From an uncultured Eubacterium sp. (GTDB lineage: Bacteria > Bacillota > Clostridia > Lachnospirales > Lachnospiraceae): a DNA stretch of 34,746 nt. The notes under the pieces are model-generated. The model had not been told where the DNA came from. It searched no databases and worked only from the letters and a program-made list of their open reading frames with translations. A program made the position numbers and the translations under genes. Within the stretch, counting starts at the first letter, position 1, and the number at the start of each line of letters is the position of its first letter. This document shows positions 1 through 34,746 of the stretch, piece after piece. The DNA is taken from assembly GCA_947385775.1 (NCBI GenBank), contig CANDMI010000039.1:1-34746 (forward strand), read 5' to 3'.

Positions 1-170
1 GATTTTCGGGCAGGGATGCCCGAAAAAGGGGATTGCGCCATGGATGGCGGTCAATCCCCGATCCGTCCGGCATTGAAATCCTTGCATAGAACGCCTAGAA
101 CTTCTTATATCCCGGAGCCGGAACATCCGGACGGGCCTGCTGCCTGTTTCCAGCGTCCTGGAAGTAAAAA
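1..170. repeat. Partial foldback-type repeat at window edge, with two hairpins
   Basis: Non-coding. Two hairpins follow each other directly: a perfect 10-bp stem (3-12 with 17-26, loop GGGA), then GGGGATTG (28-35) pairing with CAATCCCC (52-59) around an inner CGCCA/TGGCG stem. From about 61 the sequence resembles the right half of the foldback element at 4753-4985: both have CCGTCCGG, then about 25 nt later TAGAACTTCTTA, then a C/G-rich stretch ending near CAGCGTCC or AAGCGTCC. The centre is not conserved relative to the other copies, and a left arm would lie outside the window. Relationship is by eye only. Confidence 0.5.
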
Positions 171-238
171 ATTCTATTATTTTGCCGGATAATTGCCTAT
201 TATTTATCATTTATACTGTAAATCCCCCCATAAAAAGC

Positions 239-274
239 AACGCAAGCCAAAGGCTTAATCCCCCAGCTTGCGTT
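239..274 (-). terminator. Probable terminator of the feo operon (bidirectional)
   Basis: A 9-bp perfect stem, AACGCAAGC (239-247) and GCTTGCGTT (266-274), encloses an 18-nt loop. Read on the minus strand it follows the last feo gene by about 30 nt and leads into TGCTTTTTA; on the plus strand it is followed by TTTTTATT, so it could also stop transcription entering from the left. Confidence 0.7.
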
Positions 275-303
275 TTTATTTATCTTATTAATTCTTTTAA
301 ATC

Positions 304-438
304 TTAATGACATCCTCCATGGCATCGGCTACAATCTCCGCCACATCTGAATCTGCCCTGTTTTTTATCCCGCGCGACATTCCGGATGGCTAAGCCCACC
401 AGACAAAACACCGCAGCGCCTACAACAAACGTTCCCAT
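304..438 (-). CDS. FeoB-associated Cys-rich membrane protein (44 aa)
   Basis: A 44-codon gene. The product starts MGTFVVGAAVFCLVGLAIRN, a single hydrophobic helix, followed by a basic linker and a C-terminal cluster CGGDCSRCHGGCH with four cysteines and two histidines. This is the layout of the FeoB-associated Cys-rich membrane protein family found downstream of feoB in Firmicutes. The role is thought to be in ferrous iron uptake, perhaps metal binding or FeoB complex assembly, but is not well established. A GGGAGAGG ribosome site sits 4 nt before the ATG. It lies about 110 nt after feoB and just before the operon terminator, so it is probably the last gene of the operon. Confidence 0.85.
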   Translation of the reverse strand: MGTFVVGAAVFCLVGLAIRNVARDKKQGRFRCGGDCSRCHGGCH

Positions 439-549
439 AAATCCTCTCCCTTCTTTTCGGCTTTCACAGACATTCCATTTATATTCCTGATATCAGGATA
501 CCATATTTTTGAGCCGGACGCATCGTAAATTTTTTCCATTTTTTACGCA

Positions 550-2724
550 TTATGCCGCGGCTTTTACGCCTGCCTTTAACGTCCCTCTTTCTTTATATGG
601 ACGAAACAGCAGATAGAGGAATGCCGCAGCAGCCACCGTCGCCGCGATTGTTCCTATGCCAAACCGCCCTTCTGTAAAAAATAAGCCAAACTGGTAAATG
701 CAAAGCGATACGACATAGGCAAGGCCGCATTGGTAGCCGATCGCAAATAAAAACCACTTGTTATTGTTCATTTCCCGTTTGATCGCACCCATTGCCGCAA
801 AGCACGGAGCGCATAATAAATTAAACACAAGGAAGGAATACGCCGCTACCGCCGTCATCGCCCCGGAAAGCGCCGACCAGATTTCCGCGCCGTCCTCCGC
901 GACCTCGGCAAATCCAAATAATATGCCAAAGGTCGCCACGACGTTTTCCTTTGCGATTAATCCGGTGACCGCCGCAACCGCCATTTTCCATTCCCCCCAT
1001 CCAAGCGGAGAAAAAACCGGCGCGATCACGCCGCCAAGCGCCGCAAGGATGCTTCTGTCAAGCTGCCCGTCTTCCAGCATCGCAAAGCTTCCATCCACCC
1101 AGCCAAAGCCCTGCAAAAACCAAAGGACGACGGTTGAAAGCAAAATAATCGTGCCCGCTTTTTTTATAAAGGAAAACCCCCTCTCCCACATGCTTCGGAG
1201 TACGTTTCCGGCAGTCGGCATATGGTATGCCGGAAGCTCCATTACAAACGGCGCAGGATCTCCCGCAAACAGTTTCGTTTTCTTTAAGATGATGCCAGAA
1301 CAGATGATCGCCGCGATCCCGACAAAATAAGCGCTCCAGGAAACCCATCCCGCGTTGCCAAAAAACGCGCCCGCAATTAAGGCAATGATCGGAAGCTTTG
1401 CTCCGCAGGGCACAAAGGTCGTAGTCATAACGGTCATTTTCCGGTCCCTGTCATTTTCAATCGTGCGCGAGGCCATGATCCCAGGCACGCCGCACCCGCT
1501 GCCAATCAGCATCGGGATAAAGGACTTGCCGGATAAGCCGAATTTACGGAAAATCCGATCCATAATAAACGCAACCCGCGCCATATAGCCGCATGATTCC
1601 AAAAAAGCCAAAAAGAAAAACAAAACAAGCATCTGCGGCACAAATCCCAAAACCGCCCCAACGCCTCCCACAATGCCATCCGCCACAAGCCCGGTAAGCC
1701 AGCCCGCGCACCCGATGGCCTCTAATCCGCCTGTAACGCCCGGTACGATCCATTCCCCGAATAAAACGTCATTCGTCCATCCGGTCAAAAAATCCCCCAC
1801 CGTCGACACCGACACATAATAGACCAAAAACATCACCGCCGCAAAGATCGGCAGCGCGGCAAAACGGTTGGTGACTACGCGGTCAATTTTATCAGACACA
1901 GACAGCGTTTGCTTTGCGCCGCCATTTACGAGACATTCCCCTATGATCGAAGAGATATATTCGTAGCGTTCATTTGTGATCACGCTTTGCGCATCGTCGT
2001 CAAAAATCTCCTCCATCCTTTGAATCTGCGCCGACACATCCGGCGTTTTCTTCAAGATCTTCTTTAACGGCACACTAATTTTTTCATCCTTTTCCAAAAG
2101 CTTAATCGCAAAAAACCGCCTTTGCTCCGGCTGCATCCCTACAAGCTCGTTTTCAACAGACTGTATGACTTCCTCGGCCTTTTTCGAAAAACAGGAAAAG
2201 GGAGAAAATTGATCCGAATCCTTTTTTCGCCCCTTTTGCCCCGCAATCGCAACTGCCCTTTGCGCCGCTTTTGAAACGCCTGTGCCTTTTAACGCAGAAA
2301 TCTTAAAAACCTCGCAGCCCAGCTTTTTACTTAATTTTTCTGTATGTATCTGATCGCCGCATTTTTCCAGCAAGTCCGCCATATTCACCGCCACCACGAC
2401 CGGGATTCCAAGCTCCAAAAGCTGCGTGGTAAGATAGAGGTTTCGTTCCATGTTTGTGCCGTCCACAATGTTTAAGATCACATCCGGACGCTGCGCGACC
2501 AGGTAATCGCGGGCGACGACCTCCTCCAATGTATAGGGAGACAACGAGTATATGCCCGGCAGATCCATAACGGTCACCTCCTTATGCCCCTTTAATCTCC
2601 CCTCCTTTTTTTCCACCGTAACCCCCGGCCAGTTTCCCACAAACTGGTTGGAGCCGGTCAACGCGTTAAAAAGCGTCGTCTTCCCGCAGTTTGGATTTCC
2701 TGCCAGTGCAATCTGAATCGCCAT
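550..2724 (-). CDS. feoB: Ferrous iron transport protein B
   Basis: FeoB is the membrane GTPase and permease that carries Fe(II) into the cytoplasm. The 724-residue product starts with a G domain: G1 GNPNCGKTT at residues 9-17, G3 DLPG at 54-57, and G4 NMAD at about 114-117. A helical linker follows, then a polytopic membrane part with the two Gate-type repeats, including the 'SGCGVPGIMASRTIEN' and 'LCAPCFAAMGAIKREM' segments. Length is normal for the family. I chose the ATG at 2724 over the in-frame ATG at 2772 because AAAGGAG lies 9-10 nt upstream of it and the protein then starts right at the G domain. Two feoA genes precede it and a Cys-rich accessory gene follows. A palindrome at 2802-2815 lies in its leader. 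Confidence 0.97.
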   Translation of the reverse strand: MAIQIALAGNPNCGKTTLFNALTGSNQFVGNWPGVTVEKKEGRLKGHKEVTVMDLPGIYSLSPYTLEEVVARDYLVAQRPDVILNIVDGTNMERNLYLTTQLLELGIPVVVAVNMADLLEKCGDQIHTEKLSKKLGCEVFKISALKGTGVSKAAQRAVAIAGQKGRKKDSDQFSPFSCFSKKAEEVIQSVENELVGMQPEQRRFFAIKLLEKDEKISVPLKKILKKTPDVSAQIQRMEEIFDDDAQSVITNERYEYISSIIGECLVNGGAKQTLSVSDKIDRVVTNRFAALPIFAAVMFLVYYVSVSTVGDFLTGWTNDVLFGEWIVPGVTGGLEAIGCAGWLTGLVADGIVGGVGAVLGFVPQMLVLFFFLAFLESCGYMARVAFIMDRIFRKFGLSGKSFIPMLIGSGCGVPGIMASRTIENDRDRKMTVMTTTFVPCGAKLPIIALIAGAFFGNAGWVSWSAYFVGIAAIICSGIILKKTKLFAGDPAPFVMELPAYHMPTAGNVLRSMWERGFSFIKKAGTIILLSTVVLWFLQGFGWVDGSFAMLEDGQLDRSILAALGGVIAPVFSPLGWGEWKMAVAAVTGLIAKENVVATFGILFGFAEVAEDGAEIWSALSGAMTAVAAYSFLVFNLLCAPCFAAMGAIKREMNNNKWFLFAIGYQCGLAYVVSLCIYQFGLFFTEGRFGIGTIAATVAAAAFLYLLFRPYKERGTLKAGVKAAA

Positions 2725-2801
2725 TTTCCTTATCTCCTTTCCGAAAAATAATCTTTCTATGTTTGTTGCCATTAATCATCATTTTTCTATGCTATTTAAT
2801 A

Positions 2802-2815
2802 TTAGTATACACTAA
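2802..2815. promoter_or_regulatory. Candidate metal-repressor operator before feoB
   Basis: TTAGTATACACTAA has the same TTAGT/ACTAA half-sites as the site overlapping the operon promoter at 3454-3467, with one central base changed. It lies between the second feoA and feoB. It resembles a binding site for a DtxR/MntR-type metal-dependent repressor, but the regulator is not in the window and the assignment is inference. It could control an internal feoB promoter or act as a secondary site. Confidence 0.5.
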
Positions 2816-2838
2816 CCAACAGTGAAAAAAAATATGCT

Positions 2839-3060
2839 CTATGCCACCTCGATCATTTCAGCGTCCGCTTTGCGCAGGGACAGTTCATAACCGCGCACGG
2901 TCACTTCCACCGGGTCGCCAAGCGGCGCCACCTTTCTTACATAAATGGAAACCCCCTTTGTGATCCCCATATCCATGATCCGCCTTTTTACCGGCCCTTC
3001 TCCTGTCAGCTTTTGGACTATGGCGGTCTGCCCTACCTTCACATCTTTTAACGTTTTCAT
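2839..3060 (-). CDS. feoA: FeoA-domain protein (second copy)
   Basis: A 73-residue SH3-like FeoA protein. FeoA is a small cytoplasmic partner needed for FeoB-dependent Fe(II) uptake. Visible family marks are the opening 'LKDVKVGQTAIVQKL', the 'KRRIMDMGITKGVSI' helix-turn, and 'GDPVEVTVRGYELSLRKADA' near the end. The ATG follows GGAGCGGAGT. It sits between another feoA and feoB on the same strand. The leader contains half of an alternative hairpin with the end of the upstream gene (see 3076-3169). Confidence 0.93.
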   Translation of the reverse strand: MKTLKDVKVGQTAIVQKLTGEGPVKRRIMDMGITKGVSIYVRKVAPLGDPVEVTVRGYELSLRKADAEMIEVA

Positions 3061-3075
3061 ACTCCGCTCCTAAAC

Positions 3076-3169
3076 TTATACTCACGATCACTAAAATTTG
3101 CCAATAACGCCGACTCACGAGCGTTGTTATCTTGAGTCATATGGTAAACTTTATCGCTCGTGAGTATAA
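3076..3169 (-). promoter_or_regulatory. Mutually exclusive stem-loops between the two feoA genes
   Basis: The end of the upstream feoA and its 3' flank (3155-3169) can pair with either of two downstream segments in the minus-strand mRNA. CGCTCGTGAGT at 3155-3165 is an exact 11-bp complement of ACTCACGAGCG at 3113-3123; TCGTGAGTATAA at 3158-3169 is an exact 12-bp complement of TTATACTCACGA at 3076-3087. The second partner lies just upstream of the ribosome site of the next feoA. The exclusivity follows from the overlap of 3158-3165. A regulatory role (translational coupling or mRNA stability) is inference. Confidence 0.5.
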
Positions 3170-3375
3170 ATAAAAATTTTATTCGCCATGTCTTTTCCGA
3201 TCGCGATTCTGGAATCTTTGATATTGACGATCATATTCCCGCCAATATCCGTCACTACGGCCACAGCCGCGCCGATCACAAATCCAAGGCTTTCTAAAAA
3301 CCTGCGCGTATCCTCTTTGCCACCAACCTTTTTCACGGTTGCTTCCTCTCCGCTCTTTATCATAGATAACGGCAT
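3151..3375 (-). CDS. feoA: FeoA-domain protein (first copy)
   Basis: A 74-residue FeoA/SH3-like protein. It has 'MIKSGEEATVKKVGG', 'RRFLESLGFVIGAAVAVV' and 'GGNMIVNIKDSRIAIGKDMANKIFI', matching the core fold. As a partner of FeoB it would act at the cytoplasmic face in Fe(II) uptake. It is the first gene after the consensus promoter at 3456-3484. Carrying two divergent FeoA proteins before feoB is common in Clostridia; the copies differ enough that they may be separate subunits rather than recent duplicates. Confidence 0.92.
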   Translation of the reverse strand: MPLSMIKSGEEATVKKVGGKEDTRRFLESLGFVIGAAVAVVTDIGGNMIVNIKDSRIAIGKDMANKIFIYTHER

Positions 3376-3455
3376 AAATCCACCTTCTTTCTAAACTGAT
3401 TTAAAAACTGCACGCTTTGGGCGGCGCTTTTATTTATGTTCCGCTTACTGTGATT

Positions 3456-3484
3456 AGTATATACTAACTTTCATTAGTTGTCAA
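3456..3484 (-). promoter_or_regulatory. Consensus sigma-A promoter of the feo operon with overlapping operator
   Basis: On the minus strand, TTGACA (3479-3484), a 17-nt spacer and TATACT (3456-3461) form a near-perfect housekeeping promoter. The -10 lies inside the perfect palindrome TTAGTATATACTAA (3454-3467), so a protein bound there would block RNA polymerase. The same motif recurs before feoB. An iron-responsive DtxR-family repressor is the likely ligand by analogy with other feo operons; this is not shown by the sequence. Confidence 0.75.
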
Positions 3485-3575
3485 GAGCTTTTTTTAATAA
3501 TGTACAGATACAGTGAAGCCGAAAGCTAAAATATAACAAAATGCATTTCACAGTGCGCTTTCAAAATCCCTTTAT

Positions 3576-3626
3576 CGCAAAAAAAGAACGCGGGAAAAAC
3601 GAAAAATATTTTCATCTTTCCTGCGT
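3576..3626 (-). terminator. Rho-independent terminator of the PRTase gene
   Basis: On the minus strand ACGCAGGAAA (3626-3617) pairs with TTTCCCGCGT (3597-3588), 10 pairs with one G-T wobble, and is followed by TCTTTTTTTG (down to 3576). It begins about 20 nt after the stop codon of the upstream gene. Confidence 0.75.
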
Positions 3627-3644
3627 CCGTTTGATCCTTGCGCT

Positions 3645-4286
3645 TTAAAGCTTGGAGTACCCATACCCGTTCACTACAGCCTCGATTTTATTTCCCTGCT
3701 TGCAGAACGGGCATTCCGCCTTCGGGAAGGTCTGATAGCCGATCACGTCATTGCCGTCGAATAACGACCTTACCTTTATGTTGTTGACCACATCCACCGT
3801 ACTAAAAATCGAGCCGATTCCTTCCACCAACCCGCCGTAATACTGGATGCCTTCTAAGCTCCTTCTTATCGTCTCGCCTGTAGTGGTGGTGGCAAGCAGT
3901 AAAATCACATGCTTTCCGGCGATCATATTTTTGGTGTTGTCGCGGAATATCATCTGATTGTCTCTGCTTTGCTCCGGTGAAATGACATAAATCGTCTTAT
4001 GCTGGTTTGTCGAAGCGATCTGTTCTTTTTCAAACTCTTTGCCCAAAAAAGCCCCGACCACCTCTGTGCCGTCCATACATACGATCGTATCCGCGTAGCT
4101 GATATGTCCAAATTTATGCGCTAAGATCTTAGCCGCCTCCTCAGCTTCCTGGATACGCGATTTCATTCCGGTTACGTCAATATAAAAATTAATATGTGAA
4201 TTGCTCGTCGCAAAATGCCCTGGTATTGCATGTAAAGCCAGCATATTGCTTTCCTTTGAATAAAATTTCACCAAACGTCCTTCCAT
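3645..4286 (-). CDS. Orotate phosphoribosyltransferase-like protein
   Basis: A 213-residue type I phosphoribosyltransferase-fold protein of the kind labelled orotate phosphoribosyltransferase in Clostridia. The core is recognisable ('DTIVCMDGTEVVGAFL', 'KHVILLLATTTTGETIRRSLE', 'YYGGLVEGIGSIFS'). In the PRPP loop the usual acidic pair before the TTG turn is replaced by Leu-Ala, so orthodox catalysis is doubtful. The C-terminus has a CPFC pair, possibly half of a zinc site, and ends in GYGYSKL. From memory, other clostridial members share these changes. GGAAGGAGG precedes the ATG by 6 nt. It stands alone, with its own promoter and terminator; no pyrimidine genes are nearby, so a role in pyrimidine synthesis is unproven. 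Confidence 0.75.
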   Translation of the reverse strand: MEGRLVKFYSKESNMLALHAIPGHFATSNSHINFYIDVTGMKSRIQEAEEAAKILAHKFGHISYADTIVCMDGTEVVGAFLGKEFEKEQIASTNQHKTIYVISPEQSRDNQMIFRDNTKNMIAGKHVILLLATTTTGETIRRSLEGIQYYGGLVEGIGSIFSTVDVVNNIKVRSLFDGNDVIGYQTFPKAECPFCKQGNKIEAVVNGYGYSKL

Positions 4287-4331
4287 TATGAACCTCCTTC
4301 CTTTCTATCACCTTGTTCCAGTTCCTAATGC

Positions 4332-4360
4332 ATTATATCAAAATCTATTTACTGTGACAA
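4332..4360 (-). promoter_or_regulatory. Promoter of the PRTase-like gene
   Basis: Minus strand TTGTCA (4355-4360), 17-nt spacer, TATAAT (4332-4337), about 45 nt upstream of the ATG at 4286. It lies just outside the foldback element that starts near 4395. Confidence 0.8.
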
Positions 4361-4394
4361 CCGTTAATTTTTGGGGGTTTTGTGCAAAGCGGAC

Positions 4395-4634
4395 GCTGAA
4401 GGATGGGGACAGGGGCTGGCTTCTGGTTCCAATTCCAGAATGTAAGAATCCCTAAGCGTTCTGCATTTACACATTCACAGCCGGACGGACGCGGCTCCTG
4501 ATACGCTCTGGCTTTGCCAGAGACGAACGGCGCCACTTACGGCTTCGCCGCCTGTCTATCACGCAGAACGCTAAGGGATTCTAACACTCTTCCATACGTC
4601 ACCAAAAGCCAGCCCCTGCCCCCATCCCCCAGCT
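4395..4634. repeat. Foldback element 1 (about 240 bp, arms about 70 bp)
   Basis: The left arm (4395-4464) and right arm (4563-4634) are imperfect inverted repeats; for example AAGAATCCCTAAGCGTTCTGC on the left matches the reverse complement of the right arm at all but about two positions, and the GGATGGGGACAGGGGCTGGC outer part also pairs. Between them is a 98-nt centre with a perfect CTCTGGC-TTT-GCCAGAG hairpin and a CGGC-TTC-GCCG hairpin. The centre is about 85% identical by eye to the centre of the element at 4753-4985 read on the other strand. No credible gene lies inside. It could be a non-autonomous mobile element (MITE-like) or encode a structured RNA. Confidence 0.8.
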
Positions 4635-4752
4635 GGTTTTCAAAAGCGTTACACCACTCCCGTCAGGCGCTTTCAAAGAAGAAACACCCCCTGTCAGCTG
4701 GGCGTACAGAAAACTCTTTCAAAATTTTACTGTTTCGCATATGAAACACAGC

Positions 4753-4985
4753 CTGGAGAGGGAATCTGCCCGGGCTGGCTGGGCGTATGGAGGAATGTTT
4801 AGAAGTTCTTCGTATTCTGCTTGAAACACAGGCGGCGAAGCCGTAAGCGGCGCCGTTCGCCTCTGGCAAAGCCAGAGCGTATCAGGCGCCGCATCCGTCC
4901 GGTCATGAAAACGCAAACGCAGAATACTTAGAACTTCTTACATTCTGAAATGGCCCAACCAGACCGGGCAGATTCCCTCTCCAAG
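4753..4985. repeat. Foldback element 2 (about 233 bp), opposite orientation
   Basis: Arms 4755-4820 and 4919-4982 are inverted repeats: GGAGAGGGAATCTGCCCGG at the left outer end matches the right outer end exactly when reversed, and AAGTTCT--GTATTCTGC recurs at the inner end. The centre (4821-4918) is 98 nt, the same length as in element 1, and keeps CTCTGGC/GCCAGAG plus GCGGCGCC (4848-4855) against GGCGCCGC (4886-4893). Arm sequences differ from element 1 but still pair within the element. Lying directly after the response-regulator gene at 5061, it may also end transcription of that operon, where no ordinary terminator is visible. Confidence 0.8.
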
Positions 4986-5060
4986 CGTCCCGCTCGCAAC
5001 AACCTAAAACCTTCCCCATTTCCATTTTCCTTCCCTTTCCAAGCCCTCAGCGCCCTCCTT

Positions 5061-5450
5061 CTACTGCCCCATCTCCTCAAACACCCGGTCTATCCGTAAA
5101 AGCAGATCCTCCGAACAAAACGGCTTCAATATGTAATCGCAGATCCCAAGCTTCGCGCTCTTTAAAACAACCTCCTTGCTCTCCACCCCCGTAAGCATGA
5201 TCACCGGTATATCCGCCCACTCCTTCACGGCGCGGATTTCCTGCAAGGTCTCTATCCCGTCCTTATGCGTCATCTGGATATCCAGCAAAATAAGCTCCGG
5301 TATTTCCAGTTCCAGATACCGTAAAGCGCGCTCCCCAGAATTGACCGTAACCACATCATAATGGTCACGCAGGGTATTGACGATCCGGGTTAAGACAACC
5401 GCCGTATCGTCCACCGCCAAAATGCGCTTTTTTTCTTGGAATCCATGCAT
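5061..5450 (-). CDS. Stand-alone response-regulator receiver
   Basis: A 129-residue CheY-type receiver with no output domain. The acidic pair is D14-D15, the phospho-acceptor D57 ('LILLDIQM'), the switch threonine T87 ('MLTG') and the lysine K109 ('LKPF'). It starts 13 nt after the hybrid kinase stop codon. An in-frame TGA directly precedes the ATG at 5450, fixing the start there or later, and the nearest AGGAGG is about 20 nt away inside the kinase gene, so translation is probably coupled. It is the natural last acceptor of the phosphorelay from the Hpt domain of the kinase. Output must be by protein contact; the target is unknown. Confidence 0.9.
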   Translation of the reverse strand: MHGFQEKKRILAVDDTAVVLTRIVNTLRDHYDVVTVNSGERALRYLELEIPELILLDIQMTHKDGIETLQEIRAVKEWADIPVIMLTGVESKEVVLKSAKLGICDYILKPFCSEDLLLRIDRVFEEMGQ

Positions 5451-5463
5451 TCAATTTGGCCCA

Positions 5464-8310
5464 TCATCCATCCTCCTTATCAAGTACATCCAAAAGCCGC
5501 CCCAGCAGCTCTTCCACATAATCATCCTCATATAACCGAAGCTGCGCCTGTATCTGTAAAAGCCTCTCCTCGATGCCTTTTTCCATCTCATGGCACAAAA
5601 GCCCCTCCACGATCTGGGCGCACTCTACAGAGCGGAAATGCTTAAGGTCATCTAACGCCTGCGCCGCCTGCGCCCTTAGCTCATGCGCCGACAGCGCCGG
5701 CAGTTTTTCCTTTCTGTCTTCCTCCTGCTTTTGCTGTTTTAAAAACTGCCCGATATTTTCAAGAAGCGTTTCATATTCCCCAAGCAGGCGCGGAAACTGC
5801 TTTTCGATAAACTCCCTGTCCCCCTGGGCGGCGGCGTTTTCCTGCTCACGCGCCAAAGCGGACACTTCCATGGCGCCGATATTTGCGGACGCGCTTTTTA
5901 GCCCGTGCACTTCGATCTGATAGCGTAACAGATCCGTTTGCCAAAGCCCGCGCAAAAGCGTTTTCTTGCGTTCGCCGTCCATGCAATAAAGCTCCAGCAG
6001 GTCGATAAACCCGTCTTTATCGCCGGAATAATACCGCATCGCGGCTTCCATATCCACCCCGTCGATGGAAACCGCCGCCGGGTCTAACGGCTCTGGCTCC
6101 TCTTTTTCGCCCTCCGCCTGCCTGTATTTTTCCGGCACCCAGCGCAGCAAAAGCTGGTTTAACTCCTTCCTGTCAAGGGGCTTGGAAATAAAATCTTCAA
6201 ATCCGCACGCCAAAAAATGCTCCCGCATCCCTTCCATGGCGTTGGCGGTCAATGCCACCATAACAGGGGCCGCCCCGTTTTCGCCGCAGTCCGCGCGAAT
6301 GATCCTTGCGGCTTCAATGCCGTCCATGCCAGGCATCATATGGTCCATAAAAATAAGATCAAACCGTTGCTCCCGCACCAGCTCTACCGCCTCTTTCCCG
6401 CTTTCGGCTTCGGTTAAGTCAAACGCGTAGTTTTTCAAAAACCCTCTGGCCACCTTGCGGTTGATCACATTATCATCTACGATCAGCGCTTTTATCCCAG
6501 GCGCGGTAAAGCTGTCCGTGATCTTTTGTTCTTCCAAAGTAGGCTCCGGCATTTCCGAAACCGGGCGGCTGTCTACAATTTTTTGCGGGATCGTAATCGT
6601 AACCATCGTCCCTTTCCCGTATTCGCTTTCTACCTTAATATCGCCCTGCATCAGCTCCACCAGCCGCTTTACGATGGCAAGGCCAAGCCCCGTCCCTTCC
6701 GCGCTGCGGCTGCGCTTAGAATCCACCTGCTTAAAATCTTCAAAGATCTTATCCAGGTCTTCTTTTCGGATGCCGCAGCCAGTGTCCTCCAGATGGAAAA
6801 TCAGCAGCTCTTCATCCGCTCCCTTCCCCGGCTGCCCGGTAATATAGGCGCGAATGTAGCCTTTTTGGGTAAATTTCACCGCATTATTTAATATATTTAT
6901 TAAAATCTGTTTGATCCTGCCCTCATCGCCGCTATAACAGCATGGGATCGTTTCATCGCACTCATATTTTAAGATCAGCCCCCGCTGGGACGCCGCCATA
7001 TCCATCATTGCGATGACCTCGTCCGCCATAGCTTTAATGTAATAATCCTCATAAGACAGCTCCATTTTGCCCGCTTCCACTTTCGACAGATCCAAAATGT
7101 CATTTATAATGGAAAGCAGGTTTTTTGCCGCGGACTGCACATCTTTTGCATGGGCGTAAATCTCAGTGTCCCCGCATTCCTCCATAATAATGTCATTTAG
7201 GCCAATAATGGCGTTCATCGGAGTGCGTATCTCGTGGGACATATTTGCGAGAAATTCGCTTTTGGCTATGCTGGCTTTCTCCGCCTGGCTCCGCACCCGC
7301 TTGATTTCATTGATATAAGCCTTTGTGTCCGTCATATCCAAGATCAAGATCACGCTTCCTTGTATCTTTCCGTTTTCACCCAGGATGCGTTTACAATGGC
7401 TTTCATAATACCGCCCGTTTATGGAAAAGCTCTGGGTAGAGGCTTCGTTTAGCATTTCTCCGCTAAAGTCCTCCACCGCGCGGATATCCTCCCCCAGCTT
7501 GTGGTCCGGCAGGCTGGTAAAAATATTTGCCGCCGCCCCGTTGTAGCCCACCAGCCTGTTGTGGTCATCCAGCGTGACTACGCCGTCACCCATGCTTTCT
7601 AAAACCTGCGCCGCCGCCAGATGCCGGAAATCGTAATTTCGCCGGCTCCAGACTACAATGACGACCATGGACATGGAAATCGCAAGCGTAACCGGCGTAA
7701 GGTCAAAAGCTTCCACCAGCTTTCCGACATAAGCCCCCAGCATAATGACAGGGAATGTGGATATCCCAAGTATTGTCCAATACTGGCGGCTGGCCTTTTT
7801 ATCCGGCCGCTTTCGGATCGCGCAGATCAACGGGTATATACATAGGATATACGGAATGATGATGCGGCTGAACATAAAAAACACATACAAAGGCCCATAC
7901 TTAATGCTGACATGGTAAAACCCGCCCGCATCCGCCACCCATTTCACATCCTTATAAAACAGGCCGTTCCAGTTAAAAAATACCGTAGGCAAAAGAAAGG
8001 AACTGACCGCGGCAAGGAGCCTTATAAGCCGTTTTGGCGGAGTTATATAACAATAAATATAAATAAACAAACAGTAACAAAGCGGCACAAAGGCGGAGCC
8101 TACATTTTCCACGACCACCGCCGTCATGGCGGCTTCCACATTAGGCGCTAAAAGCTCCAGCAAATAGCCCACGTTTTGAGCCATGGAGCCGCACATAATA
8201 AGGATCAAAAGCTTTTGTTCCCTTGCTCCTTCCCCGTTTAACAAAAGAAGCAGCGCGATTATAATCAGGCATATGCCAAAGCATTCCAGTGCAATTACAA
8301 AATTTACCAT
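5464..8310 (-). CDS. 7TM hybrid sensor histidine kinase with REC and Hpt domains
   Basis: A 948-residue membrane phosphorelay kinase. About seven hydrophobic helices fill residues 1-222 (7TM-type sensor input), then a PAS domain (about 230-335), HisKA with H359 in 'NMSHEIRTPMNAIIG', and an ATPase domain with the N box 'QILINILNNAVKF', G1 'DTGCGI' and G2 'GTGLGLAIV'. A receiver follows (VDDN at 611-614, acceptor D656), then an Hpt domain with H802 in 'HGLKSASANIGA', and a charged C-terminal tail. All phosphotransfer residues are intact, so a full His-Asp-His-Asp relay to the downstream receiver is expected. It starts about 20 nt after parC with GGAAGAGG before the ATG. The ligand is unknown; the 7TM domain suggests a small molecule sensed in or at the membrane. 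Confidence 0.93.
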   Translation of the reverse strand: MVNFVIALECFGICLIIIALLLLLNGEGAREQKLLILIMCGSMAQNVGYLLELLAPNVEAAMTAVVVENVGSAFVPLCYCLFIYIYCYITPPKRLIRLLAAVSSFLLPTVFFNWNGLFYKDVKWVADAGGFYHVSIKYGPLYVFFMFSRIIIPYILCIYPLICAIRKRPDKKASRQYWTILGISTFPVIMLGAYVGKLVEAFDLTPVTLAISMSMVVIVVWSRRNYDFRHLAAAQVLESMGDGVVTLDDHNRLVGYNGAAANIFTSLPDHKLGEDIRAVEDFSGEMLNEASTQSFSINGRYYESHCKRILGENGKIQGSVILILDMTDTKAYINEIKRVRSQAEKASIAKSEFLANMSHEIRTPMNAIIGLNDIIMEECGDTEIYAHAKDVQSAAKNLLSIINDILDLSKVEAGKMELSYEDYYIKAMADEVIAMMDMAASQRGLILKYECDETIPCCYSGDEGRIKQILINILNNAVKFTQKGYIRAYITGQPGKGADEELLIFHLEDTGCGIRKEDLDKIFEDFKQVDSKRSRSAEGTGLGLAIVKRLVELMQGDIKVESEYGKGTMVTITIPQKIVDSRPVSEMPEPTLEEQKITDSFTAPGIKALIVDDNVINRKVARGFLKNYAFDLTEAESGKEAVELVREQRFDLIFMDHMMPGMDGIEAARIIRADCGENGAAPVMVALTANAMEGMREHFLACGFEDFISKPLDRKELNQLLLRWVPEKYRQAEGEKEEPEPLDPAAVSIDGVDMEAAMRYYSGDKDGFIDLLELYCMDGERKKTLLRGLWQTDLLRYQIEVHGLKSASANIGAMEVSALAREQENAAAQGDREFIEKQFPRLLGEYETLLENIGQFLKQQKQEEDRKEKLPALSAHELRAQAAQALDDLKHFRSVECAQIVEGLLCHEMEKGIEERLLQIQAQLRLYEDDYVEELLGRLLDVLDKEDG

Positions 8311-8330
8311 AGTCCTCTTCCAATAAAAAA

Positions 8331-10577
8331 CTAACGTTTCACGCCTTTCGTATCCCGGTTTCCGATCCGAAGCCTGTTTAACGCCACCGGATCTCCATCA
8401 TAATCCGCAAACGCATCCCCTCCGGAATCCGAAAGCAGGTAAATATGGGTAAGCATATCCCCTGCCGATAAACGGATGCCCCGCACGCCTAAGGCGGATT
8501 TTTTCTTTTCCGGTATTTGAGAAGACGGTATCCTTAAAAACATGCCGTTTTGGGACTGCATGACGATGGTCTCTGTTTCGTTTCCCGTAACCGGGCGGAT
8601 AAAAAGGACTTCGTCCCCTTCCGAAAGCTTTGCCGCCGCCGTCGTGCGTTTGGATACGTCAAACTCTGCGCCTTCCACCACCTTTAGCATACCGGTTTTC
8701 GTACCGAATAAAAGCCTGTATTTACAAATATTGCTTAATGCGTCCAGGTAAACGCAATCCTCCTTACTGCTGTCGTAGTTGCTGACATTGTCTATAGGCT
8801 GGCCCTTATCCCGGAACTTGCCGTAGGGCAGGCTTTGCACCTTCATCATATGGAGCTGGCCCTGGTTTGTGAATATGCAGATCTTATCCGTATTTTTGCA
8901 TTGCAGCACGACTTTGTTTTCGCTGTCCGCCGCTTCCTTATTGCGCTCATAGACGGACACGTCGATGGTTTTGGCGTACCCGAACCGGTCCATCAAAAAC
9001 ACCACGTCTTTTTCTTCGATTTCCTTTTCCACATAAACCGCCTGCTCCACCTGGTCGATTTTCGTGCGCCGCGCCCGCCCATAGGCTTTTTTAAACGCCA
9101 AAAGCTCTTTGATAATCAGCTTTGTCATAGAAGCGTGATTCGATAATAAATCCTCGTATTTTGCGATTTTTTTAAGCGTCTCGTCGTGCTCCTTTATCAG
9201 CGCCTCCAACTCCAGGCCGATCAATTTATACAGGCGCATTTCCAGTATCGCGGTGGCCTGCCGTTCGGTAAACCGGAGGGCGGCCGCCTGTTTTTCGGAT
9301 TTTTTCGTACGAAATTGAATGCCTGTAGTATCCCCATCCGTTAAGCATTTTCTTGCCTGCTTGATGTTTTTGCTCCCGCGCAGTATTTCAATAATTAAAT
9401 CAATCACGTCGCAGGCCTGGATCAAGCCCTCCTGGATCTCCTTTTTTTCCAGCTCTTTTTCTAAAAGCGTTTTATATTTGCGGGTCGAAATCTCATACTG
9501 GAACTGGGCGTGATGGCGGATGATCGTAACAAGCCCCATGGTTTCAGGCTTTCCCTGCGCCACCGCAAGCATATTTACGCCAAAGGTGTCCTCCAGCTTT
9601 GTTTTTTTGTATAATAAATTGCATAAATTTTCCACATCCGCGCCGCGCCGCAGCTCTAACACAATGCGGATGCCCTCTTTGGAGGACTGGTTGGAAATAT
9701 CCGCAATATCGTTTGTCTTTTTTGTTTCCACCAGGTTATAGACATCGTTTAAAAACTTGCCAATGCCCGCGCCAATCATCGTATACGGGATCTCGGTAAT
9801 GACCAGGTTCTCTTTCCCGCCTTTTCCTTTTTCCACCTCTACGCTGCCGCGGATCTTTATTTTTCCCATGCCCGTCTCGTAAATGGATAACAGCTCCTCT
9901 TTATTGGTCACAATGCCCCCGGTGGGAAAATCCGGGCCTTTGATGTATTTCATAAGCTGGGCCGTAGTAATCTGCGGGTTTTTTAAATAGGCCACAACGC
10001 CGTCTATGACTTCGCAAAAGTTATGGGGCGGGATGCTTGCGGCCATCCCTACGGCGATCCCTTCCGTGCCGTTGATCAAAAGGTTTGGCACCTTTACCGG
10101 AAGCACCTGGGGCTCTTTTTCCGTTTCGTCAAAGTTTGGCGCAAAGTCCACCACATTTTTGTCCAAATCCGAAAGGTAAGCCTCCTGGGTGATCCTTGCA
10201 AGCCTGGCTTCGGTATAACGCATGGCGGCGGCTCCGTCCCCTTCGATTGAGCCGAAATTCCCATGCCCGTCCACAAGCGGCAGCCCCTTTTTAAAATCCT
10301 GGGCCATTACCACAAGCGCTTCGTAAATGGAGCTGTCCCCATGGGGATGGTATTTACCCATCGTATCGCCGACGATACGCGCGCATTTCCGGTATGGCCT
10401 GTCATAACGGATGCCAAGCTCATACATATCGTATAACGTCCTGCGCTGCACCGGCTTTAAGCCGTCCCGTACATCGGGCAGCGCCCTTGCGATGATTACG
10501 CTCATAGCATAATCGATATATGATTTTTGCATGATTTCCGAATATTCCGTCCGGATCAGCCGCTCCTTAGTCTGCAT
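8331..10577 (-). CDS. parC: Topoisomerase IV subunit A (ParC-type)
   Basis: A 748-residue type IIA topoisomerase breakage-reunion subunit. The N-terminal winged-helix region has 'GLKPVQRRTLYDM', the quinolone-determining segment 'HPHGDSSIYEALVVMAQDF' with the usual Ser and Glu present, and the catalytic tyrosine in 'AAAMRYTEARL'. The C-terminal beta-propeller lacks a recognisable GyrA box (QRRGGKG), which favours decatenating topoisomerase IV over gyrase. GGGAAGGG lies before the ATG. It follows parE by about 80 AT-rich nt and precedes a sensor kinase by 20 nt. Wild-type-looking quinolone residues suggest no target-based resistance here. Confidence 0.88.
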   Translation of the reverse strand: MQTKERLIRTEYSEIMQKSYIDYAMSVIIARALPDVRDGLKPVQRRTLYDMYELGIRYDRPYRKCARIVGDTMGKYHPHGDSSIYEALVVMAQDFKKGLPLVDGHGNFGSIEGDGAAAMRYTEARLARITQEAYLSDLDKNVVDFAPNFDETEKEPQVLPVKVPNLLINGTEGIAVGMAASIPPHNFCEVIDGVVAYLKNPQITTAQLMKYIKGPDFPTGGIVTNKEELLSIYETGMGKIKIRGSVEVEKGKGGKENLVITEIPYTMIGAGIGKFLNDVYNLVETKKTNDIADISNQSSKEGIRIVLELRRGADVENLCNLLYKKTKLEDTFGVNMLAVAQGKPETMGLVTIIRHHAQFQYEISTRKYKTLLEKELEKKEIQEGLIQACDVIDLIIEILRGSKNIKQARKCLTDGDTTGIQFRTKKSEKQAAALRFTERQATAILEMRLYKLIGLELEALIKEHDETLKKIAKYEDLLSNHASMTKLIIKELLAFKKAYGRARRTKIDQVEQAVYVEKEIEEKDVVFLMDRFGYAKTIDVSVYERNKEAADSENKVVLQCKNTDKICIFTNQGQLHMMKVQSLPYGKFRDKGQPIDNVSNYDSSKEDCVYLDALSNICKYRLLFGTKTGMLKVVEGAEFDVSKRTTAAAKLSEGDEVLFIRPVTGNETETIVMQSQNGMFLRIPSSQIPEKKKSALGVRGIRLSAGDMLTHIYLLSDSGGDAFADYDGDPVALNRLRIGNRDTKGVKR

Positions 10578-10655
10578 AACGATTCCCTTCCCAACTTCTG
10601 TAAATTATGAAATGCAAATTTATTTATACATTTTAAATAAGTAATTTAATTAAAA

Positions 10656-12569
10656 TTATATATCGAGCTGCGCGTCCCTTGCGTGTTCATAAATAAACGC
10701 CCGCCTTGGCGGCACCGCGTTTCCCATTAACATCTCGGTAACGTCCGACGCCATGCGCCCGTCCTCGATCTCCACTTTTTTTAACAGCCTGGTTTCGGGA
10801 TTTAGCGTCGTTTCCCAAAGCTGCTCCGCGTCCATTTCCCCAAGCCCTTTATATCGCTGTAAGGTAAAAGGGCGTTTTTGCCTTTTTCGGTATTTTTCCA
10901 GCGCTTCGTCGTCATAAAGGTATTCCTCCGCCCCTTTATCCGGCATGGCCTTATATAGCGGGGGCATCGCGATATAGACATGCCCTTCAAAAATAAGCTC
11001 CGGCATAAAGCGGTAAAAAAGCGTCAATAAAAGCGTGGAAATATGCGCGCCGTCCACATCGGCGTCCGCCATAATAATAATTTTATCATACCTTAATTTT
11101 GTAATGTCAAAATCGTTGCCATATCCTTCGGAAAAGCCGCATCCAAAGGCGTTGATCATCGTCTTGATCTCGGCGTTTGCAAGCACTTTATCAATGCTTG
11201 CTTTTTCCACATTTAAAATCTTGCCGCGGATTGGCATGATGGCCTGGTACATCCGGTTTCTAGCCATCTTTGCGGAGCCTCCGGCGGAATCCCCTTCGAC
11301 GATAAAAATCTCGCACTTTTCCGCGTCCCTGGATTCGCAGTTGGCAAGCTTTCCATTGGAATCAAAGGAAAATTTCTGCTTGCTTAGCAGGTTTGTCTTT
11401 GCCTTTTCCTCTGATTTTCTGATCTTTGCTGCTTTTTCCGCGCAGCTTATGACCGCTTTTAAAGAGTCCAGGTTTTTATCGAAATAAAGCTGTATCTCGT
11501 CCCCTGTGATCTTGGACACCGCCCGGGACGCGTCCTGATTGTCCAGCTTTGTCTTCGTCTGCCCTTCAAAACGCGGATCCGGGTGCTTTATAGAAACCAC
11601 CGCCGTCATGCCGTTTCTTACGTCCGTGCCGGTAAAATTCGCGTCCTTTTCCTTTAAGATGCCAAGCTCCCTGGCATACTGGTTGATGACGCTTGTAAAG
11701 GTGGTCTTAAAGCCTGTAATATGCGCCCCGCCCTCCACATTGTAAATGTTATTGCAAAACCCCATGATGTTTTCATGAAATTCATTGGTGTACTGAAACG
11801 CCGCTTCTACGGTAATCGCGTCCGATTCCCCATGAAAATAGACCACATCGTGTATCGTCTCGCTGTTGCGGTTTAAATCCTTTACAAACCCGATGATCCC
11901 ATCCGGCTCGTGGAAAGTCTGACTCTCCGCCTCCTCCCCCCGCCTGTCCTCGTATATAATCGTAAGCTTCGGGTTTAAATATGCCGTCTCATGCAGCCTG
12001 CTTTTTACCTCGTCTTCTTTAAAACGGGTTTTTTCAAAAATCTCCGGGTCCGGCAAAAAATTGATCTTCGTGCCTGTTTTTTTTGTCTTCCCGATAGTTG
12101 GAAGCAGGCCCCCCTTTAATTCCACCACCGGATTGCCGCGTTCGTAGCGGTCATGGTGGATATACCCGTCCCGGCTGACGCACACGTCCAGGCACACCGA
12201 CAGCGCGTTCACTACGGAAGAGCCTACGCCATGAAGCCCGCCGCTTGTTTTATACACCGCATTGTCAAATTTTCCTCCGGCATGGAGGGTGGAAAATACG
12301 ACCCGCTCCGCGGAAACTCCTTTTTTGTGCAATCCCACCGGAATCCCACGCCCGTTATCCTCCACCGTGCAGGAGCCGTCCCTTTCCAAAGTTACCCAGA
12401 TCGTATCACATGCCCCGGCTAAATGCTCGTCTACGGCATTGTCCACGATCTCATATATTAAATGGTTCAGCCCTTTCCTGGAAACGCTTCCGATATACAT
12501 CCCCGGCCTTTTTCGGACGGCCTCTAGCCCTTCCAGTACGGAAATACTGCTCTCATCATATCCACTCAT
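10656..12569 (-). CDS. parE: Topoisomerase IV subunit B (ParE-type)
   Basis: The 637-residue ATPase subunit. It shows GHKL ATP-binding motifs ('EIVDNAVDEH', 'VEDNGRGIPV', 'GGLHGVGSSVVNALS'), the transducer lysine loop 'QTKTKLDN', the TOPRIM motifs 'VEGDSAGGSAKMARNR' and 'MADADVDGAHI', and the C-terminal 'QRYKGLGEMDAEQLWETT'. It would drive ATP-dependent strand passage with the adjacent ParC. It could be called GyrB from sequence alone; ParE is preferred because its partner lacks a GyrA box. A GTG at 12572 sits directly before the ATG at 12569; the ATG is better spaced from AGAGG. It follows the solute-binding protein gene by about 30 nt with no clear terminator. Confidence 0.88.
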   Translation of the reverse strand: MSGYDESSISVLEGLEAVRKRPGMYIGSVSRKGLNHLIYEIVDNAVDEHLAGACDTIWVTLERDGSCTVEDNGRGIPVGLHKKGVSAERVVFSTLHAGGKFDNAVYKTSGGLHGVGSSVVNALSVCLDVCVSRDGYIHHDRYERGNPVVELKGGLLPTIGKTKKTGTKINFLPDPEIFEKTRFKEDEVKSRLHETAYLNPKLTIIYEDRRGEEAESQTFHEPDGIIGFVKDLNRNSETIHDVVYFHGESDAITVEAAFQYTNEFHENIMGFCNNIYNVEGGAHITGFKTTFTSVINQYARELGILKEKDANFTGTDVRNGMTAVVSIKHPDPRFEGQTKTKLDNQDASRAVSKITGDEIQLYFDKNLDSLKAVISCAEKAAKIRKSEEKAKTNLLSKQKFSFDSNGKLANCESRDAEKCEIFIVEGDSAGGSAKMARNRMYQAIMPIRGKILNVEKASIDKVLANAEIKTMINAFGCGFSEGYGNDFDITKLRYDKIIIMADADVDGAHISTLLLTLFYRFMPELIFEGHVYIAMPPLYKAMPDKGAEEYLYDDEALEKYRKRQKRPFTLQRYKGLGEMDAEQLWETTLNPETRLLKKVEIEDGRMASDVTEMLMGNAVPPRRAFIYEHARDAQLDI

Positions 12570-12599
12570 CACATACCTCTGATCTTTTTAAAACCCGTT

Positions 12600-13931
12600 T
12601 TAAGAAACCGGTTTTGTAATCTGCTCCGCGGCTTTATCCAAAACCGCCTGAAGATCTTCCCCCGTCTGGTTTCCCGCGATGCAAAGCCAGCCAAGTTCAG
12701 ACATTGGCTTCCAGAAATTTTCGGACTGAATGCCGTTTATCAGCGCAAAATTTTGCTGCGTAACGAAAGATGCCGCCGTCATATCCTCCTGTATCAGATC
12801 TGATTCCGCCGCGGCTATATTGGTCGGCATCTCCTCACGCGCTTCGTATCTTTCCAGCTGGTTTTTTTCATTCGTCAGCCACTCCGCATACCGCATCGCC
12901 CAACCCACATTTTCACTGTATGGATTGATGCCAATATACTGATAGCCCGTAAAGGAGGACATCTGCATCGTAACTCCGTTTAAGTTATACGTTGGAAGCT
13001 TTGCCGCTGCGTAGTTGCCCTCTAACGCCTGTTTTATTGAATTTACATTTGATATTTTTTCAATCGCCGCGATCACGGTTTCATCCTGCATCCCTTTAAT
13101 GATCTCCTTATCGGTCATGCTGGCAAATCCGTCATTTTTACAAATGTCAATCATCGCCTGCAATACATCCGTGCCTTTCGCGCTGGAGGCAGCCGTGCGG
13201 TTCATGTTGCACGCATTGGAGCGGTCGCTGTTTAAGATCAGCTCAAATCCCGCCCCGCCAAAAAAAGACCATGTATACAATCCTGATGTAAAATCCATGG
13301 CGACTTTTTTCCCTTTTTTGGACGCGATCTTCATCATATCTTCTAAGCTATCCGCGTCCTCTGGCTCAAAATATTTTTCATTATAATATAGAAGCAGTCC
13401 ATCCTCCACCGCCTTTGGGTAAGCGTACAGCCTGCCATCATAGCTTCCCGCCTTGACCGCGCCGGAGTCAGATCCGCCATTTTCCTCAATCATTTTATCC
13501 GTATTTAAAGAAACCTCCTGCAACGCGCCCGCTTCCGCAAGCGGTAAAAGCTCGCTCCCCGAAAACGTATACAAATCGGCGGCAAGCTCCACGTTGCTTA
13601 ATATCTTTTTCTTTATGTCTTTTTTCGGGCAGGCTTGCAGCTCTATTTTTATGTTCACGTCTTCTTTATATTTATCCGCGAAGCTATCCGCCATTTTTTT
13701 GATCAAAGCGCGGTCTTCCTCAGGGCTTAGGATCTTTAAAGTGATATCCTCGCCGTTTCCAATATGCCCAAGGCCGTCTTCTGTGACCGTGCCCCCCGCT
13801 TCTTCTTCTATTAACGCCGCCTCGGTGCCGGAGCCAGGCCCCTCGTCCTTTTTACGGCTGCATCCTGCCATCACAGGAAGCGTGATGGCAAACGCCGCCA
13901 ATGTTATTGTTATCATAAGTTTTTTTTTCAT
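12600..13931 (-). CDS. Extracellular solute-binding lipoprotein (ABC type, orphan)
   Basis: A 443-residue lipoprotein: signal peptide MKKKLMITITLAAFAIT then lipobox MAGC, so the mature protein is anchored outside the membrane. The body has a type 1 solute-binding fold ('ITLKILSPEEDRALIKKMADSFADKYKEDVNI', 'AYPKAVEDGLLLYYNEKYF', 'YAEWLTNEKNQLERY'), as in sugar- or peptide-binding proteins. No permease or ATPase genes are nearby, so it either uses a distant transporter or serves as a sensor or surface binding protein. The ATG at 13931 is 8 nt from AAGGA and gives a tidy signal peptide; an ATG two codons earlier is too close to the ribosome site. It sits 29 nt after the DHHW gene. Confidence 0.85.
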   Translation of the reverse strand: MKKKLMITITLAAFAITLPVMAGCSRKKDEGPGSGTEAALIEEEAGGTVTEDGLGHIGNGEDITLKILSPEEDRALIKKMADSFADKYKEDVNIKIELQACPKKDIKKKILSNVELAADLYTFSGSELLPLAEAGALQEVSLNTDKMIEENGGSDSGAVKAGSYDGRLYAYPKAVEDGLLLYYNEKYFEPEDADSLEDMMKIASKKGKKVAMDFTSGLYTWSFFGGAGFELILNSDRSNACNMNRTAASSAKGTDVLQAMIDICKNDGFASMTDKEIIKGMQDETVIAAIEKISNVNSIKQALEGNYAAAKLPTYNLNGVTMQMSSFTGYQYIGINPYSENVGWAMRYAEWLTNEKNQLERYEAREEMPTNIAAAESDLIQEDMTAASFVTQQNFALINGIQSENFWKPMSELGWLCIAGNQTGEDLQAVLDKAAEQITKPVS

Positions 13932-13966
13932 ATCCATTTCCTTAAGACTGTTTTTAACGGGCTAGG

Positions 13967-15124
13967 CTATTTTAATTTTCCCATATCCGTATCCTCCATA
14001 AACTGTATGCTGTTATAAAGGATCAAAATGTCATCCGCCGGATAGATTTCCAGCATTTTTCCAACCGGCGCGTTTAAATGCCTAAGATCGATCACGACGA
14101 TGCGCTTATAATGGCTTGCGAAAAAGGGCGCAAAGCAGTTGCCAAAGGAGTCCTTTACCAAAAGCAGCGTCTTTTTATCATTTTTCTCTTTTTCAGACTC
14201 TACCGTAATGTCCACGACCGCCTGGTTTCCGCCCATAAACACCTGGTATGGGTCGTCTCCCTCAAGCTTATCCATTTCATAAAAGCTTTCCGTCTGAAAT
14301 TGTCCCATATTATAATCGAGCTTTAATTTATCTGCGTCCTTTTTTTCATATAAATGAATCGTATCGGCTTTTGCCTTCGTACGCACTTTTGCGTATGTCG
14401 TGCCCAAAAACGATTCTGTGGCTGGCGTGATTGAAAACGCTTCTTTGGCAAGGCTTTGGGCATCCATCGCCTTTGCCCACTCCTGGTACGCATAATACGC
14501 CCCAAGCGTCGTCCAATGGTGGTCGGTGCGGTAATAAATGTACTCGTTTTCATGCTCCTTTAGCGCCCCCGCCACCTCGATCCGTTTTGTTTTGTCAATT
14601 TTTTCATCTACAAGCTTCCAAAAACGCTCCTCCCCGGACTCTACCGCAAAAAGCGGAAGCTTGCCCGTTAAAACGCCGCTTTTGGACGGCACAAACATTG
14701 CCTTTGCGTTCGAATGCTTGTTTAAAAAGCGCGAAACCCGGTTCAGGTTTTTTTCTATATTTTTCCAGTCAAAATCCCGCTCCTGATACTTTTCCAACAA
14801 ATACCCGTCTCTGCCAAAGTAAACGCCCTGTGCGTCTTTGCTTCCAAGCGAACGCTCCAGCCCTGTTTTTAACGCCAGGCCCTTTTCTCTGAAAGGGAAC
14901 TGCTCGCACAAATAGGTTTCAAACTTTTTTTGGAACTTTCCATTTAAAATCGTTTTTTTCTTTAATTTTGGCCGTTTGCTCAACATCCGCCGCTCACTGG
15001 CGGAATAGATATGGTCTGGCGTGGCCCAGACAAAAGCTGCGCTTCCTGCCAGCAGCAATAAGACTGCTGACAGAAAGCATATATAAGAAAAGCGTCCCGG
15101 CTTTTTTTTCTTTTCCATATCCAT
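13967..15124 (-). CDS. DHHW-family cell-surface protein (AlgX/AlgJ-like)
   Basis: A 385-residue membrane-anchored protein. Residues 13-34 form one hydrophobic segment followed by 'PDHIYSASERRMLSKRPKL', typical of DHHW proteins. The signature D201-H202-H203-W204 is present in 'RTDHHWTTLGAYYAY', and 'VKDSFGNCFAPF' (about 323-334) supplies the SGNH-like serine. Relatives act with MBOAT acyltransferases in O-acetylation of surface polysaccharides. No MBOAT gene is in this window. The ATG is 5 nt after the DUF4358 stop, with no clear ribosome site of its own, so translation is probably coupled. Substrate unknown. Confidence 0.88.
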   Translation of the reverse strand: MDMEKKKKPGRFSYICFLSAVLLLLAGSAAFVWATPDHIYSASERRMLSKRPKLKKKTILNGKFQKKFETYLCEQFPFREKGLALKTGLERSLGSKDAQGVYFGRDGYLLEKYQERDFDWKNIEKNLNRVSRFLNKHSNAKAMFVPSKSGVLTGKLPLFAVESGEERFWKLVDEKIDKTKRIEVAGALKEHENEYIYYRTDHHWTTLGAYYAYQEWAKAMDAQSLAKEAFSITPATESFLGTTYAKVRTKAKADTIHLYEKKDADKLKLDYNMGQFQTESFYEMDKLEGDDPYQVFMGGNQAVVDITVESEKEKNDKKTLLLVKDSFGNCFAPFFASHYKRIVVIDLRHLNAPVGKMLEIYPADDILILYNSIQFMEDTDMGKLK

Positions 15125-15129
15125 AGCGG

Positions 15130-15717
15130 TTATTTTAACTGCTTTTTGATCGCCTTGACCGCTTTGTTATTTTGTTTCTGATATGCTTTGATCATTTCTT
15201 CCTCGGTACCGTTTTCCTCTATCTGCTTGCTGATCTGCCCAAGGACGATAAAGCATACGTAATCCCCATTTTTATAAATTTTAGCCGCCTGTAATTTCAA
15301 CAGGTTCATTGGATAATTAAATGTGCTTTCTACTTTCTTTTTTTTGTATTTTTTTAAAGCGCTCACTATCTTCTTTTTAGAAGCCGAATCTTTTGCTTTA
15401 TAGATCGAAAGCTCATCCACCTGTACGTTGACCATTGGCCTTACCACATAAGCAGAGGAGTACAGGCTGGAGGATATCCCATAGTCACTCTCGATCTCAG
15501 CCGCCGACACTTCCGTATCCGGCACAAACTCATACACCTTCCTTACCGCTTTCGCAAGCTTTTTCGGAGACGGCTTTGCCGCCGCCTGCACGGTTACCGC
15601 CTCGTTTCCCAATAATCTTGTCCCCGCATACGGAAGCGCCTGCATCCCAATGCTTCCTACGCCAAGGGCCGCCGTTAAGATCCATGCTGTAAGCCTTGTC
15701 TTCTTTATCTTTTTCAT
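15130..15717 (-). CDS. DUF4358-type secreted protein
   Basis: A 195-residue secreted or membrane-anchored protein. It starts with a basic N-region and a hydrophobic stretch (LTAWILTAALGVGSIGMQAL), followed after 'VQAAAKPSPKKLAKAVRKVY' by an alpha/beta domain of the DUF4358 type ('SDYGISSSLYSSAYVVRPMVNVQVDELSIYKAKD', then a Lys-rich helix and 'KNGDYVCFIVLGQ'). Function is unknown; such genes are often found beside DHHW and MBOAT genes in gut Firmicutes, as here. The ATG at 15717 is preferred over one at 15756 because AGGTGG lies 5 nt upstream and the signal peptide is then normal. It is first in the seven-gene minus-strand string. I see no convincing promoter for it. Confidence 0.82.
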   Translation of the reverse strand: MKKIKKTRLTAWILTAALGVGSIGMQALPYAGTRLLGNEAVTVQAAAKPSPKKLAKAVRKVYEFVPDTEVSAAEIESDYGISSSLYSSAYVVRPMVNVQVDELSIYKAKDSASKKKIVSALKKYKKKKVESTFNYPMNLLKLQAAKIYKNGDYVCFIVLGQISKQIEENGTEEEMIKAYQKQNNKAVKAIKKQLK

Positions 15718-15784
15718 AATTTCCACCTGTTTCCTTTCTTTGCCTATTTTTTTCATACGGAACGAAATTCTTTTCTAAAATAAT

Positions 15785-15813
15785 TTGACAGTTTTTCTAT
15801 CTTGTTCTAACAT
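15785..15813 (+). promoter_or_regulatory. Promoter of the aminotransferase gene
   Basis: TTGACA (15785-15790), 17-nt spacer, TAACAT (15808-15813), about 57 nt upstream of the ATG at 15870; an AAAAGGAG ribosome site follows at about 15855-15862. Confidence 0.75.
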
Positions 15814-15869
15814 AGAAGCGGTAGAAACGTAAAAAAACGCACAAAATCTTTACAAAAGGAGTAATTCTT

Positions 15870-17066
15870 ATGTCATCAAATGTAAATGAACAAATGTTAA
15901 CGCTTGGCACCCAGCGCTCGGTGATCCGGGAGCTGTTTGAGTACGGGAAGAAACGCGCGGCAGTAATCGGCGAGGAAAATGTGTTTGATTTTTCCATCGG
16001 AAACCCGAGCGTGCCATCCCCGGACAGCGTAAACGCCGCCGTGGCAAAGCTTCTTTCCACAATGGACCCGATCCTGCTGCATGGATATACGTCCGCTCAG
16101 GGCGACGCCGAAGCGCGAAAAAGAATCGCGGATTCCTTAAACCGCCGTTTCCATAAAAATTATTCAAAGGACACGCTTTACCTTACCGCCGGCGCCGCCG
16201 CCGCTTTGTGCTGCTGCTTAAACGGCCTTTGCAATCCATCCGACGAAGTCATCATTTTTGCGCCGTATTTCCCGGAATACATCGTATTTACAAAAGGCGC
16301 CCAGGCAAAGCCTGTCATCATCCCGGCGGACACGCAGAATTTCCAGATCGATTTTGACGCTTTAAAAAGCGCGCTAAACCCTATGGTAAAAGCCGTTATC
16401 CTAAACTCACCGAACAACCCGTCGGGCGCTGTCTACAGCGAAAGCACGGTCAAACGGCTTGCCGAACTGCTGGATGCAAAATCCAAAGAATACGGGCATC
16501 CGATTTACTTAATCTCCGATGAGCCTTACCGGGAAATCGTATTTTCTGACACAATCGTCCCGTTTCTGCCAGATCACTACCGCAACACGCTGATCTGCTA
16601 TTCCTGGTCAAAATCCCTGTCGCTGCCGGGCGAGCGGCTTGGGTATGTGCTAGTCCCGGATACGGTAGAGGATTGCGACCTCGTCTATGCCGCGATCGCG
16701 GGCGCGGGCCGCTCCCTTGGATATGTCAACGCGCCAAGCCTGTTCCAGCGGGTATGCGCAGCCTGCGCGGACGAAACCTCTGAGCTGCGCGTTTATGAAA
16801 CCAACAAAAACCTGCTGCTGAAAGAGCTTCGCAGGATGGGCTATCACGTAGTGGAGCCAGGAGGGACTTTTTATATGTTCCCGCGCGCTTTAATGGAAGA
16901 CGACGTGGCGTTCGCCGAGCGCGCGAAAGCGCATGACCTTTTAATCGTGCCGGGAAGCGGCTTTGGCTGTCCGGGACATGTGCGCATTTCTTATTGCGTG
17001 CCGACGGAACGGATCGAAAAATCCCTAAGCGCGTTTGAAGCCCTGGCAAAGGAATGCCTCGCATAA
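15870..17066 (+). CDS. PLP-dependent aminotransferase, class I/II
   Basis: A 398-residue fold-type I aminotransferase. Visible motifs are 'DFSIGNPSVPSPDSV' at the N-terminus, 'TAGAAAALCC', 'NSPNNPSGAVYS', 'SDEPYREIVF', the PLP-lysine motif 'SWSKSLSLPGERLGY', and the late arginine in 'VRISYCVP'. It transfers an amino group between an amino acid and a 2-oxo acid using pyridoxal phosphate in the cytoplasm. It resembles aspartate aminotransferase-type enzymes, but substrate cannot be read from sequence. It is monocistronic, has its own promoter, diverges from the DUF4358 gene and is convergent with pta. Confidence 0.92.
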   Translation: MSSNVNEQMLTLGTQRSVIRELFEYGKKRAAVIGEENVFDFSIGNPSVPSPDSVNAAVAKLLSTMDPILLHGYTSAQGDAEARKRIADSLNRRFHKNYSKDTLYLTAGAAAALCCCLNGLCNPSDEVIIFAPYFPEYIVFTKGAQAKPVIIPADTQNFQIDFDALKSALNPMVKAVILNSPNNPSGAVYSESTVKRLAELLDAKSKEYGHPIYLISDEPYREIVFSDTIVPFLPDHYRNTLICYSWSKSLSLPGERLGYVLVPDTVEDCDLVYAAIAGAGRSLGYVNAPSLFQRVCAACADETSELRVYETNKNLLLKELRRMGYHVVEPGGTFYMFPRALMEDDVAFAERAKAHDLLIVPGSGFGCPGHVRISYCVPTERIEKSLSAFEALAKECLA

Positions 17067-17078
17067 ACACCCATTTTG

Positions 17079-17112
17079 AAATTGGCATAACAGCATGCTG
17101 CTATGCCAATTT
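17079..17112. terminator. Terminator after the aminotransferase gene (bidirectional)
   Basis: A perfect 11-bp stem, AAATTGGCATA (17079-17089) with TATGCCAATTT (17102-17112), encloses a further self-complementary CAGCATGCTG. TTTTATTTATG follows on the plus strand, about 12 nt after the stop codon. Confidence 0.85.
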
Positions 17113-17124
17113 TATTTATGCGCA

Positions 17125-17203
17125 GGCCCGCATACGGAAGTTTGCTGCTAAAGCAGCATGCGGGCCGCGCGGCGAGTAGGGAAGATCCCCTTCCCTACTC
17201 GTT
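17125..17203. terminator. Two further hairpins between convergent genes
   Basis: GGCCCGCAT pairs with ATGCGGGCC (about 17126-17165) around an inner TGCTGC-TAAA-GCAGCA stem; then CGAGTAGGGAAG pairs with CTTCCCTACTCG (about 17173-17201), followed on the plus strand by TTTTT. With the hairpin at 17079-17112 this makes a triple barrier between the aminotransferase and pta. Pta transcripts would cross all three. Confidence 0.7.
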
Positions 17204-17204
17204 T

Positions 17205-18197
17205 TTATGAAACATTTGCAAGCGCAGCAGTAATGATCGCCATGGAATAGACCTCGGACGCGTTACAGCCCCTTGAAAGGTCGTTGATCGGGGCGTTTAA
17301 GCCAAGCAGGATCGGCCCATACGCGTCAAAATTGCCAAGGCGCTGAGCGATCTTATACCCGATATTCCCCGCGTTGATGTCCGGGAAAATAAATGTGTTC
17401 GTATGCCCCGCCACCTTGGAATCCGGGCATTTTGTGCGCGCCACGCGCATCGACACCGCCGCGTCAAACTGCAATTCCCCTTCCACCGGAAGGTCCGGAT
17501 AGAGTTCCTTTGTTTTTTGCGCCGCGTTTCGCATTTTATCTACGTCCTCGCCCGCTCCGGAGCCAAAGGTCGAATAGCTTAAAAACGCAACCTGAGGGTC
17601 AATCCCAAAAAGCTTTGCGCACTCCGCCGTTTCCACCGCGATCTCCACAAGCTCGTCCTCCGTCGGCTTAATGTTGATCGCGCAGTCGCCCATCGCCAAC
17701 ACCTCATTTTCGCCAGTCGCGGACGGACGCACCAAAATAAAGCAGGAGGATACGATCTTATGCCCCGGCTTTGTTTTTATCAATTGCAGCGCCGGGCGCA
17801 CCGTATCTGCCGTAGAATAAGTCGCGCCGCCTAGCAGAGCGTCCGCAAGCCCCATTTTTACAAGCATCGCGCCAAAATAATTGGCCTGCCTTAAGGTCTT
17901 TTCCGCCTGTTCCCTCGTAACGCCCTTGGACTTACGCAGCTCGCAGAACAGATCGATCATAGCTTCCTTATCTTCATAGTCCTCCGGGTCTAAAATCTGC
18001 GCGCCGCGGATATTAAAGCCGCTGTCCGCCGCCGCGTCATACACCTTGTCCGGATTGCCGACTAAGATCGGCTGTAAGAAATTACTTGCCAACAGCCGGG
18101 ACGCGGCCTCAAGGATGCGCGGGTCATACCCCTCCGTAAATACGATTTTTTTCGGATTCTTTTTCAAAATACCGATTAACTGCCCAAAACCAAACAT
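17205..18197 (-). CDS. pta: Phosphate acetyltransferase
   Basis: A 330-residue short-form phosphotransacetylase that interconverts acetyl-CoA plus phosphate with acetyl phosphate plus CoA, a central step of fermentation to acetate. Family marks: 'PKKIVFTEGYDPRILEAA' at the start, 'ADALLGGATYSTADTVRPALQLI', 'YSTFGSGAGEDVDKM', 'VAGHTNTFIFPDINAGNIGYKI', and 'NDLSRGCNASEVYSMAIITA' at the C-terminus. Length is normal. GAGAGGAG precedes the ATG. Acetate kinase, the usual neighbour, is not downstream (the next gene is convergent) nor upstream. Confidence 0.95.
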   Translation of the reverse strand: MFGFGQLIGILKKNPKKIVFTEGYDPRILEAASRLLASNFLQPILVGNPDKVYDAAADSGFNIRGAQILDPEDYEDKEAMIDLFCELRKSKGVTREQAEKTLRQANYFGAMLVKMGLADALLGGATYSTADTVRPALQLIKTKPGHKIVSSCFILVRPSATGENEVLAMGDCAINIKPTEDELVEIAVETAECAKLFGIDPQVAFLSYSTFGSGAGEDVDKMRNAAQKTKELYPDLPVEGELQFDAAVSMRVARTKCPDSKVAGHTNTFIFPDINAGNIGYKIAQRLGNFDAYGPILLGLNAPINDLSRGCNASEVYSMAIITAALANVS

Positions 18198-18251
18198 ACA
18201 TATCTCCTCTCAATTTATTTTTTATATTCCCCAAAGGATTGTGCTACACTT

Positions 18252-18280
18252 ATTAAAACACTAACTAAATCAGAAGTCAA
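18252..18280 (-). promoter_or_regulatory. Promoter of pta
   Basis: Minus strand TTGACT (18275-18280), 17-nt spacer, TTTAAT (18252-18257), with the ATG about 55 nt further on at 18197. This gives pta its own transcript, separate from the signalling operon upstream. Confidence 0.7.
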
Positions 18281-18335
18281 CAATCGAATGAACACATTGC
18301 CCGTTTCCTGTTACAGTTCGTTCCGCGCTTTGCAT

Positions 18336-20201
18336 TTATTGCAAATCCTGCTTAGCCGACAGGATAAAAGAATGCGCTCCCTTTCCAAAGGAAGCCGTAA
18401 GTAAACCTCCCCGTTTTTGAAGCCCCATGTCCTCTGCCGTCACCTTCCACATTTTTCCGGCATCCAGCTGCAAGAATGTTTTTTTCACATGCAGCCTGCT
18501 GTCGGCTGTAGACGCAAAGTCATATTGGAAATCCGTCTTTTGCCCTTCGTCGTCCCATGGCAGTTTAAAATTGCCGTTCGCCTGCCGCTTTTGCGTGCGC
18601 GCCGTCACTTTCACCGTTTTTTTTGCCGGGATCGTTACGGTGACCATTGCATACACAATCCTTGTTTCTTCAAACATCATTTCAAAAATCTCTTCCAGCT
18701 GCGTAAATCCATACCGTTTTACCAAAGCGTCGTAAAACTCATCCTCCTGGCTTACCGCGGTCAATGCCTGAAAGACCGCGTCCTCTCCAAAATACTCCGG
18801 CAATTTCCCGACATACTCCCCATTATTATATGCAAATTTCATTTTCCTTGTAGCTTCCAGACAGCACAGGCGCAGCGCGTCGGCATAACGCATACTGCGC
18901 TTTTGCACCGCGCACTGGATGCCAGGCGCTTCCTCCTCGCAATCCAGGTTTGTGTAATAGCCGACCTTGGGCTCGACCTTTCCGGCTCCGGTTATGATCA
19001 GCATCGGCCTTGCGTATTCCGTCGGAGCGAAAAAACAGTAATTTTCGGCATTTGCATAATCAAAACCAAAGGTCAGCACATCCGCGCCTTCCTTAGCAAC
19101 CGTAACGCCGACCACGCCCCCGCCGCCTTCTTTTATCTGAATATCGCTAAAAAAATAAACGTCTACCGCTTTATTCCAATCCACGGCTTTTTGCAGCGCG
19201 TTTTCCTGATATTCCGACCCCGGGTCGCATAGCCTCTCGTAATCTAAAAGCGTTGCGCTCCCATCCGGTTTTCCGCCTAAAAACGCGCTGGCCCCGTCCC
19301 CGACGCCATATTCTATCTTTTTTTCTTCCCCTCCCTGCGCCTTTAATATATCTCCATCCAGACCATAGGACTGGTTTAACGCCGTTACAAATGGATACAC
19401 AAGCTGCAACGTTTTATCTTCATTGGAGTCGTTTTTTATCTGGTAGCGGTCCCAGATGTGCAGCAAGGGCTGCGTCATCCCATTTGATTCCTGGGATTCG
19501 ACTTTGCATTGCAGCCTTCGGGTCGTTTTTACATGCTGGACGTCTCCGGTGGCCGTCATTACAAGCGCTGGGCCCTCGTAGTCGTCAAGGCGCATCGGCA
19601 GGACCGGGGTTTTGTTATCTACATTATATTTATCGTCAAAAGCGCCGTCCTCTGACGCCGTCTGCCCCATCTCTAAGTCCACCGCGCCCTCTCCCGTTTC
19701 CCGCTCTTTCCCGTTTCCCGCGGACGCGGAAAGAAAAAAATCTGTCCGGCTCCGGTTCAGATTGCTGTATTTTACAATATAAAGCGAAACAAAAAGCACG
19801 ATGCTAATGCACGCCGCCACGGGAATGTATTTTAATCCTGCCTTTAATTTCTTTAACCCCCGCTGCTTCCTGCCGCAAATTTGCTTTTCCCGTTTTTCCT
19901 GCGCTTGCATTTTACGCGTCGGTTTTTGTATTTTTTTTCTCTTTTTATGCTTATCCGCATAATCCAACGCGATTTTACGCGTCAGTTCCCCGAGATATTC
20001 CCGCAGGCAGGCGGGGCGTTTTTGGGGGATGGACAGCCAGGCTGCTACAAACGCGTCGTTTACGCATCGTCCCGCCGCCGCTTCTTCCTTTAAAATCCCG
20101 AATGCGATCTTATAGCAATACGCCCCGTATTTTTGATTCGTGCGCTTTAACGCTTCTTCCTTTCTCTCTACGTACAGCTGAATGATGATCTCGTCTTCCA
20201 T
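18336..20201 (-). CDS. Sigma-70 region 2 domain fused to a membrane helix and a large outer domain
   Basis: A 621-residue protein with an unusual build. Residues 1-85 look like region 2 of a Lachnospiraceae ECF-type sigma factor ('MEDEIIIQLYVERKEEAL', 'KYGAYCYKIAFGILK', 'CVNDAFVAAWLSIPQKRP', 'GELTRKIALDYADKHKK'). There is no region 4. A very basic stretch (about 86-122) leads to one hydrophobic helix (about 124-146); roughly 475 residues follow that would lie outside the membrane and that I do not recognise ('LPMRLDDYEGPALVMTATGDV'). The reading frame is continuous. The ATG at 20201 is chosen because it matches usual sigma starts; an upstream TTG would overlap the CheC gene. It begins 7 nt after cheC. 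It could be a membrane-tethered sigma, an anti-sigma-like decoy, or a sensor that only reuses the fold. Confidence 0.7.
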   Translation of the reverse strand: MEDEIIIQLYVERKEEALKRTNQKYGAYCYKIAFGILKEEAAAGRCVNDAFVAAWLSIPQKRPACLREYLGELTRKIALDYADKHKKRKKIQKPTRKMQAQEKREKQICGRKQRGLKKLKAGLKYIPVAACISIVLFVSLYIVKYSNLNRSRTDFFLSASAGNGKERETGEGAVDLEMGQTASEDGAFDDKYNVDNKTPVLPMRLDDYEGPALVMTATGDVQHVKTTRRLQCKVESQESNGMTQPLLHIWDRYQIKNDSNEDKTLQLVYPFVTALNQSYGLDGDILKAQGGEEKKIEYGVGDGASAFLGGKPDGSATLLDYERLCDPGSEYQENALQKAVDWNKAVDVYFFSDIQIKEGGGGVVGVTVAKEGADVLTFGFDYANAENYCFFAPTEYARPMLIITGAGKVEPKVGYYTNLDCEEEAPGIQCAVQKRSMRYADALRLCCLEATRKMKFAYNNGEYVGKLPEYFGEDAVFQALTAVSQEDEFYDALVKRYGFTQLEEIFEMMFEETRIVYAMVTVTIPAKKTVKVTARTQKRQANGNFKLPWDDEGQKTDFQYDFASTADSRLHVKKTFLQLDAGKMWKVTAEDMGLQKRGGLLTASFGKGAHSFILSAKQDLQ

Positions 20202-20208
20202 AAATCGT

Positions 20209-20847
20209 CTACAGCCCAAACGCCTTTGCAAACAGCTGCACCGCAGCGGCGTCCGGCAGCATGACCACCCTGCCTAAGCCGCATGTTTCGTCTCCTTCTT
20301 TTTCCAACAGGCGAAAGCTGGTTTCCACCCAGATCGCCTTTTTTGTGTCCGTCCCCTGGTTTTGCAAAATTTCCCCAAGGCTGACTCTTTCTTTATCTAA
20401 TACAAGCATAGACGGCGACATGAATATCCGTATGCCCGTGTATTTTCCAATTGCCTTTGTGTATGCGGCCGCAAGCATATTCGCAAATTCTTTGACCGCG
20501 GAAAATGCAATCTCTTCTTCATATAGCGCGTTGCCTTCATAACGACTTTCTGTCATTTTTTCAACCACATCATAAACAAAGCTTTGTTTTAAAATGAACA
20601 ACACAGAGCCTTTCATCGGTTCTAAAAACTTCATCCAGATCCCTACGTTATCCTGCTGCATCAGCTCACGCAATACCTGGCTGGTTCGTTCCCCGACCGG
20701 GATGACCTTTGGAGTCGCTAACGCCACCCGAACACCAAGTATTCTCCCGATCGTAGCGCTTGCCATGCCTACCCCCGCATTTCCAAGCTCGTACAAAACC
20801 TCCTGCACATCCGAATCCAAGTTCCCATTTTGGTCAAATACTTCCAT
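20209..20847 (-). CDS. CheC-like phosphatase
   Basis: A 212-residue CheC/CheX/FliY-fold protein. Both pseudo-symmetric active sites are visible: E20 and N23 in 'VLYELGNAGVGMASATIG', and E120 and N123 in 'SAVKEFANMLAAAYTKAIG'. CheC proteins remove phosphate from CheY-P, so the receiver encoded directly upstream is the obvious partner. The ATG at 20847 follows GGGGG by 5 nt and is 28 nt after the receiver gene; the longer reading frame starting at 20904 would overlap that gene. No flagellar or chemotaxis genes are nearby, so the pair likely works in a different pathway. Confidence 0.85.
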   Translation of the reverse strand: MEVFDQNGNLDSDVQEVLYELGNAGVGMASATIGRILGVRVALATPKVIPVGERTSQVLRELMQQDNVGIWMKFLEPMKGSVLFILKQSFVYDVVEKMTESRYEGNALYEEEIAFSAVKEFANMLAAAYTKAIGKYTGIRIFMSPSMLVLDKERVSLGEILQNQGTDTKKAIWVETSFRLLEKEGDETCGLGRVVMLPDAAAVQLFAKAFGL

Positions 20848-20875
20848 GAAAACCCCCTTTCCTGTTGCCGTTTCT

Positions 20876-21244
20876 TTATTCGTTTTCAAGCGCCCGGTTG
20901 ACAATCTGAAGAAACTCTTTTTCTTCGAACGGCTTTACGATGAAATCCTTTGCCCCTGCCTTAAGCGCGTCCATAATGATCAAGTCCTGCCCGATGGCGG
21001 AATTGATCACGATCTTCGCCTGCGGGTTTATCTCTAAAAGCTTTTTTAAAAGCGTAAGGTCCGCGTTATCCGGAAGCGTAATGTCAAGAAGCGTAAGATC
21101 CGGCTTTTTTTCCTGAAACAGCGGGATCGCCTCCGCCGCCGTAGCCGCTTCTATAATATTGTCATACCCTCCATTTTGCAGAGCCTTTTTCGTCACTACC
21201 CGCGCAAATTTTGCATCATCCACTACCAGAATCAACTTCTCCAT
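20876..21244 (-). CDS. CheY-like stand-alone receiver
   Basis: A 122-residue receiver only. Acidic residues D9-D10, phospho-acceptor D54 in 'LTLLDITLP', S82 in place of the usual threonine ('VINSAIG'), and K104 in 'IVKPF'. GGAGGATACGGG precedes the ATG. It lies 42 nt after the GGDEF-EAL gene and before the CheC-like phosphatase. There is no cognate kinase in this operon. Phosphorylation probably controls partner binding, perhaps to the EAL protein or to the sigma-like membrane protein encoded in the same operon. Confidence 0.9.
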   Translation of the reverse strand: MEKLILVVDDAKFARVVTKKALQNGGYDNIIEAATAAEAIPLFQEKKPDLTLLDITLPDNADLTLLKKLLEINPQAKIVINSAIGQDLIIMDALKAGAKDFIVKPFEEKEFLQIVNRALENE

Positions 21245-21286
21245 CCCGTATCCTCCTACTTCCCTCCTAAAATTGCCATCCGAAAT

Positions 21287-23017
21287 TTACCCCTTCGCTA
21301 ACGCCTGCTCATAATCAGAAATCGGCATCGGCCTGTAAAAATAAAATCCCTGGGCAAACCTGCATCCGATCGACAGCAAAAAGTCCACCTGGTCTTTCGT
21401 CTCCACGCCCTCTACGATCACCTCCAGCCCAAGCTGTCTTGCCATATCCACTACGCACCGCAAGATCGTATTCCCGCGCAGGTCGTCCGAAGAAGGCGGC
21501 AAAAATTTTAAATCTATTTTTAATACATCCACAGGAATCTCCCGCAATGTGTTAAGCGAAGAATATCCGCTTCCAAAATCATCCATCAGCACCCGGAAAT
21601 GATTTTTTTGCAGCAGGCTTGCCAGATTGCAAAGCTGCATATTGTCCGAAATAAAGGCGCTTTCCGTCAATTCAAAGGATATCAGATCATGCGGAATGTC
21701 ATACTTTGCCACGCACGACTGTATCTGATCTAATAAATTTGGATTATATAAATCCGCCCTTGACACGTTAACGGAAATCGGATAGACCGGCTTTTTTTCA
21801 TCCAGCCATCTGCGCAGCGTTTTGCAGGTCGCTTCCAAGATAAACGCGTCCAGCTCTGAGATAAACCCGTTTTTTTCAAACACCGGGACGAAATCCCCTG
21901 GCGAAATGACCCCTTTTTGCGGATGAATCCAGCGCACAAGCGCCTCCGCTCCAATGATCTTTCCGGTATCCATCTCACATTTTGGCTGCAAATAAACCTT
22001 AAACTGCTCTGTGCCCAAGGCGTGCTTCATTTCGGAAAGGATCTCCTTTTCCGCGGCTTCTTTTTTCTGGATCTTTTCGTCATAATACGCCACATTGCTT
22101 AAATAGCTGTTTTTCACAGTCTGCTGGGCGGTCACCGCCCGATCCATCAGCGTAATGACAGGCGTACGGCCTTCCTGGTCCTCTTCGTCTGTCACATAGA
22201 TCCCAAACGACATCACCATTTCAAACCGGATCGGATACCCCTTTAGGGAAGCCTGCATAAAGCTGACTAATTCTTGTATGTCCTCTTTATTATATTCAAT
22301 GCAGACGCAAAACATATCGGAAGAAACCCTGCAATACGTGCTCTCTCCCTGCGCCGGCCCTGCCCACTCCTGGATCTTTACGCCAATATAGCGAAGGATA
22401 TTGTCGCCCTCCTTCGTCCCGTATATTTCATTGATGATCCGAAATTTATTGATATCCATACGGATAACCGCAAACCGCATCCCAGGGTGGGACTGGATCA
22501 ACTCCTCCGTCATCTGGATAAAGCTGTCAAGGTTTGGCATATGCGTCAGCGGGTCTTTAGCAAGCAGGAACTTCATTTTGCGTATCGTTTCCAATTCCTT
22601 TTCGGCATTTGTAAATGTGATCAACACCCGTTCTTTATGTCCCTTAGCATCCCCATAGCACACTAAGCTGACGCGGAACCACTCATACGTATGCGCCTTT
22701 ACATAAAATCTTGCGTCGACTCTGCGGGAATCCCCCGCCTTTAGATTTGAAAAATCAAAAAAGCTTTTTAAAAGCGGAATATCTTCTTTTAAAACCACGC
22801 GATGAAAATCCGCGCTCGTCTTAAGCCTTTTGCTCCAGTTCCCATAGACATGCCTGCGCTGCGCCGGGTCGACATAGCACTGTTTTGTCTTTAGATTGTA
22901 TTCCACGATAAAAGAACGTGTGTTTTCCAAAATCCGGCTGTCCCTTAACAGCTCTTCTTCCTTCCAGCTTTCCCGCTGATTCGATGTATTTTCCAAGTTG
23001 CCCTGCTCATCCCCCAT
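21287..23017 (-). CDS. PAS-GGDEF(degenerate)-EAL c-di-GMP phosphodiesterase
   Basis: A 576-residue soluble protein. A PAS-like sensor domain (about 20-150) is followed by a GGDEF-fold domain whose signature is degraded to SSDMF ('CRVSSDMFCVCIEY'), so cyclase activity is unlikely. The EAL domain keeps the catalytic residues: EALVRW, 'SVNVSRADL', 'FELTES', 'DDFGSGYSS', 'LKIDLKF', 'EGVET' and 'QGFYFYRPM'. It should hydrolyse cyclic di-GMP, perhaps tuned by the PAS domain or by nucleotide bound to the inactive GGDEF domain. The ATG at 23017 follows AGGAGGAGCCGGC, a better start than the one seven codons earlier. It is the first gene of a four-gene operon behind a consensus promoter. Confidence 0.92.
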   Translation of the reverse strand: MGDEQGNLENTSNQRESWKEEELLRDSRILENTRSFIVEYNLKTKQCYVDPAQRRHVYGNWSKRLKTSADFHRVVLKEDIPLLKSFFDFSNLKAGDSRRVDARFYVKAHTYEWFRVSLVCYGDAKGHKERVLITFTNAEKELETIRKMKFLLAKDPLTHMPNLDSFIQMTEELIQSHPGMRFAVIRMDINKFRIINEIYGTKEGDNILRYIGVKIQEWAGPAQGESTYCRVSSDMFCVCIEYNKEDIQELVSFMQASLKGYPIRFEMVMSFGIYVTDEEDQEGRTPVITLMDRAVTAQQTVKNSYLSNVAYYDEKIQKKEAAEKEILSEMKHALGTEQFKVYLQPKCEMDTGKIIGAEALVRWIHPQKGVISPGDFVPVFEKNGFISELDAFILEATCKTLRRWLDEKKPVYPISVNVSRADLYNPNLLDQIQSCVAKYDIPHDLISFELTESAFISDNMQLCNLASLLQKNHFRVLMDDFGSGYSSLNTLREIPVDVLKIDLKFLPPSSDDLRGNTILRCVVDMARQLGLEVIVEGVETKDQVDFLLSIGCRFAQGFYFYRPMPISDYEQALAKG

Positions 23018-23084
23018 GCCGGCTCCTCCTGCTTGCATTTTGCGTAATTTTGCTTATTCTATCTTGAACTTCAACTGATATTTC

Positions 23085-23113
23085 ATTGTAGCATTTGGCT
23101 GTATCCTTGTCAA
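23085..23113 (-). promoter_or_regulatory. Consensus promoter of the EAL-CheY-CheC-sigma-like operon
   Basis: Minus strand TTGACA (23108-23113), 17-nt spacer, TACAAT (23085-23090). The -35 abuts the stop codon of the glycosylase gene at 23114. A strong housekeeping promoter implies constant expression of the signalling operon unless repressed. Confidence 0.8.
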
Positions 23114-23614
23114 TTATCTGTTGGAAATCAAAGCATCTCCCCATTCTTTTACGAGCCTTTCTAATTTCCACGCCGCGTTCGCGGGACTGGTGGACGGGAG
23201 TTTTTTGGCCGGTATGCCGGTGTGCTTTAGCTGGTATTTTTCGTACAGTTCAAACGCCTTTGCCCCATTTGCGACAATCGTATGTATCTGGCTTTTTTCC
23301 ACCAGACCCGCTATATTGTTGATCACAACGTTTCGAATGCTGCTGTCGGAAGATCCAAGGATATCGCATTTTGCGATCACGTCCCAGATGGCAAGCTCAT
23401 GGTTTAATATAAGCCGCTTTTTTTCTTCTATAGAAGAAGGGACAGACTCTTTATATATTTGCGCGAGCATTTTCCAGAAGCGGTTTTGAGGATGGCCGTA
23501 GTAAAACTGCATTTCACGGGATTTTACGGACGGAAATGTCCCAAGGATTAAGATTTTAGAATGTTTGTTCCATACGGGGGCGAAGGTGTGGGTGACAGTT
23601 TCGTATTTGGTCAT
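23114..23614 (-). CDS. Hypoxanthine/uracil DNA glycosylase (UDG family 6-like)
   Basis: A 166-residue DNA glycosylase of the uracil-DNA glycosylase superfamily. The motif 'ILILGTFPSVKSREMQFYYG' followed by 'HPQNRFWKML' is that of the deoxyinosine (hypoxanthine) glycosylase branch; 'LAIWDVIAKCDILGSSDSSIRN' and 'LPSTSPANA' supply the remaining active-site loops. It would cut deaminated bases (hypoxanthine from adenine, possibly uracil) from DNA at the start of base-excision repair. GGAGAT precedes the ATG. Neighbours give no functional hint. Confidence 0.85.
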   Translation of the reverse strand: MTKYETVTHTFAPVWNKHSKILILGTFPSVKSREMQFYYGHPQNRFWKMLAQIYKESVPSSIEEKKRLILNHELAIWDVIAKCDILGSSDSSIRNVVINNIAGLVEKSQIHTIVANGAKAFELYEKYQLKHTGIPAKKLPSTSPANAAWKLERLVKEWGDALISNR

Positions 23615-23641
23615 GTTTTTATCTCCATTTTTTGTGAGTTT

Positions 23642-23700
23642 TTGAATTTGCCTGCCAGAAGCTTATGCTTGCCGGACGCTGGAAGCAAGCGGAAATTCAA
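23642..23700. repeat. Stem-loop between ybjQ and the glycosylase gene
   Basis: TTGAATTT (23642-23649) pairs with AAATTCAA (23693-23700), and inside it GCTTGC (23667-23672) pairs with GCAAGC (23685-23690). Neither strand has a clear T-run, so a rho-independent terminator is only one possibility. Confidence 0.45.
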
Positions 23701-23743
23701 GCGTCCCTCCCCTTGATTCCTCGCCCGGTTACACAAGAAAAAA

Positions 23744-24055
23744 TTACAGAAACCTCACCGCTGTCCCGTATGCCATCACTTCTGCCGCGCCTGCCATAAC
23801 CGCGGATGAGGCGTAACGCACGTTTACGACGGCATCCGCCCCAAGTGACTGCGCCTCTTGCACCATGCGGTCTGTCGCAAGCTGCCTTGCCTGGTTCATC
23901 ATGTCGGTGTAGGATTTTAATTCGCCTCCGACAAGCGTCTTTAAGCCCTGCCCGATATCGTGTCCGATGTTTTTGCTTTGGATCGTGCTCCCCTTTACAA
24001 GCCCAAGCATCTCAAGCTCTTTTCCAGATATATAATCTGTATTTACTACGATCAT
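23744..24055 (-). CDS. YbjQ/UPF0145 family protein
   Basis: A 103-residue YbjQ-type protein with the usual features: 'MIVVNTDYISGKELEMLGLVKGSTI', 'NIGHDIGQGLKTLVGGELKSYTDMMNQAR', 'ALGADAVVNVRYASS'-like core and a C-terminal 'GTAVRF'. The family forms pentameric assemblies and is labelled heavy-metal-binding in databases, but its role is unsettled. AGGAGGG precedes the ATG. It starts 19 nt after apt and is probably cotranscribed with it. Confidence 0.88.
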   Translation of the reverse strand: MIVVNTDYISGKELEMLGLVKGSTIQSKNIGHDIGQGLKTLVGGELKSYTDMMNQARQLATDRMVQEAQSLGADAVVNVRYASSAVMAGAAEVMAYGTAVRFL

Positions 24056-24074
24056 TTTTTCCCTCCTGCTTTTT

Positions 24075-24599
24075 TTATTTTCCTTCGTATGTAATGACGG
24101 ACGCTACATCATATCCCGCCAGCTTCTCGCGGCCCTTTAAGCCGGCAAGCTCCATCAAAAGGATGATCTTTTCCACTTTTCCTCCAAGCTTTTCCACAAG
24201 CCCCGCGGCCGCGGCTAACGTTCCGCCGGTGGCGATCAGATCGTCCACTAATACCACCTTCTGCCCTGGCTTTATGGCGTCTTTGTGCATTTCGATCTCC
24301 GCGCTTCCGTATTCAAGGTAATATCTTGCCGTCACAGTCTCAAGTGGCAATTTTCCTTTCTTACGGATCGGCACAAAGGATTTTCCCAGTTCATACGCGA
24401 TCGGCGCCCCAAACACAAACCCTCTGGACTCCGCGCCCGCAATCACATCAAACTCTACTCCATCCAGCAATTTTATCATAGAATCTATCGCAAGCTTAAA
24501 CCCGTCTGCATCCTGTAATACGCTCGTCACATCGCGAAACAACACCCCCGGTTCTGGAAAATCCGGTATCGACCTAACATAATCCTCCATTTTTTTCAT
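24075..24599 (-). CDS. apt: Adenine phosphoribosyltransferase
   Basis: A 174-residue purine-salvage enzyme that converts adenine and PRPP to AMP. It starts 'MKKMEDYVRSIPDFPEPGVLFRDVTSVLQD', has the adenine-side loop 'AGAESRGFVFGAPIAYEL' and the intact PRPP motif 'VVLVDDLIATGGTL'. The ATG at 24599, about 11 nt after AAAGGAG, matches the family start; the in-frame ATG at 24629 lacks a ribosome site. ybjQ follows 19 nt later. Confidence 0.95.
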   Translation of the reverse strand: MKKMEDYVRSIPDFPEPGVLFRDVTSVLQDADGFKLAIDSMIKLLDGVEFDVIAGAESRGFVFGAPIAYELGKSFVPIRKKGKLPLETVTARYYLEYGSAEIEMHKDAIKPGQKVVLVDDLIATGGTLAAAAGLVEKLGGKVEKIILLMELAGLKGREKLAGYDVASVITYEGK

Positions 24600-24670
24600 T
24601 TGCAGCTTTCTCCTTTCGTGCCTATTCATTTATAATCGCATGATATTTTTACAATACATCACACTCCTAA

Positions 24671-24700
24671 AGTATACCATATTTTGTGCGTAATGCATAA
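24671..24700 (-). promoter_or_regulatory. Possible promoter of apt-ybjQ
   Basis: Minus strand TATACT (24671-24676) as -10, with TTATGC (24695-24700) as a poor -35 at 18-nt spacing. The -10 is convincing, the -35 is not. Confidence 0.45.
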
Positions 24701-24741
24701 CAATTTTTCCACTCTGCTTAAAAAACGTAAATCGCAACCGC

Positions 24742-24803
24742 CGGTTGACAAATTTTCAAGCGCGCTTGCTGGTTGTCAACCGAATTTTTTGCTATGATAT
24801 AGA
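24742..24803 (+). promoter_or_regulatory. Promoter and large palindromic operator of the XRE gene
   Basis: CGGTTGACAA (24742-24751) and TTGTCAACCG (24773-24782) form a perfect 10-bp inverted repeat with 21 nt between, and the middle holds CAAGCGCGCTTG, itself self-complementary. The right half contains TTGTCA, a -35 at 17 nt from GATATA (24796-24801); TATAGA with an upstream TG is an alternative -10. Binding of a dimer here would cover the -35, so autoregulation by the XRE protein is likely. Confidence 0.6.
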
Positions 24804-24901
24804 CATGCAAAAAAACATGCAAAACAAAAAATGGAACTTTTTTCCCGCTTCCTATCGCTGGAAGCATTTCCATTCACACAAACGCACAAGGAGGATATTA
24901 C

Positions 24902-25954
24902 ATGACACTTCCAGAAAAAATCATGGACTTAAGAAAATCCATGGGGCTATCCCAGGAGCAGCTTGCGGAACAGCTGGATATTTCCAGACAGTCGGTTTCA
25001 AAATGGGAATCCGGCGCATCCGTGCCGGAATTAGATAAGATCTTAAAATTAAGCGAGATTTTCCATGTCAGCACGGATTACCTATTAAAAGAGGATTTTC
25101 CAGATACAGCGAGGGAAACTCCCATCGAAAAACAAAAGACAACGCAAGCCGCCATTCCCCTATCCGACAATCCGACAGAAAAAGCCCCTGGAAAATACGA
25201 GCGCGCCGTTTCTGAAAAAGACGCTGTTTCCTTTTTGGAATCCGTAAAGGAAGCCGCCCCGAAAACAGCGCTGGGCGCTGCGCTTTGTATTTTATCGCCC
25301 ATCTGCCTGCTTTTGTTAAACGGAATTTGCGATTACAACGGCTATATTTCAGAAAATACGGCAGACGGGATTGGCGTGCTAACGCTGTTTTTATTCCTTT
25401 CCGCAGGCATTGGGATCCTTATATTTTATGGCATGAAATTAAGCAAATATGATTTTTTGGAAAACGAAAACATTTGTATCTCCATGGAAACCAAACGCAT
25501 GGTTTCTATGAAAAAAGAAAGCTATGCCCCGGTCTACCAAAAAAGCGTGGTCATCGGCACGCTTACGTGCTTTTTAAGCGTAGCGCCGCTTCTTTTTTCC
25601 ACTTTTTTCATACATAGCAAGGCAGAAGACCTAGTTTATGTCATCTGCATATGCATTTTACTGGCAATCGTTTCCATTGGCGTTTCTATTTTTATACGCT
25701 TTGGGGAAATTCAAAACAGCTATGACAAATTATTGGAAGAAGGCGATTATACGCGGACAAAAAAATCCATGCATAAGACAATAAGCGCGTTTTCCTGGAT
25801 TTACTGGTGCGCTCTTGCCACAGTTTATGTGGCGGTCAGCTTTCAAACAAAAGCATGGCAGGTCACATGGGTGATTTTTGCGGCAGGAGGGATCTTCTAC
25901 GCGGCTTGCATTGGAGTCATCCACCTTGTATATCAGAAAAAGGCGGCAAGCTGA
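24902..25954 (+). CDS. XRE-family regulator with six membrane helices
   Basis: A 350-residue protein. Residues 1-65 form a Cro/CI-type helix-turn-helix ('[40 protein letters not shown]'). A polar linker (about 66-120) leads to about six hydrophobic segments, so the DNA-binding domain would sit on the inner face of the membrane. The pattern occurs in Firmicutes, often with stress or peptide responses, but no ligand can be named. AAGGAGG precedes the ATG. A large palindrome overlaps its promoter, suggesting it represses itself. It is divergent from apt and alone on its strand here. Confidence 0.85.
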
Positions 25955-25993
25955 TATTTGATGTAAGTAAAAATGATTTTTCAAACACGTTCT

Positions 25994-26029
25994 AAGCCGT
26001 TGCCCGGGCATTTATTCGCGCAACGGCTT
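25994..26029 (+). terminator. Terminator of the XRE gene
   Basis: AAGCCGTTGC (25994-26003) pairs perfectly with GCAACGGCTT (26020-26029); only a short TTTT run follows. It lies about 40 nt after the stop codon. Confidence 0.65.
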
Positions 26030-26119
26030 TTGGGCGGCTCTGGTTTTGTTTTCAATGCGTAACGGCCTGCGTTTCTGTTTGACAGTCTTTGCGCCGTTTT
26101 TATTTGTTACGTTTTCATT

Positions 26120-26311
26120 CTATTCTTTAATCTCGTCAATTTCTGTCAGGTTTACACCGGAAACATTGAGTAATGCTTTTAGTGTTTTATATTCTTTTTT
26201 AAGATCAGCGTATGTTTCGGTTGCATTTTCTTTTTTTGCTAAAAGCATGCGTCTTTGCACTTTTGCAAAATCTTCAAGCGCTCTTTGTATTATCTCTAAA
26301 CCATTCGGCAT
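26120..26311 (-). CDS. Small coiled-coil hypothetical protein (63 aa)
   Basis: Not recognised as a named family. The 63-residue product is charged and probably all-helical, beginning MPNGLEIIQRALEDFAKVQR and continuing with a heptad-like 'YADLKKEYKTLKALLN', then 'GVNLTEIDEIKE'. Balanced acidic and basic residues and the lack of a hydrophobic segment suggest a cytoplasmic protein. GGTGATCAT before the ATG is a modest ribosome site. It lies between the XRE terminator and a non-coding gap, with no partner gene. It is more likely real than a chance frame because of its composition, but this is a moderate call. Confidence 0.55.
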   Translation of the reverse strand: MPNGLEIIQRALEDFAKVQRRMLLAKKENATETYADLKKEYKTLKALLNVSGVNLTEIDEIKE

Positions 26312-26434
26312 ATGATCACCATCCCATTATGAACGCGCACTGTTTGATTGTTTTAGTATATCACAGCCGGGGCGCAAAGTCTATGCGTTTTCTGAAAGTA
26401 TGACTCCTATCGGCTGAAGGAACGCCATCTCATG

Positions 26435-26456
26435 AAAAAAACAGCTGCGACGCAGC
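26435..26456 (-). terminator. Probable terminator of the padR-hydrolase operon
   Basis: Minus strand GCTGC-GTC-GCAGC (26456-26444) is followed by TG and seven T residues (26441-26435), about 46 nt after the hydrolase stop codon. Flanking ACGCCAT (26422-26428) and ATGGCGT (26484-26490) could form an outer stem. Confidence 0.55.
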
Positions 26457-26501
26457 GAAAATCGTGTAAGCGCGACTTAGTGAATGGCGTAGGCTGGGCT
26501 G

Positions 26502-27281
26502 TCACTCCCAAAATTCTTCCATCACTTCATTAAATTTTTGGGGCATATCCATATTTACACAATGCCCGGCATTTTCAAAAATCACAACTTTTGATTGGGG
26601 TTCTCTGCTTTTCCAATCTTTGACTGCTTTCAACTCCATTGGCATATCAAATTTTCCACACCCGATCAATAAAGGATACTTTCTTTTCTTTGTTTGAAAC
26701 ACATTTACCATACGATCTAATGACGCCAAATACAAGAAAGATTTTTTTGGAAACTGGATATTCATATCATAAAAATCATTTTGAGCCTGCGGGGAAAAAG
26801 CGGATATTTTCTTATTCGCTTTTGCAAACCATTTAATAGAAACAAAAGCCTTTAACATCATTCGTATCTGCGAGGCGCCATTTTCTTTCTGCATTTTTTT
26901 ATCAAAATGATTAATATCATATCCACCAAAACAAGCAAGGGAATTTACCGCTTCAGGATACCGATTTGCGAAATCCTGCGCTAAGACAGCGCCCAACGAT
27001 ATGCCGACGATATGCACTTTGTTAATTTTTTCAGCATTCATAATATCGTGTATCCATGCAGACATTTTCTCTATACTGTCACCCTTTTTTGTGTCTGTTG
27101 ATTTTCCATGACCGATAATGTCAACCGCTAATATGTTATATTTCTTTTCAAAATATTCTATCTGTAATTGGAACATTTTGTAATTTACAAATGCGGCATG
27201 AAGAAGCAATACCCATTGTCTACACTCTTTTCTGCTGGTGTAATATACGATTGGCGAAAAATTTAATTTAAATTGCTGCAC
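26502..27281 (-). CDS. Alpha/beta hydrolase
   Basis: A 259-residue soluble alpha/beta-hydrolase. The order of motifs is complete: 'VLLLHAAFVNYKMF' (oxyanion region), 'ILAVDIIGHGKS', nucleophile S95 in 'VGISLGAVLAQDFANRYP', an acidic residue in 'IGCGKFDMPMEL' and the histidine in 'FENAGHCVNMDMPQKF'. Substrate unknown (ester, lactone or similar). Start is a GTG preceded by GGGAGGATAAAAATA. It follows padR by 33 nt and is clearly in the same operon. Base composition is more AT-rich than the first 25 kb. Confidence 0.88.
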   Translation of the reverse strand: MQQFKLNFSPIVYYTSRKECRQWVLLLHAAFVNYKMFQLQIEYFEKKYNILAVDIIGHGKSTDTKKGDSIEKMSAWIHDIMNAEKINKVHIVGISLGAVLAQDFANRYPEAVNSLACFGGYDINHFDKKMQKENGASQIRMMLKAFVSIKWFAKANKKISAFSPQAQNDFYDMNIQFPKKSFLYLASLDRMVNVFQTKKRKYPLLIGCGKFDMPMELKAVKDWKSREPQSKVVIFENAGHCVNMDMPQKFNEVMEEFWE

Positions 27282-27314
27282 TATTTTTATCCTCCCTATT
27301 CATTGAGCAGTTTT

Positions 27315-27842
27315 TTATACCATTTCATTCATCAGTTTCTTATACCACTCCATATTAAATTTCATAAAATCTCTTCCATAACGAGCCGCCGAAAGCTGAT
27401 AAAAAATGATATCCTTGTTTTCTTCCGTAATCGTTATATTTTTCGCTTCTTCACAAATGGCATTTAGCGCGTGATATTTCTTAGTCAAATGAAACAGATA
27501 TTTTTCCATGTTATTCCTGCGGCTTGTCTTATCTGAAAAACCCATAAAATATACTTTTACTAATTCCGGATTTTTGATATTTTGCATTTCAAACGGACTG
27601 TTTACCCATTTAAAGAAGCAACGTTTCCCATTATCGGTTATCGTATAGATTTTCTTGTATTTTCCATTTTCCACACTTTCTTCATAACGGATGTACCCAT
27701 GATTCAGTAGTTTTTTAATAGCTGCTTGTATGCTGCCCATACTGCCGCTATACATCAGATCCATTCCTTTTTTGATCCGTTCTCTTAACTGGTAAATTGT
27801 CCTGCTTTCCAAAAGCAAAAGCCCGAGAATCATATGGTCCAT
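27315..27842 (-). CDS. PadR-family transcriptional regulator
   Basis: A 175-residue winged-helix regulator. The N-terminal domain 'MDHMILGLLLLESRTIYQLRERIKKG', 'SGSMGSIQAAIKKLLNHGYIRYEE', 'KKIYTITDNGKRCFFKW' is characteristic of PadR; the C-terminal half is a helical dimerisation domain. The ATG at 27842 follows GGAGGG by a few nt and is better than the ATG at 27854, which overlaps that ribosome site. The perfect palindrome at 27855-27873 lies between its promoter and the start, so it probably represses its own gene and the downstream hydrolase. Confidence 0.9.
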   Translation of the reverse strand: MDHMILGLLLLESRTIYQLRERIKKGMDLMYSGSMGSIQAAIKKLLNHGYIRYEESVENGKYKKIYTITDNGKRCFFKWVNSPFEMQNIKNPELVKVYFMGFSDKTSRRNNMEKYLFHLTKKYHALNAICEEAKNITITEENKDIIFYQLSAARYGRDFMKFNMEWYKKLMNEMV

Positions 27843-27854
27843 ATTTCCCTCCAT

Positions 27855-27873
27855 ATATTACTATTAGTAATAT
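27855..27873. promoter_or_regulatory. Candidate PadR operator
   Basis: ATATTACT-ATT-AGTAATAT, a perfect 8-bp inverted repeat with a 3-nt centre, placed immediately downstream of the -10 of the padR promoter. Position and symmetry fit a repressor site for the adjacent PadR dimer. Confidence 0.65.
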
Positions 27874-27877
27874 TATT

Positions 27878-27906
27878 ATTGTACATTTATTGAAACAAAA
27901 AGTCAA
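27878..27906 (-). promoter_or_regulatory. Promoter of the padR-hydrolase operon
   Basis: Minus strand TTGACT (27901-27906), 17-nt spacer, TACAAT (27878-27883). Confidence 0.75.
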
Positions 27907-28090
27907 TAAAAATATCTATTGGGAAACCATCCGGCATAATACTCTGTATTTGGTATTCATACAATCAATGTTATTCACTCTGAATTATATTCGTGCAGAT
28001 TTTAAAACAGTCTATATATTTGTGGGCAGTCTATTTTTATTCCTATAGACAAAAAGAATGAATGAAAATGCTGAAACGGTAAATATTCCG

Positions 28091-28119
28091 TTTTCAAAAG
28101 GCATTGTTTCATGTATAAT
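28091..28119 (+). promoter_or_regulatory. Possible promoter of the Rpn-type gene
   Basis: Perfect -10 TATAAT (28114-28119) with a weak -35 TTTTCA (28091-28096) at 17 nt. AAACGG (28074-28079) and CCGTTT (28088-28093) form an inverted repeat across the -35. If right, translation cannot start at the upstream ATG at 28058. Confidence 0.5.
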
Positions 28120-28144
28120 GAAAACAGCGAAAGAAGGTGGTATT

Positions 28145-28978
28145 TTGAGTGCAACAGTACAGACACATCAACAAGATTTAGAACGTCTGAAATCACTCCG
28201 ATATATAGATGATGATTTTATGACGGTCTGCCTTGCAGATAACTATGAAGGCGTAGAACTGATGCTTCGGATCATCTTAGGACGGGAGGATATCACAATT
28301 AAGGCGATTCGCACACAGGAACTGTTAAAGAACCTACAGGGGCGATCCGTTATATTAGACGTTCATGCAATTGACAGCGCCAAGAAAGAGTTTGATGTAG
28401 AAATTCAACGAACAGACGAAGGTGCAGACGCAAAAAGAGCAAGGCATAACAGCAGCCTGTTAGATGCGCATATCTTAAAACCCGGAGATGATACAAAAGA
28501 TATTCCCGACAGTTATGTGATTTTTATTACGGAAAATGATGTAATGAAAGGAAATCAGCCGATATATCCAGTGGAGAGATATGTCACTATTGGAGAAAAT
28601 AAAGTATTGTTTGATGACGGTTCGCATATTATATATGTGAATGGGAAGTACAGAGGCGATGATGAAATCGGAAAGCTAATGCACGATTTTTCCTGCACGG
28701 ATCCCGATGATATGAACTATGAAGCGCTCGCAAAAAAGGCAAGGTATTACAAGCAGGACGAGAAAGGGGTGGCTGCTATGTGTAAAATTATGGAAGATAT
28801 GAGAAACGAAGCGGCAAGAGAAGCGGCGCAAAAGGCAGAATTAAAAAGCGCAAGAGAAACCGCGGAAAGATTGATAAAAAAGGGAAAAATGACGCTTGAA
28901 GAAATCGCGGAGTGTGTTCCTCTATTATCACTTGATGAAGTAAAAGAAATTGAAATGAAGGTTATGCAGTTAGCGTAA
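28145..28978 (+). CDS. Rpn-family PD-(D/E)XK nuclease / putative transposase
   Basis: A 277-residue protein of the Rpn / PD-(D/E)XK transposase-like family common in clostridial genomes. It has 'FMTVCLADNYEGVELMLRIILGRED', the nuclease core 'RSVILDVHAIDSAKKEFDVEIQR' (Asp, then Glu-x-Gln), 'KRARHNSSLLDAHILKPGDD' and 'SYVIFITENDVM'. The C-terminal third is helical and charged. Relatives are linked to recombination-promoting DNA cleavage, although many copies may be domesticated. I prefer the TTG at 28145, with AGAAGGTGG 4 nt upstream and a TATAAT 25 nt upstream, to the ATG at 28058. It is a lone plus-strand gene within minus-strand operons. No terminal repeats were seen. Confidence 0.8.
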   Translation: MSATVQTHQQDLERLKSLRYIDDDFMTVCLADNYEGVELMLRIILGREDITIKAIRTQELLKNLQGRSVILDVHAIDSAKKEFDVEIQRTDEGADAKRARHNSSLLDAHILKPGDDTKDIPDSYVIFITENDVMKGNQPIYPVERYVTIGENKVLFDDGSHIIYVNGKYRGDDEIGKLMHDFSCTDPDDMNYEALAKKARYYKQDEKGVAAMCKIMEDMRNEAAREAAQKAELKSARETAERLIKKGKMTLEEIAECVPLLSLDEVKEIEMKVMQLA

Positions 28979-29062
28979 TTGATTTCATCAATCAAAACGA
29001 TATACTCTATTTTTTTGCCGCGTTAAGAAGGAACAAGGATGGCAACATTCAGACCAACATTA

Positions 29063-29081
29063 CAGGGCGATCGACGCCCTG
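29063..29081. terminator. Hairpin between the Rpn gene and the flavodoxin gene
   Basis: CAGGGCG-ATCGA-CGCCCTG, a perfect 7-bp stem lying between two convergent genes, followed by TTTCC on the plus strand. A weak bidirectional terminator is possible. Confidence 0.45.
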
Positions 29082-29118
29082 TTTCCTGCCAAATTACAAA
29101 ACTGCCGCTGCCCTGCCT

Positions 29119-29751
29119 CTAATCTGCTTTACCTTTTAATTCCTTTCTTTTTAGCCCGTTCTTTTTTGCGCGTGGATACCAAAAGCTCAAAGACGACTGT
29201 ATTTTCCAGAGAAATCGTGGCCAGTTCGGTGAAATAAACATATCTTCCCCTTGATTCAAAGATATTATATTTTGACTTAGCTTTTGGAGCGCAATGCCAA
29301 TATTTTTGTTAGGGCCATGGCCGAAAGGTATATTTTTAACAAACGCAAGCATTTCTCCCGCCCCGACGCCAAGCGTTTGACCGTAGGTCAGACCGACGGC
29401 TTTGCACCAGTTCTTCATGATATCGGCAGCCACATGATTTTGCCGGCCCTCATAAAATCCATTGTTGATCATGCAATATACGTTCATATTCTTATTTGGA
29501 AACCCTCTTTTTTCAAGCTCGATCAAAAACCGCAGCAAAGCGGAATTAACGCTGTCAATATACAGTGGAAACGCAAATATAAGCGCCTCGCTGCCCTGTA
29601 TCCGTAAAAACTGTGTTTGGGAAAGATCCATTTCACGCACATGATATGTGATCACTTCATTTCCTTTAAGCAATGTCTTTAAATACCCAATAAGCAGTTC
29701 CGATGTGCTTTTCCCCGCTTTTGGGCTTCCATTTATAATGCAGATTTTCAT
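29119..29751 (-). CDS. Flavodoxin-fold NAD(P)H-dependent oxidoreductase
   Basis: A 210-residue flavoprotein of the NAD(P)H-dependent FMN reductase type. It has the N-terminal phosphate-binding strand-loop 'MKICIINGSPKAGKSTSELLIGYL' and 'SEALIFAFPLYIDSVNSALLRFL', the usual FMN-side loops. The C-terminus is basic. It would use FMN to reduce small molecules such as quinones or nitro compounds; the substrate is unknown. Its ATG overlaps the stop of the upstream flavodoxin gene by 4 nt (ATGA), indicating translational coupling. Confidence 0.82.
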   Translation of the reverse strand: MKICIINGSPKAGKSTSELLIGYLKTLLKGNEVITYHVREMDLSQTQFLRIQGSEALIFAFPLYIDSVNSALLRFLIELEKRGFPNKNMNVYCMINNGFYEGRQNHVAADIMKNWCKAVGLTYGQTLGVGAGEMLAFVKNIPFGHGPNKNIGIALQKLSQNIISLNQGEDMFISPNWPRFLWKIQSSLSFWYPRAKKNGLKRKELKGKAD

Positions 29752-30254
29752 ATGTCCGTCACCTTTCCGCTTAATTCTTCCACTGATTTTGAAAATGAAA
29801 TTTTGTAATCTTCCACATAAAAATTAATACAATTTGCCTTCACCAGCTTCTTAGCCGTATCCCTTTCTTCGGCGGTATTGTCACCATAAAAATGCACCGC
29901 GAACTGCATCTTGTTTTGATAACGTCTTTTATGATGCGTTTCGTTGTTTCTTATTTGAAAGAACGGAAGCAGCCAGGAAATGCTTCGGTCTAAAACGTTT
30001 TTCACAAACGGACTGTAACAGCCATAAAAACATCCGCTGATAATCGTTACTTTTTCAGCCTTTGAGAGAATTTTTCCAATATTGTCATATCCATCTTTTA
30101 ACACGCATTTACCGGGCGTTTTTATCCAACAGCCAAAACAGCCGATGCAATGCCGTATTGTCCCTGTATCTGAAATAATATAAATCTCATTGTTTATTTT
30201 GGGAAACAGTGATCGAAATTGTTCCTTGCTTAAATCGTGTATTAGAACATTCAT
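29748..30254 (-). CDS. Flavodoxin-family protein with Cys motif
   Basis: A 168-residue flavodoxin-fold protein. It carries 'CIGCFGCWIKTPGKCVLKDGYDNIGKIL', the cysteine motif of iron-sulfur flavoprotein-like NAD(P)H reductases, but with too few spaced cysteines to be sure of an Fe-S cluster, and 'VTIISGCFYGCYSPFVKNVLDRS'. The nucleotide-binding N-terminus is shorter and less typical ('MNVLIHDLSKEQFRSLFP') than in its neighbour. The ATG at 30254 follows AGGAGG by 6 nt; the longer frame from 30311 has no ribosome site. The two adjacent flavodoxin genes may form a heteromeric enzyme. Confidence 0.78.
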   Translation of the reverse strand: MNVLIHDLSKEQFRSLFPKINNEIYIISDTGTIRHCIGCFGCWIKTPGKCVLKDGYDNIGKILSKAEKVTIISGCFYGCYSPFVKNVLDRSISWLLPFFQIRNNETHHKRRYQNKMQFAVHFYGDNTAEERDTAKKLVKANCINFYVEDYKISFSKSVEELSGKVTDI

Positions 30255-30329
30255 TCTTTTCCTCCTGCGTTTGATAAGGCATTGAAAAATAAGCAAATCC
30301 TTTACATGCATGAACGCACCCTATGGGTC

Positions 30330-30373
30330 AAAAGAGATGCAGGAGCCGCGACGCCTGCCAAATAACCTCTTTT
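30330..30373 (-). terminator. Terminator of the AAC(3)-MFS operon
   Basis: Outer stem AAAAGAG (30330-30336) with CTCTTTT (30367-30373), inner stem GCAGG (30339-30343) with CCTGC (30354-30358). It lies about 15 nt after the transporter stop codon on the minus strand and ends in TCTTTT. Confidence 0.65.
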
Positions 30374-30387
30374 AATCTAACATTCAG

Positions 30388-31569
30388 TTACACCCTATCC
30401 CATATCCGGCACAAATATATGCCGATCAACAGCAATATCGGAAATATCACCCCTGCCAAAAAACCCATTTTCAGATCATTGCCTAACGCGCCGGATGCCA
30501 TTCCGATCACGGTGGGGCCTGCCGCGCATCCAACGTCGCCTGCCAATGCAAGCAACGCAAACATTGCCGTGCCGCCTTTGGCATCGGAGGCCGCCGCCTT
30601 GCTAAACACTCCCGGCCACATGATGCCAACTGACAGCCCGCATAACGCGCAGCCGATAAAACCAACGACCGGACTTGGCACAAGTGAAATGCATAGATAG
30701 GCAAGGATACATAACATACTGCTGCCGACCATAAACCGATCCAGGTCGATCCGTTCCCCGTATTTTCCATAAAATGCTCTGGCGCTGCCCATCAAAAACG
30801 CAAACAACATCGGCCCCGCTAAATCTCCTATCGTCTTGCTTACATGAAGTCCCGTCTCCGCAAAGACAGACGCCCACTGACTGACCGCCTGTTCGCTTGC
30901 CCCGGCGCATACCATCATGATCATCATTACCCAAAATATCTTTTTCCCAAAAAGCTGCCCGATCGTCAGCCCCTTTTCCCCTTCTTCTATTAAAGAAGCG
31001 ATCGGAACTTTTGTAAACAAGAGCATGTTTGCAAAAGGAACCGCCGCCCAAATATATGCCATAATCTTCCAGTTTTCTATGCCAAACAGATGAAAAAAAG
31101 CGGTGGACAAAAACACAACCGCCATATGCCCCCAGCAGTAAAAAGAATGAAGCAGGCTCATGGCTTTTTCTTTATTTTTTGTAGGGCAGGCTTCCACAAT
31201 AGGACTTACCAACACCTCTAACAGTCCGCCTCCCACCGCATATACGGCAACCGAGATCAAAAGCCCGGTAAAGGCGTTTCCAAACATATCCGGCAAGACC
31301 GTCAAAAATACGAAACCCGCTACCGCACAGGCGTGGGCAAGGATCATTGAGGCGCGATAACCGATCCTGTCCACAAATGCGACCGACAAAATATCCACGA
31401 ACAATTGCAGTCCAAAATTAAACGCGATCAGCAGCGTGATCTGCGTCATCGGTATGCCATAACTGCTGTGGAAAGTCAGAAAAAGAAGCGGTACAAAATT
31501 GTTTACGATCGCCTGTACAATATATCCGATAAAACAGGCGTACAATGTTTTATTATAACTTTTATCCAT
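30388..31569 (-). CDS. MFS transporter
   Basis: A 393-residue major facilitator with about 12 hydrophobic helices. Short loops 'GYRASMILAHACAVAGF' and 'LLEVLVSPIVEACPTKNKEKAMSLLHSFYCWGHM' resemble sugar-type (fucose permease-like) members, and a second half-repeat is evident around 'GEASEQAVSQW'-like and 'CALCGLSVGIMWPGVFSKAAA'. Substrate unknown; export of a drug or uptake of a sugar are both possible. The ATG at 31569 is 15 nt from GGAGGG, which overlaps the stop of the acetyltransferase gene, a rather long spacing. It is co-transcribed with the acetyltransferase. Confidence 0.88.
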   Translation of the reverse strand: MDKSYNKTLYACFIGYIVQAIVNNFVPLLFLTFHSSYGIPMTQITLLIAFNFGLQLFVDILSVAFVDRIGYRASMILAHACAVAGFVFLTVLPDMFGNAFTGLLISVAVYAVGGGLLEVLVSPIVEACPTKNKEKAMSLLHSFYCWGHMAVVFLSTAFFHLFGIENWKIMAYIWAAVPFANMLLFTKVPIASLIEEGEKGLTIGQLFGKKIFWVMMIMMVCAGASEQAVSQWASVFAETGLHVSKTIGDLAGPMLFAFLMGSARAFYGKYGERIDLDRFMVGSSMLCILAYLCISLVPSPVVGFIGCALCGLSVGIMWPGVFSKAAASDAKGGTAMFALLALAGDVGCAAGPTVIGMASGALGNDLKMGFLAGVIFPILLLIGIYLCRIWDRV

Positions 31570-31591
31570 AAATTGAAATTCTATCCCTCCA

Positions 31592-32383
31592 TCATTTTCT
31601 GTTTTCTTCTATCCATTTCACAGCAAAATCCACCAGCGCCCTTTGGCTCATCATGGAAAGAACTCCATTTCCTAATGTCACATGGCGCACCTTCCCGCTC
31701 TGCTCAAACGCCTCTCCGATCGCCGCGAAATCTTCTCCGTTTACCGCTAACGTCTCATAGGATTTCCATATCCGCTGTCCGTTAAGCTGTATGGCGCTGC
31801 TTTCTGTGACCGTATGCTTGCTTGGATATTCCGCCCTTACATCCGCCAGATGAAGGGACGTGTTTTTGTCATAACCAACGCCAATCAATAAAACATATCC
31901 ATCCAGTTCATACAGCCTGCCAATGGGTGAGCTGTCTCCAAAAATATCAGACAGGTCGTGATCTTTTGTCAGATGCCGCGCAAAACGTCCCCATGCCGCC
32001 ACTGACCTTGCGGGGTGATCGCTTCGAAGCGTCCCCGGCCACTGACGAAACATTTCTGATACGGCGCCCATTGTATTTGTCGGCGTAATCCGTTTGTCAT
32101 AAGCGGGGATGCATTCACGTATAACAGGCCACCATTCCTCCGGTTCCTGCCAGTAAACGCCCGCCGCCGGATCTAAATTTTTCCATGACTGGGTCGGCAT
32201 CATAATCGTACCTTTTTCACCAACGCCCTCAAGCAGCGCTTCAATCACGGACTGCGCGCCGCCACATACATAACCAAGGCTGCTTAGCGAAGTGTGCGCC
32301 ATAACAGCCTGACCTTTCTGAACGCCAATATCTTTCAAAGCGGTTTTGATATCGTCCGGGGTTACCAGCTTTCTTTTTTCCAT
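31592..32383 (-). CDS. AAC(3)-family N-acetyltransferase
   Basis: A 263-residue member of the aminoglycoside 3-N-acetyltransferase family. Typical marks: 'VMAHTSLSSLGYVCGGAQSVIEALLE' (30-37 is the core), 'GTIMMPTQSW', 'GAVSEMFRQWPGTLRSDHPARSVAAWG', 'SPIGRLYELDGYVLLIGVGYDKNTSLHLADVRAEYP'. The active-site His and Asp of the family are present. It transfers acetyl from acetyl-CoA to an amine; chromosomal clostridial members may act on unknown metabolites, so resistance should not be assumed. The ATG at 32383 follows GGAGGA; the longer frame is ignored. It lies downstream of a LacI gene and a promoter with an operator-like palindrome. Confidence 0.85.
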   Translation of the reverse strand: MEKRKLVTPDDIKTALKDIGVQKGQAVMAHTSLSSLGYVCGGAQSVIEALLEGVGEKGTIMMPTQSWKNLDPAAGVYWQEPEEWWPVIRECIPAYDKRITPTNTMGAVSEMFRQWPGTLRSDHPARSVAAWGRFARHLTKDHDLSDIFGDSSPIGRLYELDGYVLLIGVGYDKNTSLHLADVRAEYPSKHTVTESSAIQLNGQRIWKSYETLAVNGEDFAAIGEAFEQSGKVRHVTLGNGVLSMMSQRALVDFAVKWIEENRK

Positions 32384-32422
32384 TTTATGATTCCTCCAAT
32401 CCACTTTATAGAAGCTGTAATA

Positions 32423-32468
32423 ATCATAAAAGGAACCACGGCAAATTGCAAAGGTTAAACGCGTAACC
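32423..32468 (-). promoter_or_regulatory. Promoter and LacI-type operator of the AAC(3)-MFS operon
   Basis: Minus strand TTGCAA (32446-32451), 17-nt spacer, TATGAT (32423-32428). Directly upstream of the -35 is GGTTACGCGTTTAACC (32453-32468), an imperfect palindrome with a central CG as is common for LacI-family sites. The adjacent LacI gene is the obvious candidate regulator; the link is inference. Confidence 0.6.
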
Positions 32469-32485
32469 CCTAACAAAATCCGACT

Positions 32486-33496
32486 TCATTTTTTGTGCAT
32501 TTTTACGTCGCGCACACTGTCACGCTCGATCAAAGTTACGGGCAGCGTCACGTTTTTCTCTGTGCCGTCTCCATTTCTTAACCGGTTCAACATTTGAACC
32601 GCCAAAGCCGCCCTTTGCCTGTCATCCTGTTTTATTGTGGTCAACGCCGGAGCAAACTTTTCACTTTCCCTCACATCGTCAAACCCAATTACCGATATGT
32701 CCTCTGGAACAGACAGCCCCACGTTTTTTAGAAATTGAATAAATTCCATTGCATAGTAATCGGACACCGCAAAAACCGCTGAATATTTTTTTATTTTCCT
32801 TAAATGTTCCATGTAAAATTTGGCGCGCGTTTCCCTCTCCATGGGGATAACCATAAGCTCAGCATTTGGAATCTCGCTTTTTAATCCCATAAATCTTTCC
32901 ATATCCATGCAGATAGGATTGTCCGATATACAAAGCACATCTCTATGCCCCCTATTTTTTAAATAACGTCCGGCCTGCGCCCCGCCATCAAAGTGATCGA
33001 CCTTGATATTTACAAGATTTCCGGCGCTTTCCATATATCCGTCATAGACCACAAACGGGATATGCATCCGCTCCCGCAACTTTTGATAATCCTGCGTGCA
33101 ATAGCCGATCAACGCCATTCCCTCCATATTCCACATGGAAGCGAACTTTGGAATCTCATCCCATTTATCCGTCACTTTAAGCATAAGGAATTTTCCCGCC
33201 TGCTCTATCTCTTGTGCCAGCGCATTCACCGATGCGGAAATAAACGGGTCTTCCAGTGTGTGCCCTTCGTATTTTTCATGGTCATTGATAACAACCCCGA
33301 TGATCTTCGAATCGTTCTGCGCCAAAAGTATCCCTGCCATGCTTGGAATGTATTGTCTTTCTTCCAAAAGCTGCTGCACGCGTTTCACCGTTTCGTCTGA
33401 TATTTTCTTTGTTTTTCCATGAATCACGTTCGATACGGTAGCAGAACTTAATCCCAGCTCGTTTGCAATATCGACGATCCTGATCCTTTCTCTCAA
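32486..33496 (-). CDS. LacI-family transcriptional regulator
   Basis: A 336-residue repressor. The N-terminal helix-turn-helix with hinge is 'IRIVDIANELGLSSATVSNVIHGKTKKISDETVKRVQQLLEE', followed by a periplasmic-binding-type effector domain with 'VFAVSDYYAMEFIQFLKNVGLSVPEDISVIGFDDVRES' and 'LTTIKQDDRQRAALAVQMLNRL'. It probably binds a sugar-like ligand and controls the downstream acetyltransferase and transporter. No ATG is available; the TTG at 33496 is 9 nt from AGAGGA and is preferred over the TTG at 33505, which has no spacing. Confidence 0.88.
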   Translation of the reverse strand: MRERIRIVDIANELGLSSATVSNVIHGKTKKISDETVKRVQQLLEERQYIPSMAGILLAQNDSKIIGVVINDHEKYEGHTLEDPFISASVNALAQEIEQAGKFLMLKVTDKWDEIPKFASMWNMEGMALIGYCTQDYQKLRERMHIPFVVYDGYMESAGNLVNIKVDHFDGGAQAGRYLKNRGHRDVLCISDNPICMDMERFMGLKSEIPNAELMVIPMERETRAKFYMEHLRKIKKYSAVFAVSDYYAMEFIQFLKNVGLSVPEDISVIGFDDVRESEKFAPALTTIKQDDRQRAALAVQMLNRLRNGDGTEKNVTLPVTLIERDSVRDVKMHKK

Positions 33497-33657
33497 TTGC
33501 GTCAATCCTCTCGCGTTTTGCCCGTTCTTCCTATACGATATAAACTTTCCCTATTGTCAGTTTACAAGATCCTTATCCAGTTTTCAATATTCAATTGCCA
33601 AACTTTGGTGATTGTCAAAAATCCACCGTCTCTATATCAAAATCGCCCTTCCCCTTT

Positions 33658-34746
33658 TTATCTACGATTTTGAATTTCATATCTAATTTTGTTCATAAAA
33701 TCATCCAATGTCATTGTTTCCGTTTTTGCCGTATCTCTGCTACGAATAGAAACCGTGCCGTCCCCTACTTCCTTTTGACCGATAATAACCATATATGGCA
33801 CGCGGTCAATGTACTGCGCTTGTCTTATCATATAGCCGATCTTCTCATTGCGGCTGTCCATTTCGCAACGGATTTTCGCTTTTCGAAGCGCGGTATATAC
33901 CTCATTTCCATAATCCGCGCTCTTTTTTGACACAAGCAATATTTTCACCTGTACCGGAGCGAACCATACCGGAAATTTTCCTGAAAAATGCTCGGTAATA
34001 ATTCCAATAAATCGTTCGATCGATCCAAAACAAACACGGTGTATCATGATCGGACGCTGTTTTTCGCCTTTTTCATCGATATATTCCAAATGAAAGTTTA
34101 ATGGCATTTGAAAATCAAGCTGTATCGTCCCGCACTGCCAAGTGCGTCCAAGAGAATCCTCTAAATGAAAATCGATTTTCGGGCCGTAAAACGCTCCGTC
34201 ACCCTCGTTTAGGATATACGGAAGCTCCAGTTTTTCAAGAGCCTGTTTCAAACCGTCTGTCGCGGCTTCCCAATCTTTGTCGCTTCCCATGCTGTCGTCT
34301 GGACGGGTAGAAAGTTCCATAAAATATTTAAAGCCAAATTTGCTGTAAACTTCATTTATGAGATAAACAACATTTATGATCTCGGCAGTAATCTGCTCTT
34401 TGCGTATAAAAATATGAGCATCGTCCTGCGTAAAACAACGAACGCGAAATAATCCGTGTAAAGCTCCTTTTAATTCGTGACGATGGACAACTCCAAGCTC
34501 TCCGATCCGCAATGGCAAATCGCGATAACTGCGCGGCTTGCTGCGATAGATCAACACTCCGCCAGGGCAATTCATTGGTTTCATACAAAAGACCTCTTCA
34601 TCTAAAACCATAGAATACATATTGTCCTTATAATGCTCCCAATGCCCGCTTGTTTCCCATAGCTTTTTGTTCATGACCATAGGCGTGGATGCTTCAACAT
34701 AATTTTCACGGGTATGAATATCCCTCCAATAATCAATCAACGCATT
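33658..34746 (-). CDS. thrS: Threonyl-tRNA synthetase, C-terminal part (cut by window end)
   Basis: About 362 residues of the class II catalytic core and anticodon-binding domain; the N-terminal TGS and editing domains lie beyond the window. Seen are 'MIDYWRDIHTRENYVEASTP', the zinc-site Cys in 'CMKPMNCPGGVLIYRSKPRSYRDLPLR', motif 2 'HGLFRVRCFTQDDAHIF' with the second zinc ligand His, 'MIHRVCFGSIERFIGII' with the third, and the C-terminal 'VSIRSRDTAKTETMTLDDFM'. It charges tRNA-Thr with threonine. All zinc ligands are intact, so the part seen looks functional. The reading frame stays open to the window edge. Confidence 0.95.
   Translation of the reverse strand, partial: NALIDYWRDIHTRENYVEASTPMVMNKKLWETSGHWEHYKDNMYSMVLDEEVFCMKPMNCPGGVLIYRSKPRSYRDLPLRIGELGVVHRHELKGALHGLFRVRCFTQDDAHIFIRKEQITAEIINVVYLINEVYSKFGFKYFMELSTRPDDSMGSDKDWEAATDGLKQALEKLELPYILNEGDGAFYGPKIDFHLEDSLGRTWQCGTIQLDFQMPLNFHLEYIDEKGEKQRPIMIHRVCFGSIERFIGIITEHFSGKFPVWFAPVQVKILLVSKKSADYGNEVYTALRKAKIRCEMDSRNEKIGYMIRQAQYIDRVPYMVIIGQKEVGDGTVSIRSRDTAKTETMTLDDFMNKIRYEIQNRR

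Follow-up and report, generated by a model that had tools for sequence, protein, structure and literature searches.

What kind of protein begins like an ECF-type sigma factor and continues, in the same frame, into a membrane helix and a large outer domain? The question is raised by a gene in a 34,746-nucleotide stretch of contig CANDMI010000039.1 (assembly GCA_947385775.1, from an uncultured Eubacterium sp. of the Lachnospiraceae), hereafter the window. The gene runs for 621 codons without interruption, as the original prediction had stated; no strand was named there, and the frame proves to be a minus-strand one, its ATG at 20201 and its stop at 18336-18338. It encodes in order ECF sigma region 2, a basic linker, one membrane helix and about 471 outer residues, with region 4 absent. 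Comparison with relatives makes it probable that an operon for an ECF sigma factor and a membrane anti-sigma-like protein collapsed here into one gene, with loss of sigma function and retention of the outer domain. The gene and its parts are:

18336..20201, minus strand: fusion gene, a 621-codon open frame in a slot that holds two genes in relatives.
19938..20201, minus strand: residues 1-88, of ECF sigma region 2 origin (BLASTP, NCBIfam, identity 0.48-0.53 to ten relatives).
20076..20081, minus strand: residues 41-42, AA in place of the ED of a DAED-type motif (region 2.2), ED being present in 10/10 relatives.
19953..19976, minus strand: residues 76-83, KIALDYAD where the alignment with ten relatives has an invariant NLSLDRYR.
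19830..19937, minus strand: residues 89-124, basic linker.
19752..19829, minus strand: residues 125-150, the membrane helix together with its end, a segment that comes from the anti-sigma-like partner (hydropathy, sequence likeness).
18339..19751, minus strand: residues 151-621, outer domain, matched across the genus and changing at a normal rate.

The ECF-type start that had been proposed was supported by two kinds of search. NCBIfam sigma-70 models matched at most the first 136 residues; the best E was 4.6e-6, for residues 2-105, and all scores of the fusion protein lay under the curated cut-offs. BLASTP of residues 1-88 against the Eubacterium plexicaudatum sigma factor gave 53% over 80 residues (E 3e-30, as a single comparison). 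Pfam listed nothing for the full fusion protein; with residues 1-129 alone, Sigma70_r2 reached a sub-threshold 12.9 bits (cut-off 24). In the sigma factors of two relatives run alongside, region 2 scored 33.2 and 30.9 bits and region 4 scored 33.9 and 32 bits. In a region 2 tree that also held three paralogs from the window's genome and one other-genus sigma factor, all of which fell apart from the window sequence, the window grouped with the genus orthologs (split support 97; other nodes 11-84). The predicted lack of region 4 was confirmed: the sigma4 segments of ten relatives, searched against the window by tblastn, gave a best E of 0.15 with no match inside the gene, and Pfam found no region 4 match in the fusion.

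The remaining parts of the predicted layout were likewise recovered. Residues 87-128 contain 17 K/R and 2 D/E, in keeping with the basic stretch, and the single membrane helix coincides with the highest 19-residue hydropathy window (residues 125-143), no window starting outside residues 116-149 exceeding 1.4. The helix segment reads KYIPVAACISIV in the fusion and KYLPVAACLCIV in relatives. Shuffle tests of linker parentage, against the sigma tail on one side and the anti-sigma N-terminus on the other, were not clear-cut for residues 89-108 and 100-122; residues 112-128 leaned to the anti-sigma side, with the score reached in 2 of 300 shuffles. Past the helix lie about 471 residues, close to the 475 first claimed, and each of the 13 genus genomes, with the window's own among them, contains a match to residues 150-621. 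Pfam searches with 11 outer-domain members returned only single weak matches, all above E 0.02, and no solved relative of the domain appeared up to E 5.

The origin of this layout is visible in the same slot of other genomes of the genus, where 11 of 12 relatives have one gene for an ECF sigma factor of full length, with both region 2 and region 4, and another for an anti-sigma-like membrane protein; in the twelfth (G008), the contig starts inside the outer-domain gene. The relatives' sigma orthologs are 185-186 residues long and 71-87% identical to the query sigma factor, the query itself set aside. In all ten genus pairs with both ends placed, the sigma stop overlaps the partner's start by 4 nt; of the pairs measured alongside, one from another genus had a 29-nt gap, and one start was not placed. 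From its position, this overlap and its topology, we infer that the second gene encodes an anti-sigma factor. The membrane helix and outer domain of this partner are present in the fusion and, because relatives hold two genes in the same slot, the window gene is read as an in-frame collapse of that pair. No other ortholog of the genus sigma factor was found elsewhere in the window's genome, its full-length relatives there being only 46% and 43% identical. The fusion is known from one assembly of the species (152 contigs, 96% complete), and at that completeness a missed sigma copy is possible but unlikely.

None of the 11 assessable genus relatives shares the fused architecture, which rules out the fusion as a conserved architecture. 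Thus, the original prediction stands for the domain layout and not for its functional readings as a conserved system: as far as could be checked, homologues with the same layout were lacking and the two halves were separate, and a tethered sigma factor, a sigma mimic or a sensor as an established layout found no support. Wider searches gave a similar picture. Among 397 genomes, five other-genus matches to the outer domain were found, four of them with a separate adjoining sigma open frame. Of these five, the outer-domain relative at L067 (genome G063; 1081-2721, plus strand) is the sole one without a sigma open frame in the fetched stretch. A further 392 genomes added two matches: L074 has the split arrangement, and L075 resembles a chance hit on a different gene. 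A contig scan with the single fusion protein as query found no relative, and a scan with an alignment as query found 12 loci and no genome beyond the 12 relatives.

The features on either side of the fusion are:

17205..18197, minus strand: downstream syntenic gene, phosphate acetyltransferase-like by reading of the protein, adjoining the outer-domain gene in 12/12 relatives.
20202..20208, minus strand: 7-nt gap between the stop of the cheC-like gene and the start of the fusion gene.
20209..20859, minus strand: CheC/CheX-like gene directly upstream (Pfam CheX, E 3.7e-8).
20876..21244, minus strand: CheY-like receiver gene (Pfam Response_reg, E 1.6e-22).
21287..23038, minus strand: GGDEF-EAL gene (Pfam EAL, E 7.9e-66; GGDEF, E 2.5e-17).
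23085..23113, minus strand: weak sigma-70-type promoter-like site ahead of the GGDEF-EAL gene (11/12 positions).

The downstream gene is common to all 12 relatives; on the upstream side, which 11 of the stretches cover, the CheY and GGDEF-EAL genes occur in 7 and a CheC-like gene in 4. The promoter scan of the region returned 7 sites, with 6.5 expected in shuffles. Three further observations concern the surroundings. A DUF4358 protein (15130-15756, minus strand; Pfam E 1.4e-18) lies in the window beside a gene at 13967-15124, and relatives of both genes adjoin the slot in L029 and L030. A 306-aa protein (28058-28978, plus strand), possibly of a mobile-element-related family, is 88% identical over 97 residues to a piece near the slot in L023. 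Elsewhere in the window's genome, on contig C94, there is a second region-2-only frame of 121 aa (L035:2866-3231, minus strand), in which region 2 is intact to KLTRN and is followed by an unrelated tail; neither region 4 nor a membrane partner was found in the 2.9 kb translated past the frame, which is probably another truncated ECF sigma gene.

Parts of both ancestral genes and of the DNA ahead of them are missing from the window. Besides region 4, the partner's cytoplasmic GERLF-type motif is gone: tblastn of the first 60 residues of ten relatives gave a best E of 0.30 in the window, and inside the fusion gene just an 18-residue match at E 4.0. Between the longest upstream-entering open frame and the sigma start, 11 relatives have 35-273 nt, compared with 7 nt between the cheC-like stop and the fusion start in the window; the upstream frame is a CheC-like gene in three relatives (107, 172 and 273 nt) and a putative gene in the others. 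Within 300 nt upstream, 7 of 11 relatives have an ECF-promoter-like pattern (GYRAC, 14-18 nt, CGT; shuffle mean 0.32, maximum 3 in 1000), and 6 of 11 have a stricter form (shuffle mean 0.08, maximum 2); the pattern was picked after inspecting the same sequences and is absent in four relatives. Neither form occurs upstream of the window's fusion gene. An internal start that would bypass the sigma part is weakly disfavoured: none of the five in-frame ATG, GTG or TTG codons in the first 170 has a Shine-Dalgarno match of more than 3 bases, a weak argument because 7 of 17 reference genes likewise show none with the starts used.

What remains of region 2 is worn. The window breaks 22 of the 57 residues that are invariant in ten relatives, compared with 0-2 broken of 35-37 when each relative's region 2 was put to the same test. 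The acidic motif of region 2.2, [NDS][EDG]ED in 10/10 relatives, is EEAA in the window if, as we read the alignment, it corresponds to residues 39-42. According to two reviews, the acidic DAED motif contacts beta-prime and is required for holoenzyme (PMC8999054, PMC8103513). The changes include E41A, D42A, E45R, T50A, W51F and K53A. A block at residues 76-83, which we take to be region 2.4, carries N76K, L77I, S78A, R81Y, Y82A and R83D. Breakage is uneven, the first 40 residues being better kept (5/27 invariant residues broken versus 17/30 in the remainder; p 0.006). Codon use in region 2 is gene-like, while that of the linker is not distinctive, and the broken invariant sites are slightly more conservative than in a neutral simulation (91 of 2,000 runs reach the observed value). 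At variable region 2 sites, novel residues (11/31) are about as frequent as broken invariant sites, as expected of relaxed constraint. Together, the better-kept first 40 residues, the gene-like codons and the conservative bias suggest that region 2 may retain some function.

The two halves of the protein have changed at different rates. For the outer part, mean identity was 0.40 between the window and ten relatives and 0.44 among the relatives themselves; for region 2, the corresponding values were 0.50 and 0.85. The tree of the outer part, several nodes of which are weak, gave the window a terminal branch of 1.106 (0.269-0.966 in relatives), and with region 2 branches fitted on the same topology it was 1.77, compared with 0.024-0.227. 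Of the invariant residues of the outer part, 13/85 were broken in a raw count and 4/76 in a comparable one (relatives, 0-8 of 72-80), nine of the 13 being gaps ahead of the row cut: five from the missing N-terminus and four over a KYLP stretch that is KYIP in the window. Of five neighbour genes, three were within range and two mildly fast in the window: the GGDEF-EAL gene, with an identity of 0.691 (lowest per-relative mean 0.713), and an aminotransferase-like gene, with 0.737 (0.752). With neighbours mildly fast or not fast at all and the outer part normal, the strong speed-up is specific to region 2. Synonymous sites between the species were saturated and therefore dN/dS was not usable.

At the level of sequence, these comparisons demonstrate that the pair collapsed, that parts of it are missing, that the outer domain was kept and that region 2 is worn. 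We propose that the two-gene operon became a single frame. Region 2 now continues in frame into the helix and outer domain of the former partner, and neither region 4 of the sigma factor nor the partner's N-terminal motif on the cytoplasmic side has been kept. The product is predicted to be a single-pass membrane protein with its N-terminus inside and its C-terminus outside, probably produced together with the GGDEF-EAL, cheY-like and cheC-like genes, and it would no longer direct RNA polymerase. The outer domain may retain an ancestral envelope-facing task, whereas the sigma2 remnant and basic linker would serve mainly as a cytoplasmic anchor that sets the topology. The locus suggests that an outer domain can outlive its adjoining sigma factor and may thus have a task of its own, and the comparison makes the role of the domain without sigma testable. 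It is also a well-resolved example of two ECF signalling genes collapsing into one, eleven close relatives still having both genes in this slot. Sigma annotations based on region 2 alone may name remnants.

Several other histories could have produced this gene. A false join of two genes during assembly might be suspected in a 152-contig genome known from a single assembly, but this explanation is highly improbable: syntenic genes lie on both flanks, there are no N bases, the joint is in frame, and a chimera of relatives would bear a conserved region 2 rather than one of 0.50 identity. The whole gene could instead have become a pseudogene so recently that no stops have appeared in it, with the outer domain unused as well. 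Consistent with this, the intergenic stretch is gone and the start lacks a Shine-Dalgarno match, though the same holds for 7 of 17 reference genes with their starts used. However, all 621 codons are free of stops, and the outer part, with 4/76 breaks, stays inside the relatives' range over a period long enough for strong divergence of region 2, so that decay of the entire gene is unlikely.

Two readings would leave region 2 at work. If cleavage in the membrane freed it to work at promoters, either by itself or together with region 4 supplied by another protein, the gene would encode a tethered sigma factor. There are precedents, IutY having the same order of sigma, helix and outer domain (PMC5411451) and SigO-RsoA having sigma2 and sigma4 on separate proteins (PMC8103513). 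Yet the window protein lacks region 4, has AA for the ED pair, and is altered non-conservatively or in charge at N76, R81, Y82 and R83 (4/8 of residues 76-83), besides L77I and S78A, and its layout appears in no relative examined; we consider this reading distinctly improbable. Alternatively, the sigma2 part could have been exapted to bind a new cytoplasmic partner, making the fusion a one-protein transmembrane signalling device; it might, for example, be a decoy that an anti-sigma factor binds, in the manner of the sigma mimic PhyR, or bind a neighbouring Che protein. Region 2 is fast yet better kept in its first helix region, its codons are gene-like with a weak conservative bias, and PhyR is a precedent for sigma-like mimics (PMC4598750). 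Against this, invariant residues are broken (22/57) about as often as novel ones appear at variable sites (11/31), as under relaxed constraint, and exaptation seems rather doubtful. More generally, it is a tentative possibility that a sigma/anti-sigma pair fused by deletion has become a fast-evolving, non-sigma signalling protein with the sigma part as its cytoplasmic half. Collapse with loss of sigma function and retention of the outer domain remains our preferred account.

How does such a remnant compare with known systems? With the ECF sigma/anti-sigma-like pair of its own genus, for example in E. plexicaudatum ASF492 (L021, identical to L055), the fusion shares its slot, region 2, helix and outer domain; the pair differs in having two genes, a sigma factor with region 4 and a partner with a cytoplasmic GERLF-type motif, neither of which the fusion retains. 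RsoA of Bacillus subtilis has a sigma2 domain but no sigma4 and works with the sigma4 protein SigO (PMC8103513); the window protein also has sigma2 without sigma4, but no SigO-like partner is found among the sigma homologues of its genome. PhyR contains a domain that resembles sigma without functioning as one (PMC4598750, PMC8103513), but it differs in combining sigma2-like and sigma4-like parts with a receiver domain, and its description includes neither a membrane helix nor an outer domain. IutY of Pseudomonas putida (ECF243) is an active sigma factor that Prc and RseP release; a single polypeptide comprises its sigma part, one transmembrane segment and a domain outside (PMC5411451). The fusion, too, combines the two partners in a single chain, on either side of a membrane helix, as in hybrids of the IutY kind, but it has neither region 4 nor the sigma-typical residues, leaving its sigma domain incomplete. 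ECF48, ECF52, ECF53 and ECF36 are sigma factors fused to anti-sigma-like membrane parts and awaiting proteolysis, according to PMC8999054; these are ECF sigma factors, whereas the window fusion has a worn region 2 alone. Among the titles and abstracts listed in literature searches, which covered few subscription papers, we found no report of a region-2-only sigma factor fused to its own anti-sigma factor. Because it shares the fusion but fails the tested sigma features, the window gene is best regarded as a degenerate variant, rather than a member, of the sigma/anti-sigma hybrids.
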